Assembly: GCF_016889705.1 (NCBI RefSeq)
Contig: NZ_CP069526.1
Span: forward strand, 1,364,001 to 1,428,000
Source of the DNA: Amycolatopsis sp. FDAARGOS 1241
Lineage (GTDB): Bacteria; Actinomycetota; Actinomycetes; Mycobacteriales; Pseudonocardiaceae
Direction of reading: 5' to 3'
Length of the DNA: 64,000 nucleotides
Shown piece by piece: positions 1-64,000 of this stretch (position 1 is its first letter; each line of letters starts with the position of its first letter). The notes beneath the pieces are model-generated. The model did not search any database. It worked only from the letters and a program-made list of their open reading frames with translations, and had not been told where the DNA came from. The translations under genes were made by a program, and so were the position numbers.

Positions 1-222
1 CCCGCCATTGACCTCTTCGCCTCCGGTACCCGCCGCGAAGAGCTGCTCCTCTCGCCGGCCGAACTGCAGGTCATGACGGAGGTCCGCCGCGCACTGGCCG
101 CCCAGGACCCCAAGCGGGCCGCCGAGCAGTTCCTCGACCAGGTCCGCACCACGAAGTCCAACGCGGAGTTCGTGGTCCGCGTCGCGGCCTCCCTCGGCGC
201 CCCGGCCGCCGCAGCCGCCTGA
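1..222 (+). CDS. rho: Transcription termination factor Rho, C-terminal end (5' part outside window)
   Basis: The first 73 codons, open from the window edge, give the end of a Rho ATPase. The segment PAIDLFASGTRREELLL matches the conserved Rho stretch in which the hexameric helicase reads FPAID--SGTR-EELLL, followed by the C-terminal helices ending TKSNAEFVVRVAASLG. Rho binds nascent RNA and terminates transcription using ATP. The tail departs from the usual actinobacterial Rho end and finishes in an alanine run (GAPAAAAA), so this could be a divergent second Rho paralogue. The ATPase core lies outside the window, so that point is open. Confidence 0.82.
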   Translation, partial: PAIDLFASGTRREELLLSPAELQVMTEVRRALAAQDPKRAAEQFLDQVRTTKSNAEFVVRVAASLGAPAAAAA

Positions 223-380
223 CTCACGCCGCGCCGCGTATCCGAACCCCCACCCGCGCGTGTGATGAGTTCGGCGTGACCGCGCCACTGCCTCCTGGCC
301 GACGGCCGCCGCAGCTCACCCGTTTCCGCACCCGCGATCTCGTGGGGCGTACGAAGTCCCGCCCGCTCGAACCGCCTTGA

Positions 381-702
381 GCAGCCAACCTGCTGTTCAC
401 GCGCGAGCTCGCGCGCCGGCTGCCGGTCAGCGCTGCGTCGTTCCACCCGGGCACGCTGGCCGGCGACTTCTTCCGCGAGGGCGGCTTTCCCGCATGGGCG
501 GTGCGCTCGCCGATCGGCCGCCGGCTCACCGTGACGCCGGAGCGGGCCGCCCAGCGATTGGTCCAACCGGCGACCGCAGCGCACCTGCCGAGCGGCGCGT
601 ACTTCGATCGCGGCGTCCCGAAGGAACCCACCGGTCAGGCCACAGACGACGCCCTCGCCCGCGGCCTGTGGCTCCGCGCCGCGGAGATCCTCAGCCACCG
701 GA
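381..702 (+). pseudogene. Short-chain dehydrogenase remnant (C-terminal third)
   Basis: A frame beginning right after a TGA at 378 reads NLLFTRELARRLP, then SAASFHPGTLAGDFFREGG and ends YFDRGVPKEPTGQATDDALARG in separate stretches. This is the C-terminal third of retinol-dehydrogenase-like SDR proteins: the helix after the catalytic Tyr-Lys, the HPG loop and the YF-D terminal segment. No Rossmann GxxxGxG motif, catalytic Ser-Tyr-Lys or start codon lies upstream, so the N-terminal two thirds are gone. After 702 the frame runs into unrelated sequence. I read it as a decayed gene fragment. Confidence 0.75.
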
Positions 703-909
703 ACGGTGACCAGCCAACGATCCGGTCCGGCACACCAGGGACCAGACCACCGATCTGCGGACGGAAGGAATTCGACAAGGAAAACATCCTCCGGAGACTC
801 TGCCGAATGGTTGGCAGCTTTTGCAGCCGGCGAGGAGCGACGGGCTTCTTCCGTTACGCGGCAAGCGACTACGCGACTGCAACGCCACCTGCATGAGAGA
901 ACCACCCAC

Positions 910-946
910 TTAGTTGCATTGCCAACGGATACGACGCTGCAACTAA
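910..946. repeat. 9-bp perfect inverted repeat TTAGTTGCA / TGCAACTAA
   Basis: TTAGTTGCA (910-918) is mirrored by TGCAACTAA (938-946) across 19 bases. The surrounding 703-998 stretch is clearly richer in A and T than its neighbours and holds no gene I can support. The near-repeat GAGAACCACCCACT / GGGAACCACCCGCA flanks the dyad on both sides. It could be an orphan operator or a weak hairpin; no adjacent intact gene explains it. Confidence 0.5.
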
Positions 947-998
947 ACAACGAAATGGGAACCACCCGCACCTCCCCCGCCCCGATCCTCAGCCTCCT

Positions 999-1060
999 CT
1001 ACGGTACTCACTTTGTGTCAAGGTGCGCTTTCCAGCCTTGACACAAAGTGAGTACCGTAG
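999..1060. repeat. Long perfect hairpin 1 of a three-member family
   Basis: A 25-bp arm at 999-1023 is perfectly complementary to 1036-1060, with a 12-base loop. The loop-proximal stem TGTCAAGG/CCTTGACA and the loop core CGCTTTCC recur in the hairpins at 1234 and 5542, while the outer stem is unique to this copy. There is no T-tract, so it is not a textbook terminator, although it may work as one. Confidence 0.85.
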
Positions 1061-1100
1061 AACGATTGGCTGTCGGGGTGTCGTTCCCATGGAATCGTTT

Positions 1101-1194
1101 CGCCCGTAGGGCGCCTTTCCTGTTGCGAAGACGACGCTTACCTCCGGTGAGAACACCCTTGCCTTCGGCAAGAAAAGACTTCGCCTACGGTGAA
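1101..1194. repeat. Three short hairpins with three-base loops between the long hairpins
   Basis: Between long hairpins 1 and 2 lie CGCCC-GTA-GGGCG (1101-1113), CTTGCC-TTC-GGCAAG (1158-1172) and TTCGCC-TAC-GGTGAA (1180-1194, one G-T pair). A 60-codon frame crosses the region (1048-1230) but has no ribosome binding site, and its composition follows the hairpins. I regard the segment as a structured non-coding repeat unit. Confidence 0.5.
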
Positions 1195-1233
1195 AAGGCT
1201 CACGAGAAGCTCCCCGAAGCCCAATTGTGACTA

Positions 1234-1291
1234 CGGTTCGGGGCCTCTTGTCAAGGCGGGAAAGCGTACCTTGACAAGAGGCCCCGAACCG
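1234..1291. repeat. Long perfect hairpin 2 of the family
   Basis: A 23-bp arm at 1234-1256 pairs perfectly with 1269-1291. Read on the minus strand, the centre is TGTCAAGG-TACGCTTTCCCG-CCTTGACA, nearly identical to the centre of hairpin 1. The outer 15 bp differ completely from hairpin 1 yet remain fully paired. Confidence 0.85.
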
Positions 1292-1370
1292 CGTTCTGGC
1301 TTCGTATCGGGGAGCGGGGCGGGGGTTGGTCGTTCACGTTCGTCCCAGCATCGGTGACCGTTGGGGAGGT

Positions 1371-1489
1371 GGTGGTCGGTCGCCGGCGGTGGTGTTCCGG
1401 TTCGAAGCGGAGGCGCGTAGGGGGTGGGTTGGGGTATTGGCTGCGGTTGGCTGGATGGTGGTCGGTCGCCGCTGGCGGTGTTCCGGTTC
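1371..1489. repeat. Imperfect 33-bp direct repeat in a long intergenic region
   Basis: GGTGGTCGGTCGCCG followed by GGTGTTCCGGTTC occurs at 1371-1403 and 1457-1489, 86 bp apart. The 1292-1844 stretch otherwise shows only GC-rich low-complexity sequence, pyrimidine-rich from about 1700. An open frame continues upstream of the YbjN-like gene, but its translation is compositional noise. Confidence 0.45.
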
Positions 1490-1844
1490 AGCGCGGGGTC
1501 GCCCAGAGGGCTGGGCCGGCGTGGTTTGCTGCGGTTGGGCGAAATGCCAGTCGGTCCGGGCTGCAGGAGATCAGTTGTTGGGCCGACGAGCTGCGGTCGC
1601 CGCGAACGCGATCCGGCCCAGCGGCGCGATGAACCGACCAGGCCAGGGACCGCGCCGACATCGAATCGAGCACCCCACCCACGATCGCCAACATCTCATC
1701 AGCCCTTACCCGACCACGGCCCCCTTTCAAAGCCCCACCGCCATCCATCCTCCCCCCCAACCAGACATTCCCGACCCACCAAGCCCGCCCCCTCCCCTTT
1801 CACTACTCTTCCCCTCGTCCACCAACGACACAGGAGGAAGCCGC

Positions 1845-2252
1845 GTGGCGGAATGGGCCGATTTGGTCGCGTTCATCAGGCACGAGTACGACGTGATCCG
1901 CGAGGAGCCCGAGGAGGTGCGTATCCGGATGGCGTTCGGGGACGACGCGGAGACGCGGGGGCGTGCGCAGGTGGTGGTGATCGCCCGGGAGGTGTTCGAC
2001 CAACGTGAGGACTGGGTCCAGATCGCGACCCCGTTCGCTCGCGTGCCCGAGGTGGACCTGCTCGACGTGCTCACCGAGGTGGGTCACACGCTCGTCGTCG
2101 GGGGGATCGTGGTGATGGGGGAGCACCTGGTGCTGCGGCACTCGCTGCCGCTGGTGAACCTGGACATCAACGAGTTCACGGACCCGCTGGAGCTGGTCGC
2201 GGGTTCGGCGGAGCTCCTCGAGCAGCAGTTCACCGGACGCGACGACTACTGA
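1845..2252 (+). CDS. YbjN-like / type III secretion chaperone-fold small protein
   Basis: A 135-residue acidic protein. GTG 1845 is chosen because AGGAGG sits at 1832-1837, eight bases upstream, whereas the open frame further upstream has low-complexity composition. The alpha/beta pattern (helix WADLVAFIRHEYD, strands RIRMAF, QVVVIAREVF and WVQIATPFA, then helix DLLDVLTEVG, strand HLVLRHSLPLVNLDI) resembles the YbjN/T3SS-chaperone-like fold common in actinobacteria. No catalytic residues are evident and the function is unknown. It overlaps the end of the convergent hydrolase gene by 7 bases. Confidence 0.7.
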   Translation: MAEWADLVAFIRHEYDVIREEPEEVRIRMAFGDDAETRGRAQVVVIAREVFDQREDWVQIATPFARVPEVDLLDVLTEVGHTLVVGGIVVMGEHLVLRHSLPLVNLDINEFTDPLELVAGSAELLEQQFTGRDDY

Positions 2253-3724
2253 CCCGTCGCCCGGGGGCCTGCCGCGAACAGCGAGAGGCCCCCGGACCGC
2301 GCCCCGGACGGAGCCACCGCGGCGCAGTGCGTCCCCTGCCCCGGCAGCACGCCGTCGATCAGGAACCGGTCCGTTGTGGACACCACGCAGGGGCTGTTCT
2401 TGAAGTACGCACCGTGCCCCGCGCCGTCGTAGGTGAGCAGGCGCGCGCCGGTCTGGCGGGACACGTGCTGGGCCCATTCGTACGGCGTCGCCGGGTCGTA
2501 ACGGCTGTTCAGCAGCAGGACCGGGGCCTGGCCGAGGAACCCGGGCCGGCGCTGCGGGTCGCGGACGGCGCCGGGCCAGCCGATGCAGCCGGTGGCCGAC
2601 TTCCACGCCAGGGGCGAGAACCGGACGTCCGGCGCGATCGCCGCGAGCGAGTACCGGAACGTCTGCAGCTCGCCGAACCCGCTGATCGGCAGGTGCCAGT
2701 CGGAGCAGAAGATGCTGGCGAACGACGTGGGCACGGTGATGTCGCCGTACGCGGACTCCGCGGGTTTGCCGTCGCGCAGGCTGATCAGGTTCGTGGCCAG
2801 CTGATCCCACGACGGCCCGTAGAAGTTGCGCGTCACCATCCCCAGGAAGGCCACCGGGTCCAACGGGTCGTCCGGCGTGCTGAGCTGCCCGCGTTCGGCA
2901 CGCGAGTACAGCGAAGCCATCAGTGCGTGCACGTCCTGGCCGTGCAGCGCGCACGAGGAAGTCGTGGCGCACCAGTGCGCGAACTGGTCGAACATCTCCT
3001 GCGTCGCCCGCGTCTGCGAGCTGAGGAACTCCCACGTGCTGCGCAGGGAATGGTCCATCGTCCCGTCCAGCACGACCGCGCGCACGCGATCCGGGTACCG
3101 CTCGGCGTACTCCTGACCCATGAGCGTGCCGTACGAAGTGCCGTAGTACGTCAGCCTGCTCTCGCCCAGCGCGGCGCGGATCGCGTCGATGTCGCGGGCG
3201 ACGCTGGCGGTGTCGACGTGGTCGGCCAGCGGCCCGGTGGACTTCGCGCAGCTGTCGGCCAGCGCCCGGTTGCGCGCGGCGAGCTCCCTGAACTCACGGG
3301 GAGCCCGGGGCAGCTGATGCTCGGGCGCGGTCACGGCGTCGAGCCCGCACCGCACCGGGTTGCTGCGCCCGACGCCGCGCGGGTCGAACCCGACGGTGTC
3401 GAACCGCGCCGTGATGGCGGGCGACAGCGACCACCCGTCCTGCACCTCCGCCGCGCCCTCGCCGCCCGGCCCGCCGGGGTCCATGAGGACGGAACCGATG
3501 CGGTGCGCGGGATCGGTGGCCTTGCGCCGCGCGAGCGCGAGCCGGATCGTCCCGCCGCTCGGGTTCGCCCAATCGATCGGTACCGTGACCGTGCCGCAGT
3601 CGACGCCCGTGGCGTTCGGGCACGGCTTCCAGTCGATGCCCGCGGCACCGGCCGGCGCGGCGAGCAGGGCCGCGAGTGTGGGGACCGCCGCCGCGACGAC
3701 GGTCAGCTTCCTGCCCAGGCCCAT
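2246..3724 (-). CDS. Secreted tripeptidyl-aminopeptidase-like alpha/beta hydrolase (S33 family, TAP C-terminal domain)
   Basis: 492 residues with a Sec signal peptide (MGLGRK, hydrophobic stretch, cleavage near APAGAAG about residue 28). The fold carries the oxyanion loop MDPGGPGG (about 81-88), the nucleophile elbow GTSYGTLMG (Ser about 197), the acid loop SRYDPATPYEWA and the histidine loop GAGHGAYF. Paired cysteines after the histidine (PCVV, THCAAV) match the C-terminal TAP domain of the Streptomyces SlpD/SlpE group. These enzymes remove tripeptides or act as exported esterases; the substrate is not predictable. It is convergent with the YbjN-like gene. ATG 3724 has only a weak AGGTG upstream. 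Confidence 0.85.
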   Translation of the reverse strand: MGLGRKLTVVAAAVPTLAALLAAPAGAAGIDWKPCPNATGVDCGTVTVPIDWANPSGGTIRLALARRKATDPAHRIGSVLMDPGGPGGEGAAEVQDGWSLSPAITARFDTVGFDPRGVGRSNPVRCGLDAVTAPEHQLPRAPREFRELAARNRALADSCAKSTGPLADHVDTASVARDIDAIRAALGESRLTYYGTSYGTLMGQEYAERYPDRVRAVVLDGTMDHSLRSTWEFLSSQTRATQEMFDQFAHWCATTSSCALHGQDVHALMASLYSRAERGQLSTPDDPLDPVAFLGMVTRNFYGPSWDQLATNLISLRDGKPAESAYGDITVPTSFASIFCSDWHLPISGFGELQTFRYSLAAIAPDVRFSPLAWKSATGCIGWPGAVRDPQRRPGFLGQAPVLLLNSRYDPATPYEWAQHVSRQTGARLLTYDGAGHGAYFKNSPCVVSTTDRFLIDGVLPGQGTHCAAVAPSGARSGGLSLFAAGPRATGQ

Positions 3725-3919
3725 GGAGCCGCACCTTTCGCCGGCGGGTGAAGGTCAACCACGTGCCGGGGAATCTTGCCAGAAGATCACCGACCCGATT
3801 GGGTGAGGGTGCGGCGACGTCCCAAGTGGACCCCTAGGTACCCGAATTGCGTTCGGTGAGCGCCGTCGTACGTCCGGGCTAATGCGGTGAGCGCGACGAG
3901 TCAGAACCGAATCAGATTC

Positions 3920-3949
3920 TTGACAACGCTGACTAAGCGGGCGTTCACT
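3920..3949 (+). promoter_or_regulatory. Possible promoter/operator upstream of the 3994 hydrolase
   Basis: TTGACA at 3920-3925 is followed by ACTAAGCG-GG-CGTTCACT, whose halves are imperfectly complementary like a TetR-type operator. No convincing -10 is visible, so the assignment is tentative. Confidence 0.25.
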
Positions 3950-3993
3950 GTCCGCGCCGGAAACAGGCTGTCACCCCTTGTGAAGGGAAGTAC

Positions 3994-5520
3994 ATGTCCG
4001 GAAACCGCACTCAACGCAGACTGCGCACCACCGTCCTCCTGGCACCCCTCACCCTGCTGCTGGCCGCGACCCCAGCGTTCACCCCGGCGTCGGCCGCGAC
4101 AGCCGAGCCACCCACGACGTCGCCCGGAAACGGGCCGGCGACGATCACCGGTCCCGTCCCGTCGCACGCCAAGCCCGGCGACCCGTCGCACGACTACGTC
4201 TTCTACTCCACGCCGTTCGACCTGAGGAAGGCCGGTTACGAGGAGGAGGAGTTCTTCATCTCGGGCACCGCCACGCGGTACGACCCGAACCCGACCGTCG
4301 ACGAGCAGAAGCAGGCCGCCACGCCCATCGGCACCACGCCGTACACCACGCGCATCGTGGTGCGCCGCCCGGTGAAGCCGGCGAAGTCGGCCGGCGTCGC
4401 GGTGGTCGACTGGCAGAACGTGACCGCCGGGCACGACATCGACACCGAGTGGGGCACGAGCGCCGACTACTACGTCCGCAACGGCTGGACGTGGGTGGGC
4501 GCCTCGGTGCAGCACGTCGGCGTGAACGGCGCCACCTCGGGCGCGACGGCGGGCCTCGGCCTCACCGAGTGGAGCCCGCAGCGCTACGGCTCTCTCGACG
4601 TCACCGACGGCGGCGCCGTGCTCGACGACTCGCAGTCGTTCGACATCTACACGCAGATCGCGCAGCTGCTGAAGGGCCGCGGCAAGAAAAACCCGTTGGC
4701 GGACCTCGGGATCGACCGCGTCTACGCGGGTGGCGCGTCGCAGTCGGGCCGCTACCTCGGCATCTACTACAACAGGATCCAGCCCCTGCGCCACGTCTAC
4801 GACGGCTTCCTGTTCGCCCTCTCCGACGGCAACCTGCCGCCGCGCGCGGGCGTTGGCACCAAGGCCATCCGCGTGTTCACCGAGAACGACGTCTACCGCG
4901 GCGCGGGTGTTCCGGCCCAGCGCGTACCGGACACCGACTTCCTGCGCACGTGGGAGATCGCCGGCGGCTCGCACGTCCCGGCCTACTCCACCGGCACCGA
5001 CCCGAACGACTTCCGCACCACGCTCGGCGCCATCCAGTCGCGCGAGTTCGGTGAGCAGGCGCCGTTCGACTGCACCAACCCCGGCCCCAGCCAGGTCGAG
5101 TCCTGGGCGGTCTTCCACGCCGCCTACGACGCCCTCGACAAGTGGGTCAGCCGCGGCCCCCCGCCCCGGCACGCGGAGCCCCTCGCGATCATCGACCCGG
5201 GCCCGCCCGCGACCCTCGCGCGCAACTCTCTCGGTCTCGCCCAGGGCGGCATCCGCTTGCCCGACGTCGACGTCCCGCTCGGCCTCAACGACGGCATCAA
5301 CTCCCCCGCGAGCCTCGACAACCCCCTCAGCTCCTTCTGCGTCCTCTACGGCACCCACCGCGACTTCACCACCACCCAGGTGAAAGACCTCTACTACAAC
5401 ACCGACGACTACCGCCAACAGGTCACCGACGTCGCCACCCGCCTACAGCACCAGCACTTCCTCCTCCCCGAAGACGCGAAAACCCTGATCGAGCAAGCAA
5501 ACAACCGCACGCTCTTCTAA
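3994..5520 (+). CDS. Secreted alpha/beta hydrolase of the Abhydrolase_10 type
   Basis: 508 residues. The signal peptide runs MSGNRTQRRLR, then a leucine-rich core, with cleavage near TPASAA (about 35). GAAGGGA sits 6-12 bases before ATG 3994. The nucleophile elbow GGASQSGRYL (Ser about residue 251) lies after a strand ending DRVYAGG; an acid and a C-terminal histidine (YGTHRDF, near residue 455) are plausible partners. Length and segment order match exported actinobacterial alpha/beta-hydrolase-domain proteins of unknown substrate. A family hairpin (5542-5587) follows the stop and separates it from the convergent DUF6351 gene. Confidence 0.75.
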   Translation: MSGNRTQRRLRTTVLLAPLTLLLAATPAFTPASAATAEPPTTSPGNGPATITGPVPSHAKPGDPSHDYVFYSTPFDLRKAGYEEEEFFISGTATRYDPNPTVDEQKQAATPIGTTPYTTRIVVRRPVKPAKSAGVAVVDWQNVTAGHDIDTEWGTSADYYVRNGWTWVGASVQHVGVNGATSGATAGLGLTEWSPQRYGSLDVTDGGAVLDDSQSFDIYTQIAQLLKGRGKKNPLADLGIDRVYAGGASQSGRYLGIYYNRIQPLRHVYDGFLFALSDGNLPPRAGVGTKAIRVFTENDVYRGAGVPAQRVPDTDFLRTWEIAGGSHVPAYSTGTDPNDFRTTLGAIQSREFGEQAPFDCTNPGPSQVESWAVFHAAYDALDKWVSRGPPPRHAEPLAIIDPGPPATLARNSLGLAQGGIRLPDVDVPLGLNDGINSPASLDNPLSSFCVLYGTHRDFTTTQVKDLYYNTDDYRQQVTDVATRLQHQHFLLPEDAKTLIEQANNRTLF

Positions 5521-5541
5521 CCAACACACAATCCGCAGCCG

Positions 5542-5587
5542 GGTGAGCCCTTGTCAAGACCCGCTTTCGTCTTGACAAGGGCTCACC
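5542..5587. terminator. Long hairpin 3, probable bidirectional terminator
   Basis: Arms 5542-5560 and 5569-5587 are perfectly complementary (19 bp) around the 8-base loop CCGCTTTC. It lies between two convergent genes. The inner stem TGTCAAGA/TCTTGACA and loop CGCTTTC repeat the core of the hairpins at 999 and 1234. No T-tract follows. Confidence 0.7.
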
Positions 5588-5630
5588 GGCCGTAGTCGCA
5601 ATCACCCTTCGGGGGCGCGCGCAACCCAAC

Positions 5631-5695
5631 GCTTACGCCACGCAACCCTCCCTACGCGACGCAGCTCCCTACGCCACGCTCCCTACGCCGCGCTA
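5631..5695. repeat. Short tandem repeat CTCCCTACGCCACG
   Basis: Degenerate 13-17 bp units around CCCTACGCSRCGC are repeated about four times from 5631 and reach the last codon of the DUF6351 gene at 5693. They form the spacer downstream of hairpin 3. Confidence 0.45.
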
Positions 5696-7816
5696 CGACC
5701 GGTCCCCATAATCCCGCCAAACCCCACCAGCAGCCCTCTCGCCAACCCCATCCTTCCGATAATCACAAACCCCCTCCGGAAAGGCCTTTCTCAAGTCAGC
5801 CTTCTCCTCCGCGGTAAACCGAACGGGATAATCTCCGAAATCCACCGGCTTCAACCGGCACTTCAACACATCCATCGCCAACCCTTCCCCGGCAGCCATC
5901 CGCGTGTTCGACGCCACCGGGTACAACGCCCCGCACTGCCCCGAAGACGGATAAGTCAGCTTCTCCTGCACCCGCTGCGTCGCCGACACGTAACACCCGT
6001 CCGACAGCTCACGCGGCCGGTTGGCGATCACCTTCGCCGCCGCACTGCGACCGGAGCGATCCCGGTCGATCGCCGTCAGCCACCGGTCCATCGCGTCCAG
6101 CTCATACGCACTCGCGGCCGCCTGCTCCGCTCCCGTCGCGTGGTTCGCGATGATCACCTGGTTGGCCGCGGTCCCGGTGGCCTGCAACAACCGCTGCCGC
6201 ACCACGAACGACCACTCCGACGTGTGGATGTCGTTGCCCGCGCCGGCGAAGTCCAGATCCGTGCGCTGGTCGATGATCGGCGTTGAAGCCAGGCCCTGCG
6301 AGGCCGAGTTGAAGATGTCGTCGCGGTACAACGCGTCCAGCGCCTTCGGGTCCGCCGCGCTGCGCGCCGCCACGGGCTTCCCGGTGTAGTCCAGCCCGCC
6401 GATCGAAGCGTTCAGCGAAACGAACTGCTCAGCCGAGATCTGCCCCGCCTGCAACGCTTTCAGCCCGTACTGCACGCCGACGTTGTCCAGCGTGTTGCGC
6501 ACGAACCCCGTCTTCGGATCCCGGCCGAGCTGGTTCGCGAACTGCTCGTTCGAGTTGCAGATGACGCCGTGCGGGTTCGTCACCGGGTCCCATCGCACGG
6601 CCACGGGGATCGCCGAGTTGCAGCTGTCGGTGGCCGTCGCGCGGCTGGCGAAGGTCTGGTCCCACGAAACGCAGGTGGAGTAGGCGTTCCAGCCCGCCAC
6701 CGCGAGTTTCTGCGCGTCCGTGAACGAAGAGTTCGCGAAGTACCGGTTCAGCAGCCGGCAGTCCGCCACCGGGCCCGCCGTGGTGATCGGGTCCGGAAAG
6801 GACACCCCGGGGATGATGCCGTCGACGATGCCGGGGTAGTTCTCCGCGATGTCGTACTGCTGGATCGCGCCGCCGGAGCCGCCCCAGCCGATGGTGTGCT
6901 GCACCGGGCCGTAGGTCTCGACGAAGTGCTCCTTCACCATCATCGCGGCTTCGGCCGAGATGATGGGGCTGCAGTTGTTGTCCAGCACGTTCAGGCTCGA
7001 CGACGCGACCGCGTACCCCTGGCCGAGGAAGAGGTCGTTGAGCACGCCACCGGTGCCGGCGCCCTGGTGGTAGCCGGAGTTGCAGCCGCCGCCGAAGGTG
7101 TAGACCAGCTTGCCGTTCCAGCCCGGTGCCGCGGTGAACGGCGACGGCGTGGCCGGTCCGTCCGCCAGTGCCGCGATCTCGTACACGGCGCGGTCGATCG
7201 TCCCGCGCTCCACGCGCACGACGTACGGCACGCTGCGGCCACCGACGGTCGCCGTCGCGAGGTCGGCCGGACGGCTCGCCGGGTCGGCCAGCGCGGCGAA
7301 CTTCCCCGCGGTGCTCTTGTACTGGTAGGTAACCTGGGTCGGCGCACTGCACAGCGGCATCGTCGCCGGCGGCAGCCCGAACGCCGTGGTCTCGCAGTAG
7401 AACGGCTTCTGCTGCCGGCCGGAGAACACCGGCCCGGTGATCGCGTGGTTGACCACGCGCACGCTCGCGCGGTCATCGTGACCGGCCGTGGCGACCAGGT
7501 CGGTAAAGCCGGTGCGCAGCCCGCTGACCAGCCCGAGCAGGCTGCCGTCGGGTTCGCTGTGGAACGCCTGCGTGACGTCGTGCCCGCCCGCGGAAACCCG
7601 CACTTCACGCGCGGATCTCGCGCCCGGCGGGGTGACTCTGACCAGGACCTGGCCTCCGCTCACCAGATCGGGACGGGGGTTCGAGACGGTCGTGATGCCC
7701 AGCCGCGACTGCTGGTGGGCGGGTGCCGCGACGGCTGCGGCCGCCGCGCCGGTGAGGAGGATCGGTACGGCCAATGCGGCCAGCACCGTGGTCGAGCGCC
7801 AAGTACGGTTGTTCAC
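5693..7816 (-). CDS. Secreted DUF6351-type alpha/beta hydrolase (tannase-like)
   Basis: 707 residues. GTG 7816 has GAGGTG upstream. A signal peptide with the core LAALAVPILLTGAAAAAVAAPA leads into an N-terminal beta-rich part (RPDLVSGGQVLVRV). The main domain has WNGKLVYTFGGGCNSGYHQG and the elbow GWGGSGGAIQQYDIAENYPG (Ser about 310), then VDGIIPGVSFPDP. This is the layout of DUF6351/tannase-like exported hydrolases. Many cysteines suggest disulphides. It is the third exported alpha/beta hydrolase in a row and divergent from the liv operon. The substrate is unknown. Confidence 0.72.
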   Translation of the reverse strand: MNNRTWRSTTVLAALAVPILLTGAAAAAVAAPAHQQSRLGITTVSNPRPDLVSGGQVLVRVTPPGARSAREVRVSAGGHDVTQAFHSEPDGSLLGLVSGLRTGFTDLVATAGHDDRASVRVVNHAITGPVFSGRQQKPFYCETTAFGLPPATMPLCSAPTQVTYQYKSTAGKFAALADPASRPADLATATVGGRSVPYVVRVERGTIDRAVYEIAALADGPATPSPFTAAPGWNGKLVYTFGGGCNSGYHQGAGTGGVLNDLFLGQGYAVASSSLNVLDNNCSPIISAEAAMMVKEHFVETYGPVQHTIGWGGSGGAIQQYDIAENYPGIVDGIIPGVSFPDPITTAGPVADCRLLNRYFANSSFTDAQKLAVAGWNAYSTCVSWDQTFASRATATDSCNSAIPVAVRWDPVTNPHGVICNSNEQFANQLGRDPKTGFVRNTLDNVGVQYGLKALQAGQISAEQFVSLNASIGGLDYTGKPVAARSAADPKALDALYRDDIFNSASQGLASTPIIDQRTDLDFAGAGNDIHTSEWSFVVRQRLLQATGTAANQVIIANHATGAEQAAASAYELDAMDRWLTAIDRDRSGRSAAAKVIANRPRELSDGCYVSATQRVQEKLTYPSSGQCGALYPVASNTRMAAGEGLAMDVLKCRLKPVDFGDYPVRFTAEEKADLRKAFPEGVCDYRKDGVGERAAGGVWRDYGDRS

Positions 7817-8070
7817 TTCGCACCTCGTTGCTCACGGCACCGCTCGGTGCGGTGCCACGCAAGAGCCGGGTATAGCACGCGTTCCTCGGCCAGAACAACA
7901 TTCGGTTGACCACCGAACCGGCCGAGTTGATCACGGTTCCTCGGATCACCAAGAGGTCACTCAGAACTCAGCCCGATAACAGGTCTGGGCAACTCCGTGA
8001 TCTGTCTGTACTGTTCGTCGCGTCCGAATCGGATTCTGCTTTGCCGGTATCACTGCAACGAGGCGGTGGG

Positions 8071-8880
8071 GTGAGCGTGGTCGAGGATCCTGTCCTGCTG
8101 CGGGCGGAGGGGCTCAACGTCTCCTTCGGCGGGCTCGAGGTGCTCAGGCGGGTTTCGCTGGAGGTGCGCGCCGGTTCCGTGCTCGGCGTGATCGGCCCGA
8201 ACGGCGCGGGGAAGACCACGCTGTTCAACACGATCTGCGGGTTCGTCCGGCCCGACGCCGGCACGATCACCTTCGGCGGCCAAGAGCTCTCGCGCCCCCG
8301 GCCCGAACAGCTCACGCGCCACGGCATCGCCCGCACGTTGCAAGGTCTGGGTCTCTTCGCCGGATTGACGGTGCTGGACAACGTGGTCGCGGGCGCCACG
8401 CACCGCTCGCGCACCGGCTTCGTCGGCGCGCTGCTCGCGTCACCGTGGGCCGATCGCGACGAACGCCGGCTCGCCGCGCGGGCGCGGGAGGTGCTGCGCG
8501 AGCTGGGGATCGAGGGCGACGCGAACCGGATCTGCGCGGGATTGCCCTACGGCGTGCGCAAACGCGTCGCCCTCGCGCGCGCCCTGGTGAGCGAACCCCG
8601 GCTGCTGATGCTCGACGAACCCGCCGCCGGTCTGTCGGCGAGCGAGGTCGGTGAGCTCGCGGACATCGTGCGCGGCCTGGTGCCCGACACCACCGTGATG
8701 CTCGTGGAGCACCACATGGACTTCGTGATGAACCTGTGCGACCGGCTCGTGGTGCTCGACTTCGGCGAGGTCATCGCGCGCGGCACGCCGGCGCAGGTGC
8801 GCGCCGACCCGCAGGTGCAGCGGGCCTATCTGGGTGACCCCGTGGCGGCTGTCGCGGGAGAGGGCGGGGCGAATGCTTGA
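8071..8880 (+). CDS. livG: Branched-chain amino-acid-type ABC transporter ATPase LivG
   Basis: 269 residues. Walker A GPNGAGKTT (42-50), signature region LPYGVRKRVALARA (158-171, a variant of LSYGQQR), Walker B LLMLDEPAAGL (178-188) and the H-loop VEHHMD. LivG couples ATP hydrolysis to uptake of branched-chain amino acids or related carboxylates through LivHM. GTG 8071 is taken as start because the 55 codons further upstream are compositional filler; GTG 8077 is an alternative. It is first in a five-gene operon and overlaps livF by 8 bases. Confidence 0.92.
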   Translation: MSVVEDPVLLRAEGLNVSFGGLEVLRRVSLEVRAGSVLGVIGPNGAGKTTLFNTICGFVRPDAGTITFGGQELSRPRPEQLTRHGIARTLQGLGLFAGLTVLDNVVAGATHRSRTGFVGALLASPWADRDERRLAARAREVLRELGIEGDANRICAGLPYGVRKRVALARALVSEPRLLMLDEPAAGLSASEVGELADIVRGLVPDTTVMLVEHHMDFVMNLCDRLVVLDFGEVIARGTPAQVRADPQVQRAYLGDPVAAVAGEGGANA

Positions 8881-9580
8881 CGTCAGCGGGCTGGTTGTCG
8901 ACTACGGTCCGGTGCGGGCGCTGGACCACGTGGACCTGTTCGTCGAACGGGGTTCGATCACTGCGGTGCTCGGGGCCAACGGCGCGGGCAAGACCACGTT
9001 GCTGCGCGCGCTCTCGGGCCTGCACCGCCCGCGCGACGGCGCCGTGCGGCTCGACGGCCACGAGATCGGCCGGTTTTCCCCCGAGGACCTCGTGCGCCTC
9101 GGCGTCGCGCACGTGCCCGAGGGCCGCGGCGTGATCGCCGAGCTGACCGTGGAGGAGAACCTGCGCCTCGGCGGCCTGTGGCGGCGCGACCGGCGCCGGC
9201 TGCGCACCGGCACCGGGGAGATGTACGACCTGTTCCCGCCGCTGGCCGAGCGCCGCCACCAGCGGGTGGAAGCGCTTTCCGGCGGTGAGCGCCAGATGCT
9301 CGCGATCGGCCGCGCGCTGATGAGCCGGCCCGAGCTGCTCCTGCTCGACGAGCCGTCGCTGGGCCTCGCGCCGCGCGTCTCGGCGCGGATCGTGGCCGTG
9401 TTGCGCACTCTGCGGGAGGAGAACGGGCTCACGCTGCTGCTGGTGGAGCAGAACGCGGCGACCGCGCTCTCGGTCGCCGACCGCGCCGTTGTCCTGCACC
9501 TCGGCCACAAGGTCGCCGACGACACCGCCGAGACCCTCGCGGCCGACGACCGCGTGCGCCGCGCCTACCTGGAGGTGTGA
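8873..9580 (+). CDS. livF: Branched-chain amino-acid-type ABC transporter ATPase LivF
   Basis: 235 residues. Walker A GANGAGKTT (34-42), the LivF-specific VPEGRGVI (81-88), signature LSGGERQML (135-143), Walker B LLLLDEPSLGLAP and the H-loop VEQN. It pairs with LivG to form the ATPase heterodimer. ATG 8873 lies inside the end of livG, so the two are translationally coupled, and the stop directly abuts the livH start. Confidence 0.92.
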   Translation: MLDVSGLVVDYGPVRALDHVDLFVERGSITAVLGANGAGKTTLLRALSGLHRPRDGAVRLDGHEIGRFSPEDLVRLGVAHVPEGRGVIAELTVEENLRLGGLWRRDRRRLRTGTGEMYDLFPPLAERRHQRVEALSGGERQMLAIGRALMSRPELLLLDEPSLGLAPRVSARIVAVLRTLREENGLTLLLVEQNAATALSVADRAVVLHLGHKVADDTAETLAADDRVRRAYLEV

Positions 9581-10459
9581 ATGGGCCGCTTCCTCGACCT
9601 CACTCTCGCCGGGCTCACCAGCGGGGCCGTGTACGCGGCCGTCGCGCTGGCGCTCGTGCTGATCTGGCGCTCCACGCGCATCGTGAACTTCGCGCAGGGC
9701 GGCATGTTGATGATCACCACGTTCATCGCCTACACGATCGTCTCACACGGCGGCTCGTACTGGCTCGCGCTGCTCGTGGCGATCGTCAGTGGACTCGTGC
9801 TCGGCGCCGTCGTGGAACGGGTGCTGGTGCGGCCGGTGGAGAAACGGCCGCCGCTCGACGCCGTCGTGGTGACTTTCGGTCTGCTCGTGCTGCTGCAGGG
9901 CGTGGCCGGGATGCTGTTCGGCGGCACGCCGCGCTCGTACCCGCCGGCGTTCGGCATCGCCGGTTTCAAGGCGGGTGACCGGCAGTTGCTGTTCGCGCCC
10001 AACGACCTGTGGATCGTGCTCGTGGTGCTCGCCGTGATGGCCGCGCTGGCGCTGGTGTTCCGCAAGACCTCGCTGGGCTTGCGGATGCGGGCATCGGCGT
10101 TCGCGCCGGAAGTGGCGCGGCTGCTGGGTGTGCGCGTCGGGCGGATGCTCACCGTCGGGTGGGCGCTGGCCGCCGCGGTCGGCGCGCTCGCGGGTGTGCT
10201 CATCGCGCCCAGTACGTTCGTCAGCCCGACGGCCTTCGACGCTGTGCTCGTCTTCGGCTTCACTGCGGCCGTGATCGGCGGGCTCGACAGCCCGCCTGGC
10301 GCGGTCGTCGGCGGGCTCGCACTCGGCGTCGTGCTCAGCTACGTCGCCGGATACCTCGGGTCCGACATCGTCACGTTCGCCTCGCTCGTCGTGCTCATCG
10401 GAGTGCTCATGGTGCGGCCGCAGGGCCTGTTCGGTTCGACGAAGGGACGCCGGGTATGA
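9581..10459 (+). CDS. livH: ABC transporter permease LivH
   Basis: 292 residues, about eight hydrophobic segments. It opens LTLAGLTSGAVYAAVALALVLIWR and contains IVNFAQGGM, the typical LivH N-terminal motif, and ends AVVGGLALGVVLSYVAGYLG and MVRPQGLFG. It forms half of the membrane channel. The start follows the livF stop with no gap, and the stop overlaps the livM start in ATGA. Confidence 0.92.
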   Translation: MGRFLDLTLAGLTSGAVYAAVALALVLIWRSTRIVNFAQGGMLMITTFIAYTIVSHGGSYWLALLVAIVSGLVLGAVVERVLVRPVEKRPPLDAVVVTFGLLVLLQGVAGMLFGGTPRSYPPAFGIAGFKAGDRQLLFAPNDLWIVLVVLAVMAALALVFRKTSLGLRMRASAFAPEVARLLGVRVGRMLTVGWALAAAVGALAGVLIAPSTFVSPTAFDAVLVFGFTAAVIGGLDSPPGAVVGGLALGVVLSYVAGYLGSDIVTFASLVVLIGVLMVRPQGLFGSTKGRRV

Positions 10460-11529
10460 CCGCGCTCGCCGCAGCGGCGCCGGTACGCTTCTGGCGCCGG
10501 TCCACAGTGGTCCGCCACCTCACGTGGTCGGTGGCCGGCCTGGTCGTGCTCTACTTCGTGTCCACCTCGCTCGACTCGTTCGCGAACCTGCAGCTGGCCC
10601 AGATCTGCTACACCGCCATCGCGACGGCGGGCCTGACCGTCCTCTCCGGACTGTCCGGTCAGATCTCCCTGGGCCACGGCGCGTTCGTCGCCGTCGGCGC
10701 CTACACCACGGCGCTGCTGCTGGAGCACCTCGAATGGTCGCTGCCGCTCGTGCTGCTCGGTTCGGTGGTCGTCGGCGGAGCACTGGGCTCGCTCGTCGGC
10801 GTGGCCGCGGCGCGGCTGCGCGGCCCGTACCTGGCGGGCGCGACGCTGGCGCTCGCCGTCGGCCTGCCGTCGCTGGCCGACTACCACGCCCTGCGCGATG
10901 TGCTCGGCGGCGCCAACGGCCTCATCGTCACCTCCGAGCCGCCGCCGCTGTCGCTCGGCGAGACGTTCCCGCTCGAACGCTGGCAGGCCTGGATCTGCGG
11001 GTTCTGCCTGGTGCTCACGTTGTTCCTGCTCGCCAACCTCACGCGCAGCAAGATCGGGCGCGACATGCGGCTGGTGCGCGAAGACGAGCAGGCGGCCGCG
11101 TTGTCGGGCGTGCACGTCGCCCGCACGCAGATCGTCACGTTCGGCATCAGCGCGGCGTTCGCGGGCCTCGCGGGCGGGCTCTTCGCGATCGTCAACAGTC
11201 TGGCCGCGCCCGGCGCGTTCACGCTCAGCCTTTCGCTGTCCCTGCTCACCGCGGCCGTGCTCGGCGGGCTCGGCAGCCTTGCCGGCGCGGTCTACGGCGC
11301 GGTGCTCGTGACCTTGCTGCCCAACTGGACCGCCGACCTCGCGCAGCACGCCGACCTCCCGCGGGCGATCTACGCGAACATCCCGCTCGTGCTCTACGGG
11401 CTGGTGCTGATCGTGGTGATCGTCGCGTTCCCCGGTGGCATCCAGTCCGGGGTCCGCAAACTCGGCGCCCTCGCCAGGGCGCGCCTGAACCGTCCACAAG
11501 AGCCGGACAACCACCAGGAGCCGAGATGA
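10456..11529 (+). CDS. livM: ABC transporter permease LivM
   Basis: 357 residues with about nine membrane segments. Characteristic LivM stretches are GLSGQISLGHGAF, LRGPYLAGATLALA and RLVREDEQAAALSGVHVARTQIVTFGISAAFAGLAGG. ATG 10456 overlaps the livH stop by four bases, and its own stop overlaps the binding-protein start in the same way. The hydrophilic tail after FPGGIQSGVRKLG is normal for the family. Confidence 0.92.
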   Translation: MTALAAAAPVRFWRRSTVVRHLTWSVAGLVVLYFVSTSLDSFANLQLAQICYTAIATAGLTVLSGLSGQISLGHGAFVAVGAYTTALLLEHLEWSLPLVLLGSVVVGGALGSLVGVAAARLRGPYLAGATLALAVGLPSLADYHALRDVLGGANGLIVTSEPPPLSLGETFPLERWQAWICGFCLVLTLFLLANLTRSKIGRDMRLVREDEQAAALSGVHVARTQIVTFGISAAFAGLAGGLFAIVNSLAAPGAFTLSLSLSLLTAAVLGGLGSLAGAVYGAVLVTLLPNWTADLAQHADLPRAIYANIPLVLYGLVLIVVIVAFPGGIQSGVRKLGALARARLNRPQEPDNHQEPR

Positions 11530-12833
11530 AGACCGTCCGCCGATCCGCCTCCGTCGCGGTCGCCCTGACCGCGGCGGTCGCGCTCACCGCCACCGCCTGT
11601 GCTTCGGGCGGCGACGCCGGGGAAGCCACGCCGGGTGTCACCGCCGACTCCGTGACCATCGGGTCCACGATCCCGCTCACGGGCACCGCCGCACCGGGCT
11701 ACAGCGAGCAGGGTCCGGCCGCCAAGGCGTTCTTCGACTACGTCAACGCGAACGGTGGCATCAACGGCCGCAAGATCACGCTCAAGTACCTCGACGACGC
11801 CTACAACCCGGCCCAGACCGTCACGCTCACGAAGCAGCTGGTGCTGCAGGACAAGGTGTTCGCGGTCGTCGGCTCGCTCGGCACACCGACGCACACCAAG
11901 GTCGTCGACTTCCTGAACTCCTCCCGCGTGCCGGACCTGTTCGTCGCGTCCGGCTGCACCTGCTGGGACCAGCCGAAGAAGAACCCCTACACGTTCGGCT
12001 GGCAGCCGGACTACACGGTCGAGGGCAAGATCCTCGGTGACTACGTGAAGAAGAACTTCGCGGGCAAGAAGGTCGCGTACTTCTACCAGGACGACGACTT
12101 CGGCCGCGACGGCATGAAGGGTCTCGACAAGTACGTCGACCAGAGCCAGGTCGTGTCGCGCCAGCCGTACCAGCCGGGCAACACCGACGTGGCGGCGCAG
12201 GTGTCGGCGATCGCCGCATCGAAGGCCGACGTCGTAGTGCTCGAAGCGATCCCGGCCTACACGGCATTGTTCAAGCTGACGTCGCTGAAGCTCGGCTACT
12301 CGCCGACGCTGGTGGCCTCCAGCGTCGGTGCGGACCCGATCACGGTGTCCGGGCTGCTGGAGAACTTCGCCAAGCAGGCCGGCTCGTCGGTGAAGGGCCA
12401 GGACCTCATCGAGGGCCTGGTGACTTCGGCCTACCTCCCGCCGCTCGACGACACGAGCAACTCGTGGACCGCGCTGTTCAAGAAGATCCACGACCAGTAC
12501 ATCCCGAACGTCCCCTTCGACGGCAACGTCTACTACGCCATGGCCTACGCGTACACCTTCACGCAGGCGCTGGCGCGGGCCGGGCAGAACCCGACCCGGC
12601 AGGGGGTCATCGACGCGCTCGAGAAGGGCGGCCTGACGGGACCCGGCCTCGTGCCGTTCCGCTACGGCAAGGATTCACACGCCGGCTACACCGGCGGGCA
12701 GATCGCGACCGTCAAGGCGGGCAAGCAGGTGCCCTCCGGCTCCCCGCTCACCACGGACGACGGTGACGGCCCGATCACGGCCTATACCCAACCGCAACCT
12801 CAGGCTCCGGCCAACGGCATCCCCGCGGCGTGA
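11526..12833 (+). CDS. Branched-chain amino-acid-type substrate-binding lipoprotein (Peripla_BP_6)
   Basis: 435 residues. The signal peptide ends in the lipobox LTATAC (Cys about 28), so the mature protein is anchored outside the membrane. The mature part has the LivJ/K pattern: TIGSTIPLTGTAAPGYSEQGPAAKAFFDYVNANGGINGR in pieces, LKYLDDAYNPAQTV and VFAVVGSLGTPTH. It delivers ligand to LivHM. The ligand cannot be named: this fold also serves aromatic acids and amides, and aromatic-acid-type genes lie nearby. Confidence 0.88.
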   Translation: MKTVRRSASVAVALTAAVALTATACASGGDAGEATPGVTADSVTIGSTIPLTGTAAPGYSEQGPAAKAFFDYVNANGGINGRKITLKYLDDAYNPAQTVTLTKQLVLQDKVFAVVGSLGTPTHTKVVDFLNSSRVPDLFVASGCTCWDQPKKNPYTFGWQPDYTVEGKILGDYVKKNFAGKKVAYFYQDDDFGRDGMKGLDKYVDQSQVVSRQPYQPGNTDVAAQVSAIAASKADVVVLEAIPAYTALFKLTSLKLGYSPTLVASSVGADPITVSGLLENFAKQAGSSVKGQDLIEGLVTSAYLPPLDDTSNSWTALFKKIHDQYIPNVPFDGNVYYAMAYAYTFTQALARAGQNPTRQGVIDALEKGGLTGPGLVPFRYGKDSHAGYTGGQIATVKAGKQVPSGSPLTTDDGDGPITAYTQPQPQAPANGIPAA

Positions 12834-12855
12834 GTTCGTCCGGCACAATCACGCC

Positions 12856-13452
12856 ATGGCCATGACGGAGGCGACAGGGAGCAAGCGGGCGCAGGCGACG
12901 CGGGCGCTGCTGCTCGAAGCGGCGGGTGAGGTGTTCACCGCGGCGGGCTACGACCAGGCGAGCATGGCCGCGATCGCCGAGCGGGCGGGTGCCAGCATCG
13001 GCAGTCTGTACCACCACTTCGCCGCGAAGTCCGATTTGTACATAACCCTGTACACCGAGTACAACCGCCGCCAGCAACACCGGTCCGCCAAGGCCTTCCG
13101 CACGGCGCTGGCACAGGGTGAGGAGGACGCGCTCCGGCTTTACATCGCCGGAGCGCGCGCCTACCTCGAAGGCTGCTGGCAGGAGCGCAAACTCGCCCGG
13201 CTGTTCCTGTCGGGCAACGGGCCCGCGGGCTTCGGCCTGCTGACGCGCGAACGGTTCCGGGAGTGGCTCACGGCCAACGCCACGCTGGTCAACGGCCACA
13301 CCCGGCCGTTGTCGGACATGCTGGTGCTCTCGCTCACCGCGATGTCCACGGAGGCCGGCCGCGAAGTCGCGGCCGCGCCGACGAAGGCCAAGGCGACGCT
13401 GATGATCGAGGAGGTCCTCGAGCTGATGGGCCGCCTCTACCCCAAGTCGTGA
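12856..13452 (+). CDS. TetR-family regulator
   Basis: 198 residues from ATG 12856 (ATG 12862 possible; no clear ribosome binding site). The N-terminal helix-turn-helix is typical TetR: ATRALLLEAAGEVFTAAGYDQASMAAIAERAGASIGSLYHHF in pieces, followed by KSDLY. The C-terminal ligand domain is not recognisable. It starts 22 bp after the transporter operon on the same strand, so it may be cotranscribed and may control it. Confidence 0.85.
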   Translation: MAMTEATGSKRAQATRALLLEAAGEVFTAAGYDQASMAAIAERAGASIGSLYHHFAAKSDLYITLYTEYNRRQQHRSAKAFRTALAQGEEDALRLYIAGARAYLEGCWQERKLARLFLSGNGPAGFGLLTRERFREWLTANATLVNGHTRPLSDMLVLSLTAMSTEAGREVAAAPTKAKATLMIEEVLELMGRLYPKS

Positions 13453-13629
13453 CGCAGGTCACCCCGGCTGGGTGAACGCGCGGGCCAGCAGCGGAAACGC
13501 CGGCCGCCTGGTCGGATAGGAGCAGGTGTGTCCGGTTTGTCGGGGTGGCGTTCCGCATCGGTGAGGCAGTTTCATTCCCTATGAATGTTTCTCTACTGGC
13601 ACGACGCGACGGCACGACGGGGGCTGGAC

Positions 13630-15468
13630 ATGTGCGGGATCACGGGATGGGTGGACTTCGGCCGCGACCTCGCGGCTGAACGCGAGACGGTGGCGGCCAT
13701 GACGGCCACCATGGCGTGCCGCGGCCCGGACGCGAGCGGGCTCTGGTTCGACCGCCACGCGGCGTTCGGGCACCGGCGGCTGTCCATCATCGACCTGGAA
13801 CTGGGCAAGCAGCCGATGACGGCCGACGCCGGCGGCACCGTCGCCCTGACCTACAGCGGTGAGGTCTACAACTTCGCCGAGCTGCGCGCGGAGCTGGAGA
13901 CGCGCGGGCACCGCTTCACCACGCACAGCGACACCGAAGTGGTCCTGCGCGGTTACCTCGAGTGGGGCGCCGGCCTGGCCGAACACCTCAACGGCATGTA
14001 CGCGTTCGCGATCTGGGACCCGCGCGAGGAGCGCTTGGTGCTGATCCGCGACCGGATGGGCATCAAGCCGCTGTACTACTCGCTCCTCGGCGACGGGCTG
14101 CTGTTCGGGTCCGAGCCCAAGGCGATCCTCGCGCACCCGGACGTGAAGCCGGTGCTGGACGCGGACGGCCTGCGCGAGCTGCTGGTGTTCACCAAGAACC
14201 CCGGCCAGGCCGTGTGGGCCGGCCTGCGCGAGGTCGAGCCGGGCACGGTCGTGACGCTCGACCGCACCGGGCTCAAGGTGCGCCGCTACTGGCAGCTGCA
14301 GCCGGATGAGCACACCGACGACATCGGGGTGACCGTGCACCAGGTGCGCGAGCTGCTCGACGACGTCGTCCGGCGTCAGCTCGTGGCCGACGTGCCGCGC
14401 TGCGTGCTGCTCTCCGGCGGCCTCGACTCCAGCGTGCTCACGGCGCTGTCGGCACAGCAGCTCGCAGATCAGGGCGAGCAGGTGCGCAGCTTCGCGGTGG
14501 ACTTCGTGGGGCAGGAGGAGAACTTCGTGCCGGACGCGATGCGGTCCACTCCGGACGCACCGTACGTGCGCGACGTCCACGAGCACGTCGGCTCGCTGCA
14601 CCAGGACATCGTGCTCGACTCGGCGGAACTCGCCGACCCGGCCGTGCGGCGCGCGGTGGTGCGCGCCCGCGACTTGCCCACCGGCCTGGGAGACCTGGAC
14701 GGCTCGCTGTACCTGCTCTTCCGCGCGATCCGCGAACGCTCGACCGTGGCGCTTTCGGGCGAGTCGGCCGACGAGGTCTTCGGCGGCTACGCGTGGTTCC
14801 ACGACCCGCAGGTGCAGCAGGCCGACACGTTCCCGTGGCTCGCGCGCCGGCTGGCCTCCGGTGCCCGGGGTTCGGTGGCGGGGATCTTCGACCCCGGGTT
14901 GCTGTCCACTTTGGATCTTCGTGCGCACCTGCGCGACTCCTACTCCGCCGCGGTCGCGGAGGCCGGCACGCGGCCGGGGGAGACCGAGCACGAACGCCGC
15001 ATGCGCGTGATCGGTTACCTGCACCTCACGCGGTTCGTGCGGATCCTGCTCGACCGCAAGGACCGGCTCAGCATGGCCAACGGCCTCGAGGTGCGCGTGC
15101 CGTTCTGCGACCACCGGCTCGTGGAATACGTCTACAACACGCCGTGGACCACGAAGACCTTCGACGGCCGCGAGAAGAGCCTGCTGCGCGCCGCGGCTCG
15201 CGACGTGCTGCCCGCGTCGGTGGCCGAGCGGGTGAAGAGCCCGTACCCGTCCACGCAGGACCCGAAGTACCTCGAGGCGCTTCGCGAGCAGGCCGGCGAC
15301 CTGCTCGCCTCGCCCGCGCACGGCGTGTTCGACCTGATCGACCGCCGCGCGCTGACGGAGCTGCTTGCCCGAGAGGACACCGGTGGATTCCTCCGCCCGC
15401 AGTTGGAGCGTGTGTTGTTCTTCGCGACCTGGTTCGATCTGTATTCACCGGAGCTGCGGGTCCGGTGA
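13630..15468 (+). CDS. asnB: Glutamine-hydrolysing asparagine synthase
   Basis: 612 residues. The start is fixed at ATG 13630 because processing must expose Cys2 (MCGITG), the class II glutaminase nucleophile. The glutaminase half contains RGPD (31-34), HRRLSIIDL and YSGEVYN. The synthetase half has the PP-loop LLSGGLDSS (261-268), GESADEVFGGY and RVPFCDHRLVEY. It converts aspartate, glutamine and ATP to asparagine. AsnB homologues also occur in natural-product pathways, but nothing adjacent supports that here. Confidence 0.92.
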   Translation: MCGITGWVDFGRDLAAERETVAAMTATMACRGPDASGLWFDRHAAFGHRRLSIIDLELGKQPMTADAGGTVALTYSGEVYNFAELRAELETRGHRFTTHSDTEVVLRGYLEWGAGLAEHLNGMYAFAIWDPREERLVLIRDRMGIKPLYYSLLGDGLLFGSEPKAILAHPDVKPVLDADGLRELLVFTKNPGQAVWAGLREVEPGTVVTLDRTGLKVRRYWQLQPDEHTDDIGVTVHQVRELLDDVVRRQLVADVPRCVLLSGGLDSSVLTALSAQQLADQGEQVRSFAVDFVGQEENFVPDAMRSTPDAPYVRDVHEHVGSLHQDIVLDSAELADPAVRRAVVRARDLPTGLGDLDGSLYLLFRAIRERSTVALSGESADEVFGGYAWFHDPQVQQADTFPWLARRLASGARGSVAGIFDPGLLSTLDLRAHLRDSYSAAVAEAGTRPGETEHERRMRVIGYLHLTRFVRILLDRKDRLSMANGLEVRVPFCDHRLVEYVYNTPWTTKTFDGREKSLLRAAARDVLPASVAERVKSPYPSTQDPKYLEALREQAGDLLASPAHGVFDLIDRRALTELLAREDTGGFLRPQLERVLFFATWFDLYSPELRVR

Positions 15469-15498
15469 GGCGAACCGGGTGAGGGTGAGGAGCGGGCC

Positions 15499-15981
15499 AT
15501 GGTGGGCGAACCTTCGGACGTCGACGCCGACGAGGCGTTCCAGTTCGTGCTGTCGCTGCACCGGCTGCTGCGCGAGCTGCACCGGGCGGCGCCGCCTGAC
15601 GGCCTGCCACGCACGCAGCTGCTGGTGCTCGCCAAGCTGGCTCGCTCCGGACCCCTGCGGATCGGCACGCTCGCCGAGGAGGTCGGCTGCTCCCAGCCCA
15701 CGGCCACCAAGGTCGTGCACGCCATGGAGGACTCCGGCCTCGTCGCGCGCGCGGCCGACACGAGCGACAAGCGCGCGAGCTACGTGCACCTGACCCAGCA
15801 GGGCCGGCGCCGGCTCGCCGCGGTGGTGCGCGACGAGTCGCGGGTGCTCATCGAGCGGTTCGGCGACCTCGAACAGGACGAGGTCGAGCTGCTGCTCAAG
15901 GCCGGTGCGGTGCTGCGGCGGCTCACCGAGAGTTCCGCGCCGGAGATCGACATTCGACAAAGTTCTGGCGATCCGCAGTAG
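15499..15981 (+). CDS. MarR-family regulator upstream of the feruloyl-CoA-synthase-like gene
   Basis: 160 residues. The winged helix reads RTQLLVLAKLARSGPLRIGTLAEEVGCSQPTATKVVHAMEDSGLVARAADTSDKRASYVHLTQQG in pieces, the standard MarR recognition helix and wing with the D-R salt-bridge motif. The gene ends at the edge of an 18-bp inverted repeat (15981-16064) that lies before the CoA ligase. MarR proteins beside hydroxycinnamate CoA ligases (CouR/FerR type) usually respond to the CoA thioester, so this may regulate its neighbour. Confidence 0.85.
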   Translation: MVGEPSDVDADEAFQFVLSLHRLLRELHRAAPPDGLPRTQLLVLAKLARSGPLRIGTLAEEVGCSQPTATKVVHAMEDSGLVARAADTSDKRASYVHLTQQGRRRLAAVVRDESRVLIERFGDLEQDEVELLLKAGAVLRRLTESSAPEIDIRQSSGDPQ

Positions 15982-16064
15982 TTACCGATCCGACCACAAG
16001 CAGGCGGACACCCGACTGGATGTGTGCCGACGGTTTCCGCCGTGACTGTGGTCGGACCGGTAAC
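15981..16064. promoter_or_regulatory. Long inverted repeat between MarR and CoA-ligase genes
   Basis: GTTACCGATCCGACCACA (15981-15998) is mirrored by TGTGGTCGGACCGGTAAC (16047-16064), 17 of 18 positions complementary, across 48 bases. It begins at the last base of the MarR stop and ends 50 bp before the ligase start. A looped MarR operator pair or an mRNA hairpin are both possible. Confidence 0.6.
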
Positions 16065-16114
16065 GAACAGCACAGTATGTGAGACGGCGCGGGTCTCGAG
16101 GAGGAGACGGCCGA

Positions 16115-17902
16115 ATGTTCGCTGAACCCGATGTCGAACGCGAGGACCGGCCCGACGGGAGTGTCGTCTTCCGCTCCCGCGCGCCGTTGGGGCCGTACCC
16201 GCGCAGCGTGGCCGCGATGCTGCGTGACTGGGCCGAAGCCGATCCGGCCCACCCGCTCGTCGCCGAACGCGCGGGCGACGGCTGGGCGACGCTGACCTAC
16301 GGCGAGGTCCGCGACCGCGCCGACGCGCTCGGCCAGGCGCTGCTCGACCGCGGCCTCGGGCCCCACCGGCCGCTGATGATCCTGTCCGGCAACTCCGTCG
16401 CGCACTTCGTGCTCACGCTCGGCGCACTGACGGCGGGCGTGCCGGTCGCGCCGATCAGCGTCGCGTACTCCTTGCTCAGCACCGATCACGCGCGGATCCG
16501 GGACATCGCGTCGCTGCTGCGACCGGGCCTGGTGTTCGCCGAGGCCGGCGGTCCGTTCGCCGCGGCTCTCGCGGCTGTAGAGGGACCCGGCGTGGTGCTC
16601 GCCTACGATGTCGACGCGGTGCCGGGGGCGGAATCGCTGGATGACCTCCTGGCCACGGCGCCGGGCCCGGAATTGGCGGCCGCGTACGCCGCGACCGGAC
16701 CCGGAACACTCGCGAAGGTGCTCTTCACATCGGGGTCCACGGGCTCGCCGAAGGGGGTGCTGAACACCCACCGGATGCTGTGCTCCAACCAGCAGGCGAT
16801 CCGGCAGGCGTGGCCGTTCCTCGCCGGCGAGCGCCCGGTGCTCGTCGACTGGCTGCCGTGGAGCCACACCTTCGGGGGCAACCACAACGTGGACCTGGTG
16901 CTGCGCAACGGCGGGACGCTGTATCTCGACGACGGCAAACCGGCGCCGCAGCTGTTCGGCCGCAGCCTGGAGAACCTGCGGTCGGTGCCGCCGACGCTGT
17001 ACTTCAACGTCCCCGCGGGTTATGCACAGCTCGTGCCCGTGCTGGAGCGGGACCCCGAGTTCGCGCGCGTGTTTTTCTCGCGTTTGCGGCTGCTGTTCAA
17101 CGCGGCGGCCGCGTTGCCGGCGGCCTTGCGCTCGCGGCTGGAAGCTGCCGCGGCGGCGGCCGGCGCCGATGTGCCGCTGACCGGCTCGTGGGGTGCGACC
17201 GAAACCGCGCCCGCGGTGACGAGCGCGCACTTCCCGTTCACCGACGCGCGGTGCATCGGCGTGCCGCTGCCGGGGCTCGCGGTCAAGCTGGCGCCCGTCG
17301 GCGAGGCGCACGAGATCCGGGTGCGCGGCGACGCCGTCACCCCGGGCTACCTGCACCGCCCGGACCTCACGGAGGCGGCGTTCGACGACGAAGGCTTCTA
17401 CCGCACCGGCGACGCGGCCGTGCCCGCGTCCGGCGACCCCAACACCGGGCTGCTGTTCGGCGGCCGGATCGCGGAGGACTTCAAGCTCGACACCGGCACG
17501 TTCGTGCGCGTCGGGGCTCTGCGCACCGCGTTGCTCTCGGCCGTGCCGCTGCTCTCGGACGTGGTGCTCGCGGGGGAGAACCGCCAGTACATCGGAGCGC
17601 TCGCGTGGCTCAACCAGGCGGAAGCACGGCTCGCCGGCCCGCTCGACGAAGCCGACGGCTGCCTCGTGCACGCCGAGCTCGCCGGGCAGGTCGCGAAGCT
17701 GCTCGCGGCGATGAACTCAGTGGCCGGCTCGGCGGGACGCGTCGAGCGGCTCGTGGTGCTGGCCGAGCCGCCGGACCTCGACGCGGGCGAGATCACGGAC
17801 AAGGGCTACCTCAACCAGCGCCGCGTGCTGGCCCGGCGCGCGGCGCTCGTCGAGCGTCTTTACGCTGATGAGCCGGACGTCGCCGTGATCGTGGCAGGCT
17901 GA
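16115..17902 (+). CDS. Feruloyl-CoA-synthase-like acyl-CoA ligase (ANL superfamily)
   Basis: 595 residues. ATG 16115 follows GAGGAG at 16100-16105. The adenylation core has KVLFTSGSTGSPKGVLNTHRM (P-loop), DWLPWSHTFGGNHN, GSWGATETAPA and YRTGDAAV. The late GRIAEDFKLDTGTFVRVGALR replaces the usual GRKKD hinge, a feature I associate with feruloyl-CoA synthases. The N-terminal LGPYPRSVAAMLRDWAEADP also matches that group. The reaction would be hydroxycinnamate + ATP + CoA to the CoA thioester. No enoyl-CoA hydratase/aldolase partner is adjacent, so the substrate is provisional. Confidence 0.78.
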   Translation: MFAEPDVEREDRPDGSVVFRSRAPLGPYPRSVAAMLRDWAEADPAHPLVAERAGDGWATLTYGEVRDRADALGQALLDRGLGPHRPLMILSGNSVAHFVLTLGALTAGVPVAPISVAYSLLSTDHARIRDIASLLRPGLVFAEAGGPFAAALAAVEGPGVVLAYDVDAVPGAESLDDLLATAPGPELAAAYAATGPGTLAKVLFTSGSTGSPKGVLNTHRMLCSNQQAIRQAWPFLAGERPVLVDWLPWSHTFGGNHNVDLVLRNGGTLYLDDGKPAPQLFGRSLENLRSVPPTLYFNVPAGYAQLVPVLERDPEFARVFFSRLRLLFNAAAALPAALRSRLEAAAAAAGADVPLTGSWGATETAPAVTSAHFPFTDARCIGVPLPGLAVKLAPVGEAHEIRVRGDAVTPGYLHRPDLTEAAFDDEGFYRTGDAAVPASGDPNTGLLFGGRIAEDFKLDTGTFVRVGALRTALLSAVPLLSDVVLAGENRQYIGALAWLNQAEARLAGPLDEADGCLVHAELAGQVAKLLAAMNSVAGSAGRVERLVVLAEPPDLDAGEITDKGYLNQRRVLARRAALVERLYADEPDVAVIVAG

Positions 17903-17906
17903 TCGG

Positions 17907-17942
17907 TTGGTGATACGTCAACAAATTGGGTAGAATCGCTCC
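17907..17942 (+). promoter_or_regulatory. Promoter for a leaderless MarR transcript
   Basis: TTGGTG (17907-17912), an 18-bp spacer and TAGAAT (17931-17936) are followed by the ATG at 17943, exactly where transcription would start. The spacer TGATACGTCAACAAATTGG is unusually AT-rich and could hold the MarR operator. Confidence 0.5.
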
Positions 17943-18425
17943 ATGACGGACCCACGCTGGCTCGACGAGCTGGAGCTGCACGTCTGGAAGAGCTACCACC
18001 TCCTCCAGCGGGCGCTGGGTGGCGCGATCGACCGGCAGCTCGTGCGCGACGCCGGGCTGTCCGGTGCGGACTACGCCCTGCTGGTGCCGCTGTCGGAGGC
18101 ACCGGGCGACGTGCTGCGCATGCGTGACCTCGGCATGCAGATCAACTGGGACCGCAGCCGCCTCTCCCACCACGTGAGCCGCATGGAGAAGCGCGGCCTG
18201 CTCGTGCGGGAGGACTGCTCGGAAGACGCGCGCGGCGCCATGGTCCGCCTCACCCCGGCGGGCCGCGAGGCGATCGAAACGGCCGCGCCCGAGCACGTCG
18301 AGACCGTGCGGCGGTACTTCTTCGAGCAGATCGAGCCCGAGGAGCTCGAGGTCCTCGGCCGCGTCTTCGACCGCGTGCTCGCGCGCCTCAACGCCGACGA
18401 CGAAGGCGGACCCTGCAGCCGCTGA
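17943..18425 (+). CDS. MarR-family regulator
   Basis: 160 residues. The winged helix runs DYALLVPLSEAPGDVLRMRDLGMQINWDRSRLSHHVSRMEKRGLLVREDCSEDARGAMVRLTPAG in pieces. The N-terminal part WLDELELHVWKSYHLLQRALGGAIDRQL matches the common actinobacterial MarR subgroup. It lies 40 bp after the CoA ligase and 144 bp before an FAD monooxygenase on the same strand, its likely target. The promoter position suggests a leaderless message. Confidence 0.87.
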   Translation: MTDPRWLDELELHVWKSYHLLQRALGGAIDRQLVRDAGLSGADYALLVPLSEAPGDVLRMRDLGMQINWDRSRLSHHVSRMEKRGLLVREDCSEDARGAMVRLTPAGREAIETAAPEHVETVRRYFFEQIEPEELEVLGRVFDRVLARLNADDEGGPCSR

Positions 18426-18569
18426 CGTCGCTCCCGCGGTCCGCTGACCACATGAGCGCCCCCGCTGACGGGCCCGCACCGCCGCCGTCAGCGCACCGTG
18501 CGGGCGTGGTCAGCGCCGAACCCCAGTCTTGGGTCATCGAACAGCCGAACCCGAGAAGGGAACAGCGAG

Positions 18570-19760
18570 ATGACCACCAAGACCGTCCTCGTTTCCGGTG
18601 CCAGCGTCGCGGGACCGTCGGCCGCGTACTGGCTGCACCAGTACGGCTACTCCGTCACCGTCGTCGAGGCGGCGCCGCAGCTGCGGCCCGGCGGGCAGGC
18701 CGTGGACTTCCGCGGCGAGCAGATGAAGCTGATCGACGCGATGGGGCTCACCGACGACCTGCGCAAGTACGAGACGGGGATGGGCGACCAGCAGCTGCTG
18801 GACCCGGCGGGCCGTCCGGTGGCGACCATCCCGAGCAAGTTCATCAGCGGTGAGCTCGAGGTGTTCCGCGGCGACCTCGCCCGCATCCTCTACGACCGCA
18901 CCACGGACTACACCGAATACGTCTTCGGCGACCGCGTGACGTCGCTGACCGAAACGGCCGACGGTGTCGAGGTGACGCTCCGGCACGGCGCGCCCCGCCG
19001 GTTCGACCTCGTGGTCGGCGCCGACGGTGTGCACTCCGGGGTCCGGACGGCCGCGTTCGGCGCCGAGTCGCGGTTCCGCACGGACCTCGGCTACCACGTC
19101 GCGGGCTTCACCGCGCCCAACCACCTCGGCCTGGACCACAGCGGCCTGATCTACAGCGAGCCCGGCCGCAGCGCGATGATCTACAGCAGCCGTGACGCCG
19201 AAACCGTGAACGTCGGCCTGTTCTTCCGCGGCGATCCGCGCGGCTACGGCCGCCCGGATCTCGAGCGGCAGCAGGAGATCCTCGCCGACGCCTACGCCGG
19301 TGCGGGCTGGGAGCTGCCCCGGCTGCTCGGCACCGTGCCCGCCGCGCCGGATCTGTACTTCGACTCCATCGGCCAGATCAAGCTCGACAAGTGGTCGAAG
19401 GGCCGCGTCGTGCTGCTCGGCGACGCCGCGTGGTGCGCGGGCCCCGGCGGCTCCGGCACCGGCTTGGCGATGATGGGCGCGCAGATCCTCGCCGGCGAGC
19501 TCGCGGCCGCGGGCGGCGACCACGTGACGGCGTTCGCGAACTACGAGCAGCGCCTGCGCAAGCCCGCGCACGTGGGCTACAAGAACGGCTCCGGTTCCGG
19601 CGGGTTCCTCGCGCCGGCGACGGAGAAGAACGTGCGCAGCCGCAACCGCATGTACCGCATGCTCGCCGGCCCGGTGTTCGGCAAGGTCTTCGACTACATG
19701 GGCTACCGGGCGGCCAACGCGGTCCGGTACCGCGAATACCCCGGCCGCGTCGCGAGCTGA
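18570..19760 (+). CDS. FAD-dependent aromatic monooxygenase (PHBH-like)
   Basis: 396 residues. ATG 18570 is preceded by GAGAAGGGAACAGCGAG. The FAD-binding GxGxxG is altered to VLVSGASVAGPSAAYWL (7-23). The second motif DLVVGADGVHSGVR and the ribityl-binding GRVVLLGDAAWCAGPGGSGTGLAMMGA are intact. It belongs to the single-component flavin hydroxylases that use NAD(P)H and oxygen, including TetX-like and polyketide tailoring enzymes. The substrate is unknown. The MarR gene directly upstream is the obvious regulator. Confidence 0.85.
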   Translation: MTTKTVLVSGASVAGPSAAYWLHQYGYSVTVVEAAPQLRPGGQAVDFRGEQMKLIDAMGLTDDLRKYETGMGDQQLLDPAGRPVATIPSKFISGELEVFRGDLARILYDRTTDYTEYVFGDRVTSLTETADGVEVTLRHGAPRRFDLVVGADGVHSGVRTAAFGAESRFRTDLGYHVAGFTAPNHLGLDHSGLIYSEPGRSAMIYSSRDAETVNVGLFFRGDPRGYGRPDLERQQEILADAYAGAGWELPRLLGTVPAAPDLYFDSIGQIKLDKWSKGRVVLLGDAAWCAGPGGSGTGLAMMGAQILAGELAAAGGDHVTAFANYEQRLRKPAHVGYKNGSGSGGFLAPATEKNVRSRNRMYRMLAGPVFGKVFDYMGYRAANAVRYREYPGRVAS

Positions 19761-19766
19761 GCGTTG

Positions 19767-19786
19767 CCTTGACGCACACGGCAAGG
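19767..19786 (+). promoter_or_regulatory. MerR-type operator at the MerR-thioredoxin operon
   Basis: CCTTGACG-CACA-CGGCAAGG is an 8-bp inverted repeat with one mismatch and contains a -35-like TTGACG (19769-19774). MerR regulators bind such dyads between -35 and -10. The start codon is only 15 bp further on, so the transcript would be short-leadered or leaderless. The -10 is not clear. Confidence 0.5.
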
Positions 19787-19801
19787 TCTACCGTCGCACG
19801 C

Positions 19802-20200
19802 ATGCGGATCGGCGAGCTCGCCCGGCGGGCGGGGACGACACCACGGGCGCTGCGCTTCTACGAAGAACAAGGGCTGCTGCCGGCGGAGCGGTCGGCGAAC
19901 GGGTACCGGGAGTACGACGAGGACGACCTGCGGCTGGTCACCGAGATCCAGACGCTGCGCACGGTCGGCTTCACCCTCGAAGACACCCGCCCGTTCGTCG
20001 ACTGCCTGCGCGACGGCCACGAAACCGGCGACGCGTGCCCGGCGTCGGTCGAGGTCTACCGGCGCAAGCTCGCGGAGGTCGAAGACTGCCTGCGGCGCCT
20101 GGGCGCCGTGCGATCCGCGTTGCTGGACAAGCTCGCCGAAGCCTCCGCCCGGCCCGAAACCTGCCGGCTCGAACCGGCCATCACCGAGGAGCCCCAATGA
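19802..20200 (+). CDS. MerR-family regulator
   Basis: 132 residues. It begins MRIGELARRAGTTPRALRFYEEQGLL, the MerR winged helix, followed by a dimerisation helix and CRDGHETGDACPASVEVYRRKL. Three cysteines (about 75, 84 and 120) could sense metal or redox state, but the spacing is not that of SoxR, CueR or ZntR. It overlaps the thioredoxin gene by ATGA, so the pair is translationally coupled, which suggests thiol stress as the signal. Confidence 0.85.
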   Translation: MRIGELARRAGTTPRALRFYEEQGLLPAERSANGYREYDEDDLRLVTEIQTLRTVGFTLEDTRPFVDCLRDGHETGDACPASVEVYRRKLAEVEDCLRRLGAVRSALLDKLAEASARPETCRLEPAITEEPQ

Positions 20201-20523
20201 CGACCGACGCCACCTTCACCGCCGACGTCCTGGAGCAGGACAAGCTCGTGCTCGTCGACTTCTGGGCCGAGTGGTGCCCACCGTGCCGGATGATCGACCC
20301 GGTGCTGAAGGAGATCGCCTGGGAGCGCGCCGAGTCGTTGACCGTCCGCAAGATCAACACCGACGAGAACCCCGAAACAGCGCGGAAGTACCAGATCATG
20401 TCGCTGCCCACCCTGATGCTCTTCCGCGATGGTGAGCCGGTACGCTCCATCGTCGGTGCGCGGCCGAAGGCCCGGCTACTGGCGGACATCGACAGCGTTC
20501 TCGAATCGGCTGTCGCTAGGTGA
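20197..20523 (+). CDS. Thioredoxin with a CPPC active site
   Basis: 108 residues, the full thioredoxin fold. The active site is WAEWCPPCRMIDP (Cys27 and Cys30) instead of the usual WCGPC. The cis-proline loop SLPTLMLF (69-76) and the FRDGEPV strand are normal, and there is no signal peptide, so it is cytoplasmic. A proline between the cysteines alters redox potential relative to CGPC. Its start overlaps the MerR stop, which suggests a dedicated stress-induced thioredoxin rather than the housekeeping copy. Confidence 0.92.
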   Translation: MTTDATFTADVLEQDKLVLVDFWAEWCPPCRMIDPVLKEIAWERAESLTVRKINTDENPETARKYQIMSLPTLMLFRDGEPVRSIVGARPKARLLADIDSVLESAVAR

Positions 20524-20576
20524 ACTCGCGACCGACCCGGTAAAAAGGGTGTGCACCGCTTTCCGGGGAGGTTTTC

Positions 20577-21233
20577 ATGAACACGCTCGTGCGTTCGTTT
20601 CTCTTCCTCCGCCGCGCGGTCGGCGTGCTCGGGCTGGCGCTGCCGTTCGTCGTCGTCATCGGCAAGGAGCTGCTCGAGGGCGGCGGCCTGCTCGGCTCGC
20701 TGAGCGGCTACTACTACAGCGACTTGAGGAACGTCTTCGTGGGGACCCTGTGTGCGATCGGGGTGTTCCTGATCTCGTACCGGGGCTACGGCCGGATTGA
20801 TGACATCGCCGGCAACGTCGCCGCGGTCGCCGCCATCGGGGCCGCGCTCTTCCCGACCTCGCCCACCGCGCCGACGCCGCTGGAACGCGCGATCGGCACC
20901 GTGCACCTCGTGTTCGCCGGGATCTTCTTCCTCACGCTCGCCTTCTTCTGCCTGTTCCTGTTCACCAAATCCGACGATCCGTCGCCCAGTTCGCGCAAAG
21001 CCGCGCGCAACACGGTCTACCGGGTGTGCGGTGCCGTGATGCTCGCCAGCTTGGCGCTGATCCTGATCAACGCCCTGTTCTTCGACGCCGCCACCGTCTC
21101 GCTGCACCCGGCGGTCTGGCTGGAGTCGCTGGCGGTCATCGCGTTCGGCGTCTCGTGGCTCGTCAAGGGTGAAGCGCTGCTGGCGGACCTCCCGCACGAG
21201 CGGGCGGGAGCGGTCCAGACCAATCCCGCGTAA
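20577..21233 (+). CDS. Hypothetical six-helix membrane protein
   Basis: 218 residues. GGGGAGG lies upstream of ATG 20577. There are about six hydrophobic helices. The conserved-looking segment GSLSGYYYSDLRNVFVGTLCAIGVFLISYRGYGRIDDIAGN has a tyrosine run and paired acidic residues after helix 1. I recognise it only as a widespread bacterial membrane protein of unknown function. The C-terminal tail LPHERAGAVQTNPA is cytoplasmic by the positive-inside pattern. Sequence decay begins right after its stop. Confidence 0.7.
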   Translation: MNTLVRSFLFLRRAVGVLGLALPFVVVIGKELLEGGGLLGSLSGYYYSDLRNVFVGTLCAIGVFLISYRGYGRIDDIAGNVAAVAAIGAALFPTSPTAPTPLERAIGTVHLVFAGIFFLTLAFFCLFLFTKSDDPSPSSRKAARNTVYRVCGAVMLASLALILINALFFDAATVSLHPAVWLESLAVIAFGVSWLVKGEALLADLPHERAGAVQTNPA

Positions 21234-21360
21234 GCTGAGAGCGAGTCCAAACCGGACGTCCCGTTTCAGCTCGGGCTTCGGTGCAGGCGGCGGTAGACGG
21301 CCGACACCTGTGCCGGCCAGCCGACTTCGGCTTGGTCTTCGCCGCCTCGACCAACCGAGG

Positions 21361-21760
21361 CGGCCGGCGACCGCGTCTACGCGGTGATCCGCGGCGTCGG
21401 GCTGTCCGACGACGGCACGGTCAAGGGCGGCATGTTGCCGCAGGAGCACGGGCAGCTGCCGGCGCTGCGCCGCGCGTACCGCGACGCGGGAGTCGAACCC
21501 GGTTCGGTCGGCTACCTGGAAGCGCACGGCGCGGCGACGTCCGTGGGCGACGACGTGGAGATCAACGCGCTGGGCGAGCTGCGCCGAGACGCCACCGAGC
21601 CTGCCTACCTGGGTGCCGCGAAGTCCGTGGTCGGGCACTCGTTCGGCACGGCTGGGATCGCGGGGCTGATCAAGTCGGTCCATCCGTCCACAAGGGACAG
21701 ATTCTGCCGCAGCCGGACTTCGAACCGGCGGGGCGCCTCGCACGACGCGGCGGACGCCGT
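21361..21760 (+). pseudogene. Polyketide/fatty-acid ketosynthase fragment
   Basis: A beta-ketoacyl synthase stretch: GDRVYAVIRGVGLSDDG, then GYLEAHGAATSVGDDVEI (active-site His), GAAKSVVGHSFGTAGIAGLIKS (active-site Lys and His). The nucleophile cysteine half is missing upstream. After IKS the homologous continuation (HKGQILPQPDFEPAGRL) is in a different frame, so there is also a frameshift near 21690. The EAHG and KSVVGH motifs are well kept, so decay is probably recent or partial. No other PKS gene is present. Confidence 0.72.
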
Positions 21761-21970
21761 GACGAAGCTGGTCACGGCGTCAGTGGCGCCCGAATCCGAG
21801 ATGACGGGGGAGCCGGCGCCCGAGACGTACGCCTGCGTCGTGGCGCCGGGAGCGGAGGAACCCGCACCCGACCTGCCGCTGCTGGAGCTGGCAAGGCGAG
21901 CCGTCACGGGCGCTGGGCTGCGGGCCCGCGTACGGGCGGAGGCCGCTGTGCGCGCCACCGCCGGCCTGCC

Positions 21971-22131
21971 TGATCCGGCGCCGCCCGCCCGGCGCGGTGG
22001 CTGGTCTGCTGGTCCGGCGCCGCCCGCGCGGCGCTTTGGCTGGTCTGTCTTGTCCGGAGCCGTCTGCCGTCTGATCCGGTGCCGATCTGTCTGGTCCGGA
22101 GCTGTCTGCCGTCTGATCCAGTGGCGTCCTG
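21971..22131. repeat. 39-42 bp degenerate tandem repeat (array of composite element 1)
   Basis: Units starting TGATCCGGCG, TGGTCCGGCG, TTGTCCGGAG and TGGTCCGGAG occur at 21971, 22010, 22050 and 22092, each containing a GTCTG-rich end. The array lies immediately downstream, on the minus strand, of the promoter-like core at 22254-22276. No credible protein is encoded. Confidence 0.6.
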
Positions 22132-22253
22132 CCTAACCCGGAGCTGCCCGCCGCCTGGCCCGACGCCCAGTCACGGCCTGATGCAAAGCTGGTCACCAGG
22201 AGCGCAGCTCACCTGGGCGCGGCCCACCCTCCCTCGGGTGCCGTCCCCTGTCC

Positions 22254-22315
22254 AGTTTACTGGCCGGCGCCGACGCTTTCGGGGCGGAAGCCCCAGCTCA
22301 GCGCAGCTGTCCACA
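22254..22315 (-). promoter_or_regulatory. Composite element 1: degenerate damage-type promoter plus DnaA-box-like site
   Basis: On the minus strand GCGTCGGCG (22276-22268), 8 bases and TAAACT (22259-22254) match the spacing of the RecA-independent damage promoter TTGTCRGTG-N8-TAnnnT, with 6 of 9 -35 positions kept. CTGTCCACA (22307-22315) is one base from the actinobacterial DnaA box TTGTCCACA. The layout equals the elements at 40587 and 56429. Confidence 0.45.
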
Positions 22316-22402
22316 ACCCGATCGGGTGGGGATGAACGGCCGCGCAGCCGCCCGGTCAGCGCACGCTGCTGTTCCACCGCGCGATCCGGATCGAGGGAGC
22401 GT

Positions 22403-22442
22403 CGCTTCACCGCTTCACCGCTTCACCGCTTCACCGCTCCAC
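22403..22442. repeat. 8-bp tandem repeat CGCTTCAC x5
   Basis: Four perfect copies of CGCTTCAC (22403-22434) and one variant CGCTCCAC (22435-22442). The 22316-22772 stretch around it contains no gene I can support. Confidence 0.85.
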
Positions 22443-22772
22443 CGCCCGGCAATCGGCTTCACTGCAGCTGGCCGGCACCCGGCTGCCGGCTTCCGACGCG
22501 GCGCACAGGTCTTCGAAGCTGATCGCTCCCGACGCCAGCTTGCCGGCATCGACGAACACGTCCTCGATGTCCGCCTGGCGGCCGCTCTCGAGCGCTCCGC
22601 AGCTGTGGTAACGGCAGGCATCGGCACGAGCGTGACGGGCCGGCCCCGGAGCGCGCCGAACCGCCCGCGCAGCGCGGGAAGGCTGCAGCCCTTCGGCCGG
22701 TCCAGCGCGGCGATCCGCGGGACCCTTCTTCACGCAGGCACTTGAGCTGGTCGCGACGCCCTTCCGGCATGC

Positions 22773-23211
22773 TCACTCAGCCGCTTCGTCGGTGACCGGC
22801 GGCAGGCCCTGCATCTGGCGGTACCGGTCCATGATCGTGGTGATCGCCTGCAGCTTCTCCTCGCGCATGCCCGCGGCGCGCATCGCCACGGCCCGTACCC
22901 CGGCCGGGCGCATCGCTTCGAGGGCGCCCAGGTCGGGCCGCACGTTCCGACCAGGTCCTCGTCGAAGAAGTACGCCCCGGACACCTCGAAGAACTTCGCG
23001 AGGGCGGCCGGCGGCTCCTGCGACGGGTTGGTCCGCTTGCCCGTGCGCAGCTGCGAGAGATACACGGCGGCCGACCTTCAGATCGGACGATCGGGCCTTG
23101 AGCTCGGCCACGACCTCGTCGTTCGTCCAGTGCTTGCCCTGCAGCCGCAACCGTCCGGAACAGGTCGTCGAATCTCGCGGCCAGTGTCGGCCACTCGTCG
23201 TCACTGGACAT
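22773..23211 (-). pseudogene. XRE-type helix-turn-helix regulator broken by three frameshifts
   Basis: Homology passes through three frames: WPTLAARFDDLFRTVAAAG from ATG 23211, then KHWTNDEVVAELKARSSDL, then VYLSQLRTGKRTNPSQEPPAALAKFFEVSGAYFFDEDLVG in pieces, then back to ALEAMRPAGVRAVAMRAAGM and LQAITTIMDRY. This is the order of the abundant Pseudonocardiaceae/Streptomyces XRE regulators, with the recognition helix (YLSQLRTGKRTNP) still intact. Three indels in 440 bp rule out a functional product if the sequence is correct. Confidence 0.75.
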
Positions 23212-23437
23212 GGCCGCCCCCTTCGGCCACCGCGATTGCTCTCAGCTAGTCCGACGAGCGCAGATCGGCTGACAGTTGATAATCAGAACCGACGTCCACC
23301 CGACTGTGTCCGGAATGAGTCAGCTGGCAGTTATCTCGACAACCCGTGGCTCAGCGGTTGGGCGTCGCACCGCTGCGGGGGCGGCGCTGGGGTGTCGCTT
23401 CGCCGGTCCGCCGGCCGGACCCGGGGGCAGGCCGGCG

Positions 23438-24067
23438 TCAGCGCACTGCCTCCGGGCCGGCGAGCTGCGCCCATTCGTCCGCCCAGCGCGCCGCGCGCTT
23501 GTGGTCGAGCACCCGCCGCGCGATCCAGAACGCGCCGGCGAGCACGCCGATCGCGCACAGCCACGTGAAGGTGCCCACGAGCACACCGTTGGTCACGGCG
23601 TCGGCGTGGGTCAGCGGCGCGGTGGTCTGCTTGCCGTTGTCGTCGAGCCAGATGGGCGCCTGCGCGCCGGGGTTGCCGGCTCCCGCGGGCACCGTGACGA
23701 CGCCGGTCTGCGGCGAGCCGTTCGGCAGCTGCCAGGTGGCGTTCACGCGCGAGCTGTGCGCGATCGGGGCGCTGTCGCCCACCGACGCCGGCTTCGGCGC
23801 GGGCGCGAGCACGGTCGCGGTCACCTGGTGGCGCGTCTTCAGCTGCGCGTCGGACGCCGCGGTCTCGTGCGACACATCGGCCTTGCCGAGCATGATCACG
23901 AACGGGAGCGCGATGAGCGACACGAGCACCGCCAGGCCGATGAGGAGGCCCTCGATCCGGTCGGAGCGCCGCATCAGCGGATTGCGTGCGAACCCGACTC
24001 GTCGAAGGAATCGGGTGAAGAGAAGTGGTGGTCTGCCTGCCCGGGCCTTGTTCCGCATGTCCTCCAT
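23438..24067 (-). CDS. Two-helix membrane protein of the Rv1733c type
   Basis: About 210 residues. A basic N-terminus with FARNPLMRRSDRIEG precedes helix 1 (LLIGLAVLVSLIALPFVIMLG). An extracytoplasmic domain follows (SRVNATWQLPNGSPQTGVVTVPAG, APIWLDDNGK), then helix 2 (GTFTWLCAIGVLAGAFWIA) and a short tail. RNPLRRRSDR plus the exposed W-D-G module is the signature of actinobacterial Rv1733c-like proteins of unknown function. ATG 24067 is preceded by GGAGG; ATG 24058 is equally possible. Confidence 0.72.
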   Translation of the reverse strand: MEDMRNKARAGRPPLLFTRFLRRVGFARNPLMRRSDRIEGLLIGLAVLVSLIALPFVIMLGKADVSHETAASDAQLKTRHQVTATVLAPAPKPASVGDSAPIAHSSRVNATWQLPNGSPQTGVVTVPAGAGNPGAQAPIWLDDNGKQTTAPLTHADAVTNGVLVGTFTWLCAIGVLAGAFWIARRVLDHKRAARWADEWAQLAGPEAVR

Positions 24068-24336
24068 GGTCCTCCGCTGCGCTCGTGCGCGCTGTGTCCC
24101 GGACAACGTTTTCTATGGTTTTCCTGGGAAAACGGTGTGTTCCTCAGCACGCTCAAGGTTGTCGGGCCACGTGTGGGTGAACGCGATCACTTCGGACGGT
24201 GATCAACGGCCGAAGTTCCCCGGCCGTTGAATGCGCCTCGGTGAAACGACGTCCGGTTGGTCCGTTCAGTGGGCGGAATGCCGGCGTGATCGGCCGGTGA
24301 TCGGACGGTGATCGGGCGACGGGGGCCCGCTCGGGC

Positions 24337-24759
24337 TCAGTCGACGAGCCGGACCGTGGCCGTCGTGCTGTAGGACTTGCGGCGCGTGATGCCGTGCTCG
24401 GCGACGATGCTCAGCTGGATCGAGCGGTCCGCCGGGGCCCAGTAGCCGGTGCGCACGAAGTAGCCGTCCATCGTGCAGAGGCGGTTGGCGGACTTGCGGG
24501 CGCTGATCGTCTCCCAGCCCCAGTGTCGTCCGCTGGCTTCGACGCCGTTGCGCCGGACCGACAGGCGCGGGTTCCCCACTTCGCGGCAGTAGGCGCTGCC
24601 CTCCGAGATGTAGAGGACGCCGTCGACCTTGTAGAAACGGTTGCCGTCAAGGAGCGCCACTTGCCCGGACAGGGTGATCGAGACGCGGGCGCCGTCGTGG
24701 CCGTCCATCGTCCAGTCGATGCAGAATTCCTTCGCCGGAGCTTCGATCGACTGGGTCAT
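24337..24759 (-). CDS. Hypothetical protein, 140 residues
   Basis: I do not recognise this protein. It is soluble, has no signal peptide and is predicted rich in beta strands (FCIDWTMDG, ARVSITLSGQVALLDGNRFYKVDGVLYISEG, GYFVRTGYWAPADRSIQLSIVAEHG). Three cysteines are present. AAGGGGACGAGGTC upstream supports ATG 24759. The 24107-24336 intergenic DNA before the previous gene carries several CGGTGATCGG-like repeats. Codon use is typical of the window. Confidence 0.6.
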   Translation of the reverse strand: MTQSIEAPAKEFCIDWTMDGHDGARVSITLSGQVALLDGNRFYKVDGVLYISEGSAYCREVGNPRLSVRRNGVEASGRHWGWETISARKSANRLCTMDGYFVRTGYWAPADRSIQLSIVAEHGITRRKSYSTTATVRLVD

Positions 24760-25034
24760 GACCTCGTCCCCTTTGCGGTTCGATTCGGAGGGTCGATTAG
24801 AAGATAGGGATTACCGGCGAGTCGGGAAGGTTTCGCGTAGGGTTTTCACCCGATGAGGCCCATGGTCCGACAGATTGTGTTTCATGCATGAATTCCCGTC
24901 ATATTTCAGCGCACCGGGTGATAGCGGATACGAAAAGTGAATTCGCATTACCCGAAACCGGTCACGCGCCACCGGTTGGATTGGGCATTGTGGGTCTCGC
25001 TCGGGGCCGGCCGTGTCGGCAGCGTGAGCATTCT
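24760..25034. other. Relatively AT-rich intergenic stretch
   Basis: No gene. The stretch has the lowest GC nearby (for example TTCATGCATGAATTC around 24882) and ends in the operator at 25035. It separates the divergent 24759 gene from the GNAT-TetR pair. Confidence 0.5.
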
Positions 25035-25050
25035 TATGACGCGCGTCATA
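25035..25050. promoter_or_regulatory. TetR operator site 1 (perfect palindrome)
   Basis: TATGACGCGCGTCATA is a perfect 16-bp palindrome 36 bp upstream of the GNAT start. It is the best of three TATGAC-N4-GTCATA sites. Confidence 0.75.
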
Positions 25051-25085
25051 GTGAGTCGATCAGGGCCGCCGTGCTACCCATGGCT

Positions 25086-25101
25086 CATGACGAGTGTCAT
25101 A
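25086..25101. promoter_or_regulatory. TetR operator site 2, overlapping the GNAT start codon
   Basis: CATGACGAGTGTCATA contains the ATG at 25087. Bound regulator would cover the start of the gene, consistent with repression. Confidence 0.7.
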
Positions 25102-25719
25102 ACGGTCGTCGAACCGGCCACCCTCGAAGCCGTCACGGCCCTGGTCCGGGCGTGCTCGCCCGAGAGCCTCGCGTGGCGGTTCACGCTGCCCGGACGCCCG
25201 GATCCCGAACGGATCCTGGTGCGCTACCGGCCGTTCCTGCTCGCCGGGGAAGCGCTCGTCGCGATGGCCGGCGACGCGCCCGTGGGACTGGTGAACCTCA
25301 TGGTCGACGGCGAGCGGCGCGCCGAACTCGGGGTGCTCGTGGCCGACGCCTGGCACCGCCGGCGCATCGCCAGCACCCTGGTGCGGTACCTGTTCGACGA
25401 TCCCCGGCACGCCGGCTGGACCGTCCACGCGACCGTGTTGGTCGGCAACAACCCGGCCCTGGGGCTGCTGCGCGCCCACGGTTTCCGTGGCGTCCCGTCG
25501 TTCGAGCGCGGCGAGCTCGAGTTCGAGCACGCTATTATGACCGATGTCATGGAGGAGGTCGCCGATGGCGGAATCGGAGAGGCCGGCGCGGGACCGGATG
25601 GTCTTCAGCGCCGCGCAGCTGGTGCGGACGCGGGGCGTCGGTGGCACGGGCATGCGCGACGTGGTGGAGCACGCGAAGGCGCCGCGGGGGTCGCTGCAGC
25701 ACTACTTCCCCGGCGGTAA
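25087..25719 (+). CDS. GNAT-family N-acetyltransferase
   Basis: 210 residues by the open frame. The fold shows LRVAEPATLE-like N-terminus, strand DAPVGLVNLMVDGERRAELGVLVADAWHRRRIASTLVRYL (in pieces; the acetyl-CoA loop is RRRIAS) and VLVGNNPALGLLRAHGF. Homology ends near EFEHAIM (about residue 154). The remaining residues overlap the first 51 codons of the tetR gene in another frame and look compositional, so the natural stop may have been lost. It carries two operators at its front, indicating control by the adjacent TetR. Confidence 0.75.
   Translation: MTSVITVVEPATLEAVTALVRACSPESLAWRFTLPGRPDPERILVRYRPFLLAGEALVAMAGDAPVGLVNLMVDGERRAELGVLVADAWHRRRIASTLVRYLFDDPRHAGWTVHATVLVGNNPALGLLRAHGFRGVPSFERGELEFEHAIMTDVMEEVADGGIGEAGAGPDGLQRRAAGADAGRRWHGHARRGGAREGAAGVAAALLPRR
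25536..25551. promoter_or_regulatory. TetR operator site 3, in front of tetR
   Basis: TATGACCGATGTCATG lies 13 bp before the tetR ATG and touches its GGAGGAGG ribosome binding site, as expected for autorepression. Confidence 0.7.
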
Positions 25720-26179
25720 GGAGCAGCTCGTCGCCGAGGCCGTCGACTGGGCCGGCCGCTACGCCGGGCGCACCGTGCGGCGCACCGCCGAATCCCTCGA
25801 AGAAGCGACGCCCGGAAACCTCTTCGCCGCCCTGGTTTCCCGGTGGCGAGCGGAATTCACCGGCGCCGGTTACGACGCCGGTTGTCCGTTGGTCGCCACG
25901 GTCGCCGATTCCGCTGCGCTGAGCGAAAAGCTGCGCGAGAGCGCTGCCGCCGCGTTCGCGGAATGGCGCAAACCGCTCGTGGGCGCACTCGAAGACCTGG
26001 GGGTGCCGCCGGTTCGCGCGGGTTCGCTCGCCGTCTTGATGATCAGCGCGCTGGAGGGCGCCATCGTCCTCGCGCGGGCCGACCACTCCGTGGCGCCGCT
26101 CGACGCGGTGGTCGAGGAACTGCGGCCGCTGCTCGACGGCGCGGTGGACAAGCGCCGCCGCCGGACCGCGCAGCTCTAG
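25565..26179 (+). CDS. TetR-family regulator (YxaF/LmrA-like)
   Basis: 204 residues. GGAGGAGG (25551-25558) fixes ATG 25565. The helix-turn-helix is SAAQLVRTRGVGGTGMRDVVEHAKAPRGSLQHYFPGGKEQL in pieces; the PRGSLQHYFPGGKEQL segment is typical of the YxaF/LmrA branch, whose operators are TATGAC-like palindromes. Three such palindromes surround it (25035, 25086, 25536), so it probably represses the GNAT gene and itself. The inducer is unknown. It ends 4 bp inside the convergent enoyl-CoA hydratase gene. Confidence 0.88.
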   Translation: MAESERPARDRMVFSAAQLVRTRGVGGTGMRDVVEHAKAPRGSLQHYFPGGKEQLVAEAVDWAGRYAGRTVRRTAESLEEATPGNLFAALVSRWRAEFTGAGYDAGCPLVATVADSAALSEKLRESAAAAFAEWRKPLVGALEDLGVPPVRAGSLAVLMISALEGAIVLARADHSVAPLDAVVEELRPLLDGAVDKRRRRTAQL

Positions 26180-26910
26180 CGGGGGCCGAGCTTCGCGCGC
26201 AGGTTCGCGACCGTCGCCGGGTCGTGCAGCAGCTTGGCGAAGTGCTGCGACTCCACCTCCATCCGGTCGCGCACGGTCGTGTCGGTGGTGTCGCGCAGCA
26301 GCTCGCGGCTCAGCGCCAGCGACAACGGCGGCTGAGCGGCCAGCGCGGCCGTGCGATCCGCGACGCGCGCCTCCAACGCCTCCGCATCCGGCAGCACCTC
26401 GTTGACGAGTCCGAGCCGGTGGGCCTCGGCGGCCGGCACGCGGTCGCCGAAGAGCAGCAGTTCCGCCGCGCGCTGCGGGCCGGCCAGGCGGGGCAGCACA
26501 TAGCTGCTGCCGAACTCCGGCACCAGCCCCAGCGACGTGAACGGGAACTGCAGGTAGCTGCGCTCGGTCGCGTACACGAGGTCGCAGTGCAGCAGCAGTG
26601 TCGCGCCGATTCCGACGGCCGGCCCGTCGACGGCGGCGACGACCACCGAACGCGCGGCGAGCAACGCCTCCTGGAACCGCCGCACCGGGGTGTCGGGACC
26701 GCCCCCCGAGTCGGCGGCGAGGAAGTCACCGAGATCGTTGCCCGCGGTGAACGCGCCGCCCGCGCCGGAGAGGACGACGACGGGCGTCTCGGCCGTGTCG
26801 AGCACCTCCGCCAGCGCCGAGTACATGGCCTTGGTGAGCGCGTTGCGCTTGTCCGGGCGGTTGATCGTCACGGTGGTCACCGTGGCGCCGGCGACGACGT
26901 CGATGCTCAT
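26176..26910 (-). CDS. Enoyl-CoA hydratase/isomerase family protein
   Basis: 244 residues, typical crotonase length. The oxyanion strand AFTAGNDLGDF (about 51-61) and AAVDGPAVGIGATLLLHCDLVYA lead to SYLQFPFTSLGLVPEFGSSYVLPRLAG, which keeps the isomerase-type PE-G glutamate. LFGDRVPAAEAHRLGLVNEVLP completes the fold. It lacks the hydratase second glutamate at the first position (AGND-LGDF), so it may be a Delta3,Delta2-enoyl-CoA isomerase. Substrate unknown; it stands alone. Confidence 0.88.
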   Translation of the reverse strand: MSIDVVAGATVTTVTINRPDKRNALTKAMYSALAEVLDTAETPVVVLSGAGGAFTAGNDLGDFLAADSGGGPDTPVRRFQEALLAARSVVVAAVDGPAVGIGATLLLHCDLVYATERSYLQFPFTSLGLVPEFGSSYVLPRLAGPQRAAELLLFGDRVPAAEAHRLGLVNEVLPDAEALEARVADRTAALAAQPPLSLALSRELLRDTTDTTVRDRMEVESQHFAKLLHDPATVANLRAKLGPR

Positions 26911-27286
26911 GCCCCGGAGAGTTCCACAACCGGACTCAGCGGGGCAACGCCACCTCGGCCGGCGCCCGCAGCGCGGCCTCCGACGCCGAACCCGGTTCGG
27001 GCGAGTGGGCGACCACGTACTGACCGGGACCGGTTCCCACCGCGAGCCGCTGCGAATCCGGCGTCGCGGGGCCGCCGCGGAGCAGCTCGCGCGACTGGGC
27101 GAGCTCAGCCGGCCGTCACTCGGGTTCCCTCACGACGTGCTGCGCAGCGAGCGGATCATCACGACCGCTTACCGCGACCAGCCGGCGGTGGGCGACCCGC
27201 CGTTCGCCGGGCGTCTGAGCGGGGAAGCCCACCCGTGGTTCACCCGGGACGGAAACCCGCCACGACCTCCGCGCGCGGCATCGCCG
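26911..27286. other. Intergenic stretch, possible gene debris
   Basis: One plus-strand frame reads RRGAAAEQLARLGELSR and later RSERIITTAYRDQPAVGDPPF, protein-like but short, startless and unplaced. I see no intact gene. Confidence 0.3.
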
Positions 27287-28483
27287 TCAGAGTTCAGCGA
27301 CCGCGCTGACCAGCCGGTCGACTTCGGCCGCCGTCGTGTACGGAGCGATGCCCGCGCGGACGGCGCCGGCGTCGCCGAGGCCGAGGTGGCGTGAGCACTC
27401 GAGCGCGTAGAAGCTCGCGGCCGGAGCGTTGACGTGGTGGCGCGCGAGGTGCTCGTACACGGCCTTCGGCTCGGCGCCGTCGACGGAGAACAGCACGGTC
27501 GGGGTGCGCCGGCGGCCCGGCGCGCCGTAGCGGACGACTTTGCCCAGGCCGGCGAGCCCGGCGTCGAGGCGGTCGAGCAGCTCCCGCTCGTGCTGTTCGA
27601 GGGCTTCGAGCGACTTGCCGAGCCGTTCACGCCGGGTTCCCTCACCCGGGACGAGGTTCGCCAGGAAGTCGATCGCCGCGGTCGTACCGGCGAGCAGTTC
27701 GTACGGGAGCGTGCCGAGCTCGAACCGCTCCGGCACGGTGTCGCTGGAGGGCACGAGCTTGTCGGGGCGCAGCGTCTCCAGCAGTTCGGGCGCGGCGGCG
27801 AGCAAGCCGAGGTGCGGGCCCAGGAACTTGTACGCGGAGCAGGCGTAGAAGTCGGCGCCGAGCTCGGCCAGGTCGACGGGCGCGTGCGGGGTGAGGTGCA
27901 CGCCGTCGACGTAGCTGAGCGCGCCGGCTTCGCGCGCGTTCGCCGTGATGGCGGGGACGTCGGGGCGCGTGCCGAGGAGGTTGGACGCCGCGGTGACGGC
28001 GACGAGCCGTGTCTTGTCCGTGAGCAGCTCGGTCACGGCCTCGACCGGCAGCTCGCCCGTCTGCGGGTCGAACTCGGCCCACCGGACGGTGACGCCACGG
28101 GCCTGCGCGGCCTGGACCCACGGGCGGATGTTCGCGTCGTGGTCCAGCTTGGTGACCACGACCTCGTCGCCCGGCTGCCAGGTCTTCGCGAGGGCGCGGG
28201 AGAAGTCGTAGGTCACCTGGGTCATGCTGCGCCCGAAGACGACGCCCGCCGGGTTCGCGCCAAGCAGGTCCGCCACTGCCTGGCGGGCGTCGCGGACGAT
28301 GCCGTCGGCGCGGCGTTCGGCCGGTGTGACGGTGCCCCGGTTCGCGATCGCGGAACACAGCGTGGTGGCGACGGCCTCGCCCACCACGTCGGGCACCTGC
28401 GAGCCACCGGGCCCGTCGAAGTGCGCGGCTCCTTCTTCGAGGGCGGGGAAGTGCTTGCGGATCGCGTTCACGTCGTAGGCCAC
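27287..28483 (-). CDS. Cysteine-desulfurase-like class V aminotransferase
   Basis: 398 residues from GTG 28483, where homology begins (VAYDVNAIRKHFPALEEG). It is a PLP fold-type I enzyme: HFDGPGGSQVP near the N-terminus, VVVTKLDHDANIRPW, GALSYVDGVHLTPHAPVDL (Asp binding the pyridine N) and the lysine loop ACSAYKFLGPHLG. This is the TIGR01976-like group, related to SufS/Csd but usually without assigned function. No Fe-S assembly genes are nearby. The segments VNAPAASFYALECSRHLGL and VRAGIAPYTTAAEVDRLV are family-typical. Confidence 0.85.
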   Translation of the reverse strand: MAYDVNAIRKHFPALEEGAAHFDGPGGSQVPDVVGEAVATTLCSAIANRGTVTPAERRADGIVRDARQAVADLLGANPAGVVFGRSMTQVTYDFSRALAKTWQPGDEVVVTKLDHDANIRPWVQAAQARGVTVRWAEFDPQTGELPVEAVTELLTDKTRLVAVTAASNLLGTRPDVPAITANAREAGALSYVDGVHLTPHAPVDLAELGADFYACSAYKFLGPHLGLLAAAPELLETLRPDKLVPSSDTVPERFELGTLPYELLAGTTAAIDFLANLVPGEGTRRERLGKSLEALEQHERELLDRLDAGLAGLGKVVRYGAPGRRRTPTVLFSVDGAEPKAVYEHLARHHVNAPAASFYALECSRHLGLGDAGAVRAGIAPYTTAAEVDRLVSAVAEL

Positions 28484-28542
28484 GCGGCCAGCATGCCAGG
28501 GCGGAGCGGGAGTCGTCGGTCGGCTTGTGCCGTTCGGCGGGT

Positions 28543-28562
28543 GAGACGACCGGTCATATACT
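28543..28562 (+). promoter_or_regulatory. Operator AGACGACCGGTCATAT before the NemR-like tetR
   Basis: GAGACGACCGGTCATATA (28543-28560) ends in a -10-like TATACT (28557-28562), six bases from ATG 28569. The same 16-base core recurs at 30074-30089 before the alcohol dehydrogenase. Confidence 0.7.
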
Positions 28563-28568
28563 GCGGAG

Positions 28569-29135
28569 ATGCCTCGTCCCAGCGTCCGTGAGGTGATCGT
28601 CGACAGCGCGGTCACCGAGTTCCACCGCAACGGGTTCGCCGCGTGCTCCGTCGACACCATCACGCGGGCGGCCGGTGTGCCCAAGGGGTCGTTCTACAAC
28701 CACTTCAAGAGCAAGGAAGACCTCGGCGCGGAAGTCGTCGCGCGATACGCGGCCTCCTCCGGCTGGCGGGACAGCCACGGTGAGCTCGGTCCGCTCGACA
28801 CGTTGCGCGCCCGCTTCACAGTGATGCGCGACGTGCTCGAGGACAACGAATACACGCGCGGCTGCCTGATCGGCAACATGGGTGCCGAGCGCGCCGACCA
28901 CAGCCCCGTCATCCGCGAGCAGGTGGGGGAGAGTCTGACGCACTGGTCGGACAGCATCGCGGAGTCCATCCGCGAAGCCCAGGCTGCCGGCGAGGTTCCC
29001 GCCGACCGCGACGCCGATCTCCTCGGCCGGTTCGTCCTGGACGCCTGGGAGGGTGCGATCATTCGCACCAAGGTGGCCAAGAGCGCCGCCCCGCTGGACG
29101 ATTTCTTCGCCGTGGTCTTCGGCTCCCTGCTCTGA
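28569..29135 (+). CDS. TetR-family regulator (NemR/AcuR-like)
   Basis: 188 residues. The helix-turn-helix FHRNGFAACSVDTITRAAGVPKGSFYNHFKSKEDLGAEVV (read in pieces) is characteristic of the NemR/AcuR branch. EYTRGCLIGNMGAE provides the cysteine that electrophile-sensing members modify. NemR-like repressors control detoxification of aldehydes and quinones, which fits the alcohol dehydrogenase bearing the same operator at 30074. The deformylase gene begins 11 bp after its stop. Confidence 0.88.
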   Translation: MPRPSVREVIVDSAVTEFHRNGFAACSVDTITRAAGVPKGSFYNHFKSKEDLGAEVVARYAASSGWRDSHGELGPLDTLRARFTVMRDVLEDNEYTRGCLIGNMGAERADHSPVIREQVGESLTHWSDSIAESIREAQAAGEVPADRDADLLGRFVLDAWEGAIIRTKVAKSAAPLDDFFAVVFGSLL

Positions 29136-29146
29136 AAGGTGCGCCC

Positions 29147-29776
29147 TTGCTCGCCGACCTGGTCGAGACCCTGCTGGCCCAGCCCCTGCCCTGGCCCATC
29201 GTCCAAGCCGGCGACCCGGTCCTGCGCACTCCCGCGGCGCCCTACGAAGGGGAGCTGAGCGCTGCCGCGCTGGCGGGCTTGATCGAAGGCATGAAGGAGA
29301 CCATGCACGCCGCGCCGGGCGTCGGTCTGGCCGCTCCGCAGGTGGGTCTGCCGGTGCAGCTGGCCGTGGTCGAGGACCGCGCCCACGAACGGCCGGTACC
29401 CGCCGAGGTGCTCGAGGCGCGCGGCATCGCGCCGTTGCCGTTCCGCGTCCTTGTCAACCCGCGCTACACCCCGCTGGGTGCCGAGCGCGCCGCGTTCTTC
29501 GAGGGCTGCCTGAGCGTGAGCGGTTGGCAGGCTGTGGTGGCCCGGCCGTTGCGCGTCCGCCTGCAGGCACTGGACGAAACGGGCGCCGCCGTCGACGAAG
29601 AGCTCTCCGGCTGGCCGGCCCGCATCGTCCAGCACGAAACCGACCACCTGGCCGGCATGCTCTACCTGGACCGCGCCGAGCTGCGGTCCCTGTCCACCCA
29701 CCAGGCGGTTTCCCAGCGCTGGGCCCAGCCGACGGCCGAACTCGCCGCGAAGGAGCTGGGCTTCGACCTGCCCTGA
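29147..29776 (+). CDS. def: Peptide deformylase
   Basis: 209 residues with all three catalytic motifs: GVGLAAPQ (58-65), EGCLS (119-123, Cys121 metal ligand) and HETDH (163-167, two His ligands and the catalytic Glu). It removes the N-formyl group from nascent proteins. The TTG start follows GAAAGGTG. The hydrophobic insert VLEARGIAPLPFRV between motifs 1 and 2 is typical of actinobacterial copies. It sits in a NemR-like tetR operon instead of with fmt, so it is probably an accessory, stress-linked deformylase. Confidence 0.92.
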   Translation: MLADLVETLLAQPLPWPIVQAGDPVLRTPAAPYEGELSAAALAGLIEGMKETMHAAPGVGLAAPQVGLPVQLAVVEDRAHERPVPAEVLEARGIAPLPFRVLVNPRYTPLGAERAAFFEGCLSVSGWQAVVARPLRVRLQALDETGAAVDEELSGWPARIVQHETDHLAGMLYLDRAELRSLSTHQAVSQRWAQPTAELAAKELGFDLP

Positions 29777-30060
29777 GTCTCGCTGACGCCCGACGGGCGC
29801 TGCTGGCCGGCAGTCTTCAGTGGCCTTCGCCGAGTGCGTGATCCTGCCCGCTCGTTGCTTCGATGTGCGGCAGCGCCAGGCTTTGTCGACTGCCGATCAG
29901 CTCGAGTTGGGCGTTGTCGCGCGCTCGCTGCCGGGGCTCGGCCCGAGCCAGTCGCGTTGCCGACGCCACTGGTGGGATGCGCGTGCCGTGCCTCCGCCTT
30001 CTGCCCCGGCCGAACCTCCCGTCCGCCGGAAGACCTGCGGCAAACTCCCATCCCGTCGCA
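29777..30060. other. Intergenic stretch without recognisable gene
   Basis: Open frames here have no ribosome binding site and no family resemblance. The TTGACA of the next promoter begins at 30061. Confidence 0.5.
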
Positions 30061-30090
30061 TTGACACGATCTAAGACGACCGGTCATATT
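30061..30090 (+). promoter_or_regulatory. Promoter and operator of the alcohol dehydrogenase gene
   Basis: TTGACA (30061-30066), an 18-bp spacer and CATATT (30085-30090). AGACGACCGGTCATAT (30074-30089) fills the spacer and -10, and is identical to the core before the NemR-like tetR. The ATG follows at 30097, so the message would be leaderless. Confidence 0.72.
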
Positions 30091-30096
30091 CGACCC

Positions 30097-31112
30097 ATGA
30101 CAACCTACCGCGCCCTCCAAGTCACCAACTCCCGCGAGTTCTTCCTCACCGACCGCGAGCTCACCGCTCCCGAACCCGGCCACGTCCGCCTCAAGGTCGA
30201 GTACTGCGGTGTCTGCCACTCCGACGTCCTCGCCGTCGAGGGGCTCCGTGCCGACCCCACCGCGCCGGTCGTGCCCGGGCACGAGATCGTCGGCGTGATC
30301 GACGCCGTCGGCGAGGGTGTGCGCGCGTGGCACGTCGGCGAACGGGTCTCGTCGGGTTCCTCGGCGGGCACTGCGGGGAGTGCGACTCCTGCCGCCGCGG
30401 GGACTTCGTCAACTGCACCGACCAGCCGCGCACCGGCACGGACATCGACGGGGGCTACGCCGAATACGCCTACGCCCGCAGGAGCGGCCTCGTCCGCGTC
30501 CCCGCCGGACTGTCCTCTTCGGACGCCGCGCCAGTGCAGTGCGCCGGCATCACCACCTACAGTGCGTTGCGCGACCTGAACGCCCGGCCGGGCTCGCTCG
30601 TCGCGATCCAGGGCATCGGCGGGCTGGGGCACCTGGGTGTGCAGTACGCGAAGGCGCTCGGCTACCGCGTCGCGGCCATCGCGCGCGGCACCGACAAGGC
30701 GGAACTCGTCGCGCAGCTCGGCGCGGACGAGTACGTCGACGGCACCGGCGTCGACCCCGGCCAGGCGCTGCAGAAGCTCGGCGGCGCTGCGGCCGTCGTC
30801 GCGACGGCCGCGAGCGGTTCGTCCATGTCGCCGCTGGTCGCGGGTCTCGCGCCACGCGGGAAGATGGTCGTCGTGGGTGCCGGACAGGATCCGATCTCCG
30901 TCGCCACGCCGGACCTCATCTTCGGCACGCACACCATCACCGGCAGCCTCACCGGCTCGGCGATCGAGAACGAGGACAGCCTCGCGTTCGCCGCCACCCG
31001 CGGAGTGCGGCCGATGAACGAGGTCGTCCCGTGGACCGACGCCCCGCAGGCCTACGAGCGCATGATGTCCGGCAAGGCCCGGTCCCGCGTCGTCCTCGAC
31101 CTGGCGGCGTGA
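30097..31112 (+). pseudogene. Zinc-dependent alcohol dehydrogenase with a frameshift
   Basis: The first part reads VKYCGVCHSD-like VEYCGVCHSDVLAVEG and VPGHEIVGVIDAVGEGV. After GERV near 30345 the frame breaks. The expected GFLGGHCGECDSCRRGDFVNC (structural zinc cysteines) continues in the next frame, with the cofactor motif GIGGLGHLGVQYAKALGY and the end MMSGKARSRVVLDL. A single missing base accounts for it. Apart from that the protein is a complete MDR alcohol dehydrogenase of about 340 residues, so a sequencing error is a serious alternative. The operator matches the NemR-like tetR. Confidence 0.8.
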
Positions 31113-31222
31113 CGCGCCGGTGGTGACCGGCGGCGAGTTCTGGGGCGTGAAGGGCCTCGGTCGGTACCCGCACCCGTGCTGATTCCGGCGGATTCGCGAC
31201 GTCGTGGTGCGACCACCGGTTT

Positions 31223-31245
31223 TTGTCGGTACCCGCTGCTAGCGT
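31223..31245 (+). promoter_or_regulatory. RecA-independent damage-type promoter
   Basis: TTGTCGGTA (31223-31231), 8 bases and TAGCGT (31240-31245) match TTGTCRGTG-N8-TAnnnT in 8 of 9 -35 positions with exact spacing. The gene start at 31279 is 33 bp downstream. Confidence 0.55.
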
Positions 31246-31278
31246 CCTCCGCATCTGGTTCGAACTGGGAGGAATCAC

Positions 31279-32103
31279 GTGGAATCGTTGCAGGACAAGG
31301 CAAAGGTGTTCAGAGCGCTGCACGGCGAGCCGATGGTGGTGCTGCCGAACGCCTGGGACGCGGGCAGCGCGGCGGTCATCGAACACGCCGGCGCCAAGGC
31401 CATCGCCACCACGAGTGGTGGTGTTTCGTGGGCACTCGGCCGCGGCGACGGCCAGGGGCTCACGCGCGCGGAGATGACGGAGGCCGTACGGCGGATCGCG
31501 TCGGCGGTGTCGGTGCCGGTGAGCGCCGATGTCGAAGGGGGTTATGGCCCGGGCCCGGCCGACGTCGCCACCACCGTCACGGAGATCATCGGCGCCGGCG
31601 CGGTGGGGGTGAACCTGGAGGACTCGCGCGCGGGCACGCTGTCGTTGTTCTCCTCAGCCGAGCAGGCCGCACGGTTGAAGGCAGCTCGCGAGGCCGCGGT
31701 GGCGGCGGGGTTGCCGGACCTGTGGCTCAACGCGCGCACGGATGTGTACCTCTTCGGCGTCGGCGAGCCTTCGGGACGGTTCGACGACGTCGTGACTCGC
31801 GCGCGGGCGTACGCGGAAGCCGGCGTGGACAGCATTTTCGTGCCCGGCTTGGTGGACCTCGCGGTGCTGCGCGAGCTCACGGCGGCGTCACCGATCCCGG
31901 TGGCCGTGATGGCGTGGCCGGGTGCGCCGTCGGTGTCGGAGTTCGCCGCGGCGGGCGTGCGGAGGGTGACTGTGGGAACGGCGCTGGCGCAGGGTGCGTA
32001 CGCGGTCGCGCTGCGGGCAGCGCAGGAAATGCTCGGGGAGGGCAAGTACGACGAGCTGGGCGCGGGCGTCGACTTCGGCACGCTGAACGGCTTGTTCACG
32101 TGA
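31279..32103 (+). CDS. Isocitrate lyase/PEP mutase family protein
   Basis: 274 residues. GGGAGG before GTG 31279 supports the start. The barrel shows VLPNAWDAGSAAVIEHAG, IATTSGGVSWALG, SVPVSADVEGGYGPGP (metal-binding Asp region), GAVGVNLEDS and WLNARTDVYLF. The catalytic loop lacks the KKCGH cysteine of true isocitrate lyase, so it is a carboxyphosphonoenolpyruvate mutase or oxaloacetate-hydrolase-like member. Substrate unknown. The promoter looks damage-inducible, which is unexpected for this family. Confidence 0.85.
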   Translation: MESLQDKAKVFRALHGEPMVVLPNAWDAGSAAVIEHAGAKAIATTSGGVSWALGRGDGQGLTRAEMTEAVRRIASAVSVPVSADVEGGYGPGPADVATTVTEIIGAGAVGVNLEDSRAGTLSLFSSAEQAARLKAAREAAVAAGLPDLWLNARTDVYLFGVGEPSGRFDDVVTRARAYAEAGVDSIFVPGLVDLAVLRELTAASPIPVAVMAWPGAPSVSEFAAAGVRRVTVGTALAQGAYAVALRAAQEMLGEGKYDELGAGVDFGTLNGLFT

Positions 32104-32189
32104 CGCACTTCGATCCGAGCGAGGTGAGCGCGATGTGACGAGCGCCGTGTCGCCGACCGTCGGGACGGCCGGCGGCGATACTGAACCGC

Positions 32190-33034
32190 GTGGAGGTCAG
32201 CGAGGAGACGGTCCAGGCGGACGACGCCTGTCGCATGTGGACAGCCGACCTCGGCGAAGGTGAGCCGCTCATCCTGTGTCACGGCGGCCCGGGACTGTGG
32301 GACATGTTCGGGGTCCTCGCGACGTCGTTGGCACCGCGGCTGCGCGTCATCCGCTGGGACCAGCGCGGCTGCGGCCGGTCCGAACGGCGCGGCCCGTACT
32401 CGCTCGCCCGCGCGGTGCTGGACCTCGACGCCGTGCGCCGCCACTACGGGCTCGATCGCGTGGCCGTCCTGGGTCACTCGTGGGGCGCGACCTTGGCGCT
32501 GCGCTACGCCCTCGCCCACCCGGCCCACGTGACGAAGCTCGTCTACGTGTCCGGCACCGGCCTCGGGCGGCGCCGGCACCCGGAGTACGAGCGAAACCTC
32601 GCCGCCCGCTTGGGCCCCACCTTGCCCCGCGTGATGGAACTCCGCGCCCGACCCCGCACGGCCGCCGCAGGCCGCGAACTCGCGGTCCTCCAGTGGTCCG
32701 CAAACTTCTCGGATCCACACACGGCCCTCACCCACGCCGAACAGATGGCCGACCCGTGGTTCCGCATCAACTACGACTTCAACGCCACCATCAACGCCGC
32801 CGAACGCGCTACCTCCGACGACGCAGACATCCTCGCGGCAGCGTGTGCCCTCCCCACCCCACCCTCATCCTCGACGGCGCCGACGACATCCGCCCCGCTG
32901 GGCTGTCGACTCCCTGGCCGCCGCTCTCCCGGCCTCCTCGGCGCGTGGTCTTGCCGGATGTCGGCCACGTGCCGTGGCTCGAAGCGCCGGCGCAGTTCGC
33001 CGCTGCCGTGCTGGACTTCCTCACCTCGCGGTGA
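32190..33034 (+). pseudogene. Proline-iminopeptidase-like alpha/beta hydrolase, frameshifted near its end
   Basis: The first 220 codons are intact: ILCHGGPGLWDM (oxyanion), RWDQRGCGRS and VLGHSWGATLALRYALAHP (nucleophile Ser). From about 32850 the expected acid and histidine region is scattered over three frames: HPTLILDGADDIRP, then RWAVDSLAAALP, then VVLPDVGHVPWLEAPAQF ending TSR at 33034. At least two indels are required. The final part is copied again at 33175-33420. Confidence 0.78.
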
Positions 33035-33424
33035 TGCGCGGACCCGCGCTGCGATCGTCGTCCGTCCGGGCCGGGGACGGGACCGGTGTTGGCACGCCGG
33101 GGTCCCTCACCGGAACGAACGCGGGGGCCGAATCTTTGGGGTTGCGCTGCAGCAGGCCGATCCGCAGGCAGTGAGTCCCTGGCCGCCGCTCTCCCGGCCT
33201 CTCGGCGCGCGGTCTTGCCGGATGTCGGCCACGTGCCGTGGCTCGAAGCGCCGGCGCAGTTCGCCGCTGCCGTGCTGGACTTCCTCACCTCGCGGTGATG
33301 CGCGGACCCGCGCTGCGATCGTCGTCCGTCCGGGCGGGGGACGGGACCGGTGTTGGCACGCCGGAGTCCGCCACCGCAACGGACGCGCGGGCCGAGGCTT
33401 GCGGACTGCTCAGCCGCGCGTGAG
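32910..33424. repeat. Tandem duplication of about 265 bp covering the hydrolase 3' end
   Basis: The segment from TCCCTGGCCG (32911) recurs at 33176, then with an offset of 264 bases through TTGCCGGATG (32951/33215), the TSR stop and the trailing GATCGTCGTCCGTCCGG. Copies differ by scattered substitutions and short indels. The rest of 33425-33507 shows no gene. Confidence 0.85.
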
Positions 33425-33507
33425 TCCTGCAGTGCTTACGGCGGGTGCGCTGGCGGAGCTGAGCGCGGCGGTGGTGACGCCGCGTCGGCGTTCCGCGCGG
33501 CGGGGCG

Positions 33508-36012
33508 TCAGGTCGGGAGGCGGTTGATCGCGTGGTCGCCCGTTGCCCAGAGGTACTGGACGGCGTATGCGCGCCACGGTTGCCAGCGCGTCGCGTGCTT
33601 GGTCAGGGCAGCGGGGGACGTGGGCAGGTCCAGGGACGCCGCCGCGAGCTTGACGCCGAGGTCGGTGGGGACGAAAGCGTCCGGGTCGCCGAGGGCGCGC
33701 ATGGCGATGGTTTCTACCGTCCACGGGCCGAAGCCCGGCAGGGCGGACAGCTGCGCTCGCGCGCGGGACCAGTCGCCGCCCGGGGAGAGGTCGAGGGTGC
33801 CGGACGTCAGGAGGTCGACGAGGGCCAGCAGCGTCGTGCGGCGGGACTGCGGCATGGCGAGCGTCGCCGGGTCGAGTTCGGCCAGGTCCGCGGGGCTGGG
33901 GAACAGGAACTCCAGGCCGCCCTCGGGGTCGTCGATCGGTGTGCCGTGCGCGGCGACGAGGCGCGCGGCGTGCGTCCGCGCGGCGGCCGTCGACACCTGC
34001 TGGCCCAGCACGGCGCGCACGGCGAACTCCTCCGGCTCCGTCGTCCGCGGCACGCGGCGGCCCGGGCTCTTCGCCACGAGCGGCGCCAATGCCGGATCCT
34101 CGGCGAGCTGCGCGTCGACAGCCACGGGATCCGCGTCGAGGTCCAGCAACCGCCGGCACCGCGCGATGGCCGCCGCGAGGTCCCGCAGATCACTCAGACT
34201 CAGCCGGCAGGCGACGTGCTCGGGCGTCGGCCGCAGCGACACCACGCCGTGGCCGTGCGGGAGCCGCAGCGTCCGCCGGTACGCCCCATCCCGCCACTCC
34301 TCGACCCCCGGCACCGCCGTCGCCACCAGATGCCCGAACAAGTTGTCCGGACACAACGGCGCCCGGAACGCCAACCGCACCTCCACCACACCCGGCGCGC
34401 CCTGCTCACCTGCCGGAACACCACGCACCCCCACGCCCGGCCGCCCTCCCGGCGACACACCGCCCTCGTCGCGCCGGCCCATGACAGCTTCAGCCCTCGC
34501 AGCCACCCGAGCCCCCCGCCGTTCCGCCGGCGGCTTCGCCGCACCCCCGCCGCTCGACCTAGACGATGCGGCGGTAACCCGTTGACCTGTCGATGCCGGA
34601 GCGGTGCCCTCGCCGCTCGACTCCGGGGCTCTTGCCGGTGCCGCATCACCTCGTGCACCCCGCCGGCCCGTGGCCGATGCCGGAGCAGCGTCCTCGCCAC
34701 TCGACGCTGACAGCGCGGCGGAAACTGGTCCATCCGCCGATGCCGGAGCGGTGCCCTCGCGGCTCGAGCGTCGGGCCTCCGCCAGCGCCGTGTCACTTCG
34801 CGCGCCCGGCCGGGCTGTCGCCGATGCCGGAGCAGCGTCCTCGCCGCTCGACTCTGCGGGTTCGGCAGTCACTAGTCCACCCGACTGCCCACCCGACGTT
34901 GGCGGATCGGTGTTGTCGCCGTTCGAACCTGGAGCCGTCGCCGGCGCCGCGTTACCCCGTGGGGCCTGCCGGCTTGTCGGCGCTGGCTGAGCAGTGCCCT
35001 CGCCGCTCGACTCTGAGGGTGCGGCGGTGACTTGTGCACCCGACGTTGGCGAAGCACCGTCGTCGCCGCTTGAACCTGCTGCCTGCGCTGCGCTGCCCCG
35101 TGCGGCCTGGCGGCTTGTCGCCGATAGCGGAGCAGCGCGCTCGCCGCTTGACGCTGGTGACGTGGCGGTGACCCATGCACCCGAATGCGCACCTGCCGCT
35201 GGCGAAGCAGCGTCGTCGCCGCTCGAACCTCGAGTCGCTGCCTGCGCCGCGTTATCTCCTGCACCCGGCTGGCCTGTCGGCGGCCTCGGAGCGGGGGCCT
35301 CATCGCCGGAACCCCCGGCCGCCGCCGCGTCGCCCCGCCGGCCCCGGCGCCCCGCCGGCGACGCACCGATCTCGTCACGCCACCCCTCGACCGCGCCGGA
35401 AGTACCCGCACTCGCCGAAGCGGTGACCCGACCCCGCACGGAACCCGAAGCACCAGCTCGCGACCTCAACTCGCTGGGCGTCAGCCCGAACACCGACCGC
35501 ACCGTGTCGTTGAACGTGCGGATGCTCGAGAAGCCCGCGGCGTAGGCGATGTCGCCCATGGGCATCGCTGTGGTCTCGACCAGCAGGCGTGCCGTGGAGG
35601 CGCGTTGGGCGCGCGCGAGGGCGAGCGGGCCGGCCCCCAGCTCGGTGAACACCTGGCGTTCGAGCTGCCGCACGCTGTACCCCAGCCGCGCGGCCAACCC
35701 GGCCACGCCTTCGCGGTCGACGACCCCGTCGGAGATCAGGCGCACGGCGCGGGCGACGACGTCGGCGCGTTCGTTCCACTGCGGCGACCCCGGGGAGGCG
35801 TCCGGACGGCACCGCTTGCACGCGCGGAACCCGGCCGCCTGCGCGGCCGCCGCGCTGGGGTAGAAGCGCATGTTCTCGACCTTCGGCGGCACGACCGGGC
35901 AGCTCGGGCGGCAGTAGATGCCGGTGGTCACGACAGCCGTGTAGAACCACCCGTCGAAGCGGGCGTCCTTGGACTGCACGGCGCGGACGCAGCGTTCGGT
36001 GTCCTCATACAC
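33508..36012 (-). CDS. Ada-AlkA fusion (alkylation repair regulator/DNA glycosylase) with giant repetitive linker
   Basis: 834 residues from GTG 36012, where family homology begins (VYEDTERCVRAVQSKDARFDG). Domain order: Ada zinc/methyl-phosphotriester domain (Cys34, Cys38, Cys65, Cys68), AraC helix-turn-helix (about 95-185; YAAGFSSIRTFNDTVRSVFG), a low-complexity linker (about 188-540), AlkA N-terminal domain and the HhH-GPD glycosylase (LPGFGPWT 758-765, catalytic Asp784 in VPTDLG). Normal fusions are about 490 residues, so roughly 340 are extra. It senses methylated phosphate backbone and excises alkylated bases. A damage-type promoter lies directly upstream. Using TTG 36042 would put the promoter inside the gene. 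Confidence 0.9.
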   Translation of the reverse strand: MYEDTERCVRAVQSKDARFDGWFYTAVVTTGIYCRPSCPVVPPKVENMRFYPSAAAAQAAGFRACKRCRPDASPGSPQWNERADVVARAVRLISDGVVDREGVAGLAARLGYSVRQLERQVFTELGAGPLALARAQRASTARLLVETTAMPMGDIAYAAGFSSIRTFNDTVRSVFGLTPSELRSRAGASGSVRGRVTASASAGTSGAVEGWRDEIGASPAGRRGRRGDAAAAGGSGDEAPAPRPPTGQPGAGDNAAQAATRGSSGDDAASPAAGAHSGAWVTATSPASSGERAAPLSATSRQAARGSAAQAAGSSGDDGASPTSGAQVTAAPSESSGEGTAQPAPTSRQAPRGNAAPATAPGSNGDNTDPPTSGGQSGGLVTAEPAESSGEDAAPASATARPGARSDTALAEARRSSREGTAPASADGPVSAALSASSGEDAAPASATGRRGARGDAAPARAPESSGEGTAPASTGQRVTAASSRSSGGGAAKPPAERRGARVAARAEAVMGRRDEGGVSPGGRPGVGVRGVPAGEQGAPGVVEVRLAFRAPLCPDNLFGHLVATAVPGVEEWRDGAYRRTLRLPHGHGVVSLRPTPEHVACRLSLSDLRDLAAAIARCRRLLDLDADPVAVDAQLAEDPALAPLVAKSPGRRVPRTTEPEEFAVRAVLGQQVSTAAARTHAARLVAAHGTPIDDPEGGLEFLFPSPADLAELDPATLAMPQSRRTTLLALVDLLTSGTLDLSPGGDWSRARAQLSALPGFGPWTVETIAMRALGDPDAFVPTDLGVKLAAASLDLPTSPAALTKHATRWQPWRAYAVQYLWATGDHAINRLPT
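34470..35313 (-). repeat. Alternating A/B repeat array inside the Ada-AlkA gene
   Basis: About eleven units beginning SSGE/SSGD alternate between type A (24-29 residues, for example SSGEDAAPASATGRRGARGD...) and type B (21-25 residues, for example SSGEGTAPASTGQRVTAASS), giving about 5.5 A+B dimers. The DNA shows matching imperfect repeats. Confidence 0.85.
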
Positions 36013-36019
36013 GCCCGCC

Positions 36020-36042
36020 AGTGTGCCCGGCGGCACCGACAA
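36020..36042 (-). promoter_or_regulatory. RecA-independent damage-type promoter of the Ada-AlkA gene
   Basis: On the minus strand TTGTCGGTG (36042-36034) is a perfect -35 match to TTGTCRGTG. After 8 bases CACACT (36025-36020) matches the -10 TAnnnT except the first base. A start about 7 bases on falls at the GTG (36012), implying a leaderless message. Confidence 0.6.
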
Positions 36043-36258
36043 GAACCTCGCGAAAAAACGACATCACCCTGACGAGGACCGTTCCCGATCGCTGAAACAC
36101 GAAAACCGGATACCCGGTGATGATCACCACCCAGGTGCTTGTGCGCCGTTCCAAGATCGCTATAGTTTTCCGCATTTGCGCGAATTCTGGGCTTGTGAAT
36201 TGGGGAAGTGCTGTCGTGTTCCTGCACGTTCGAAGCCGGCCGTCGGCCGGATTTCTCC

Positions 36259-36628
36259 GTGGAAGGAAAAACGTAACTCGTCGGCGCCGCTTCGATGCTC
36301 GCCATCGCCCCGGCGACCAGCGCGGCCGGAACGGGCGCAGCCGGGCACTTCTGCCTGTTCGAGGGCGACAGCTGCAAGGGTCAGCACATCGAGTTCGCTT
36401 ACCGCGCGGGCGCCATCGGCCTGTCCAAGACCAACTGGGCGGGCGACAACGGCTTCGTCGCCAATGGCACCAGCTCGATGCAGAACAACACCTCGCACAC
36501 CGCGAAGCTGTTCGATTCTAACAACTGCACCGGCAAGCAGGGTAAGGAGGTCAAGCCCAACTCGGTCGACGCCGGGCCTGGCCAACAACGGTTTCGGCAA
36601 CAAGGCGAGCTGTGTTCTGTTCGTCTGA
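36259..36628 (+). pseudogene. Peptidase inhibitor family I36 protein, broken
   Basis: A secreted small protein with the I36 pattern: GHFCLFEGDSCKGQHIEF, NWAGDNGFVANGTSSMQNNT and LFDSNNCTG. GTG 36259 would begin a signal peptide, but a TAA (36274-36276) interrupts it six codons in, before LVGAASMLAIAPATSAAG. A second lesion near 36575 (GGG where GG is expected) moves the conserved end LANNGFGNKASCVLFV into another frame. Family members inhibit secreted metalloproteases. Both lesions must be real for the gene to be dead. Confidence 0.75.
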
Positions 36629-36669
36629 TCCTGAGAAAAATGGTATCCACGGAAAAGCAATTCCGGTGA

Positions 36670-37057
36670 CACCATTCGTCGTGTCCGGCGAAGTGATCGA
36701 CTGATCACCAGCAGTGAGCGGACCTCAGACTTCAACTCGAATTCACCGCGGTGATCGTTTACGGTCCGCCAAGGGACGCACTGCGCCGGATAACCTGCCC
36801 GACGCGAGGTCGAGCCGCGCCGGTGACGCAGCGTGAATGAAACGATTCATGCTGCACTGGAACGGCTCGTCACCGACGAACCGCCTGGCTACCATCCCGT
36901 CTTGATACGTTTCAACCCCGAATGGCGATGGCACGACTGGTGAAGCCGCCAGCGGGGAGTACACCCACGCGCCGCACCCGTGCGGCCGTCCACCCGTCCC
37001 GGCCGCCGGGGTGCCCGCACGCGCCCGAAAGTCGGGACCAGCCTGGATCGGAGCGAC
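36670..37057. other. Intergenic stretch with one palindrome
   Basis: No gene. GTGATC-GACT-GATCAC (36693-36708) is a 6-bp dyad and the only structured site I see before phoD. Confidence 0.45.
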
Positions 37058-38638
37058 GTGGACAACCCGACGCGACGCAAGTTCCTCACCGTCACCGGTG
37101 CGGCGGCCGCGCTGGCGCTGGCCGGCACGCTGCCCGGCATCACCGCCTCCGGCGCCACCTCCGTGGACACCGACCGCGTGCCCGGCTACCCGTTCAAGCT
37201 CGGCATCGCCTCCGGCGACCCGCTGCCCGACGCCGTCGTGATCTGGACGCGTCTGGCGCCGAAGCCGCTGGACCCGTTCGGTGGCATGAACGACCGCCCG
37301 GTCTCGGTGCGCTGGGAGGTCGCCGAGGATGAGCGGTTCCGCCGGATCGTGCGCTCGGGAAACGCGATCGCGCGGCGCGAAGCGTCGCACAGCGTGCACG
37401 TGGACGTGCGCGGGCTGCGGCCGTGGCGGGAGTACTTCTACCGCTTCCGCGTCGGCGGGTACTCCAGCCCGGTCGGCCGTACGCGCACGAGCCCGGCCGC
37501 GCACCAGTCCGTCGGCGCCGTTTCGCTCGCCTACGCCAGCTGCCAGGCCTGGTACGAGGGCTTCTACACCGCGTACCGCGATATGGCCGCCTACGACCAC
37601 GACGTGATCTTCCACCTCGGCGACTACATCTACGAGTACGGCGTCGGCGCCGACGGCGGGCTGCGCAAGCAGAACATGGCCGTCGAGTTCACGCGCGAGA
37701 CCACGACGCTCGACGACTACCGCGGCCGCTACGCCCTCTACAAGACCGACCTCGACCTGCAGGCCGCGCACGCGTCCGCGCCGTGGATCATCACGATCGA
37801 CGACCACGAGGTCGAGAACAACTGGGCCGGCGACATCTCCGAGAACAACGACCCCGTCGCGCAGTTCCTCGTGCGCCGCGCCAACGCGTTCCGCGCGTGG
37901 TGGGAGCACCAGCCCGTGCGCACCACGCAGCTGCCGAACGGGCCGGACGTCCGGATGTACCGCCGCTTCCAGTACGGCGATCTCGTCCGCTTCAACGTCC
38001 TCGACACCCGGCAGTACCGGGACGACCAGGCGGCGGGTGACGGTACGAAGGCGCCGAACCCCCAGTCGCTCGACCCGAACCGCACGATCACCGGTGCGGC
38101 GCAGGAGAAGTGGCTGCTCGACGGCATGGCCGAGCACTCCGCGCGCTGGGAGGTCCTCGCGCACCAGACGGCGATCGCGCAGCTCGACACCGCGGCCGGC
38201 GCGGCCGCGCTGGTGCCGATGGACACGTGGGACGGCTACGTCGCCTCCCGCAAGCGAGTCCTCGGCGGCGCGCAGGAGCGCAAGGTGCGCAACCTCGTCA
38301 GCATCGCCGGCGATCTGCACCGCAGCGTCGCGTCCGAGCTGCGGCCCGACTACGCCGACCCGAACTCGCCCGTGGTGGCGACGGAGTTCGTCGGCACGTC
38401 GATCACCTCCGGCCAGGACGGCATGGACCTCGACCCGGGCGGCCAGACCATCCTGGACGAGAACCCGCACGTGAAGTTCGGCAACTTCCAGCGCGGCTAC
38501 GTGCGCTGCGACGTCACCCCGCGTGAATGGGTCTCCGACTACCGCGTTGTCGACAAGGTCTCGATCCCGAACGGCACGGTCACCACGCGCGCGAAGCTCA
38601 CCGTCGAAGACCGCGTGCCCGCCATCAACGTCCACTGA
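37058..38638 (+). CDS. phoD: Tat-exported alkaline phosphatase D
   Basis: 526 residues from GTG 37058, preceded by GGAG. The N-terminus PTRRKFLTVTGAAAALALAG is a twin-arginine signal. The PhoD N-terminal beta domain (FKLGIASGDPLPDAVVIWTRL) is followed by the metallophosphatase core: YASCQAWYEGFYTAYRDM, FHLGDYIYEYG (metal-binding Asp, Tyr), IITIDDHEVENNW and VLAHQTAIAQ, ending with AGDLHRSVASEL. It hydrolyses phosphodiesters and monoesters with Ca and Fe in the cell wall space, usually under phosphate starvation; I see no clear pho box. The next gene starts 11 bp downstream. Confidence 0.93.
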   Translation: MDNPTRRKFLTVTGAAAALALAGTLPGITASGATSVDTDRVPGYPFKLGIASGDPLPDAVVIWTRLAPKPLDPFGGMNDRPVSVRWEVAEDERFRRIVRSGNAIARREASHSVHVDVRGLRPWREYFYRFRVGGYSSPVGRTRTSPAAHQSVGAVSLAYASCQAWYEGFYTAYRDMAAYDHDVIFHLGDYIYEYGVGADGGLRKQNMAVEFTRETTTLDDYRGRYALYKTDLDLQAAHASAPWIITIDDHEVENNWAGDISENNDPVAQFLVRRANAFRAWWEHQPVRTTQLPNGPDVRMYRRFQYGDLVRFNVLDTRQYRDDQAAGDGTKAPNPQSLDPNRTITGAAQEKWLLDGMAEHSARWEVLAHQTAIAQLDTAAGAAALVPMDTWDGYVASRKRVLGGAQERKVRNLVSIAGDLHRSVASELRPDYADPNSPVVATEFVGTSITSGQDGMDLDPGGQTILDENPHVKFGNFQRGYVRCDVTPREWVSDYRVVDKVSIPNGTVTTRAKLTVEDRVPAINVH

Positions 38639-38649
38639 GGAGTATTCCC

Positions 38650-39513
38650 ATGCAGCGACGTCACCTCGTGGTGGCCGCAGCCGCCGGCGCCGCAGTGCTC
38701 GGCGTGGCGCTGGCGACCGCCGCGCAGAGCAGCCCGGCCACGAACGCCACGCAGATCAAGCTTTCCGCATCCCCGTCACAGGTTCAGGTCGTCGGCCTGC
38801 CGTGCCTGCCGAGCGCGCTCACGGTCGGCATGACCAGCACCGGCAACGGTTCCGTGTACGCGGACATGCAGCTGTCCGCGCCGAAACCGCTGGTTGTCGA
38901 CCGGCGCGTCTTCTCGTCGTGGCTGCCCGCCGTGGAGCCGGACCAGCCCGTGACGGTGAAGGTCGGCGTCACGGTCCCGCGCGACGCTCGTCCCGGCCAC
39001 TACACCGTGGGCCTTTCCGTGGACCACAACGAGTTGTCGGTGCCGGTCGACGTCCTTCCCCTGCCCGGCAAGGGCCCCGGCGACAACCTGCTCCTCGGCG
39101 AACAGGCGGTGCCCTCCTCCACGAACGGCAGCTTCTCCCCGTGCGGCGCGGTCGACGGCGACGCGAACGGCGACCACTGGTCTACCGGCACTGGCTGGAA
39201 CGACGGCACGAAATCCGTCTTCCCCGACAACTACGCCGTCAACCTGCCCGCCGCCACGACCATCTCCCGCGTCGTCACCGACACCCTCGACTCCACCAAG
39301 TACCCGGCCCCCAAGTACGGCCTCCGCGACTTCGACGTTCAAGCCCACGTGTCGGGCGCCTGGGCCACCGTCGCCTCCGTCCGCGGCAATACGGTGGGCT
39401 CGGTGACATCGACCTTCGCCCCGGTCCAGGCGGACGGGGTGCAGGTCGTCGCCCTGGACTCGAACGACCACGCGTACTCGCGGATCGTCGAACTGCAGGC
39501 CTTCTCCAGCTGA
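38650..39513 (+). CDS. Secreted NEW3/discoidin-like two-domain protein
   Basis: 287 residues. A Sec signal peptide (MQRRHLVVAAAAGAAVLGVALATAAQSSP) leads to an immunoglobulin-like NEW3 module (VQVVGLPCLPSALTVGMTSTG, DQPVTVKVGVTVPRDARPGHYTVGLSVDH in pieces). A C-terminal F5/8 type C galactose-binding-like domain follows (EQAVPSSTNGSFSPCGAVDGD, HWSTGTGWND, ISRVVTDTLDS, YSRIVELQAFS). No catalytic domain is present, so it probably binds carbohydrate or wall material. TGAGGAG overlapping the phoD stop serves as its ribosome binding site, indicating coexpression with PhoD. Confidence 0.75.
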   Translation: MQRRHLVVAAAAGAAVLGVALATAAQSSPATNATQIKLSASPSQVQVVGLPCLPSALTVGMTSTGNGSVYADMQLSAPKPLVVDRRVFSSWLPAVEPDQPVTVKVGVTVPRDARPGHYTVGLSVDHNELSVPVDVLPLPGKGPGDNLLLGEQAVPSSTNGSFSPCGAVDGDANGDHWSTGTGWNDGTKSVFPDNYAVNLPAATTISRVVTDTLDSTKYPAPKYGLRDFDVQAHVSGAWATVASVRGNTVGSVTSTFAPVQADGVQVVALDSNDHAYSRIVELQAFSS

Positions 39514-39639
39514 CGTCCGGTTCCCGGCTCTGCTGCCCGCGGAGCCGGGAACCGCCCGTGCCCCGAACCGTCGCATGACGGCGACGTGGATAACGTGCCC
39601 GCCGTCTCGCGACTGAACTTGCCTCTGGGGGCTCATGGC

Positions 39640-40290
39640 GGTCGACGGCAATGCCGCATACGGCCGAGCCGTCCACTGGCTCCGTTTGCCCGCTGGCTGG
39701 AGGGCTGGTGCCTCGCTCCGTGCGTGCTGTTCGGACCACACAGCCCCCGCCGCCAGTCGCTGATCAGTATCGCGGTGGGCATCCGCGGCCGGCGCTGGTC
39801 GGGGCGGGCGGGTAGCCGGCGGGCGATGCGGCCACTCCGCCACCGGCCCGCCACCTCAAGGCGCGGACCGTCTGTGGCCTGGACGGAGAGGCGTGGTGGG
39901 TCGTTTCGCAGGTCACGTGCCGCTGCGGGCGCTCACGCTGGTCACGGCGCAACCTGCGGCCGATCGGCTGCGCACTCCATCGCTGATTCAACCCATGCTC
40001 GACGATCGCCCGCACCACCGAATCCGCGGCCCGTGTGCCGGTTTTCGGCCGGCCGCGCCGACCGGCGGCCGGCTGACGGGCCGCATGAGGCTGTAGGTCC
40101 CACCCGGTTGCCGGTTGCGATGCCACGCGCGGGTGATCAACCGGGCGGGGCAGCTCAGCGGCGATCGCCCGCAGACGGATCTCGGGCTGGCCGGCCCGGC
40201 CGGCGATCGCGATCCGCTCGTGCCGGCTCAGCAACCGCGACAAGAGACTGTCGCAACCGCCGGCGCCGCAGCGGTCGCTCGCGCGCTGCA
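39640..40290 (-). pseudogene. IS30-family transposase remnant
   Basis: The minus strand reads LSRHERIAIAGRAGQPEIRLRAIAAELPRPV, then HAARQPAAGRRGRPKTG, then VRAIVEHGLNQRWSAQPIGRRLRRD and HVTCETTHHAS. These are the N-terminal helix-turn-helix and the WS--QI---L segment of IS30 transposases, with later pieces (RMPTAILISD) in another frame. The DDE catalytic part is not recoverable. I found no terminal inverted repeats. The surrounding 39514-40508 contains no other gene. Confidence 0.7.
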
Positions 40291-40507
40291 GCCCGCCAGC
40301 GCTTCGCAGTGCGATAGTTGATACCCACCCTCCGGGTGGCTTCGCCGGTCCCAGAGTTGCTTTCACCCGCAAGTAAACCGCCCGCTCCCCGGAGACGGTC
40401 CTGTCACACCGGTCAGAGCCCGAGATCTGCCACCCGACCCGCGGTCTCACTCCCGTCCGGGCATCAGCGCAACTCCTGAACAACTCGGGTATTGCGACCA
40501 CCGCCAG

Positions 40508-40579
40508 ACAGCTCCGCCGCTCGCCAGGGGAGCCCCCACCGCTCGCGAGACAGCCCCCACCGCTCCCCTGGGGGGCGTC
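40508..40579. repeat. About 20-bp tandem repeat (array of composite element 2)
   Basis: Units around AGCCCCCACCGCTCGC occur three times with variation (near 40511, 40531, 40551). The last runs into CCCCTGGGGGGC, the hairpin of the element core. Minus-strand translation gives ERWGLSRERWGLPWR, similar in layout to the repeat peptide of element 3. Confidence 0.6.
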
Positions 40580-40586
40580 CCGGTTC

Positions 40587-40669
40587 CATTTTACCGTTAC
40601 TGGGCCCCGAAAAGGGGTAGGAACGAAATCTGTGGACAGCTGCCGTCAAGCGCGGCGAACTGTGGACAA
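40587..40669 (-). promoter_or_regulatory. Composite element 2: -10-like core plus two DnaA-box-like sites
   Basis: Minus-strand TAAAAT (40593-40588) merges with an ATG (40589). TTTTCGGGG lies upstream with 11 instead of 8 spacer bases, so promoter function is doubtful. Two boxes, CTGTCCACA (40639-40631) and TTGTCCACA (40669-40661), are 30 bp apart, and the nearer is 37 bp from the -10, the same geometry as element 3. Confidence 0.5.
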
Positions 40670-40740
40670 GTCCGCAGGGTCGTTTGACAGCAGCCCTTGA
40701 ATCCGTCCACCAGCGAGAGGAACCGCGGAGTCACGAGTGG

Positions 40741-41286
40741 TCAGAACGCCAAGCCGATCACGATCGAAGCGACGATCGCGAGCAGTAGGCCGACCAGGCC
40801 GTAGCGGAAGGGGTGGCGGCGCCACGGCGTGTTGACGTCCAGGGCGATCCGGCCCGAGCCCGCGAGGAGGATCGCGAGCGCCAGTACCGCCAACGTCAGT
40901 TCGAACTCGAAGCCCTTGCCGCTGCCCTCGAAGAACCCACCGTCCAGTTTGGAAACAACGACGCTCAAGCCGACGCCCAGCAATCCCGTTGCCGCAAGGG
41001 GCGTCAGGAAGCCGAGCACCAGGAGCCCGCTGCCGCCCACTTCAGTGAGGCCCGTGATCCACGACAGCAGGCCGAGGCCGCGCGTGAAGCCGTAGCCGTG
41101 GAGTACTTTGGCGAAGCTGTCGAGCCCCGGGCCGCCGAAGGCGCCGAAGACCTTGATGAGGCCGTGCGCTCCCATGGTCGCCGCGACGATCAGGCGCAGC
41201 AGCAGGAGCGCGACGTCGGCACCAACCTGTTCGTGACGAACCGAAGAAGTGGTGGCGGACAGGGAAATCCGTTCGGAATCGGTCAT
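40741..41286 (-). CDS. DoxX-family membrane protein
   Basis: 181 residues, four main membrane helices. DVALLLLRLIVAATMGAHGLIKVFGAFGGPGLDSFAKVL, GLLSWITGLTEVGGSGLLVLGFLTPLAATGLLGVGL and FELTLAVLALAILLAGSG follow the DoxX pattern (helix 1 with G-H/hydrophobic, conserved E in helix 2). DoxX proteins take part in oxidative-stress or sulphur-related membrane complexes, with roles unproven. A final extra helix (YGLVGLLLAIVASIVIGLAF) is appended. It stands alone; the start ATG 41286 is unremarkable. Confidence 0.85.
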   Translation of the reverse strand: MTDSERISLSATTSSVRHEQVGADVALLLLRLIVAATMGAHGLIKVFGAFGGPGLDSFAKVLHGYGFTRGLGLLSWITGLTEVGGSGLLVLGFLTPLAATGLLGVGLSVVVSKLDGGFFEGSGKGFEFELTLAVLALAILLAGSGRIALDVNTPWRRHPFRYGLVGLLLAIVASIVIGLAF

Positions 41287-41500
41287 TCGTCCCGTCCTGC
41301 GAAAGTGTTCCGGTTGGCGATTTCCACCGTACCGAATTCACCGTGGCCGAACTCGGCTCAGCCGCCTCGCGATCGCCGTGGCCAGGGACATCGCCGTCGC
41401 CCGTGATCAACATCTCAGTAGATCGTCGATGCCGCCGGCGTTGCAGCAAGGGCACCCGAATCCCCTGTGGACACAAGTTTCCGGGTGCAGACCACGAGGA

Positions 41501-42610
41501 TTACGCCGGGACGGGCTCCGGCTGGTTCTTGCGCCGGACGTCGGCCACGCGAAGGCCCGTCAGCAGGCCGGTGAGACCGCGGTGAGTGCGCGTGAAGATC
41601 GCGAACAGGCCGCTGACGAGGATCCACAGCGCCGTGAACGACGTCGCCTGCCCGCTCACCGTGCTGATTCCGACGGCGATGAAGTAGCCGCCCGAGCCGA
41701 ACACGAAGCGCACCAGCATCTGCAGCACCGACGGCTTGTCGTCGTCCTTGTTCACGACGGTCAGGAGGACGGCGCGCTGGCCGACCGTCGCGCCGTTGCC
41801 GGCCAGAGGCACGAACAGCAGCAGGACCACGGCGGGGAGCCATTCGCCGAGGGTGGCATCGAGCAGGGAAGTCCCGCCGTTGCCGAGGACGGCGTTGAGG
41901 CTCTGCGGATCGCGCAGGTATGCGATCGCGCGGACCAGGACGTTGAGCGCGACGCCCAGCAACGTCACGGCGATCAGGTCCAGCAGCATGCCGAAGAGGC
42001 GCCGGCCGCTGCGGACCGGGCGTGGGGCCTTCGCGTCGAGGCGCACGTGCGGGCGGCCGAACACCGGGGCGACCACCGCGCCGACAGCCGCGCCGACCGT
42101 GTTGGACAGCAGATCACCGGTGTCGAACAGCCGGTACGGGCAGTCGACGAGGAACCACACGCCGGTGAGTTGCGTCGTCTCGATGAGCAGCGACGCGAGG
42201 AACCCGCTGGCGATCGCGACGGCCGTGTTCTTCCCGTACAGGCGCCGGAGGAAGACGCCCCACGGCGCGAAGAGCGCGACGTTGAACAGCACCTGGCGCA
42301 GCGCCGGGTTGTCGAGCAGCCCGGTGTGGAACTGCTTCATGTCGGACAGGAACTGCAGCGGGTTGAACACCGGGTGACGCAGTGATTCGTGGCTCGCGCA
42401 GTAGGCCGCGTCGACGACGGGTTGCGGCAGGAGCGTGTACGTGACGAGCGCGCAGCAGTAGACGAGGAACCCGAACGCCGCGATCGCGCGGCCCGGCCCG
42501 AACTCGCCGCGGCGCCGGTAGCTGAGCACGGCGTACGGCACCACCAGCACGAACGCCAGCCCGAACCCGACGAACAGGGCGATCAACGTCGGCCCGCTCC
42601 ACTGTGTCAC
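41501..42610 (-). CDS. VanZ-RDD fusion membrane protein
   Basis: 369 residues from GTG 42610, preceded by GGAGGTGGAGGGG; sequence further upstream in frame is filler. The N-terminal half is VanZ-like (FGFLVYCCALVTYTLLPQP, NVALFAPWGVFLRRLYGK, LIETTQLTGVWFLVDCPYRLFDTGDLLSNTVGAAVGA). The C-terminal half is an RDD domain (RRLFGMLLDLIAVTLLGVAL, GATVGQRAVLLTVVN). VanZ relatives contribute to teicoplanin-type resistance in enterococci. In actinobacteria the fusion is common and of unknown role, so no resistance claim follows. Confidence 0.88.
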   Translation of the reverse strand: MTQWSGPTLIALFVGFGLAFVLVVPYAVLSYRRRGEFGPGRAIAAFGFLVYCCALVTYTLLPQPVVDAAYCASHESLRHPVFNPLQFLSDMKQFHTGLLDNPALRQVLFNVALFAPWGVFLRRLYGKNTAVAIASGFLASLLIETTQLTGVWFLVDCPYRLFDTGDLLSNTVGAAVGAVVAPVFGRPHVRLDAKAPRPVRSGRRLFGMLLDLIAVTLLGVALNVLVRAIAYLRDPQSLNAVLGNGGTSLLDATLGEWLPAVVLLLFVPLAGNGATVGQRAVLLTVVNKDDDKPSVLQMLVRFVFGSGGYFIAVGISTVSGQATSFTALWILVSGLFAIFTRTHRGLTGLLTGLRVADVRRKNQPEPVPA

Positions 42611-42782
42611 TGACCCCTCCACCTCCGTAGGCGCGGCCGAGGTTAGCGAGGCCCGATCGGACCAGCCGGACGAGGCATGCCGCCGGATCGGGTGGCCTCC
42701 GGTCGCGCTGCGTGAAGGCCGGTGGTCGTTCGGCCGGGGCCCGCGGTCGCAGTAATCTGCACGCAGGAGAGAGGAGGCGTTC

Positions 42783-43202
42783 GTGGACGACGACATCGAG
42801 GACAACGCCGACACCGGCTTGCTGGACCCCGAGGACACCCTTGAGGACGGTGACCCGTACGACGAGGGTTACTCGCCGCCGGAACGCCCGCTCGAGGTGC
42901 GCGAATGGGGCATGACCGCCGCCGAAGAGCTCGCCGGCGAGAGCTGGGAGGGCCGACTTGCCCGTGAACTCCCGGACGTCACCACCGACCTCGACGGCGA
43001 CGACCTGGGCGACACGACGGACACCGACGGCGAACTCGTCGACGACGAAGTCGGCGACGCCCGCGCCGGCCGCCTGGTCGCCCAGGACGCCGGCTTCGGC
43101 CCGGACCTCGACGACGAGCTCTACGCCTCCGACGCGGGCATCGACGGGGGCGCCGCGTCGGCCGAAGAGGCCGCCGTGCACGTGATCACTCCGCGCGACT
43201 GA
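42783..43202 (+). CDS. DUF5709 family acidic protein
   Basis: 139 residues, strongly acidic and disordered in the first half (DDDIEDNADTGLLDPEDTLEDG). PYDEGYSPPERPLEVREWGMTAAEE and the C-terminal ARAGRLVAQDAG and SDAGIDGGAASAEEAAVHV are the DUF5709 hallmarks. GTG 42783 follows GAGAGAGGAGG at close spacing. Function unknown; often a standalone actinobacterial gene. Confidence 0.85.
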   Translation: MDDDIEDNADTGLLDPEDTLEDGDPYDEGYSPPERPLEVREWGMTAAEELAGESWEGRLARELPDVTTDLDGDDLGDTTDTDGELVDDEVGDARAGRLVAQDAGFGPDLDDELYASDAGIDGGAASAEEAAVHVITPRD

Positions 43203-43272
43203 ACCTTGTGGTGCGCGCGCTCTTCTGGGTCTTGGTGAGTGGCCTGCCGTGGAGACGGCGGTGATCGGGCGG

Positions 43273-43622
43273 GGGAGAAGGGGCGTTCACCGCTTGCGCG
43301 GATTCCGCGTCAGCGTTCGCCACGCGGCTCGCGGTGACTCTGCGCGGCCGCCGAGCGGTGGAAGGGGACGTTCACGGCTTCGCGCGGTCGGTGTAGCGGA
43401 CGGTCTGCCCGCTACGGCGGCGGTGGTTGGTGCGGCGGCCAGGTGGTGAAGGCCTTCACGCCGGGGCCCGGGTGGAGCGCGGCTTCGGCTGGCTGGCCTC
43501 GGTTCGCGCCACGAGCCCGGAGTGAAGGGGCCCTTCATTCCTTGGCGAGATGAGTTGCGGTGCAGCGGGCGCGGCGCGTGGTGACTCTGCGCAGCGACTG
43601 CGTGCGTGAAGAGGATCTTCAC
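43273..43622. repeat. Array of five GTGAAG...CTTCAC palindromes spaced 76-88 bp
   Basis: Palindromes at 43273-43290, 43358-43375, 43446-43459 (perfect GTGAAGGCCTTCAC), 43522-43538 and 43606-43622 (GTGAAGAGGATCTTCAC) start 85, 88, 76 and 84 bp apart. The first and fourth spacers share GGTGACTCTGCGC. The array fills the intergenic space between convergent genes and its last member overlaps the stop of the 43619 gene. Confidence 0.75.
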
Positions 43623-45298
43623 GTCTGCCCGAAAGACTTCGCTGCAATGCCCTCCTCGACCCAGATGGAGGAGGGGAGGACGTAGGCGCGCAAGAGCTCC
43701 ATGAGTTCGGGGTCGCCGTGCTGGTGGAGGGTGTGTTCGGCCAGGCGGCGGGCCGTGCCGGCCAGGAAGTCGGCGATTTGGACACGCGGATCGGTGCGGG
43801 AGTCGACGAAGTGGATCACCGGGGTGGGACCCAGGAGGGTCGCGACGCGGGCTCGGGTCAGTGAGGGCTGTTCGTCGTGGATGACGGTGGTCGCACGCCA
43901 GCGGCCGACGGTGTCGGCCAGGGCCGGCATGAGCGGGTCCAGGGGCGGGACCAGCGCGGGATCGGAGCGGAGGCGATCCCGAAGCGCGGTCAGGTGTGAG
44001 TAGGCCTGGGCGAGGAGTTCCGCGGCCGAGGACGGCACCGGATGCGCCGCCGGTGCACCGCTCGTGGGGGAGAGAGCTGTGAGTGGTCCTGTCGTGCCGT
44101 CTTGGGTTGTGGAGCGATTGGCGAGCGGTCCAGTCGTGTTGTCCTGAAGTTCGGGCACGTGGGCGAGTGGTCCTGTCGTGCCGTCCTGGGTGGCGGTGGG
44201 GTCGGCGGCCGGTCCCGCCGTGCTGTTTGGAACCTCGGGTCGGTGGGCGAGTGGTCCTGTCGTGCCGTCTTGGGTGGTGGAGCGATTGGCGAGCGGTCCA
44301 GTCGTGTTGTCCTGGAGTTCGGGCACGTGGGCGAGTGGTCCTGTCGTGCCGTCCTGGGTGGCGGTGGGGTCGGCGGCCGGTCCCGCCGTGCTGTTTGGAA
44401 CCTCGGGTCGGTGGGCGAGTGGTCCTGTCGTGCCGTCTTGGGTGGTGGAGGAATCGGCCAGCGGTCCAGGCGTGTTGTCCTGAAGTTCGGGCACGTGGGC
44501 GAGGGGTCCTGTCGTGCCGTCTTGGGTTGTGGAGGAATCGGCCAGCGGTCCAGTCGTGCTGTCCTGGAGTTCGGGCACGTGGGCGAGCGTCGTGCCGCGC
44601 GCGGTGGCGGCGGGATCGGCGGCCGGTCCCGCCGTACTGACATCAACGTCAGACCCGCGACCGAGCGGTCCCGTCGTGCCGGCGGGGACCGTGGGGGAGT
44701 CAGCGAGCGGTCCCATCCCGTCGCGCGGTGTCGTGAAAAACGTGGCGAGCGGGGACAGCACGTCGTCCTGGCTGAAGAACTGCGTGGGGGTCACGCCGGG
44801 GCGCCGGGGGGACGTGTGGAGCAGCGCGGTGAACGATCGCAGGAATTCGGCCCACCGCCGCTCACCGGCGAAGCGCGGGCCGGCGTGGTGCAGGGCCTCG
44901 GCGCGGGCGTCGGGACGCCGTGCGAGGCACTCGGGATAAGGCACCCGGTCGACGAGCAAGTCGACGATCTTGCCGGTCAGGAACAGGGCCTTGTCGACCA
45001 GCAGCACCCCGGCCCGGTCGACCAGCGGGCCGGACGGACCCAGGAACCACACCAGCGCCGCGCGGTTCTTGGCCCGCAACAGGTGGTTCGCCTTGTACTC
45101 CACGGCCGGCGACCGGATGCGGGCCCGCAGTTCGGCCACGCAAGCCGAAGCCGACGACGGGTCCAGCCGCACCCCGGCGTGCGCGAACACCGCGGTGTTC
45201 GCGCCGACGAGGTTGTCGCCTTCCGAGCCGGACTCGTCGCAGGCGAGGGGGCCTGACACGGAACCGATCCTGCCAGACGGGGCAACCCCGTTTTCCAC
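43619..45298 (-). CDS. DUF3800-like protein with tandem-repeat insert
   Basis: 559 residues. The N-terminal domain (ACDESGSEGDNLVGANTAVFAHAGVRLD, VEYKANHLL, VLLVDKALFLTGKIVDLLV) and the C-terminal segment (VIHFVDSRTDPRVQIADFLAGTARRLAEH) resemble the two halves of DUF3800, an RNase-H-like fold with acidic residues DES and D-R. Between them (about 200-420) lies a Thr/Gly/Pro-rich repeat region. The core without it is about 330 residues. GTG 45298 is 15 bp after the aldehyde dehydrogenase stop on the same strand; GTG 45259 is an alternative start. Confidence 0.65.
   Translation of the reverse strand: MENGVAPSGRIGSVSGPLACDESGSEGDNLVGANTAVFAHAGVRLDPSSASACVAELRARIRSPAVEYKANHLLRAKNRAALVWFLGPSGPLVDRAGVLLVDKALFLTGKIVDLLVDRVPYPECLARRPDARAEALHHAGPRFAGERRWAEFLRSFTALLHTSPRRPGVTPTQFFSQDDVLSPLATFFTTPRDGMGPLADSPTVPAGTTGPLGRGSDVDVSTAGPAADPAATARGTTLAHVPELQDSTTGPLADSSTTQDGTTGPLAHVPELQDNTPGPLADSSTTQDGTTGPLAHRPEVPNSTAGPAADPTATQDGTTGPLAHVPELQDNTTGPLANRSTTQDGTTGPLAHRPEVPNSTAGPAADPTATQDGTTGPLAHVPELQDNTTGPLANRSTTQDGTTGPLTALSPTSGAPAAHPVPSSAAELLAQAYSHLTALRDRLRSDPALVPPLDPLMPALADTVGRWRATTVIHDEQPSLTRARVATLLGPTPVIHFVDSRTDPRVQIADFLAGTARRLAEHTLHQHGDPELMELLRAYVLPSSIWVEEGIAAKSFGQT
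44100..44640 (-). repeat. 168-bp (56-residue) tandem repeat inside the DUF3800-like gene
   Basis: About three near-identical 168-bp units: the pair at 44113/44281 (AGCGATTGG) and at 44271/44439 (TGGGTGGTGG) is offset by exactly 168. Each unit is two 28-residue halves, one with AHVPELQDNTTGPLA and one with AHRPEVPNSTAGPAA, joined by TTQDGTTGPL. Confidence 0.9.
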
Positions 45299-45313
45299 AG
45301 TGGACCGTACGGT

Positions 45314-46783
45314 TCACCCCAGCGTGAACGGATCCCGCGTCCCGCCGGTCAGTTCCACCCACACCGCCTTCTCCTCGAGGTACTCGTCCACCGCGTGCAC
45401 GCCGTTCTCCCGCCCCAGACCGGAGTTCTTGAAGCCCCCGAACGGAACCGACGGCGCCACCACGCGGTATGCGTTGATCCACACGCTCCCCGCCCGGATC
45501 CGGCCCGCGACGCGGTGCGCGCGGTGCACATCTTTGGTCCACACCGCGCCCGCCAGGCCGTAGGGCGTGTCGTTGGCCAGCTTCACGGCTTCGTCCTCGT
45601 CGGTGAACGTCAGCGCCGCCAGCACCGGCCCGAAGACCTCCTCGCGGTACACCGTCGAGGCCGGGGTCACGCCGGTCAGCACCGTCGGCTGGACGAACAG
45701 TCCGCCCAGCCCGGCGTCCGCCGCACCGCCGTAGGCCACGGTCGCACCCTCCGCCCGCGCGGTCTCCAGGTACTGCAACACCTTCTCGTACTGCGGCTCG
45801 TTCGCCACCGGCCCCATCTCGGTCTCCGCCGCCGTCGGGTCGCCCAGCTTGATCCGCGCCGCGCGGTCGGCCACGAGCCGCACCAGCTCGTCGTGGACGT
45901 CCGCGTGCACGATCAGGCGCGAGCCCGCCATGCACGTCTGCCCGGTGGCGGCGAAGACACCCGCGACGATCCCGTTCGCGGCGGCTTCGAGGTCGGCGTC
46001 GGGGAACACGACCTGCGGCGACTTCCCGCCGAGCTCCAGCGTCACCTTCACGAGGTTGTCCGCGGCCGCGCGAGCGACCGCGCGCCCGGTGGCGGTCGAG
46101 CCGGTGAACGCCACCTTGTCCACGCCCGGGTGCCCGGCAAGCGCGGCGCCCGTTTCGCGCGAAAGCCCGGTGACGACGTTGACCACACCCGGCGGGAACC
46201 CGGCCTCGGTCACCAGCTCCGCGAAGCCGAGCGTCGACACGGGTGCGTGCTCCGAGGGCTTCACGACGACCGTGCAGCCCGCCGCCAGCGCGGGTGCGAG
46301 CTTCCACGTCATCAGCAGCAGCGGCGAGTTCCACGGCGTGATGGCCGCGACCACGCCGACGGGCTCCCGGCGCGTGTACACGAGGTAGTTGGGGTTGGGC
46401 GACGGGATCTGCCGGCCCTCGATCTTGTCGGCCAGTCCCGCGAAGTAGTGGTACCAGCCGCCGAGGGCGGTGAGCTGGCCGAGCATCTCGCGCAGCAGCT
46501 TGCCGGAGTCGTTGACCTCCAGGCGCGCGAGCCGTTCGGCGTTGGCGGCGATGAGGTCACCCAGCCGGCGCAGCAGCGCGGCGCGGGTGAAGCCCGTGGC
46601 CGAGCCCCATTCGCCTTCGAGGGCCGCGCGGGCCGCCTGCACGGCCGCGTCGACGTCTTCGGGGCCGCCGTCGGGCAGCACGGCCCAGGGTTCGCCGGTG
46701 TAGGGGTTGCGTGATTCGAACGTCTTGCCGCTGATCGCGTCGACGGCTCGGCCGCCGATGAGCATCTTGAAGTGTTCGGCCAT
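45314..46783 (-). CDS. NAD(P)-dependent aldehyde dehydrogenase
   Basis: 489 residues from ATG 46783, preceded by GAGGAGAGG. All family motifs are present: ITPWNSPLLLMTWK (148-161), FTGSTATGR (226-234), the base Glu250 in LELGGKSPQ and the nucleophile Cys284 in GQTCMAGS, then EEVFGPVL and PFGGFKNSGLGREN. It oxidises aldehydes to carboxylates; the substrate is not evident, and the DES/betaine-aldehyde-like group is closest by eye. The DUF3800-like gene begins 15 bp downstream. Confidence 0.92.
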   Translation of the reverse strand: MAEHFKMLIGGRAVDAISGKTFESRNPYTGEPWAVLPDGGPEDVDAAVQAARAALEGEWGSATGFTRAALLRRLGDLIAANAERLARLEVNDSGKLLREMLGQLTALGGWYHYFAGLADKIEGRQIPSPNPNYLVYTRREPVGVVAAITPWNSPLLLMTWKLAPALAAGCTVVVKPSEHAPVSTLGFAELVTEAGFPPGVVNVVTGLSRETGAALAGHPGVDKVAFTGSTATGRAVARAAADNLVKVTLELGGKSPQVVFPDADLEAAANGIVAGVFAATGQTCMAGSRLIVHADVHDELVRLVADRAARIKLGDPTAAETEMGPVANEPQYEKVLQYLETARAEGATVAYGGAADAGLGGLFVQPTVLTGVTPASTVYREEVFGPVLAALTFTDEDEAVKLANDTPYGLAGAVWTKDVHRAHRVAGRIRAGSVWINAYRVVAPSVPFGGFKNSGLGRENGVHAVDEYLEEKAVWVELTGGTRDPFTLG

Positions 46784-47118
46784 GACCTCTCCTCGTCTCC
46801 CCTGGGACGGTACTTCCGCGCAGGCCGAGGGCGCCAGACCCGGCACATCTAGTCCACAAAGGACGATGTGACCACAGTCACGTGGAGGTGGCCGTCGGGA
46901 GGCGGTGAACGCATCGCGCTCCCGACGGCCGGGCGGTCGGGCGCCGGGGCGGTGATCCCAGTGCACGGCACCGGCGTGCGCCGACCTGGTGAGAGGAGCG
47001 GGCTGGGAAGATCACTTCGAGCCCAACCCACACCGCGGCGGGTCTGGCAGTACTGTCCCCGATCGTGTCGGGGAGAACCCGGCCGTCCCCGCGGCGATCC
47101 GAGCGGCAGGAACCGAAG
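46784..47118. other. Divergent intergenic region
   Basis: Separates the aldehyde dehydrogenase and the HtrA-like gene. I see no clear promoter or operator. Confidence 0.4.
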
Positions 47119-48309
47119 ATGAGCGACAACACCGGCGCCCCTCTCGGCGCGCCGTGGGCACAGCAGCCGTCCCTCGTTCCGCCGCCGCGGCCGCAGGAAC
47201 CGCCGCCTGGTCCCGAAGAGCCGAAGAAGCGTCCGCTGCGCGCCGTGCTGCTCGCGGTGGGCCTGGTCGTGCTGCTGGGGCTGGTGGGGATCGCCGTCGG
47301 GCACTACGCGTGGGGTCCCAAGCCGCCACCCGCTCCGGCGAAGGTGGTCAGCGCGGCCCCGCCGCCGTTCGACGTCGCCGCGGCGCTCGCGAAGGTGAGC
47401 CCGGCCGTGGTGAACATCGATGTGGAGCTGGGTCTCGAGGGCGGCGGCGCCGCGGGCACCGGCATCGTCCTGAGCCCCGACGGGCTGGTGCTCACCAACA
47501 ACCACGTCGTCGAGGGCGCCACCACCTCGATGCGCGTCACCGACGTCGGCAACGGCCGCGGCTACGACGCCACCGTGCTGGGTTACGACCGCGCTCACGA
47601 CATCGCCCTGCTCAAGCTCGACGGCGCGAGCGGCCTCGCCGCGGCGACCCTCGGCGACTCGAACGCTACGCGCATCGGCGACGCGGTCGTCGCCGTCGGC
47701 AACGCAGGCGGCGTCGGCGGTCCGCCGAGCGCGTCACCCGGCAAGGTCACGAGACTCGGCCGGCAGGTGACCGCGGCCGACGAGGTCACCGGCGCCACCG
47801 AGACGCTGCACGACCTGATCCAGGTCGACGCCGACGTCCGGTCGGGCGACTCCGGCGGCCCGCTCGCCGACCCGCAGGGCCGCGTGATCGGCATCGACAC
47901 CGCCGCGAACGCCGGGTACGTCTTCGACGAGGGCCTGCGCCCCCACGAGGGCTTCGCGATCCCGATCGCGCAGGCAACCGACATCGCGCAGCGCATCCGC
48001 GACGGTAAGGCGTCGGACACCGTCCACATCGGACCGAGTGCGTTCCTCGGCCTCACCGTGGTCGACGGAGGCAACGGCTCGGGCGCGCTCATCAAGTCCG
48101 TGGTGGCGGGCGGGCCCGCGGCCAAATTGGGGCTCAAGGCGAACCTGCTCGTGGTGGGCGTCGACGACAAACCGGTGACGTCGGCGACCGCGCTGGTCGC
48201 CGTGCTGGACACCCACCACCCCGGCGATCGGCTGCGCGTCACCGTGGCGGGCCAGGGCGGCAAGACGGCGACGGTGACCCTGATCCCGGTGAGCGGCCCG
48301 ATCGGCTGA
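47119..48309 (+). CDS. Membrane-anchored HtrA-like serine protease with PDZ domain
   Basis: 396 residues. A proline-rich cytoplasmic N-terminus (1-39) precedes one membrane helix (41-63), then a trypsin-like domain with His129 (LTNNHVV), Asp161 (AHDIALLKL) and Ser245 (RSGDSGGPLA), and a C-terminal PDZ domain (FLGLTVVDGGNGSGALIKSVVAGGPAAKLGLKAN in pieces). It faces outside and degrades misfolded or specific envelope proteins. ATG 47119 has AGGAA upstream. The SDR gene follows 20 bp after the stop. Confidence 0.9.
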   Translation: MSDNTGAPLGAPWAQQPSLVPPPRPQEPPPGPEEPKKRPLRAVLLAVGLVVLLGLVGIAVGHYAWGPKPPPAPAKVVSAAPPPFDVAAALAKVSPAVVNIDVELGLEGGGAAGTGIVLSPDGLVLTNNHVVEGATTSMRVTDVGNGRGYDATVLGYDRAHDIALLKLDGASGLAAATLGDSNATRIGDAVVAVGNAGGVGGPPSASPGKVTRLGRQVTAADEVTGATETLHDLIQVDADVRSGDSGGPLADPQGRVIGIDTAANAGYVFDEGLRPHEGFAIPIAQATDIAQRIRDGKASDTVHIGPSAFLGLTVVDGGNGSGALIKSVVAGGPAAKLGLKANLLVVGVDDKPVTSATALVAVLDTHHPGDRLRVTVAGQGGKTATVTLIPVSGPIG

Positions 48310-48329
48310 TCGCCCGTAGGGTCGGGGAC

Positions 48330-49049
48330 ATGACTCTGCGGGATCACGTGGCCCTCGTCACCGGAGGCAGCGGCGGGATCGGCGGCGCGCTCGTCCGCCG
48401 GCTGGCCGCGGAGGGCTTGAAAGTTGCCGTGCACTATTCGGCGACGCGCGAGGCCGCCGAAGCGGTGGCGCGGGAGACGGGCGGGGTCGCGCTGCAGGCC
48501 GACCTCGCCGTGGCGTCGGCCGCTGAGGAACTCGTCGCAGCCGTTGAAACGAGTCTCGGGCCGGTGGACGTGCTCGTGGCCAACCACGGCCGTTCGCGGC
48601 GCCGTGAGCTGGACCGGGAGATCACCGCGGCCGACTGGGACGAGACGTTCGCCGTGAACACACGCGCGCCGTTCCTGCTGACGCAGGCCGTGCTCGGCGG
48701 CATGCGCGAACGCGGGTTCGGCCGGATCCTCTACACGTCCTCGGTCGCGGGCCTCACGGGTGGCGTGGTGGGTCCGGACTACGCGGCGTCGAAGGCCGCC
48801 CTCCACGGGCTCGTGCACCACCTGGCGCCGCGCGTGGCCGCCGACGGCGTGACGGTGAACGCGCTGGCCCCGGCGCTGATCGAGCGCACGGCCATGCTGC
48901 CCGGCGACCCGGGCGACCTCGCGAAAATGATCCCGGTGGGCCGGCTGGGGACGCCCGAGGAGATCGCCGACTTCGCCTTCGCCGTGCTCGGCAACGGCTA
49001 CCTGACGAACCACGTGCTGCCCGTCGACGGTGGTCTGCACCCCTACTGA
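48330..49049 (+). CDS. Short-chain dehydrogenase/reductase (FabG-like)
   Basis: 239 residues. TGGSGGIG (11-18) binds the cofactor, ANHG follows strand 4, and the catalytic residues are Ser137/138 with Tyr151-Lys155 (YAASK). The C-terminal GRLGTPEEIADFAFAVLGNGYLTNHVLPVDGG is typical of FabG-like enzymes. The absence of an acidic residue after strand 2 (VHYSATR) favours NADPH. It probably shares an operon with the HtrA-like gene. Substrate unknown. Confidence 0.88.
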   Translation: MTLRDHVALVTGGSGGIGGALVRRLAAEGLKVAVHYSATREAAEAVARETGGVALQADLAVASAAEELVAAVETSLGPVDVLVANHGRSRRRELDREITAADWDETFAVNTRAPFLLTQAVLGGMRERGFGRILYTSSVAGLTGGVVGPDYAASKAALHGLVHHLAPRVAADGVTVNALAPALIERTAMLPGDPGDLAKMIPVGRLGTPEEIADFAFAVLGNGYLTNHVLPVDGGLHPY

Positions 49050-49088
49050 GGGCTGCTGAGGGCTGCTGAGGGGCCGCTGAGGGGCTAC
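49040..49088. repeat. Short tandem repeat overlapping the SDR stop codon
   Basis: CTGAGGGCTG and close variants are repeated four times (TGAGGGCTGC, TGAGGGCTGC, TGAGGGGCCGC, TGAGGGGCT) beginning with the TGA stop itself. Each unit therefore carries another TGA. Confidence 0.7.
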
Positions 49089-49309
49089 GGGGGAGGACGA
49101 ACGGGCACGGTCCGTGTCCGAAGGTCTCGGTTGCCCGCCGTAATGGGAATCGTCCGTTCAGGGGAAGGTGTTGACTAGCGCCGGGTGTCCAACGGCCACT
49201 GTGGGTCGTGGTTCTGGCGGTACACCTCGTGCGGACGGCCCAATGCGCTGTCCTAAAGTTCTGCGCAACACGGCGAGCGTGATCGCCGGTTCGGGGAGGG
49301 TGGTCCGGA

Positions 49310-49849
49310 ATGGCCGGGTTGAGGACCCGTCACCGCCAGCAGGTGGCCGACGAGGCGCTCGTCCGCTCGTTGTTCGAGGAGCACGGCAAGGCGATGCTCG
49401 CCTACGCCACGAGATTGCTCGGCGACCGCGCGGCCGCGGAGGACGTCGTGCAGGAGGCACTGGTGCGCGCGTGGCGCAACCCGGACAGCCTGCTCAACGG
49501 CAAGGGCTCGGTGCGTGGCTGGCTGCTGACCGTGGTGCGCAACCTGGTGATCGACAAGGTCCGCGCGCGTGACGCGCGCCCGGCCGAGGTCGCGGAGTCG
49601 CCGACGACCGTGCCGGTGGAGAACGACCACGCCGACCACGTCGTCGACTCCATGGTGGTGCTCTCGGCGCTCGAGGGCCTGTCGCCGGAGCACCGCGAGG
49701 TCCTCGAGCAGATGTACCTGCACGGCCGCACCGTGACGGAGGCCGCCGAGAAGCTGGGCATTCCGCCGGGGACGGTGAAATCCCGTTCGTACTACGGGTT
49801 GCGGGCGTTGCGCGAGAAGTTCCAGGACCAGCGCGTGGGGGCGGCGTGA
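49310..49849 (+). CDS. ECF sigma factor (SigL-like)
   Basis: 179 residues. Region 2 reads LFEEHGKAMLAYATRLLGDRAAAEDVVQEALVRAWRNP (in pieces), with GSVRGWLLTVVRNLVIDKVRAR ending the region. Region 4 is LSPEHREVLEQMYLHGRTVTEAAEKLGIPPGTVKSRSYYGLRALRE (in pieces). It belongs to the SigL/SigK-like ECF group that is held by a zinc anti-sigma factor, here encoded next in the TGATG overlap. ATG 49310 follows GGGGAGGG. Members usually control cell-envelope or secreted-protein genes. Confidence 0.9.
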   Translation: MAGLRTRHRQQVADEALVRSLFEEHGKAMLAYATRLLGDRAAAEDVVQEALVRAWRNPDSLLNGKGSVRGWLLTVVRNLVIDKVRARDARPAEVAESPTTVPVENDHADHVVDSMVVLSALEGLSPEHREVLEQMYLHGRTVTEAAEKLGIPPGTVKSRSYYGLRALREKFQDQRVGAA

Positions 49850-50565
49850 TGAGTGAGCTTTCCGAGCACGCGGACCTCGCCGGTTACGTCGCCGGTGAGG
49901 TGTCGGCGGAGGAGAAGCAGGCGATCGAGGCGCACCTCGCCGGCTGCGCGGACTGCCGCGCGGAGGTCGAATCGCTGCGCGAGATGCAGGAGTTCCTCGG
50001 CGAGGTGCCGCCGGAGGCGCTGCTCGACGGACCGCCCGACGGCGGCGACCTGCTGCTGCAGCGCACGCTGCGCCAGGTGCGTTCCGAGGCGCGCAGTTCG
50101 GCCGGGCGCGGTCGGTTCCTGGCCGCCACGGCTGCCGTGGTCGTCGCCGCGGCCGCAATGGGCGTCGGGGTCGTCGTCGGCAAGTCGGGCACTTCCTCCG
50201 GCCCGGCGGTCGCCGTTCCGCCGTTGCCCGCGCCGGTGCCTTCGTCGGCGTCCAGCACCGTGCCCGGCACGAAGTTCATCAGCGGCACGTCCGGCGACGC
50301 CCGGCTCACCGCGAGCATTGTGCCGGCCGCCGGCTGGGTGCGCGTCGAAGCCGCCGTCACGGGCATCCCGGCGGGGGAGAAGTGCCGGCTCATCGTCGTC
50401 AGCAAGAACGGCGACCGCGAAATCGCGGGCAGCTGGCTCGTCTCCCCCAAGGCGGTCCACGACGGTGCCGACCTGAACGGTTCGGCCCTCGTCGATCCCA
50501 ACGAGGTGGCCTCGATCATGGTCGAGAATACCGAGGGTCACCGGTTCGTGGAAGCGAACGTCTGA
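49849..50565 (+). CDS. Zinc anti-sigma factor with anti-sigma K-like C-terminal domain
   Basis: 238 residues. The N-terminal ZAS/zf-HC2 motif is IEAHLAGCADC (His29, Cys33, Cys36). One membrane helix (about 88-108) follows, then an extracytoplasmic domain (VRVEAAVTGIPAGEKCRLIVVSKNGDREIAGSWLVSPKAV in pieces) of the RskA-like type. It sequesters the upstream sigma factor at the membrane and releases it on an external signal, probably by proteolysis. ATG 49849 overlaps the sigma stop by one base; GTG 49846 is less likely. Confidence 0.9.
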   Translation: MSELSEHADLAGYVAGEVSAEEKQAIEAHLAGCADCRAEVESLREMQEFLGEVPPEALLDGPPDGGDLLLQRTLRQVRSEARSSAGRGRFLAATAAVVVAAAAMGVGVVVGKSGTSSGPAVAVPPLPAPVPSSASSTVPGTKFISGTSGDARLTASIVPAAGWVRVEAAVTGIPAGEKCRLIVVSKNGDREIAGSWLVSPKAVHDGADLNGSALVDPNEVASIMVENTEGHRFVEANV

Positions 50566-50644
50566 CCTTCGGCGCTTCCTGCCCGACCCCGTGGTGCGTT
50601 CGGGCAAACCGGGGACGGGGAGTCTGCTTCGGACGGTGTGCGCG

Positions 50645-51316
50645 CTAGGCGAACCGGGCGTTCAGCCAATTCCGGACGTGCTGCCACGGTTCGTCGCCCG
50701 GGTCGATGACGCGGAAGTGGTCCACGCCGGGGAGTTCGGTGTAGTCCACGGCGTCGCCGGCTTCCCGGGCGGCGGCGACGTAGGCGCGGCTGTGCTCGAC
50801 GGGCACGCGGACGTCGGCATCGCCGTGGAGGATCAGCTGCGGGACGCCGAGCGGGACGGACGTGAGGGGTGAGGCCGCCGGGTCGGGTTCCGGGAGGAAC
50901 AGGCTCGCGGCGCCTTCGCCCAGGCCTTCGGCGGCGCTGCGCGGCACGTCGGTGATCGGGGCGAGACCGACGACGGCGGAGAGGCCGGCGCTTGCCAGCA
51001 GCGCGAGGTGACCGCCTGCGGAGTGGCCGATCGCGACGGCCGGCCGCCCTTGCGTGGCGGGCACGGCGGCGAGGCCGGCCCGCACGTCGTCGAGCGTTTG
51101 TGGCCAGCCGCCGGTGTCGCCGTCGATGCGGCGGTACTCGAGGTTCGCGACGAGCCAGCCGGCGGCGGCGAGGTCGGCCGCGAGCGCATCCATGAGGTGC
51201 AGGTCGCGCTGGGCGCGCCACCAGCCGCCGTGCAGCAGGTGGATCGTGCCGCGGCCGGTTTCTCCGTGGACCTCGATGTACTGGCTCGGCTCGGCGCCGT
51301 AGCGGATCGTCCTCAT
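50645..51316 (-). CDS. Alpha/beta hydrolase (kynurenine-formamidase/esterase-like)
   Basis: 223 residues, no signal peptide. Oxyanion motif LLHGGWWRAQ (27-36), nucleophile GHSAGGHLALLA (Ser99), acid in ILHGDADVRVPVEHS and histidine in LPGVDHFRVID. HGGWW with GHSAGG is typical of the small HSL/kynurenine-formamidase-like group, but the substrate is open. The gene starts 7 bp after the FGGY kinase stop, indicating one operon. Confidence 0.85.
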   Translation of the reverse strand: MRTIRYGAEPSQYIEVHGETGRGTIHLLHGGWWRAQRDLHLMDALAADLAAAGWLVANLEYRRIDGDTGGWPQTLDDVRAGLAAVPATQGRPAVAIGHSAGGHLALLASAGLSAVVGLAPITDVPRSAAEGLGEGAASLFLPEPDPAASPLTSVPLGVPQLILHGDADVRVPVEHSRAYVAAAREAGDAVDYTELPGVDHFRVIDPGDEPWQHVRNWLNARFA

Positions 51317-51323
51317 GCGCCCA

Positions 51324-52745
51324 TTACTTCAGCAGCGCGTGCACCTTCGCAAGGCCTTCGTGCGAAGCGCGGTACGCCTCGTACAGCCGTGTCAGGTCCT
51401 CTCGCGGCTCGAACACGCGCTCCACGGCCACGGTCGCAGCGGCCGCGGTTTCCACATCGGGGTGGCGTTTCACTCCGACGGCACCCAGCAGCGCGGCCCC
51501 GAGCGCGGCGCTGTCGTGGACCCGGAGGCGCTCGATCGGCCGGCCCAGCGCGTCGGCGTGCAGCTGCGTCCACAGGTCGCTGCGCGCGCCTCCGCCGGAA
51601 AACGTCAAGGACGGCAGGCGAAGGCCACACGCCTCCTCGACGCGTTCCAGCACGTGCCGCGCCGAGAACGCGACGCCGGTCAGGACCGCGCGCGACAGGT
51701 CCGCCTGTGTGGCCGACGCACTGAGGCCGAGGAAGCTGCCCCGGACGTCGGCGTCCCACAGCGGGGCGCGTTCGCCTTGGAGGTAGGGCGTGAAGACGAT
51801 CCCGGGCCGGCCCTTTTGTGCGGATTCGAACACCTCGGGCACGGCCAGTCCCGACACCTGGCTCCACCACCGCACGGCGTCACCGGCGGCCTGCGTCGGT
51901 CCGGCGTGGACGGAGAGGTCGCCCCGGGGCGGGAAGGTGACGATGCCGGGCGCCGATGTGCTTTTGTGCGACGCGCCGGCCACGACCAGCGATGTCCCGC
52001 ACGAGATCATGCCCCGGCCCGCCTCCGTCGTGCGCGTGCCGAACACAGCGCCGAACGCGTCCATCGTGCCGACGACCACGGGTGCGCCGAGTTCGGGCGA
52101 CGTCCCGAGCACCGCCTCGGGCTCCAGCAGCTCAGGCAGCCGCCCCCCGAGCCCGTCGACGAGCTCGACGACTTCAGGCAAGTACCCGCGCGCGCCCGCG
52201 ATCCGCACCCCCGACAGCTTGTCCGTCGCGACGCGGCCCGTGAGGCGCGCCCCGATGAAGTCCTTGGGGCTCAGGATCCACCGTGCCCGCGCCCATTCGT
52301 CCGGTCGGTGCCGCCGGAACCACGCCGCCCGCGCGCCGACGAACGACGCGTCCAGCGCCACCGGCCCGCCCCAGATGCGCAGCTTGTCCTCGGGGGTGAA
52401 CCGCGCGTCCAGCGCACGCGCCACGTCCGCGCACCGCTGGTCCTGCCAGATCGCGGCGGGCGTCAACGGCGTGAGCTCCGCGTCGGCGAGCAGGTGCGTG
52501 TTGACCTGGCTCACGATCCCGGCCGCCTTGACCACGGCGCCGGGGAGTCCGGAAAGGACGGTGCGAATCGCCGTCACGCAGCCGTGCCACCAGTCCTCGG
52601 GATCCTGCTCCGCCCAGCCGGCCCGCGGCCGCGCGATCGGATAGGCGACGCTGTGCACGCCGCGCACCCGCCCGTCGTCCGTGAACGCGGCCACTTTCAC
52701 CGCGGTCGTGCCGATGTCGATGCCCAGCAGCACCTCGTTCTCCAT
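51324..52745 (-). CDS. FGGY-family carbohydrate kinase (xylulokinase-like)
   Basis: 473 residues. The phosphate-binding LLGIDIGTTAVKVAAF opens the FGGY N domain; GWAEQDPEDWW and AIWQDQRC follow. The C domain has VGTMDAFGAVFG, MISCGTSLVVAG, TPYLQGERAPLWD (FGGY hinge) and LTFSGGGARSDLWTQLHAD. It phosphorylates a sugar or polyol with ATP. Xylulokinases share QGERAP-WD, but no xylose isomerase is near. It is the first gene of a two-gene operon with the hydrolase. Confidence 0.9.
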   Translation of the reverse strand: MENEVLLGIDIGTTAVKVAAFTDDGRVRGVHSVAYPIARPRAGWAEQDPEDWWHGCVTAIRTVLSGLPGAVVKAAGIVSQVNTHLLADAELTPLTPAAIWQDQRCADVARALDARFTPEDKLRIWGGPVALDASFVGARAAWFRRHRPDEWARARWILSPKDFIGARLTGRVATDKLSGVRIAGARGYLPEVVELVDGLGGRLPELLEPEAVLGTSPELGAPVVVGTMDAFGAVFGTRTTEAGRGMISCGTSLVVAGASHKSTSAPGIVTFPPRGDLSVHAGPTQAAGDAVRWWSQVSGLAVPEVFESAQKGRPGIVFTPYLQGERAPLWDADVRGSFLGLSASATQADLSRAVLTGVAFSARHVLERVEEACGLRLPSLTFSGGGARSDLWTQLHADALGRPIERLRVHDSAALGAALLGAVGVKRHPDVETAAAATVAVERVFEPREDLTRLYEAYRASHEGLAKVHALLK

Positions 52746-52884
52746 GGGAGAGATTTATCAAATCCCGCTGTGGTTGCCTCCATGAGAAACCCCACGCCCG
52801 GCCTGGCGTCGTGCGGTTCGATCAGCTTGTCCGGCCTCGGCTTGCTGCGGATCCGCGCTGCAGAGCCTTACTTGGCGGATCGCA

Positions 52885-53393
52885 GTGACGGCCCCCGGAC
52901 TGTTCCGCGCCGTCGTGGCGCACATGACGTTGATGTTGATGGCCGGCCTCGACACGGTCGGCGCGGAGGCAGCGCGGGTGCTGATGGCGCGCGGGGTGTT
53001 CGCGGCGGTGGTTGGGTGGGGGCGGGGTCACCGGCGCGAGGAGGTGTTCCACGACCTCGCCCGGCCGATGTTCGACGCCGTGCCGGAAGCCCGGCGGGCG
53101 CCGGACGAAGGCGACCGCCGCACGAGAACGCGGGAGGGGTTCGACGGGATCCTCGGCCCGGTGGGGTTCGAACCCGTTGCGTGGGACCAGCTCGTGATCG
53201 AGTTCGACGCGCCGCCCGAGCAGGCGTGGGCAATGTGCTGCGAAACCCTGTACCCGGCCGACGCCCTGGCGACGCGCAGCCGGAGCGCCTCGAGGCCGAG
53301 TTCACGGAAGCGACGCGCGAACTGCTGACCCCCGAGGGGATCCTGCCCGCCGCCGTCTGCCTCAACCTGGTGCAAACGCACCTGGCGCAGTGA
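52885..53393 (+). pseudogene. Truncated, frameshifted copy of the adjacent methyltransferase
   Basis: VVAHMTLMLMAGLDTV parallels VVSVMALMLMADVDRV of the gene at 53416. PMFDAVPEARRAP and RRTRTREGFDGILGPVGFEPVAWD match PLFAVVPEERRVP and PRTRTREGLDELLGPAGFEPVSWD. The SAM-binding N-terminal half is absent. Near 53270 the frame changes before EAEFTEATRELLTPEG. Tandem duplication followed by decay explains it. Confidence 0.85.
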
Positions 53394-53415
53394 CGATCCG
53401 CGCTAACGTCTCGGC

Positions 53416-54231
53416 ATGACGTCCGCCGAGCAGTTCCTGCGCAGCTACCACGACCGCCGCCCGGGTGCGGCGTCCGGGCTGACGGAGCGCGGCCGCGTGG
53501 CCGGCGACGGGCGCACCCCGTACGAGGTGTTCGCCGATCGCGTCGACGGCGCGAAAGCCGTACTGGACCTCGGCTGCGGCGACGGAGCCCTGCTCGCCGT
53601 GCTCAAGGAACGTGGTGCCGAAAAGGCCGCCGGCATCGACCTGTCACCCGGCCACGTCGAGGCGGCCGGCCGCCGGCCCGCGCTGGCCGACGCCGACGTG
53701 CGGGTCGGCCGCGCGCAGGAGCTGCCGTTCGCCGACGGCGAGTTCGACACCGTCGTGTCGGTCATGGCGCTGATGCTCATGGCCGACGTCGACCGGGTCG
53801 TCGCGGAGGTCGTGCGCGTGCTGAAACCCGGCGGCACGCTGGCGCTCGGTCTCGGGGGCGGCGGTCTCGACGCGATGGAGATCTTCCTCAAAGTCGCGCG
53901 CCCCCTGTTCGCCGTCGTGCCCGAGGAACGCCGAGTGCCGAGCGTCGGCGATCCGCGCACGCGCACGCGCGAAGGACTCGACGAACTGCTCGGCCCGGCC
54001 GGCTTCGAACCCGTTTCGTGGGATCCGATCCTCGTCGACCTCGGCGGCACGCCCGACGAGGTTTGGCAGGCGTGCCGAGAGTCCTACTACCAGATGGCGA
54101 CCCTGGACGAGACGCAGACGAAGGGCCTGCGCACCGCGTTCACCGTGGCCACCCGGAGCATGGTGAACGCCGACGGCCGGCTGGACGCGTCCGTGTGCGT
54201 CAACGTCGCCGTCACCCGGCTACGGTCGTGA
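53416..54231 (+). CDS. Class I SAM-dependent methyltransferase
   Basis: 271 residues. Motif I is AVLDLGCGDGALLAVL (about 48-63), followed by AAGIDLSPGHVEAAGRR and the post-motif GEFDTVVSVMALMLMADVDRVVAEVVRVLKPGG, the UbiE/Methyltransf_11 pattern. The substrate domain is not recognisable. Its 3' end overlaps the convergent monooxygenase by 20 bases. A broken copy lies directly upstream. Confidence 0.88.
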   Translation: MTSAEQFLRSYHDRRPGAASGLTERGRVAGDGRTPYEVFADRVDGAKAVLDLGCGDGALLAVLKERGAEKAAGIDLSPGHVEAAGRRPALADADVRVGRAQELPFADGEFDTVVSVMALMLMADVDRVVAEVVRVLKPGGTLALGLGGGGLDAMEIFLKVARPLFAVVPEERRVPSVGDPRTRTREGLDELLGPAGFEPVSWDPILVDLGGTPDEVWQACRESYYQMATLDETQTKGLRTAFTVATRSMVNADGRLDASVCVNVAVTRLRS

Positions 54232-55735
54232 CGGGCGCGCCGAACCAGCTCTGCAACGCCTTCTCCAGGTCGGCGGTGTCCGGTTGCGCCTCGGACGACG
54301 CCCACGCCACGTAGCCGTCGGGCCGGATCAGCAGCGCGGTCGCGTCGAGGTCCTCAGTCGTGGCGACGGCGTCGACGCGATCCCGCCACGGCTCGGCCGC
54401 CGCGACGACCGATCCGTCTGCCGTCAGGTCGACCAGCACCGGCCGCGCCGCGCGGTACGCCTGCGCGACAGCTTCGGACGCGAGGTCCGGCGCCCACCGG
54501 CCGACGAGCGGGTGCGGGTCGTCGCCGTAGCGGAGGTCGGCGCCCGACAGGAGGTCCGCGAGGTGCTGCCGCACGTCCTGGTAGCCCAGGAGCTCGCCGA
54601 ACAACTCGCGCAGCGCCGTGATCTCCGGGCCCGGCCCGGTCAGCACACCCTGCGCCTGCGTGTGCATCACCACGCGCCGGCTGATCGGCTGGCGTTCGGC
54701 GTCATAGGTGTCCAGCAGGCCCGCCGGCGCCCAGCCGCGCACCTCGGCCGCGAGCTTCCACGCGAGGTTCGCCGCGTCCTGCAGCCCCAGGTTCAGGCCG
54801 GGCCCGCCGATCGCCGAGTGCACGTGGGCGGCGTCGCCGACGAGCAGCACGCGGCCGTCGCGGAACCGCTCCGCGATGCGCGTGTTGCCGCCGGTGACGC
54901 GACGCAGCTGGTGCGGTCCGGGGCCGGGCGGGGCATCGATCGGCACGTCCACGCCGAGCACGCGGCGGATGCTCGTGCGGACTTCGTCGAGCGTGGGCGC
55001 CACGTCGTCCGGGAACCCGGCTTCACTGCGCTCCGACACCGCGATGCGCCGGGGCGCGTTCGGGAACGGTGCCCACACGAACAGGCCCGTCTCCGTGCGG
55101 AAGTGCTGGAACGGTGCGACGGTGCCGACCCCGTCGACGCGCAGCCCGCCCGACGCCGGGTCGACCAGGTCGTCCGGCACGCTCACGTCGACGGTGTAGG
55201 AGAGGACTTTGTCCCACGTGACACCGGGGAAATCAATGCCGGCGAGCTTGCGGACGGTGCTGCGGCCGCCGTCGGCGCCGACCAGGAACTGTGCGTCCAC
55301 TGTGTACGGCCCTTGTGGACCTTCGATGGTGACCTGCACCGACTCGCCCTGGGTGAAGCCGGCGACTTCGTGCCCGCGCCGGATCTCCACGCCGAGCGAA
55401 AGAGCCCGTTCCTCCAAGGCCTTTTCCAGCTCGTACTGCTGGATCGGTAGCAGGTACAGCGGGTTCACGGGCAGCTGGCTGAGGTCGAGCGGGAAGGCGC
55501 CGAAGATGTACCGCGGCGTCGGAGCCGGTGCCGACTGTCCGGTGAGCGGCTCGTACAGGCCCCGGCGGTGCAGCAACGGGACGACTTGGCCGACGAGCCC
55601 GTTGGCGCGCGGCTCACCGCTGCGTTCGGTCAGCCGTTCCAGGACGATCGGCCGTACTCCGGCCAGTCTGAGCTCGCACGCCAGCATCAGCCCGTTGGGG
55701 CCGGCACCGGCGATCACGACGTCGGTCGCGGGCAT
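54212..55735 (-). CDS. FAD-dependent monooxygenase (rifampicin-monooxygenase-like)
   Basis: 507 residues from ATG 55735; the open frame upstream reads into the tetR gene antisense to nothing real and is discarded. FAD motif VVIAGAGPNGLMLACELRLAGVRPIVLER in pieces (6-33), FLVGADGGRSTVRKLAG, and GRVLLVGDAAHVHSAIGGPGLNLGLQDAANLAWKLA in pieces. The overall layout, including a thioredoxin-like C-terminal domain, matches aromatic hydroxylases of the PheA/Rox type that act on polyketides or drugs. Substrate unproven. The TetR gene starts the same transcript, ending 8 bp upstream. Confidence 0.85.
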   Translation of the reverse strand: MPATDVVIAGAGPNGLMLACELRLAGVRPIVLERLTERSGEPRANGLVGQVVPLLHRRGLYEPLTGQSAPAPTPRYIFGAFPLDLSQLPVNPLYLLPIQQYELEKALEERALSLGVEIRRGHEVAGFTQGESVQVTIEGPQGPYTVDAQFLVGADGGRSTVRKLAGIDFPGVTWDKVLSYTVDVSVPDDLVDPASGGLRVDGVGTVAPFQHFRTETGLFVWAPFPNAPRRIAVSERSEAGFPDDVAPTLDEVRTSIRRVLGVDVPIDAPPGPGPHQLRRVTGGNTRIAERFRDGRVLLVGDAAHVHSAIGGPGLNLGLQDAANLAWKLAAEVRGWAPAGLLDTYDAERQPISRRVVMHTQAQGVLTGPGPEITALRELFGELLGYQDVRQHLADLLSGADLRYGDDPHPLVGRWAPDLASEAVAQAYRAARPVLVDLTADGSVVAAAEPWRDRVDAVATTEDLDATALLIRPDGYVAWASSEAQPDTADLEKALQSWFGAPVTTVAG

Positions 55736-55743
55736 GGTTCTCC

Positions 55744-56367
55744 TCAAAGTTCGACGGTCACCGCGCTGAACACCTCGCGCAGCACCTCGCGGAAGGAAAC
55801 GGGTGGGTCCGCACGCGCCCAGTGGGCCATGGCCGCACGGATCGCCGCGCCCGCCGCGGTGGCGACGAGCAGGGGGTAGAGATCGTGGTCCGCGTCGGTC
55901 CCGGTGCGGTCGGCGACAGCCTGTGAGAGCGCGATTTCGGCCGCTACGTTGGCTTTCTGGAACTCGCCTTGCAGGGCCGGCTCGGCCATCATCAGCTGCA
56001 CGCCCTGTGTCCACTCCGGATCCGGTGTGGACACAGGGCCTGTCTGGTCGGTCTGCTCGGTGTGATCGGCCTCGAACCGCGCCAACGCGGCCTGCGTGAT
56101 GGCCTCCCAGATGGGCTCATCCGCCGGCCGCGCGCGCACCCGCTCGGCGATGCCGATCGCGCGGTCGTGGTGCCGGGCCGCGATGGCCTCGGCCTTGCTG
56201 GAGAAGTAGTTGTTCACCGTGCGCGGCGAGACGCCGGCTTCGTTCGCGATGTCCTCGATGGTCACGTTGTCCAGACCGCGCTCGACCGCGAGCCGGATCG
56301 CCGCCCACGAGATGGCGGTGCGCGTCTCCTGCCGGCGGCGCTCCCGCAGGCTCGGTCGTTCGGTCAT
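55744..56367 (-). CDS. TetR-family regulator of the monooxygenase
   Basis: 207 residues. The helix-turn-helix TRTAISWAAIRLAVERGLDNVTIEDIANEAGVSPRTVNNYFSSKAEAI (read in pieces) is typical TetR. It precedes the FAD monooxygenase by 8 bp on the same strand, so it is likely an autoregulated operon induced by the enzyme's substrate. The C-terminal domain resembles the actinobacterial TetR_C group beside Rox-like enzymes. Confidence 0.88.
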   Translation of the reverse strand: MTERPSLRERRRQETRTAISWAAIRLAVERGLDNVTIEDIANEAGVSPRTVNNYFSSKAEAIAARHHDRAIGIAERVRARPADEPIWEAITQAALARFEADHTEQTDQTGPVSTPDPEWTQGVQLMMAEPALQGEFQKANVAAEIALSQAVADRTGTDADHDLYPLLVATAAGAAIRAAMAHWARADPPVSFREVLREVFSAVTVEL

Positions 56368-56428
56368 TCCACGACGTTAGCGGAATTTTGCGTGCCGCGC
56401 AAAGAGTGCGTTTTACGCAAGATTGTAA

Positions 56429-56511
56429 GTGTCCACAGGGTCGGCGAGTGCGGTCGAATTGTGGACAACTCAGCTTTGACCAGACGTTTTGTCGGTGGTG
56501 GCCGATAGAAT
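56429..56511 (+). promoter_or_regulatory. Composite element 3: RecA-independent damage promoter plus two DnaA-box-like sites
   Basis: TTGTCGGTG (56489-56497), 8 bases and TAGAAT (56506-56511) match TTGTCRGTG-N8-TAnnnT exactly. GTGTCCACA (56429-56437) and TGTGGACAA (56460-56468, a perfect reverse DnaA box) lie 30 bp apart upstream, the nearer ending 37 bp before the -10. The promoter points into the 18-bp minisatellite. Confidence 0.7.
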
Positions 56512-56656
56512 GGACTTGGGGTGGCCCCCTGGGAGGGTGGGGCTGTGTTGTCGGGCGGGGCTGTGTTGCCGGGTGGGGCTGTGTTGCCGGGTGGGGCTGT
56601 GTTGCCGGGTGGGGCTGTGTTGCCGGGTGGGGCTGTGTTGTCGGGTGGGGCTGTAG
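56510..56656 (+). other. Possible 48-residue repeat peptide frame (VGLCCR repeats)
   Basis: From an ATG that overlaps the -10 box a frame reads MDLGWPPGR, then VGLCCR-type hexapeptides six times, and stops at TAG 56654. Element 2 has a parallel frame MEPGRPPGERWGL. Because the ATG lies upstream of the predicted transcript start, translation from it by this promoter is impossible; an alternative frame from GTG 56521 gives GGAVLP repeats. I do not claim a gene. Confidence 0.25.
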
Positions 56657-56663
56657 AGACCGG
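56538..56663. repeat. 18-bp minisatellite TGGGGCTGTGTTGCCGGG, six full copies plus one partial
   Basis: Units begin at 56538, 56556, 56574, 56592, 56610 and 56628, with a degenerate seventh at 56646. Three inner copies are identical; the outer ones differ by one or two bases. From 56664 to 57080 the sequence continues as highly degenerate units containing GAGAAACCC/GAAGCCC, without a recognisable gene. Confidence 0.92.
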
Positions 56664-57090
56664 TCGTCCTGGGAGACGCCAGCCTTGGAAGAAGCCCGTT
56701 GTCAGATGCCGCCGCTGAGGGGACCCGCCTCCCGGGAAAGGTGCGCTTGGGAGAGCCTGCGCCCTGGATGACACGGACGACCAGTGCCGTCCGGGACCGT
56801 TCTTCGGGAATGACAGCCTGCGCTGAGTTACGGCCTGCCGTGGGTGACTGCCTGCGGCTAGGACATCGCGTGCGCTGGGAGATCGCGTGCCCCGGAGGCG
56901 GGGCCTGCGTGAGAAGCCCTGCCTGTGGAAGCTTGGCCGCGCAGAAAACCCGCGCCTCCGTAAAGCCCGTCCGCTTGGCAAACCCTCCCCTTGGAAGGCT
57001 CAGCCGCCCGAGAAACCCTTGCCCGTGAGAAACCTGTGCCCCCAACAATGCCTCGCCCCGAGAAACCCCTCCTGCTGCAAGCGCGAAAAA

Positions 57091-57115
57091 GCCCAGGACC
57101 ACGATGGTCCTGGGC
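57091..57115 (-). terminator. Intrinsic terminator of the CsbD gene
   Basis: GCCCAGGACCA-CGA-TGGTCCTGGGC is a perfect 11-bp stem. On the minus strand it is followed by a run of five T (plus-strand AAAAA at 57086-57090). Confidence 0.9.
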
Positions 57116-57130
57116 TTTCCCGGTCTGAGG

Positions 57131-57307
57131 TCAGTCGGAGGCGCCCTTGATGGCGTCCTTCACCTTGTCGGCGGCCTGTTTCAGGTTGCTCTTGCCCTGT
57201 TCGGCCTTGCCCTCGGCCTGCCACTGCTCGTTGTCGGTCGCGTTGCCGGCTGCTTCCTTGGCGCGGCCCTTGAGCTCTTCGGCCTTGTTCTCAGCCTTGT
57301 CGTTCAT
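57131..57307 (-). CDS. CsbD-family stress protein
   Basis: 58 residues: MNDKAENKAEELKGRAKEAAG, then NATDNEQWQAEGKAEQGKSN and LKQAADKVKDAIKGASD. This is the CsbD pattern of a small, highly charged, helical protein, usually under general stress sigma control. Function unknown. GGAGG sits seven bases before ATG 57307, and a strong terminator follows 15 bp after the stop, so it is monocistronic. The acid/lysine-rich composition differs from all neighbours. Confidence 0.92.
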   Translation of the reverse strand: MNDKAENKAEELKGRAKEAAGNATDNEQWQAEGKAEQGKSNLKQAADKVKDAIKGASD

Positions 57308-57366
57308 CGTGTCGCCTCCCTTCGCGCCCGTCGGCTACCCGGCGGGCGCGCGGCGAAACACGAGGA

Positions 57367-57927
57367 TCAGGCAGCGCGCAGGGTCGCCAGCGCCTTGCTC
57401 CACGCCTCGACCTGGTCGAGCGTCGTGTTGAGGTAGTCGGTGTGCATCGCGGCCGGCTTGAACTCCGACATGTTCTCGAAGTCGGTGAACAGCGACAGCG
57501 CCACCTGGCTGGTGACGTGCGCGACCTGCAGGTTGCTGAGCACGAGGCGCAGCTGCTCCACGGCCCGGACGGCACCGACGGACCCGTAGCCGACGAAGCC
57601 GGCGGCCTTGTTGTTCCACTCGGCGCCCAGGAAGTCGATGGCGTTCTTCAGCGGGCCGGGGATGGCGTGGTTGTACTCCGCCGTCACGAAGACGTAGCCG
57701 TCGAACTCCGCGATCTTCTCGGCCCAGCGCTTGGTGTGCTCCTGCGCGTACTGGCCCATCGCCGGCGGCAGCGGCTCGTCGAGGTGCGGGAGCTCGAAGT
57801 CGAGGAGGTCGAGGAGTTCGTACTCGGCGGTGCCGCGCTGCTTCGCGATGTCGAGGGCCCACTTCGCCACGGCTTCGCCGTTGCGGCCCGGACGGGTGCT
57901 GCCGAGGATGATCGCAATCTTGGTCAT
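57367..57927 (-). CDS. NAD(P)H-dependent FMN reductase
   Basis: 186 residues, flavodoxin-like fold. The phosphate loop ILGSTRPGRNGEAVAKW (8-24) and the flavin loop VTAEYNHAIPGPLKNAIDFL (about 81-100) are diagnostic of the NADPH-dependent FMN/azo reductase family. GFVGYGSVGAVRAVEQLR follows. It reduces FMN or quinone-like acceptors, and may supply reduced flavin or detoxify. It lies 59 bp upstream of csbD on the same strand, but csbD has its own ribosome binding site. Confidence 0.9.
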   Translation of the reverse strand: MTKIAIILGSTRPGRNGEAVAKWALDIAKQRGTAEYELLDLLDFELPHLDEPLPPAMGQYAQEHTKRWAEKIAEFDGYVFVTAEYNHAIPGPLKNAIDFLGAEWNNKAAGFVGYGSVGAVRAVEQLRLVLSNLQVAHVTSQVALSLFTDFENMSEFKPAAMHTDYLNTTLDQVEAWSKALATLRAA

Positions 57928-58130
57928 GTCCGACTTTCCTGGTTCGAGGGGTTTGTCACCGCCGTGTTTCCGCTGCTCGAGGCTCGATCAGGCGGCGTTT
58001 GATGACACGTCCGCAATTATGCCCGAGAATGCGGACATGTCAACGAACAGGGGGTGGCGGGTCGATGCCACGGCCGGGTGAACCGGCAGTACCTTGTGTG
58101 TGTGCCCGCGCACACTCGCAGGAGTGAACC

Positions 58131-59610
58131 GTGACGACTTCCCAGGACAACTTCCCGCTCGTGATCAGGGGCGGACGCGTGCTCGACCCCGAAAGCGGCT
58201 TCGACGCCGTGGCCGACGTCGGGATCAGAGCCGGCTCGGTGAGTGTGGTCTCGACGACACCGCTCGAAGGCGAGCACGTGATCGACGCGACGGGCCTCGT
58301 CGTCGCTCCCGGGTTCGTCGACCTCCACAGCCACGGTCAGGCGATCCCCGAGCAACGGCTGCAAGCCCTCGACGGCGTGACCACCGCGCTCGAGCTGGAA
58401 GCCGGCGTCACGCCGGTCGCTCTCGCCTACGAGCGGGCCGCGGCGCAGGGCCGGCCGATCAACTACGGCGTCTCGACGTCGTGGGCGTTGTCGCGCATGG
58501 CCGTGCTCGCGGGCGCGCCACTCGACGGTTCCGCCGCGACCGTGCTGGCGCACCTCGGCGTGCCGGCTTGGCGGGCCGAGGCGTCGGCGGCCGAGCGGGC
58601 GCGGATCTTCGAGCACCTCTCGGCCGACCTGGCCGCGCGCGCTGGGCGTCGGCGTGCTCGCCGGGTACGCGCCGCACCTCGACCCGGCCGAGTTCGTCGC
58701 CGTGGCCGAGTTGGCCGCGGAAGCCGGCCGGCCGGTGTTCACGCACGCGCGGCCGCTCGTGGAGGCTGATCCGGACGTGCCCGTCGACGGCGCCGAAGAG
58801 ATCGTGCGCGTCGCCGGGCAGACGGGCGTGCACCTGCACTACTGCCACGTGAACAGCACGTCGGGCCGGCAGGTCGACCGCGTGCTCGGGCTCGTGGAAC
58901 GGTGCCGGCTGGAAGGCGCCGAGGTGACGACCGAGGCGTATCCCTACGGTGCCGGTTCGACGGCCATCGGGGCGGCCTTCCTCGCGCCGGAAGTGCTTGC
59001 GCGGCAAGGAATCCGGCCTGACTCGCTCGTGCTCGTCGGCACGGGAGAGCGCATCGCGGACGCCGCTCGCCTCGCCGAGGTGCGTGCGAGCGACCCTGGC
59101 GCGTTGGCCCTGCTGCACTTCCTCGACGAGGACGATCCCGCCGACCTCGCGCACCTTGAAAGCGCTCTGCTTTTCGACGGCGCCGCGGTCGCCAGTGACG
59201 CGATGCCGTTGACCTGGACAGGACCGCAGCCCGATCCGCTCACGTGGCCACTGCCGCCGGGCGCGCTCGGGCACCCGCGCGGGGCGGGCACGTTCGCGCG
59301 CGCCATCCGCCGTCTGTACCGGGAAACGGGCAAGCTGACGCTGGCCGACGCCGTGGCACGCTGCTCGCTGCTACCTGCGCAGGTGCTCGACGAGGCTGTG
59401 CCCGCGCTGCGGCGCAAGGGCCGCCTGCGCGCCGGCAGCGACGCCGACGTGGTGGTCTTCGACCCGGAGCGGATCACGGATCAGGCGTCCTATGTGGACG
59501 GGACGCGGCCGTCGGCGGGCGTCGTCCACGTGCTGGTGAACGGGTCGCCGGTCGTGCGAGACGGTGAGATCGTGCCGGATGCGCTACCGGGCAAGCCGGT
59601 GCGCGGCTGA
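58131..59610 (+). pseudogene. D-aminoacylase-like amidohydrolase with a frameshift
   Basis: GTG 58131 starts VIRGGRVLDPESGFDAVADVGI, with APGFVDLHSHGQ (metal-binding His pair) and the amidohydrolase barrel. At about 58640-58655, in GCCGCGCGCGCTGGGCG, the frame shifts. The rest (GVGVLAGYAPHLDPAEF, GRPVFTHARPLVE, HLHYCHVNSTSGRQVDRVLG, VASDAMPLTW and RAGSDADVVVFDPERI) is in another frame. Both halves are otherwise intact and make up a full-length protein of about 490 residues, so a sequencing error in the GC run is plausible. Confidence 0.82.
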
Positions 59611-59757
59611 CTACGCGGTCTTGCGGTTGCGCAGGGCCACAGCAGTGCCGACGACGATCGCCGCGAGCACGAGGAACGGGATCGCGTACCCCGGCCGGTC
59701 GAGTGACAGGTTCCCGGAGAAGCCGACCAGCAGCGCGACGGTGAGCGGTGCCCACAT
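59611..59757 (-). CDS. Small membrane protein, 48 residues
   Basis: MWAPLTVALLVGFSGNLSLD, then RPGYAIPFLVLAAIVVGTAVALRNRKTA. Two hydrophobic segments and a basic C-terminus suggest a small inner-membrane protein with its tail inside. GGAAGG lies nine bases before ATG 59757. It abuts the convergent amidohydrolase stop with no gap. I do not recognise a family. Composition and ribosome binding site argue for a real gene. Confidence 0.55.
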   Translation of the reverse strand: MWAPLTVALLVGFSGNLSLDRPGYAIPFLVLAAIVVGTAVALRNRKTA

Positions 59758-59790
59758 GTGATCCGTCCTTCCCGTGAATGCTTGTTGACG

Positions 59791-60640
59791 CTAAGTTTTA
59801 CGGTAGGGCAAAGCGGACACTCCACGCATGATCAAGTCGCGCAAGGAAAACGTCAATTTCGGGTAAGAGCTGTGCGCCACCGGTCGGGCACCGGCCCTGC
59901 GCAGTCGAACACGGGTCGCGCCGACGAACGTCGCGAGCTCGGTGATGGCGTGGCTGACCTCCTTTGCGGCGTTCGCCGGAGCACTGGGTTCGGAATAGAC
60001 GCCCTCGATCTCGAGCACACCCTTGTCGGTTCAGCCGCGGCGCGACACGGCCGATCAGGCGGTCGCCGTGGAGGATCGGGAGCACGTAGTAGCCGTACTG
60101 GCGGTTGGCCCTCGGCACGTACATCTCCGTGCGGAAGGCGAAGTCCCACAGGCGTTCCGTACGGGCGCGGTCGCAGATGAGGTTGTCGAACGGCGACAGC
60201 AGGGTGGTGCGCGGGCTCCAGTCGCCCGGTGGTGTGCGGTCGGCGTGGACGTACCAGGGGATTGGGTCGTCTTCGAGGGTGACCTTGGTGACGCGCTCGT
60301 CGGCGACGAGCTTCGCGAACGCCGTGGTGAGGCCGGGGTAGCGCTCGCGGACGAAGTGCTGCTCGATGTCCTGCTCGCGGGCGACGCCGAGGGCGCGCCG
60401 CGCGTGGTCCGCACTTGCTTCGACCCACCTCCTCGTCGGGCAGCGGCGTCCGGTCCAGGTCGGCCGGCAAGCAGCGGGAAGCCAAGTCCCACAACCGTTT
60501 TCCACCATTGCGCGCCGCGACCATGATCTCGCCGCGGAACCAGAGGACTTCGACCATGCGCTCGACGTTCCGCCCGGTCGTCCAGCCGCCCGACACCCAC
60601 GGGACGGCGGCGGCGCACGGTCGTGGAAGGGAACCGTAAT
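59791..60640 (-). pseudogene. Winged-helix DNA-binding (YcaQ/HTH_42) protein, truncated and frameshifted
   Basis: Pieces in order: GGWTTGRNVERMVEVLWFRGEIMVAARNGGKRLWDLA, then in another frame AREQDIEQHFVRERYPG, TLEDDPIPWYVHADRT, TTLLSPFDNLICDRARTERLWDF and ANRQYGYYVLPILHGDRLIGRV, then in a third frame LEIEGVYSEPSAP. These are HTH_42 signatures, a family that includes DNA-crosslink glycosylases. The N-terminal third is missing. Two frameshifts remain (near 60420 and 60025). Confidence 0.8.
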
Positions 60641-60695
60641 CGGAGCGCGAGGGTGGGCTCGACTTCTGGGCTGGGCTGGGCTGGGGACACGAAAA

Positions 60696-60725
60696 ACCCG
60701 GGCCCTCTTCACGCCGGGCCCGGGT
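60696..60725 (-). terminator. Intrinsic terminator of the bkd-TOBE operon
   Basis: ACCCGGGCCC (60696-60705) pairs perfectly with GGGCCCGGGT (60716-60725). On the minus strand a run of five T follows. It lies 15 bp after the TOBE stop. Confidence 0.88.
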
Positions 60726-60739
60726 CTCGTCACCAGGGC

Positions 60740-60940
60740 TCACTCGACCCCGAGCATGACCTCCGTCGACTTCACCAGCACGGTGACCGGCTTGCCGACC
60801 TCGAGCTCCAGCTCCTGGGCCGCATCCTTCGTGATCGACGCGACGACGGACTGACCGCCGTCGAGCTGCACTGTCACCACGGTCATCACCGAGCCGGGCT
60901 TCACGGCCGACACGGTCCCGGCGAGCCCAGCCCAGCCCAA
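60740..60940 (-). CDS. Stand-alone TOBE/molybdopterin-binding-like domain protein
   Basis: 66 residues from TTG 60940 (provisional). GLAGTVSAVKPGSVMTVVTVQLDGGQSVVASITKDAAQELELEVGKPVTVLVKSTEVMLGV, read in pieces, is one TOBE domain; LVKSTEVML is the oxyanion-binding end. Such domains bind molybdate or related anions. Full-length relatives often have an N-terminal helix-turn-helix, absent here. It lies 38 bp after the E2 stop and before a terminator, so it is cotranscribed with bkd. GGGCTGGGCTGGGCT at its start recurs inverted at 60666, downstream of the gene. Confidence 0.7.
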   Translation of the reverse strand: MGWAGLAGTVSAVKPGSVMTVVTVQLDGGQSVVASITKDAAQELELEVGKPVTVLVKSTEVMLGVE

Positions 60941-60978
60941 CCCGGGCCGCTCCGACGGGAACGGCCCGGGAGAGGCCG

Positions 60979-62220
60979 TTACAGGCCGCGCAGGAGCCGC
61001 AGCGGCGACTCGACGCAGTCGGCAACGAAGCGCAGGAAACCCCCCGCCGTGCCGCCGTCGCAGACGCGGTGGTCGAACGCCAGCGTGAGCTCGGTGATCT
61101 TGCGCGGTATCACCTGGCCGTCGACGATCCAGGGCCGGTCGATGATCCGCCCGACGCCCAGGATCGCGACCTCCGGGTGGTTGATGATCGCGGCCGAGCC
61201 GTCGACGCCGAACACGCCGTAGTTGTTGATCGTGAACGTTCCGCCGGTGAGCTCGCCCGGCGTCAGCGCGCCGGAGCGAGCGCGCTCGGTGCGTTCCGCG
61301 AGAGCGCCGGAAAGCTGTTCCACCGACAGCCCGTGCGCACCCGGGACGACCGGGACCACGAGGCCACGGTCGGTCTGCGCGGCGAAGCCGAGGTTGACCG
61401 CCGTGGGGATCACGATCTCGTCGCCGTCGAGGTGGGCGTTGAGTTCGGGGAAGCGGCGCAGGCCTTCGAGGGCGAACTTCGACAGCAGCGCGAGCAGGCT
61501 GATCTTCGGCGCGGTCGCGTCGGAGTTGAGAGCCGCGCGGGCTTCGAGCAGAGCCGTCGCGTCGACGTCGACCCACACGGTCGCCTCGGGTATCTCGCGG
61601 CGCGAGCGCGTCAGCTTGTCGGCGACGGTCTTGCGCACGCCGCGCAACGGGATCCGGCGCTGGTCAGGAGAAGCAGGAGAAGCAGGAGAAGCACTGGCGA
61701 TGGCCCGTTCGACGTCAGCCCGGCTGATCAGCCCATCGGTACCCGAGCCCGTGAGCACTCGGATGTCCACTCCGGACTGCTTCGCCAGCTGCCGCACGAG
61801 CGGTGATACCACGCGCACCCGCTCGTCGGCCGGCCGCGGTGAAGGCGCCGTGGCCGGCCGACGGGCACCACATGCGCGACGGGTCCGCCGTGCCTGCGCG
61901 GTCCCGGTGCCGTAGCCGATGAGCACGTTGCCGCTGCCTCCCGAAGAAGGTGTCGGCGTCACCACCCCGGGCTCCACGAACGCCGGCGCTTCCTCGACCG
62001 TGATCAGCGGGCTGCCGACAGTCAGCGTGTCACCGGCCGCGCCGTGCAGCGTCACCACGCGGCCCGCGTACGGCACCGGCACCTCGACGCTCGCCTTGGC
62101 CGTCTCGACCTCCACCACCGTCTGATCCACGGTCACGGTGTCACCCACCGCAACGTGCCACGCGACGATCTCGGCTTCCGTCAGGCCCTCGCCCAGGTCG
62201 GGCAGCTTGAAGATGGCCAT
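60979..62220 (-). CDS. bkdC: Branched-chain 2-oxoacid dehydrogenase E2 (dihydrolipoyl acyltransferase)
   Basis: 413 residues. The start is ATG 62220, where the lipoyl domain begins (MAIFKLPDLGEGLTEAEIV); Lys42 in ETAKASV is lipoylated. A linker leads to the E1/E3-binding domain (VSPLVRQLAKQSGVDIRVLTGSGTDGLISRADVE in pieces) and the catalytic domain with NYGVFGVDGSAAIINHPEVAILGVG and the active site DHRVCDGG. It transfers branched acyl groups to CoA, producing starters for branched fatty acids and polyketides. ATG overlaps the E1beta stop by one base. Confidence 0.92.
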   Translation of the reverse strand: MAIFKLPDLGEGLTEAEIVAWHVAVGDTVTVDQTVVEVETAKASVEVPVPYAGRVVTLHGAAGDTLTVGSPLITVEEAPAFVEPGVVTPTPSSGGSGNVLIGYGTGTAQARRTRRACGARRPATAPSPRPADERVRVVSPLVRQLAKQSGVDIRVLTGSGTDGLISRADVERAIASASPASPASPDQRRIPLRGVRKTVADKLTRSRREIPEATVWVDVDATALLEARAALNSDATAPKISLLALLSKFALEGLRRFPELNAHLDGDEIVIPTAVNLGFAAQTDRGLVVPVVPGAHGLSVEQLSGALAERTERARSGALTPGELTGGTFTINNYGVFGVDGSAAIINHPEVAILGVGRIIDRPWIVDGQVIPRKITELTLAFDHRVCDGGTAGGFLRFVADCVESPLRLLRGL

Positions 62221-63248
62221 CAGTGCGCTCCGTCCGCGAGCGGCGCCGCGTCGTCCCACTGCAGGCGTTCGATCGCGTCCAGTACGCGGTCGACGTTCGG
62301 CAGGTGGTACTGCTCCAGGTTCGGCGCGGGGTAAGGGATGTCGAAACCGCCGACGCGCAGCACCGGTGCTTCGAGGTAGTGGAAGCAGGTCTCCGACAGC
62401 TGCGCCGCGACCTCGGCGCCGTAGCCGCAGAACCGGCTCGCCTCGTGCACCACGACCGCGCGGCCCGTGCGCCGCACCGACGCCGCGACCGTGTCGAGGT
62501 CGAACGGGGCGAGGCTGCGCAGATCGATGACCTCGGCGCTGTAGCCCTCTTCCTCCGCGGCCGCGGCCGCTTCCAGTGTGGTGCCGAGCGCGCCGCCGTA
62601 GGAGATCAGCGTGACGTCGGTGCCTGTCCGGCGAACGACGGCGCGGTCGAGAGCCGTCGCGCGGTGGTCGAGCGCGCCGGTTTCCTTCTCCCAGTACCGC
62701 CGTTTCGGCTCGAGGAAGAGCACTGGGTCCGGGCTGTCGATCGACTGGCGCAGCAGCGCGTACGCGTCGGCGGGCGTCGCCGGCGTGACGACACGCAGGC
62801 CAGGCGTGTGGGTGTAGTAGACCTCGGACGAGTCGCAGTGGTGCTCGACGCCGCCGATGCCGCCGCCGTAGGGGATGCGGATCACGAGGGGCACCTCGAC
62901 CGCGCCGCGCGTGCGGTTGCGCAGCTTGGCGAGGTGGCTCGTGATCTGCTCGAACGCCGGGTAGGCGAACGCGTCGAACTGCATCTCGACCACGGGGCGC
63001 AGGCCGTTCATCGCCATGCCGATGGCCGTGCCCACGATGCCCGATTCGGCCAGCGGCGTGTCGAACACGCGGTCCTCGCCGAAGCGGGCGGCCAGCCCGT
63101 CGGTGACGCGGAAAACACCACCGAGCGTGCCGACGTCCTCGCCAAACACGAGCACGCGCTCGTCCTCGGCCAGCGCGTCGGCGAGGGCGCGGTTGAGCGC
63201 GCCCGCCATGGTCACAGTGTCCGAAGTGGACTCGAGGGTCGCGGTCAT
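62220..63248 (-). CDS. bkdB: Branched-chain 2-oxoacid dehydrogenase E1 beta subunit
   Basis: 342 residues. MTMAGALNRALADALAEDERVLVFGEDVG, FDTPLAESGIVGTAIGMAMNGLRPVVEMQF, RIPYGGGIGGVEHHCDSSE and FLEPKRRYW are E1beta hallmarks, and the C-terminal transketolase domain ends FDIPYPAPNLEQYHLP. It forms the alpha2beta2 thiamine-diphosphate decarboxylase with E1alpha. ATG 63248 overlaps the E1alpha stop by four bases. Upstream continuation of the open frame is antisense-free filler within E1alpha. Confidence 0.93.
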   Translation of the reverse strand: MTATLESTSDTVTMAGALNRALADALAEDERVLVFGEDVGTLGGVFRVTDGLAARFGEDRVFDTPLAESGIVGTAIGMAMNGLRPVVEMQFDAFAYPAFEQITSHLAKLRNRTRGAVEVPLVIRIPYGGGIGGVEHHCDSSEVYYTHTPGLRVVTPATPADAYALLRQSIDSPDPVLFLEPKRRYWEKETGALDHRATALDRAVVRRTGTDVTLISYGGALGTTLEAAAAAEEEGYSAEVIDLRSLAPFDLDTVAASVRRTGRAVVVHEASRFCGYGAEVAAQLSETCFHYLEAPVLRVGGFDIPYPAPNLEQYHLPNVDRVLDAIERLQWDDAAPLADGAH

Positions 63249-64000
63249 TCGTCGTCTCCGGAAGCGATCTCGGCGGTGAGCTCGCCGGCCTGGTGCCGCA
63301 ACGCGGCGGTCGGCTCGGCGTAGACGTGGCGGAACAGGTCCGCGGGGTCGAGCTCGGTGTCGGTGTTCATGCGTTCGCGCAGCGCGGCGGCTTCGGCCTC
63401 GGCGCGTGCGGCGATCTCCTGGCGCGCGGCGTCGTCGAGCAGGCCGCGGCCGGTGAGGTAGTGCTCGAGCCGCGCGATCGGGTCGCGGGCGAGCCAGGTT
63501 TCGACCTCCGCGCGGTCGCGGTAGCGCGTGGCGTCGTCGGCGTTGGTGTGGGACTCGACGCGGTAGGTGATCGCCTCGACGAGCGTCGGCCCGCCACCGG
63601 CGGCGGCGCGGGCGACGGCCCGCTCCACCACGGCGTGCACGGCTGCGGCGTCGTTGCCGTCGACGAGCACCGACGGCATGCCGTAGCCGACACCCTTGTG
63701 CGCCAGCGAAGGCGCCGCGGTCTGCTTCGCGAGTGGCACGCTGATCGCGTACCCGTTGTTCTGCACCAGGAACACGACGGGCGCCTGCCACACCGCGGCG
63801 AAGTTCAGCGCCTCGTGCGTGTCGCCCTCGCTGGTCGCGCCGTCGCCGAGCAGCACGAGCGCGACGGTGTCCTCGCCCTTGACCTTCGCGGCATGCCCGA
63901 AGCCGACGGCGTGCAGCGTGTTCGTGGCCAGCGGCGTGCACTGGGGTGCGACGTGGGTGGTGTGGGGGTCGTAGCCGCAGTGCCAGTCGCCGCGCAGCAA
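63245..64000 (-). CDS. bkdA: Branched-chain 2-oxoacid dehydrogenase E1 alpha subunit (5' end outside window)
   Basis: The 251 visible residues are the C-terminal part. GDGATSEGDTHEALNFAAVWQAPVVFLVQNNGYAIS, read in pieces, is the thiamine-diphosphate motif (GDG...NN). VALVDGNDAAAVHAV-like VLVDGNDAAAVHAVVERAVARAAAGGGPTLVEAITYRVESHTNADD follows, with the phosphorylation-loop RVESHTNADD. It decarboxylates branched 2-oxoacids. It is first of the visible bkd operon and runs off the right edge. Confidence 0.93.
   Translation of the reverse strand: MLRGDWHCGYDPHTTHVAPQCTPLATNTLHAVGFGHAAKVKGEDTVALVLLGDGATSEGDTHEALNFAAVWQAPVVFLVQNNGYAISVPLAKQTAAPSLAHKGVGYGMPSVLVDGNDAAAVHAVVERAVARAAAGGGPTLVEAITYRVESHTNADDATRYRDRAEVETWLARDPIARLEHYLTGRGLLDDAARQEIAARAEAEAAALRERMNTDTELDPADLFRHVYAEPTAALRHQAGELTAEIASGDDE

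Follow-up and report, generated by a model that had tools for sequence, protein, structure and literature searches.

A multi-copy, apparently undescribed non-coding element of Amycolatopsis with paired DnaA-box-like sites, a PafBC-type promoter core and a G/C tract

Introduction

REP/BIME sequences and MITEs are interspersed, extragenic repeats that often lie 3' of genes, contain a palindromic part and are gained and lost at individual sites. Clusters of DnaA boxes occur in Bacillus subtilis and Streptomyces coelicolor. To our knowledge, little is understood of how actinobacteria time replication initiation, or of whether DnaA communicates with the damage response. In Escherichia coli, datA and DARS are DnaA-box loci outside oriC (PMC4585315). 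The high-affinity DnaA box is listed as TTGTCCACA for S. coelicolor and M. tuberculosis and as TTATCCACA for E. coli (PMC4285127, Table 1). The RecA-independent promoter consensus of mycobacteria is given as tTGTCRgtg-8nt-TannnT (PMC5656591), and PafBC is described as being switched on by single-stranded DNA and as helping the housekeeping polymerase at its promoters (PMC11804915).

The window is the whole 64,000-nucleotide stretch of the Amycolatopsis sp. FDAARGOS 1241 genome that was analysed. The first-pass annotation had read one spot in it as a copy of a composite element, in which an exact RecA-independent (PafBC-type) promoter with two DnaA-box-like sites upstream would drive an 18-bp minisatellite. 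No description of this element was found in the literature searched, and it is apparently an undescribed, conserved non-coding DNA of Amycolatopsis.

Methods

A query of 93 bases returned 25 places, and 27 copies were aligned and turned into a sequence-only model, R1. Genome-wide R1 counts were taken at E <= 1e-3, and the eight weakest of the 69 host matches were omitted where n = 61. Of the 166 matches that were aligned, 159 had sufficient length, and a core could be recognised in 148, a few places being counted twice. Removal of duplicates gave the 142 distinct copies used for array counts. In the alignment of orthologues from 15 species, L223 was treated apart and L224 was omitted (contig edge).

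Results

Features of the window copy

The pattern TTGTCRGTG-N8-TAnnnT matched the window once, where dinucleotide shuffles expect 0.01, and the exact promoter proposed in the first-pass annotation was thus confirmed, as were both DnaA-box-like sites upstream of it (Table 1). The G/C tract begins just 3' of the -10 box.

Table 1. Positions of the element copies, repeats and neighbouring genes in the window
Feature	Position	Strand	Basis
Whole element, family model R1, 74.3 bits	56429..56548	+	
DnaA-box-like site 1, GTGTCCACA, one mismatch against TTGTCCACA	56429..56437	+	
DnaA-box-like site 2, TGTGGACAA on +, exact TTGTCCACA on -	56460..56468	-	Also family alignments
Promoter of PafBC/RecA-independent type, TTGTCGGTG-N8-TAGAAT	56489..56511	+	Consensus match
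G/C tract with hairpin potential, GGGGTGGCCCCCTGGGAGGGTGGGGC (GGGG..CCCCC..GGGAGGGTGGGGC), family-conserved	56518..56543	+	
18-bp minisatellite, first unit in 3' arm of G/C tract	56535..56654	+	TRF
Decayed tandem repeat, hidden ~17-bp period, without coding signal	56655..57085	+	
Second element copy, 47.5 bits (R1)	22222..22333	-	
39-42-bp tandem repeats downstream of second copy	21966-22157		
Further element copy, 34.6 bits (R1)	40552..40672	-	
21-bp repeats overlapping 3' arm of further copy	40502-40573		
Left neighbour, TetR-type regulator	55744..56367	-	TetR_N, TetR_C_14
Right neighbour, CsbD-like protein	57131..57307	-	G051 orthologue scores as CsbD

Family size and architecture

The family unit was about 125 bp long. 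R1 gave 69 matches in the host genome, three of them in the window, which bore out the claim of a multi-copy element. At least one R1 match was present in 59 of 60 Amycolatopsis genomes (with no more than 58 candidates scored in each). Sampling across the order gave matches in 24 of 200 genomes, and these were 8 Amycolatopsis (host included), 13 from other genera of the family and 3 from other families. All 63 stretches matching the strict pattern in the named GTDB collection, where the host genome is possibly absent, were Amycolatopsis. Rfam covariance models gave no hit at the gathering score at six copy loci; at the window copy, rows were obtained only far below that score and none lay over the element itself.

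Family copies usually contained an inverted DnaA-box pair, then a PafBC-like promoter core, then the G/C tract. Among the 148 copies, the '><' box order (at most one mismatch) was present in 108, with 21 bp from start to start in 99, and box 2 lay 39/40 bp before the -35 in 92 copies but 28/29 bp before it in another 19. Boxes in direct repeat were 18-19 or 30-31 bp apart. The box-to-promoter spacing therefore differs between copies by one helical turn, and proteins sitting on the same face of the DNA would require such steps. At one orthologous site box 1 reads TTGTCCACA or TTATCCACA, and either box orientation occurs in the family, which favours protein sites over a hairpin.

The spaced pair TTRTCCACA-N12-TGTGGAYAA (at most one mismatch) had 36 sites in the genome against 0 for the reversed control. 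Comparison by eye placed 33 of the 36 inside R1 matches, four being partial matches that cover mainly the boxes. Solo inverted pairs with the exact element spacing and no R1 match were seen at G000:C1:976077, 6810107 and 9070839. Back-to-back partial matches with a box pair in common were seen in L012, at 3052-3135 (+) and 2963-3086 (-), and in L016, at 2915-2984 (-) and 2949-3057 (+), as if some elements are or were bidirectional. The box cluster adjoining dnaA in the host genome contained 8 boxes with one mismatch and 0 exact.

In the promoter core, TAnnnT was present in 134 of the 148 copies, GTCGG was intact in 102 and the strict PafBC consensus was found in 20. Across the whole genome, the strict consensus had 19 matches against 0 for the reversed control pattern. 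As the first-pass annotation had stated for this promoter class in mycobacteria, the motif precedes repair genes, lying upstream of dinB (Pol IV), the proteasome ATPase and a DEDD exonuclease in the same Amycolatopsis genome; it also lies upstream of a LigA-like start and a DnaN-like gene, both of these gene matches being below NCBI cut-offs. Because the strict motif is found in just 20 of the 148 copies and the TTGTC part is poorly kept in the clade of the 15-species site described below, PafBC dependence cannot be general across the family copies so compared.

Chromosomal position and gene context

The host genome had one dnaA match, at C1:9188361. The 61 host copies had a mean distance to dnaA of 0.293 of the half chromosome (z -5.6 against uniform), and 107 places among the matches listed for 14 other genomes had a mean of 0.246 (z -9.1), with 106 of the 107 in the origin-proximal 60%. 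Density also fell inside the first six deciles, with 72 places in the first three and 34 in the next three, among the matches listed. In the fragmented genome G014, the eight places among the matches listed were 0.08-1.34 Mb from dnaA. Nine promoter-only PafBC-type sites in the host genome were spread over 0.06-1.0 of the half chromosome. Orientation relative to replication was hardly biased (35:26 in the host; 62:45 among the matches listed in 14 genomes). The core region of A. orientalis is given as 0-3.1 and 6.3-8.9 Mbp (PMC4048454). Since this is about the extent of the element zone, part of the origin bias may be a core-region bias, and core membership may explain the edge of the zone; the 72-to-34 fall within the first six deciles is not explained by it.

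Both neighbours were called for 55 of the 61 host copies, and the gaps were 28 convergent, 22 tandem and 5 divergent according to a home-made ORF caller; two of the 61 copies fell inside a called ORF. On a circular chromosome, gaps of the convergent and the divergent kind must occur equally often, so the observed 28 to 5 is strongly skewed (two-sided binomial about 7e-5). Because the preferred gap is convergent, driving a downstream gene would not be the rule for the element. The same preference, together with the conserved G/C tract and the run of four T that follows it in a small number of copies (G051:4108420 and G028:790194 among them), is consistent with a terminator or insulator between convergent genes whose promoter-like part is incidental. 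The T-run is missing in most copies read, and two DnaA boxes, TAnnnT in 134 of 148 copies and the origin-side placement would all be left unexplained, so that we regard this explanation as unlikely.

The G/C tract was also examined as a possible structured RNA, a candidate that was rejected. Alifold returned 3 pairs with no compensatory change on alignment A1 and 3 pairs on 125 G/C-tract segments. The tract fold was only slightly more stable (-16.8) than mononucleotide shuffles (-14.9, sd 3.2), and mutual information gave no support to a stem GTCGG/CCGATA. A unique fold was not established, and the word hairpin denotes potential only.

Minisatellite arrays

TRF reported the array beside the window promoter as 18 bp x 6.7 copies with 96% matches. 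The units at 56535, 56553, 56571, 56589, 56607 and 56625 agreed with the consensus at 17-18 positions out of 18, and a seventh, partial unit did so at 14 of 18. The following sequence (56656-57085) had a hidden period of about 17 bp, with z of 6.0 at lag 17, 4.9 at lag 34 and 4.4 at lag 50. The six repeats claimed downstream of the promoter were thus real, in an array longer than described whose decayed part reaches 57085, and nearly all of the 540 bp past the G/C tract looks like young and old tandem repeat. A large 42-bp minisatellite of about 12 copies was also seen at 44081-44639 of the window, with no element match alongside.

A peptide product of the array was rejected, as the three ORFs over it were without coding signature: their GC3 was 0.62-0.70, compared with 0.88 and 0.96 in the two neighbours. 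One DUF1388 repeat match over the array was weak and below cut-off.

Among the 142 distinct copies, 29 had any above-threshold downstream array, with 34 such arrays in total. Eleven of the 34 started at +31..+38 from the core, which is in the 3' arm, none at +39..+59, and 23 were scattered from +60; the 26 upstream arrays had no peak of start positions. Units and periods (15-34 bp) varied by locus, and the G-run of the arm was included where read. Periodic sequence with a period not divisible by 3 (z>=4) was found at 6 of 61 host loci upstream, 7 downstream and 0 farther away. In 34 copies of two relatives, the same test gave 0 upstream and 1 downstream. With all periods counted, far windows scored too (18/61), as coding DNA does. 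The idea that arrays are element-specific in general was rejected, because the upstream count (6/61) is about the downstream count (7/61). On these counts, most intergenic arrays in the host are not tied to the element, the exception being the class that starts in the 3' arm.

The first-pass annotation had taken the array as the product that the element exists to make, a repetitive RNA or peptide transcribed from a damage-inducible promoter, and had proposed searching for the promoter-array pair across Amycolatopsis. The exact promoter about 25 bp 5' of six clean repeats suggests as much, as does the start spot that arrays of differing unit and period share in 11 copies. That search found an array starting from the tract in just 11 of the 142 copies, and the other 131 have none at that spot; units and periods are not conserved between loci, and no coding signal is present. 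A promoter meant to transcribe the minisatellite is therefore very improbable. The 18-bp array would instead be a secondary outcome of the G-rich 3' arm, with strand slippage as its simplest cause.

Relation to 13E12 (DUF222) genes

It had also been foreseen that the element might prove to be the upstream remnant of a 13E12 (DUF222-HNH) gene since deleted. The host genome contained no DUF222 gene, and the 59 other Amycolatopsis genomes in the same search had at least one each, a difference that deletion in the host would account for. DUF222 was absent from 259 fetched loci, nearly all of them element loci (0/102, 0/94 and 0/63 targets, some overlapping and about nine being promoter-only loci). 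In the positive control of that search, 20 of 20 DUF222 loci were found, each by another locus's query, although the 20 queries came from a simple frame pick and included some short or wrong pieces (e.g. 44, 68 and 128 aa).

The promoter with boxes was sought in about 500 bp upstream of Amycolatopsis DUF222 genes and was found in 0 of 20, the best region having a promoter score of 10/12 and one gene having a single box with one mismatch. Outside the genus but within the order, 3 of 17 DUF222 loci had a comparable promoter close to the gene (L053, L059 and L057, the last a weak R1 match), which favours a 13E12 origin. With no DUF222 linkage in the genus, and with a gene-free footprint maintained in 15 species, a 13E12 remnant was disfavoured, and we consider it scarcely credible.

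Conservation, gain and loss of copies

Beside one gene, the element was kept in 15 species, and the adjoining intergenic DNA did not align. This footprint was nearly invariant at both boxes, in the bases leading up to the -35, in the -10 region and across the G/C tract. Sequence varied, or could not be aligned, in the ten-base interval separating the boxes, in the dozen bases following box 2, in the -35/-10 spacer, in the upstream sequence and in the 10-75 bases that separate element and gene. G018 had no element at this site, even though the query matches its gene at 98%; for the remaining genomes searched with that gene, the match excluded the element, and in G006 it ended at a contig edge. 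Family-wide, copies had diverged in their spacers yet retained the motifs. On this pattern, the element at the 15-species site does not behave as a dead remnant. A palindromic repeat, CCAATGTGGCATTGG, and its variants were seen just upstream of the orthologous element in L208-L212, L216, L217 and L222, and a different palindromic motif, TGAATGAGTCATTCA with its near variants, lay next to elements in the intergenic DNA of L066, L078, L082 and L087.

At the site of the window copy in G028 and G051, the CsbD-like and TetR genes were almost joined and about 660 bp comprising element and array were missing, with junctions resolved only approximately and not to the base. Synteny was marked by an FMN reductase 96% identical in G028 and 92% identical in G051. 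Of 34 copies in these two genomes, 10 lay in gaps syntenic with a host copy, 5 of the 10 in opposite orientation. At 8885819/G051:4018056, each species' copy was in a different gap, where the other species had about 38 or 60 bp. Because of such reciprocal filled and empty gaps and the missing syntenic copies, we conclude that copies arrive, or are lost, repeatedly.

Among the 61 host copies, no near-identical element pair at distant places was seen by eye; the long near-identical stretches among the 61 loci were two local duplications and flanking transposase-like DNA. The duplicate copies were 636 bp apart in L097 and 662 bp apart in L105, the latter with 99 bp downstream alike at 98% identity. 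In several copies, transposase relics directly abutted the G/C tract, which looks as though it had served as a target for insertion. Judging from their motifs, we take these relics to be IS30-like C-terminal parts (L009, L033 and L099) and an ISAs1-like one (L092). L099 and L033 had 670 bp of relic DNA alike at 96% directly 3' of the tract. At two distant element sites, L092 and L029, the upstream flanks were 99.9% identical over 1020 bp, which probably reflects a recent mobile copy.

A REP/MITE-like non-autonomous repeat in harmless convergent gaps, with a promoter and boxes that have no role for the host, would be multi-copy, extragenic and mostly at gene 3' ends, as the family is. It would also account for the absence of the window copy from its syntenic site in G028 and G051, the missing copy in G018, the reciprocal gaps and the flips in 5 of 10 syntenic pairs. 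It would not lead one to expect spacers that diverge while motifs stay, the 15-species footprint, or helical-turn spacing between box and promoter. The lack of near-identical distant copies also speaks against it, as does the search of plasmid, phage and viral-contig collections, in which the element had no match. This explanation is a possibility to be taken seriously, though we think it unlikely to be the right one.

Discussion

The odds that the spot in the window belongs to a non-coding regulatory element, present in many copies and linked to DnaA and to DNA damage, are in our judgement about even, the function being read from sequence. In such an element, DnaA would bind the box pair and act on RNA polymerase on the same helix face, and PafBC would join the polymerase at copies with the full motif. 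Transcription would start about 7 nt after TAnnnT, so that the RNA would run at once into the G/C tract and be short or paused. Replication state and DNA damage together would set promoter use, and the dozens of near-consensus, early-replicated boxes may also titrate DnaA. Several observations count against this reading: the small share of strict-motif copies, the possible core-region share in the origin bias, the lack of an exact box in the cluster adjoining dnaA, the nearly unbiased orientation relative to replication, a tract fold barely more stable than shuffles, and the turnover and flips of copies, which would suit a mobile repeat as well.

Since PafBC is reported to be activated by single-stranded DNA (PMC11804915), the element could be a meeting point of initiation state and fork damage. 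Titration alone would need neither the helical spacing nor a promoter, and a promoter role alone would need no origin-side placement; the two roles together are favoured for these reasons. A wider and rather doubtful proposal is a distributed layer of replication control, in which DnaA, on a phased pair of near-consensus boxes, and PafBC would act on one promoter core at dozens of origin-side modules, initiation state and fork damage would be read jointly at early-replicating sites, and tract-seeded minisatellites would be a trace of activity.

Box pairs fixed to a damage-type promoter core, genus-wide and crowded towards the origin, make a directly testable set. They raise the questions of whether DnaA binds at these sites, whether they fire after damage and whether removing several of them shifts initiation. 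The family is also a natural collection of minisatellites starting at one fixed place in the G/C tract, which is useful for studies of array birth in bacteria.

Four described systems come close. Like the 13E12/DUF222-HNH genes, which have a similar promoter at three loci of other genera, the element has a damage-type core, but it is gene-free and in Amycolatopsis is not linked to DUF222. With REP/BIME and MITE repeats it shares dispersal, extragenic and often gene-3' placement, a palindromic part, and gain and loss; unlike them, it has conserved boxes of protein-binding type and a promoter core, and lies on the origin side. With the mycobacterial PafBC/RecA-NDp/P1 promoters (PMC5656591, PMC11804915), it shares the exact consensus as reported there in the window copy, and the motif precedes repair genes in the Amycolatopsis genome as well. 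In contrast to those promoters, most copies retain only a partial motif, two DnaA boxes lie upstream with a G/C tract at the start site, and a same-direction gene close downstream is usually absent.

Finally, datA, DARS and the DnaA-box clusters of B. subtilis and S. coelicolor are likewise non-coding and origin-linked, with near-consensus boxes. They are one or few loci, whereas the element comes in dozens of stereotyped copies, in each of which a fixed box pair is coupled with a promoter-like core and with a G/C tract. Dispersed DnaA-box loci are thus already known, and what appears to be new is a stereotyped module, repeated dozens-fold, with a promoter core and a G/C tract.
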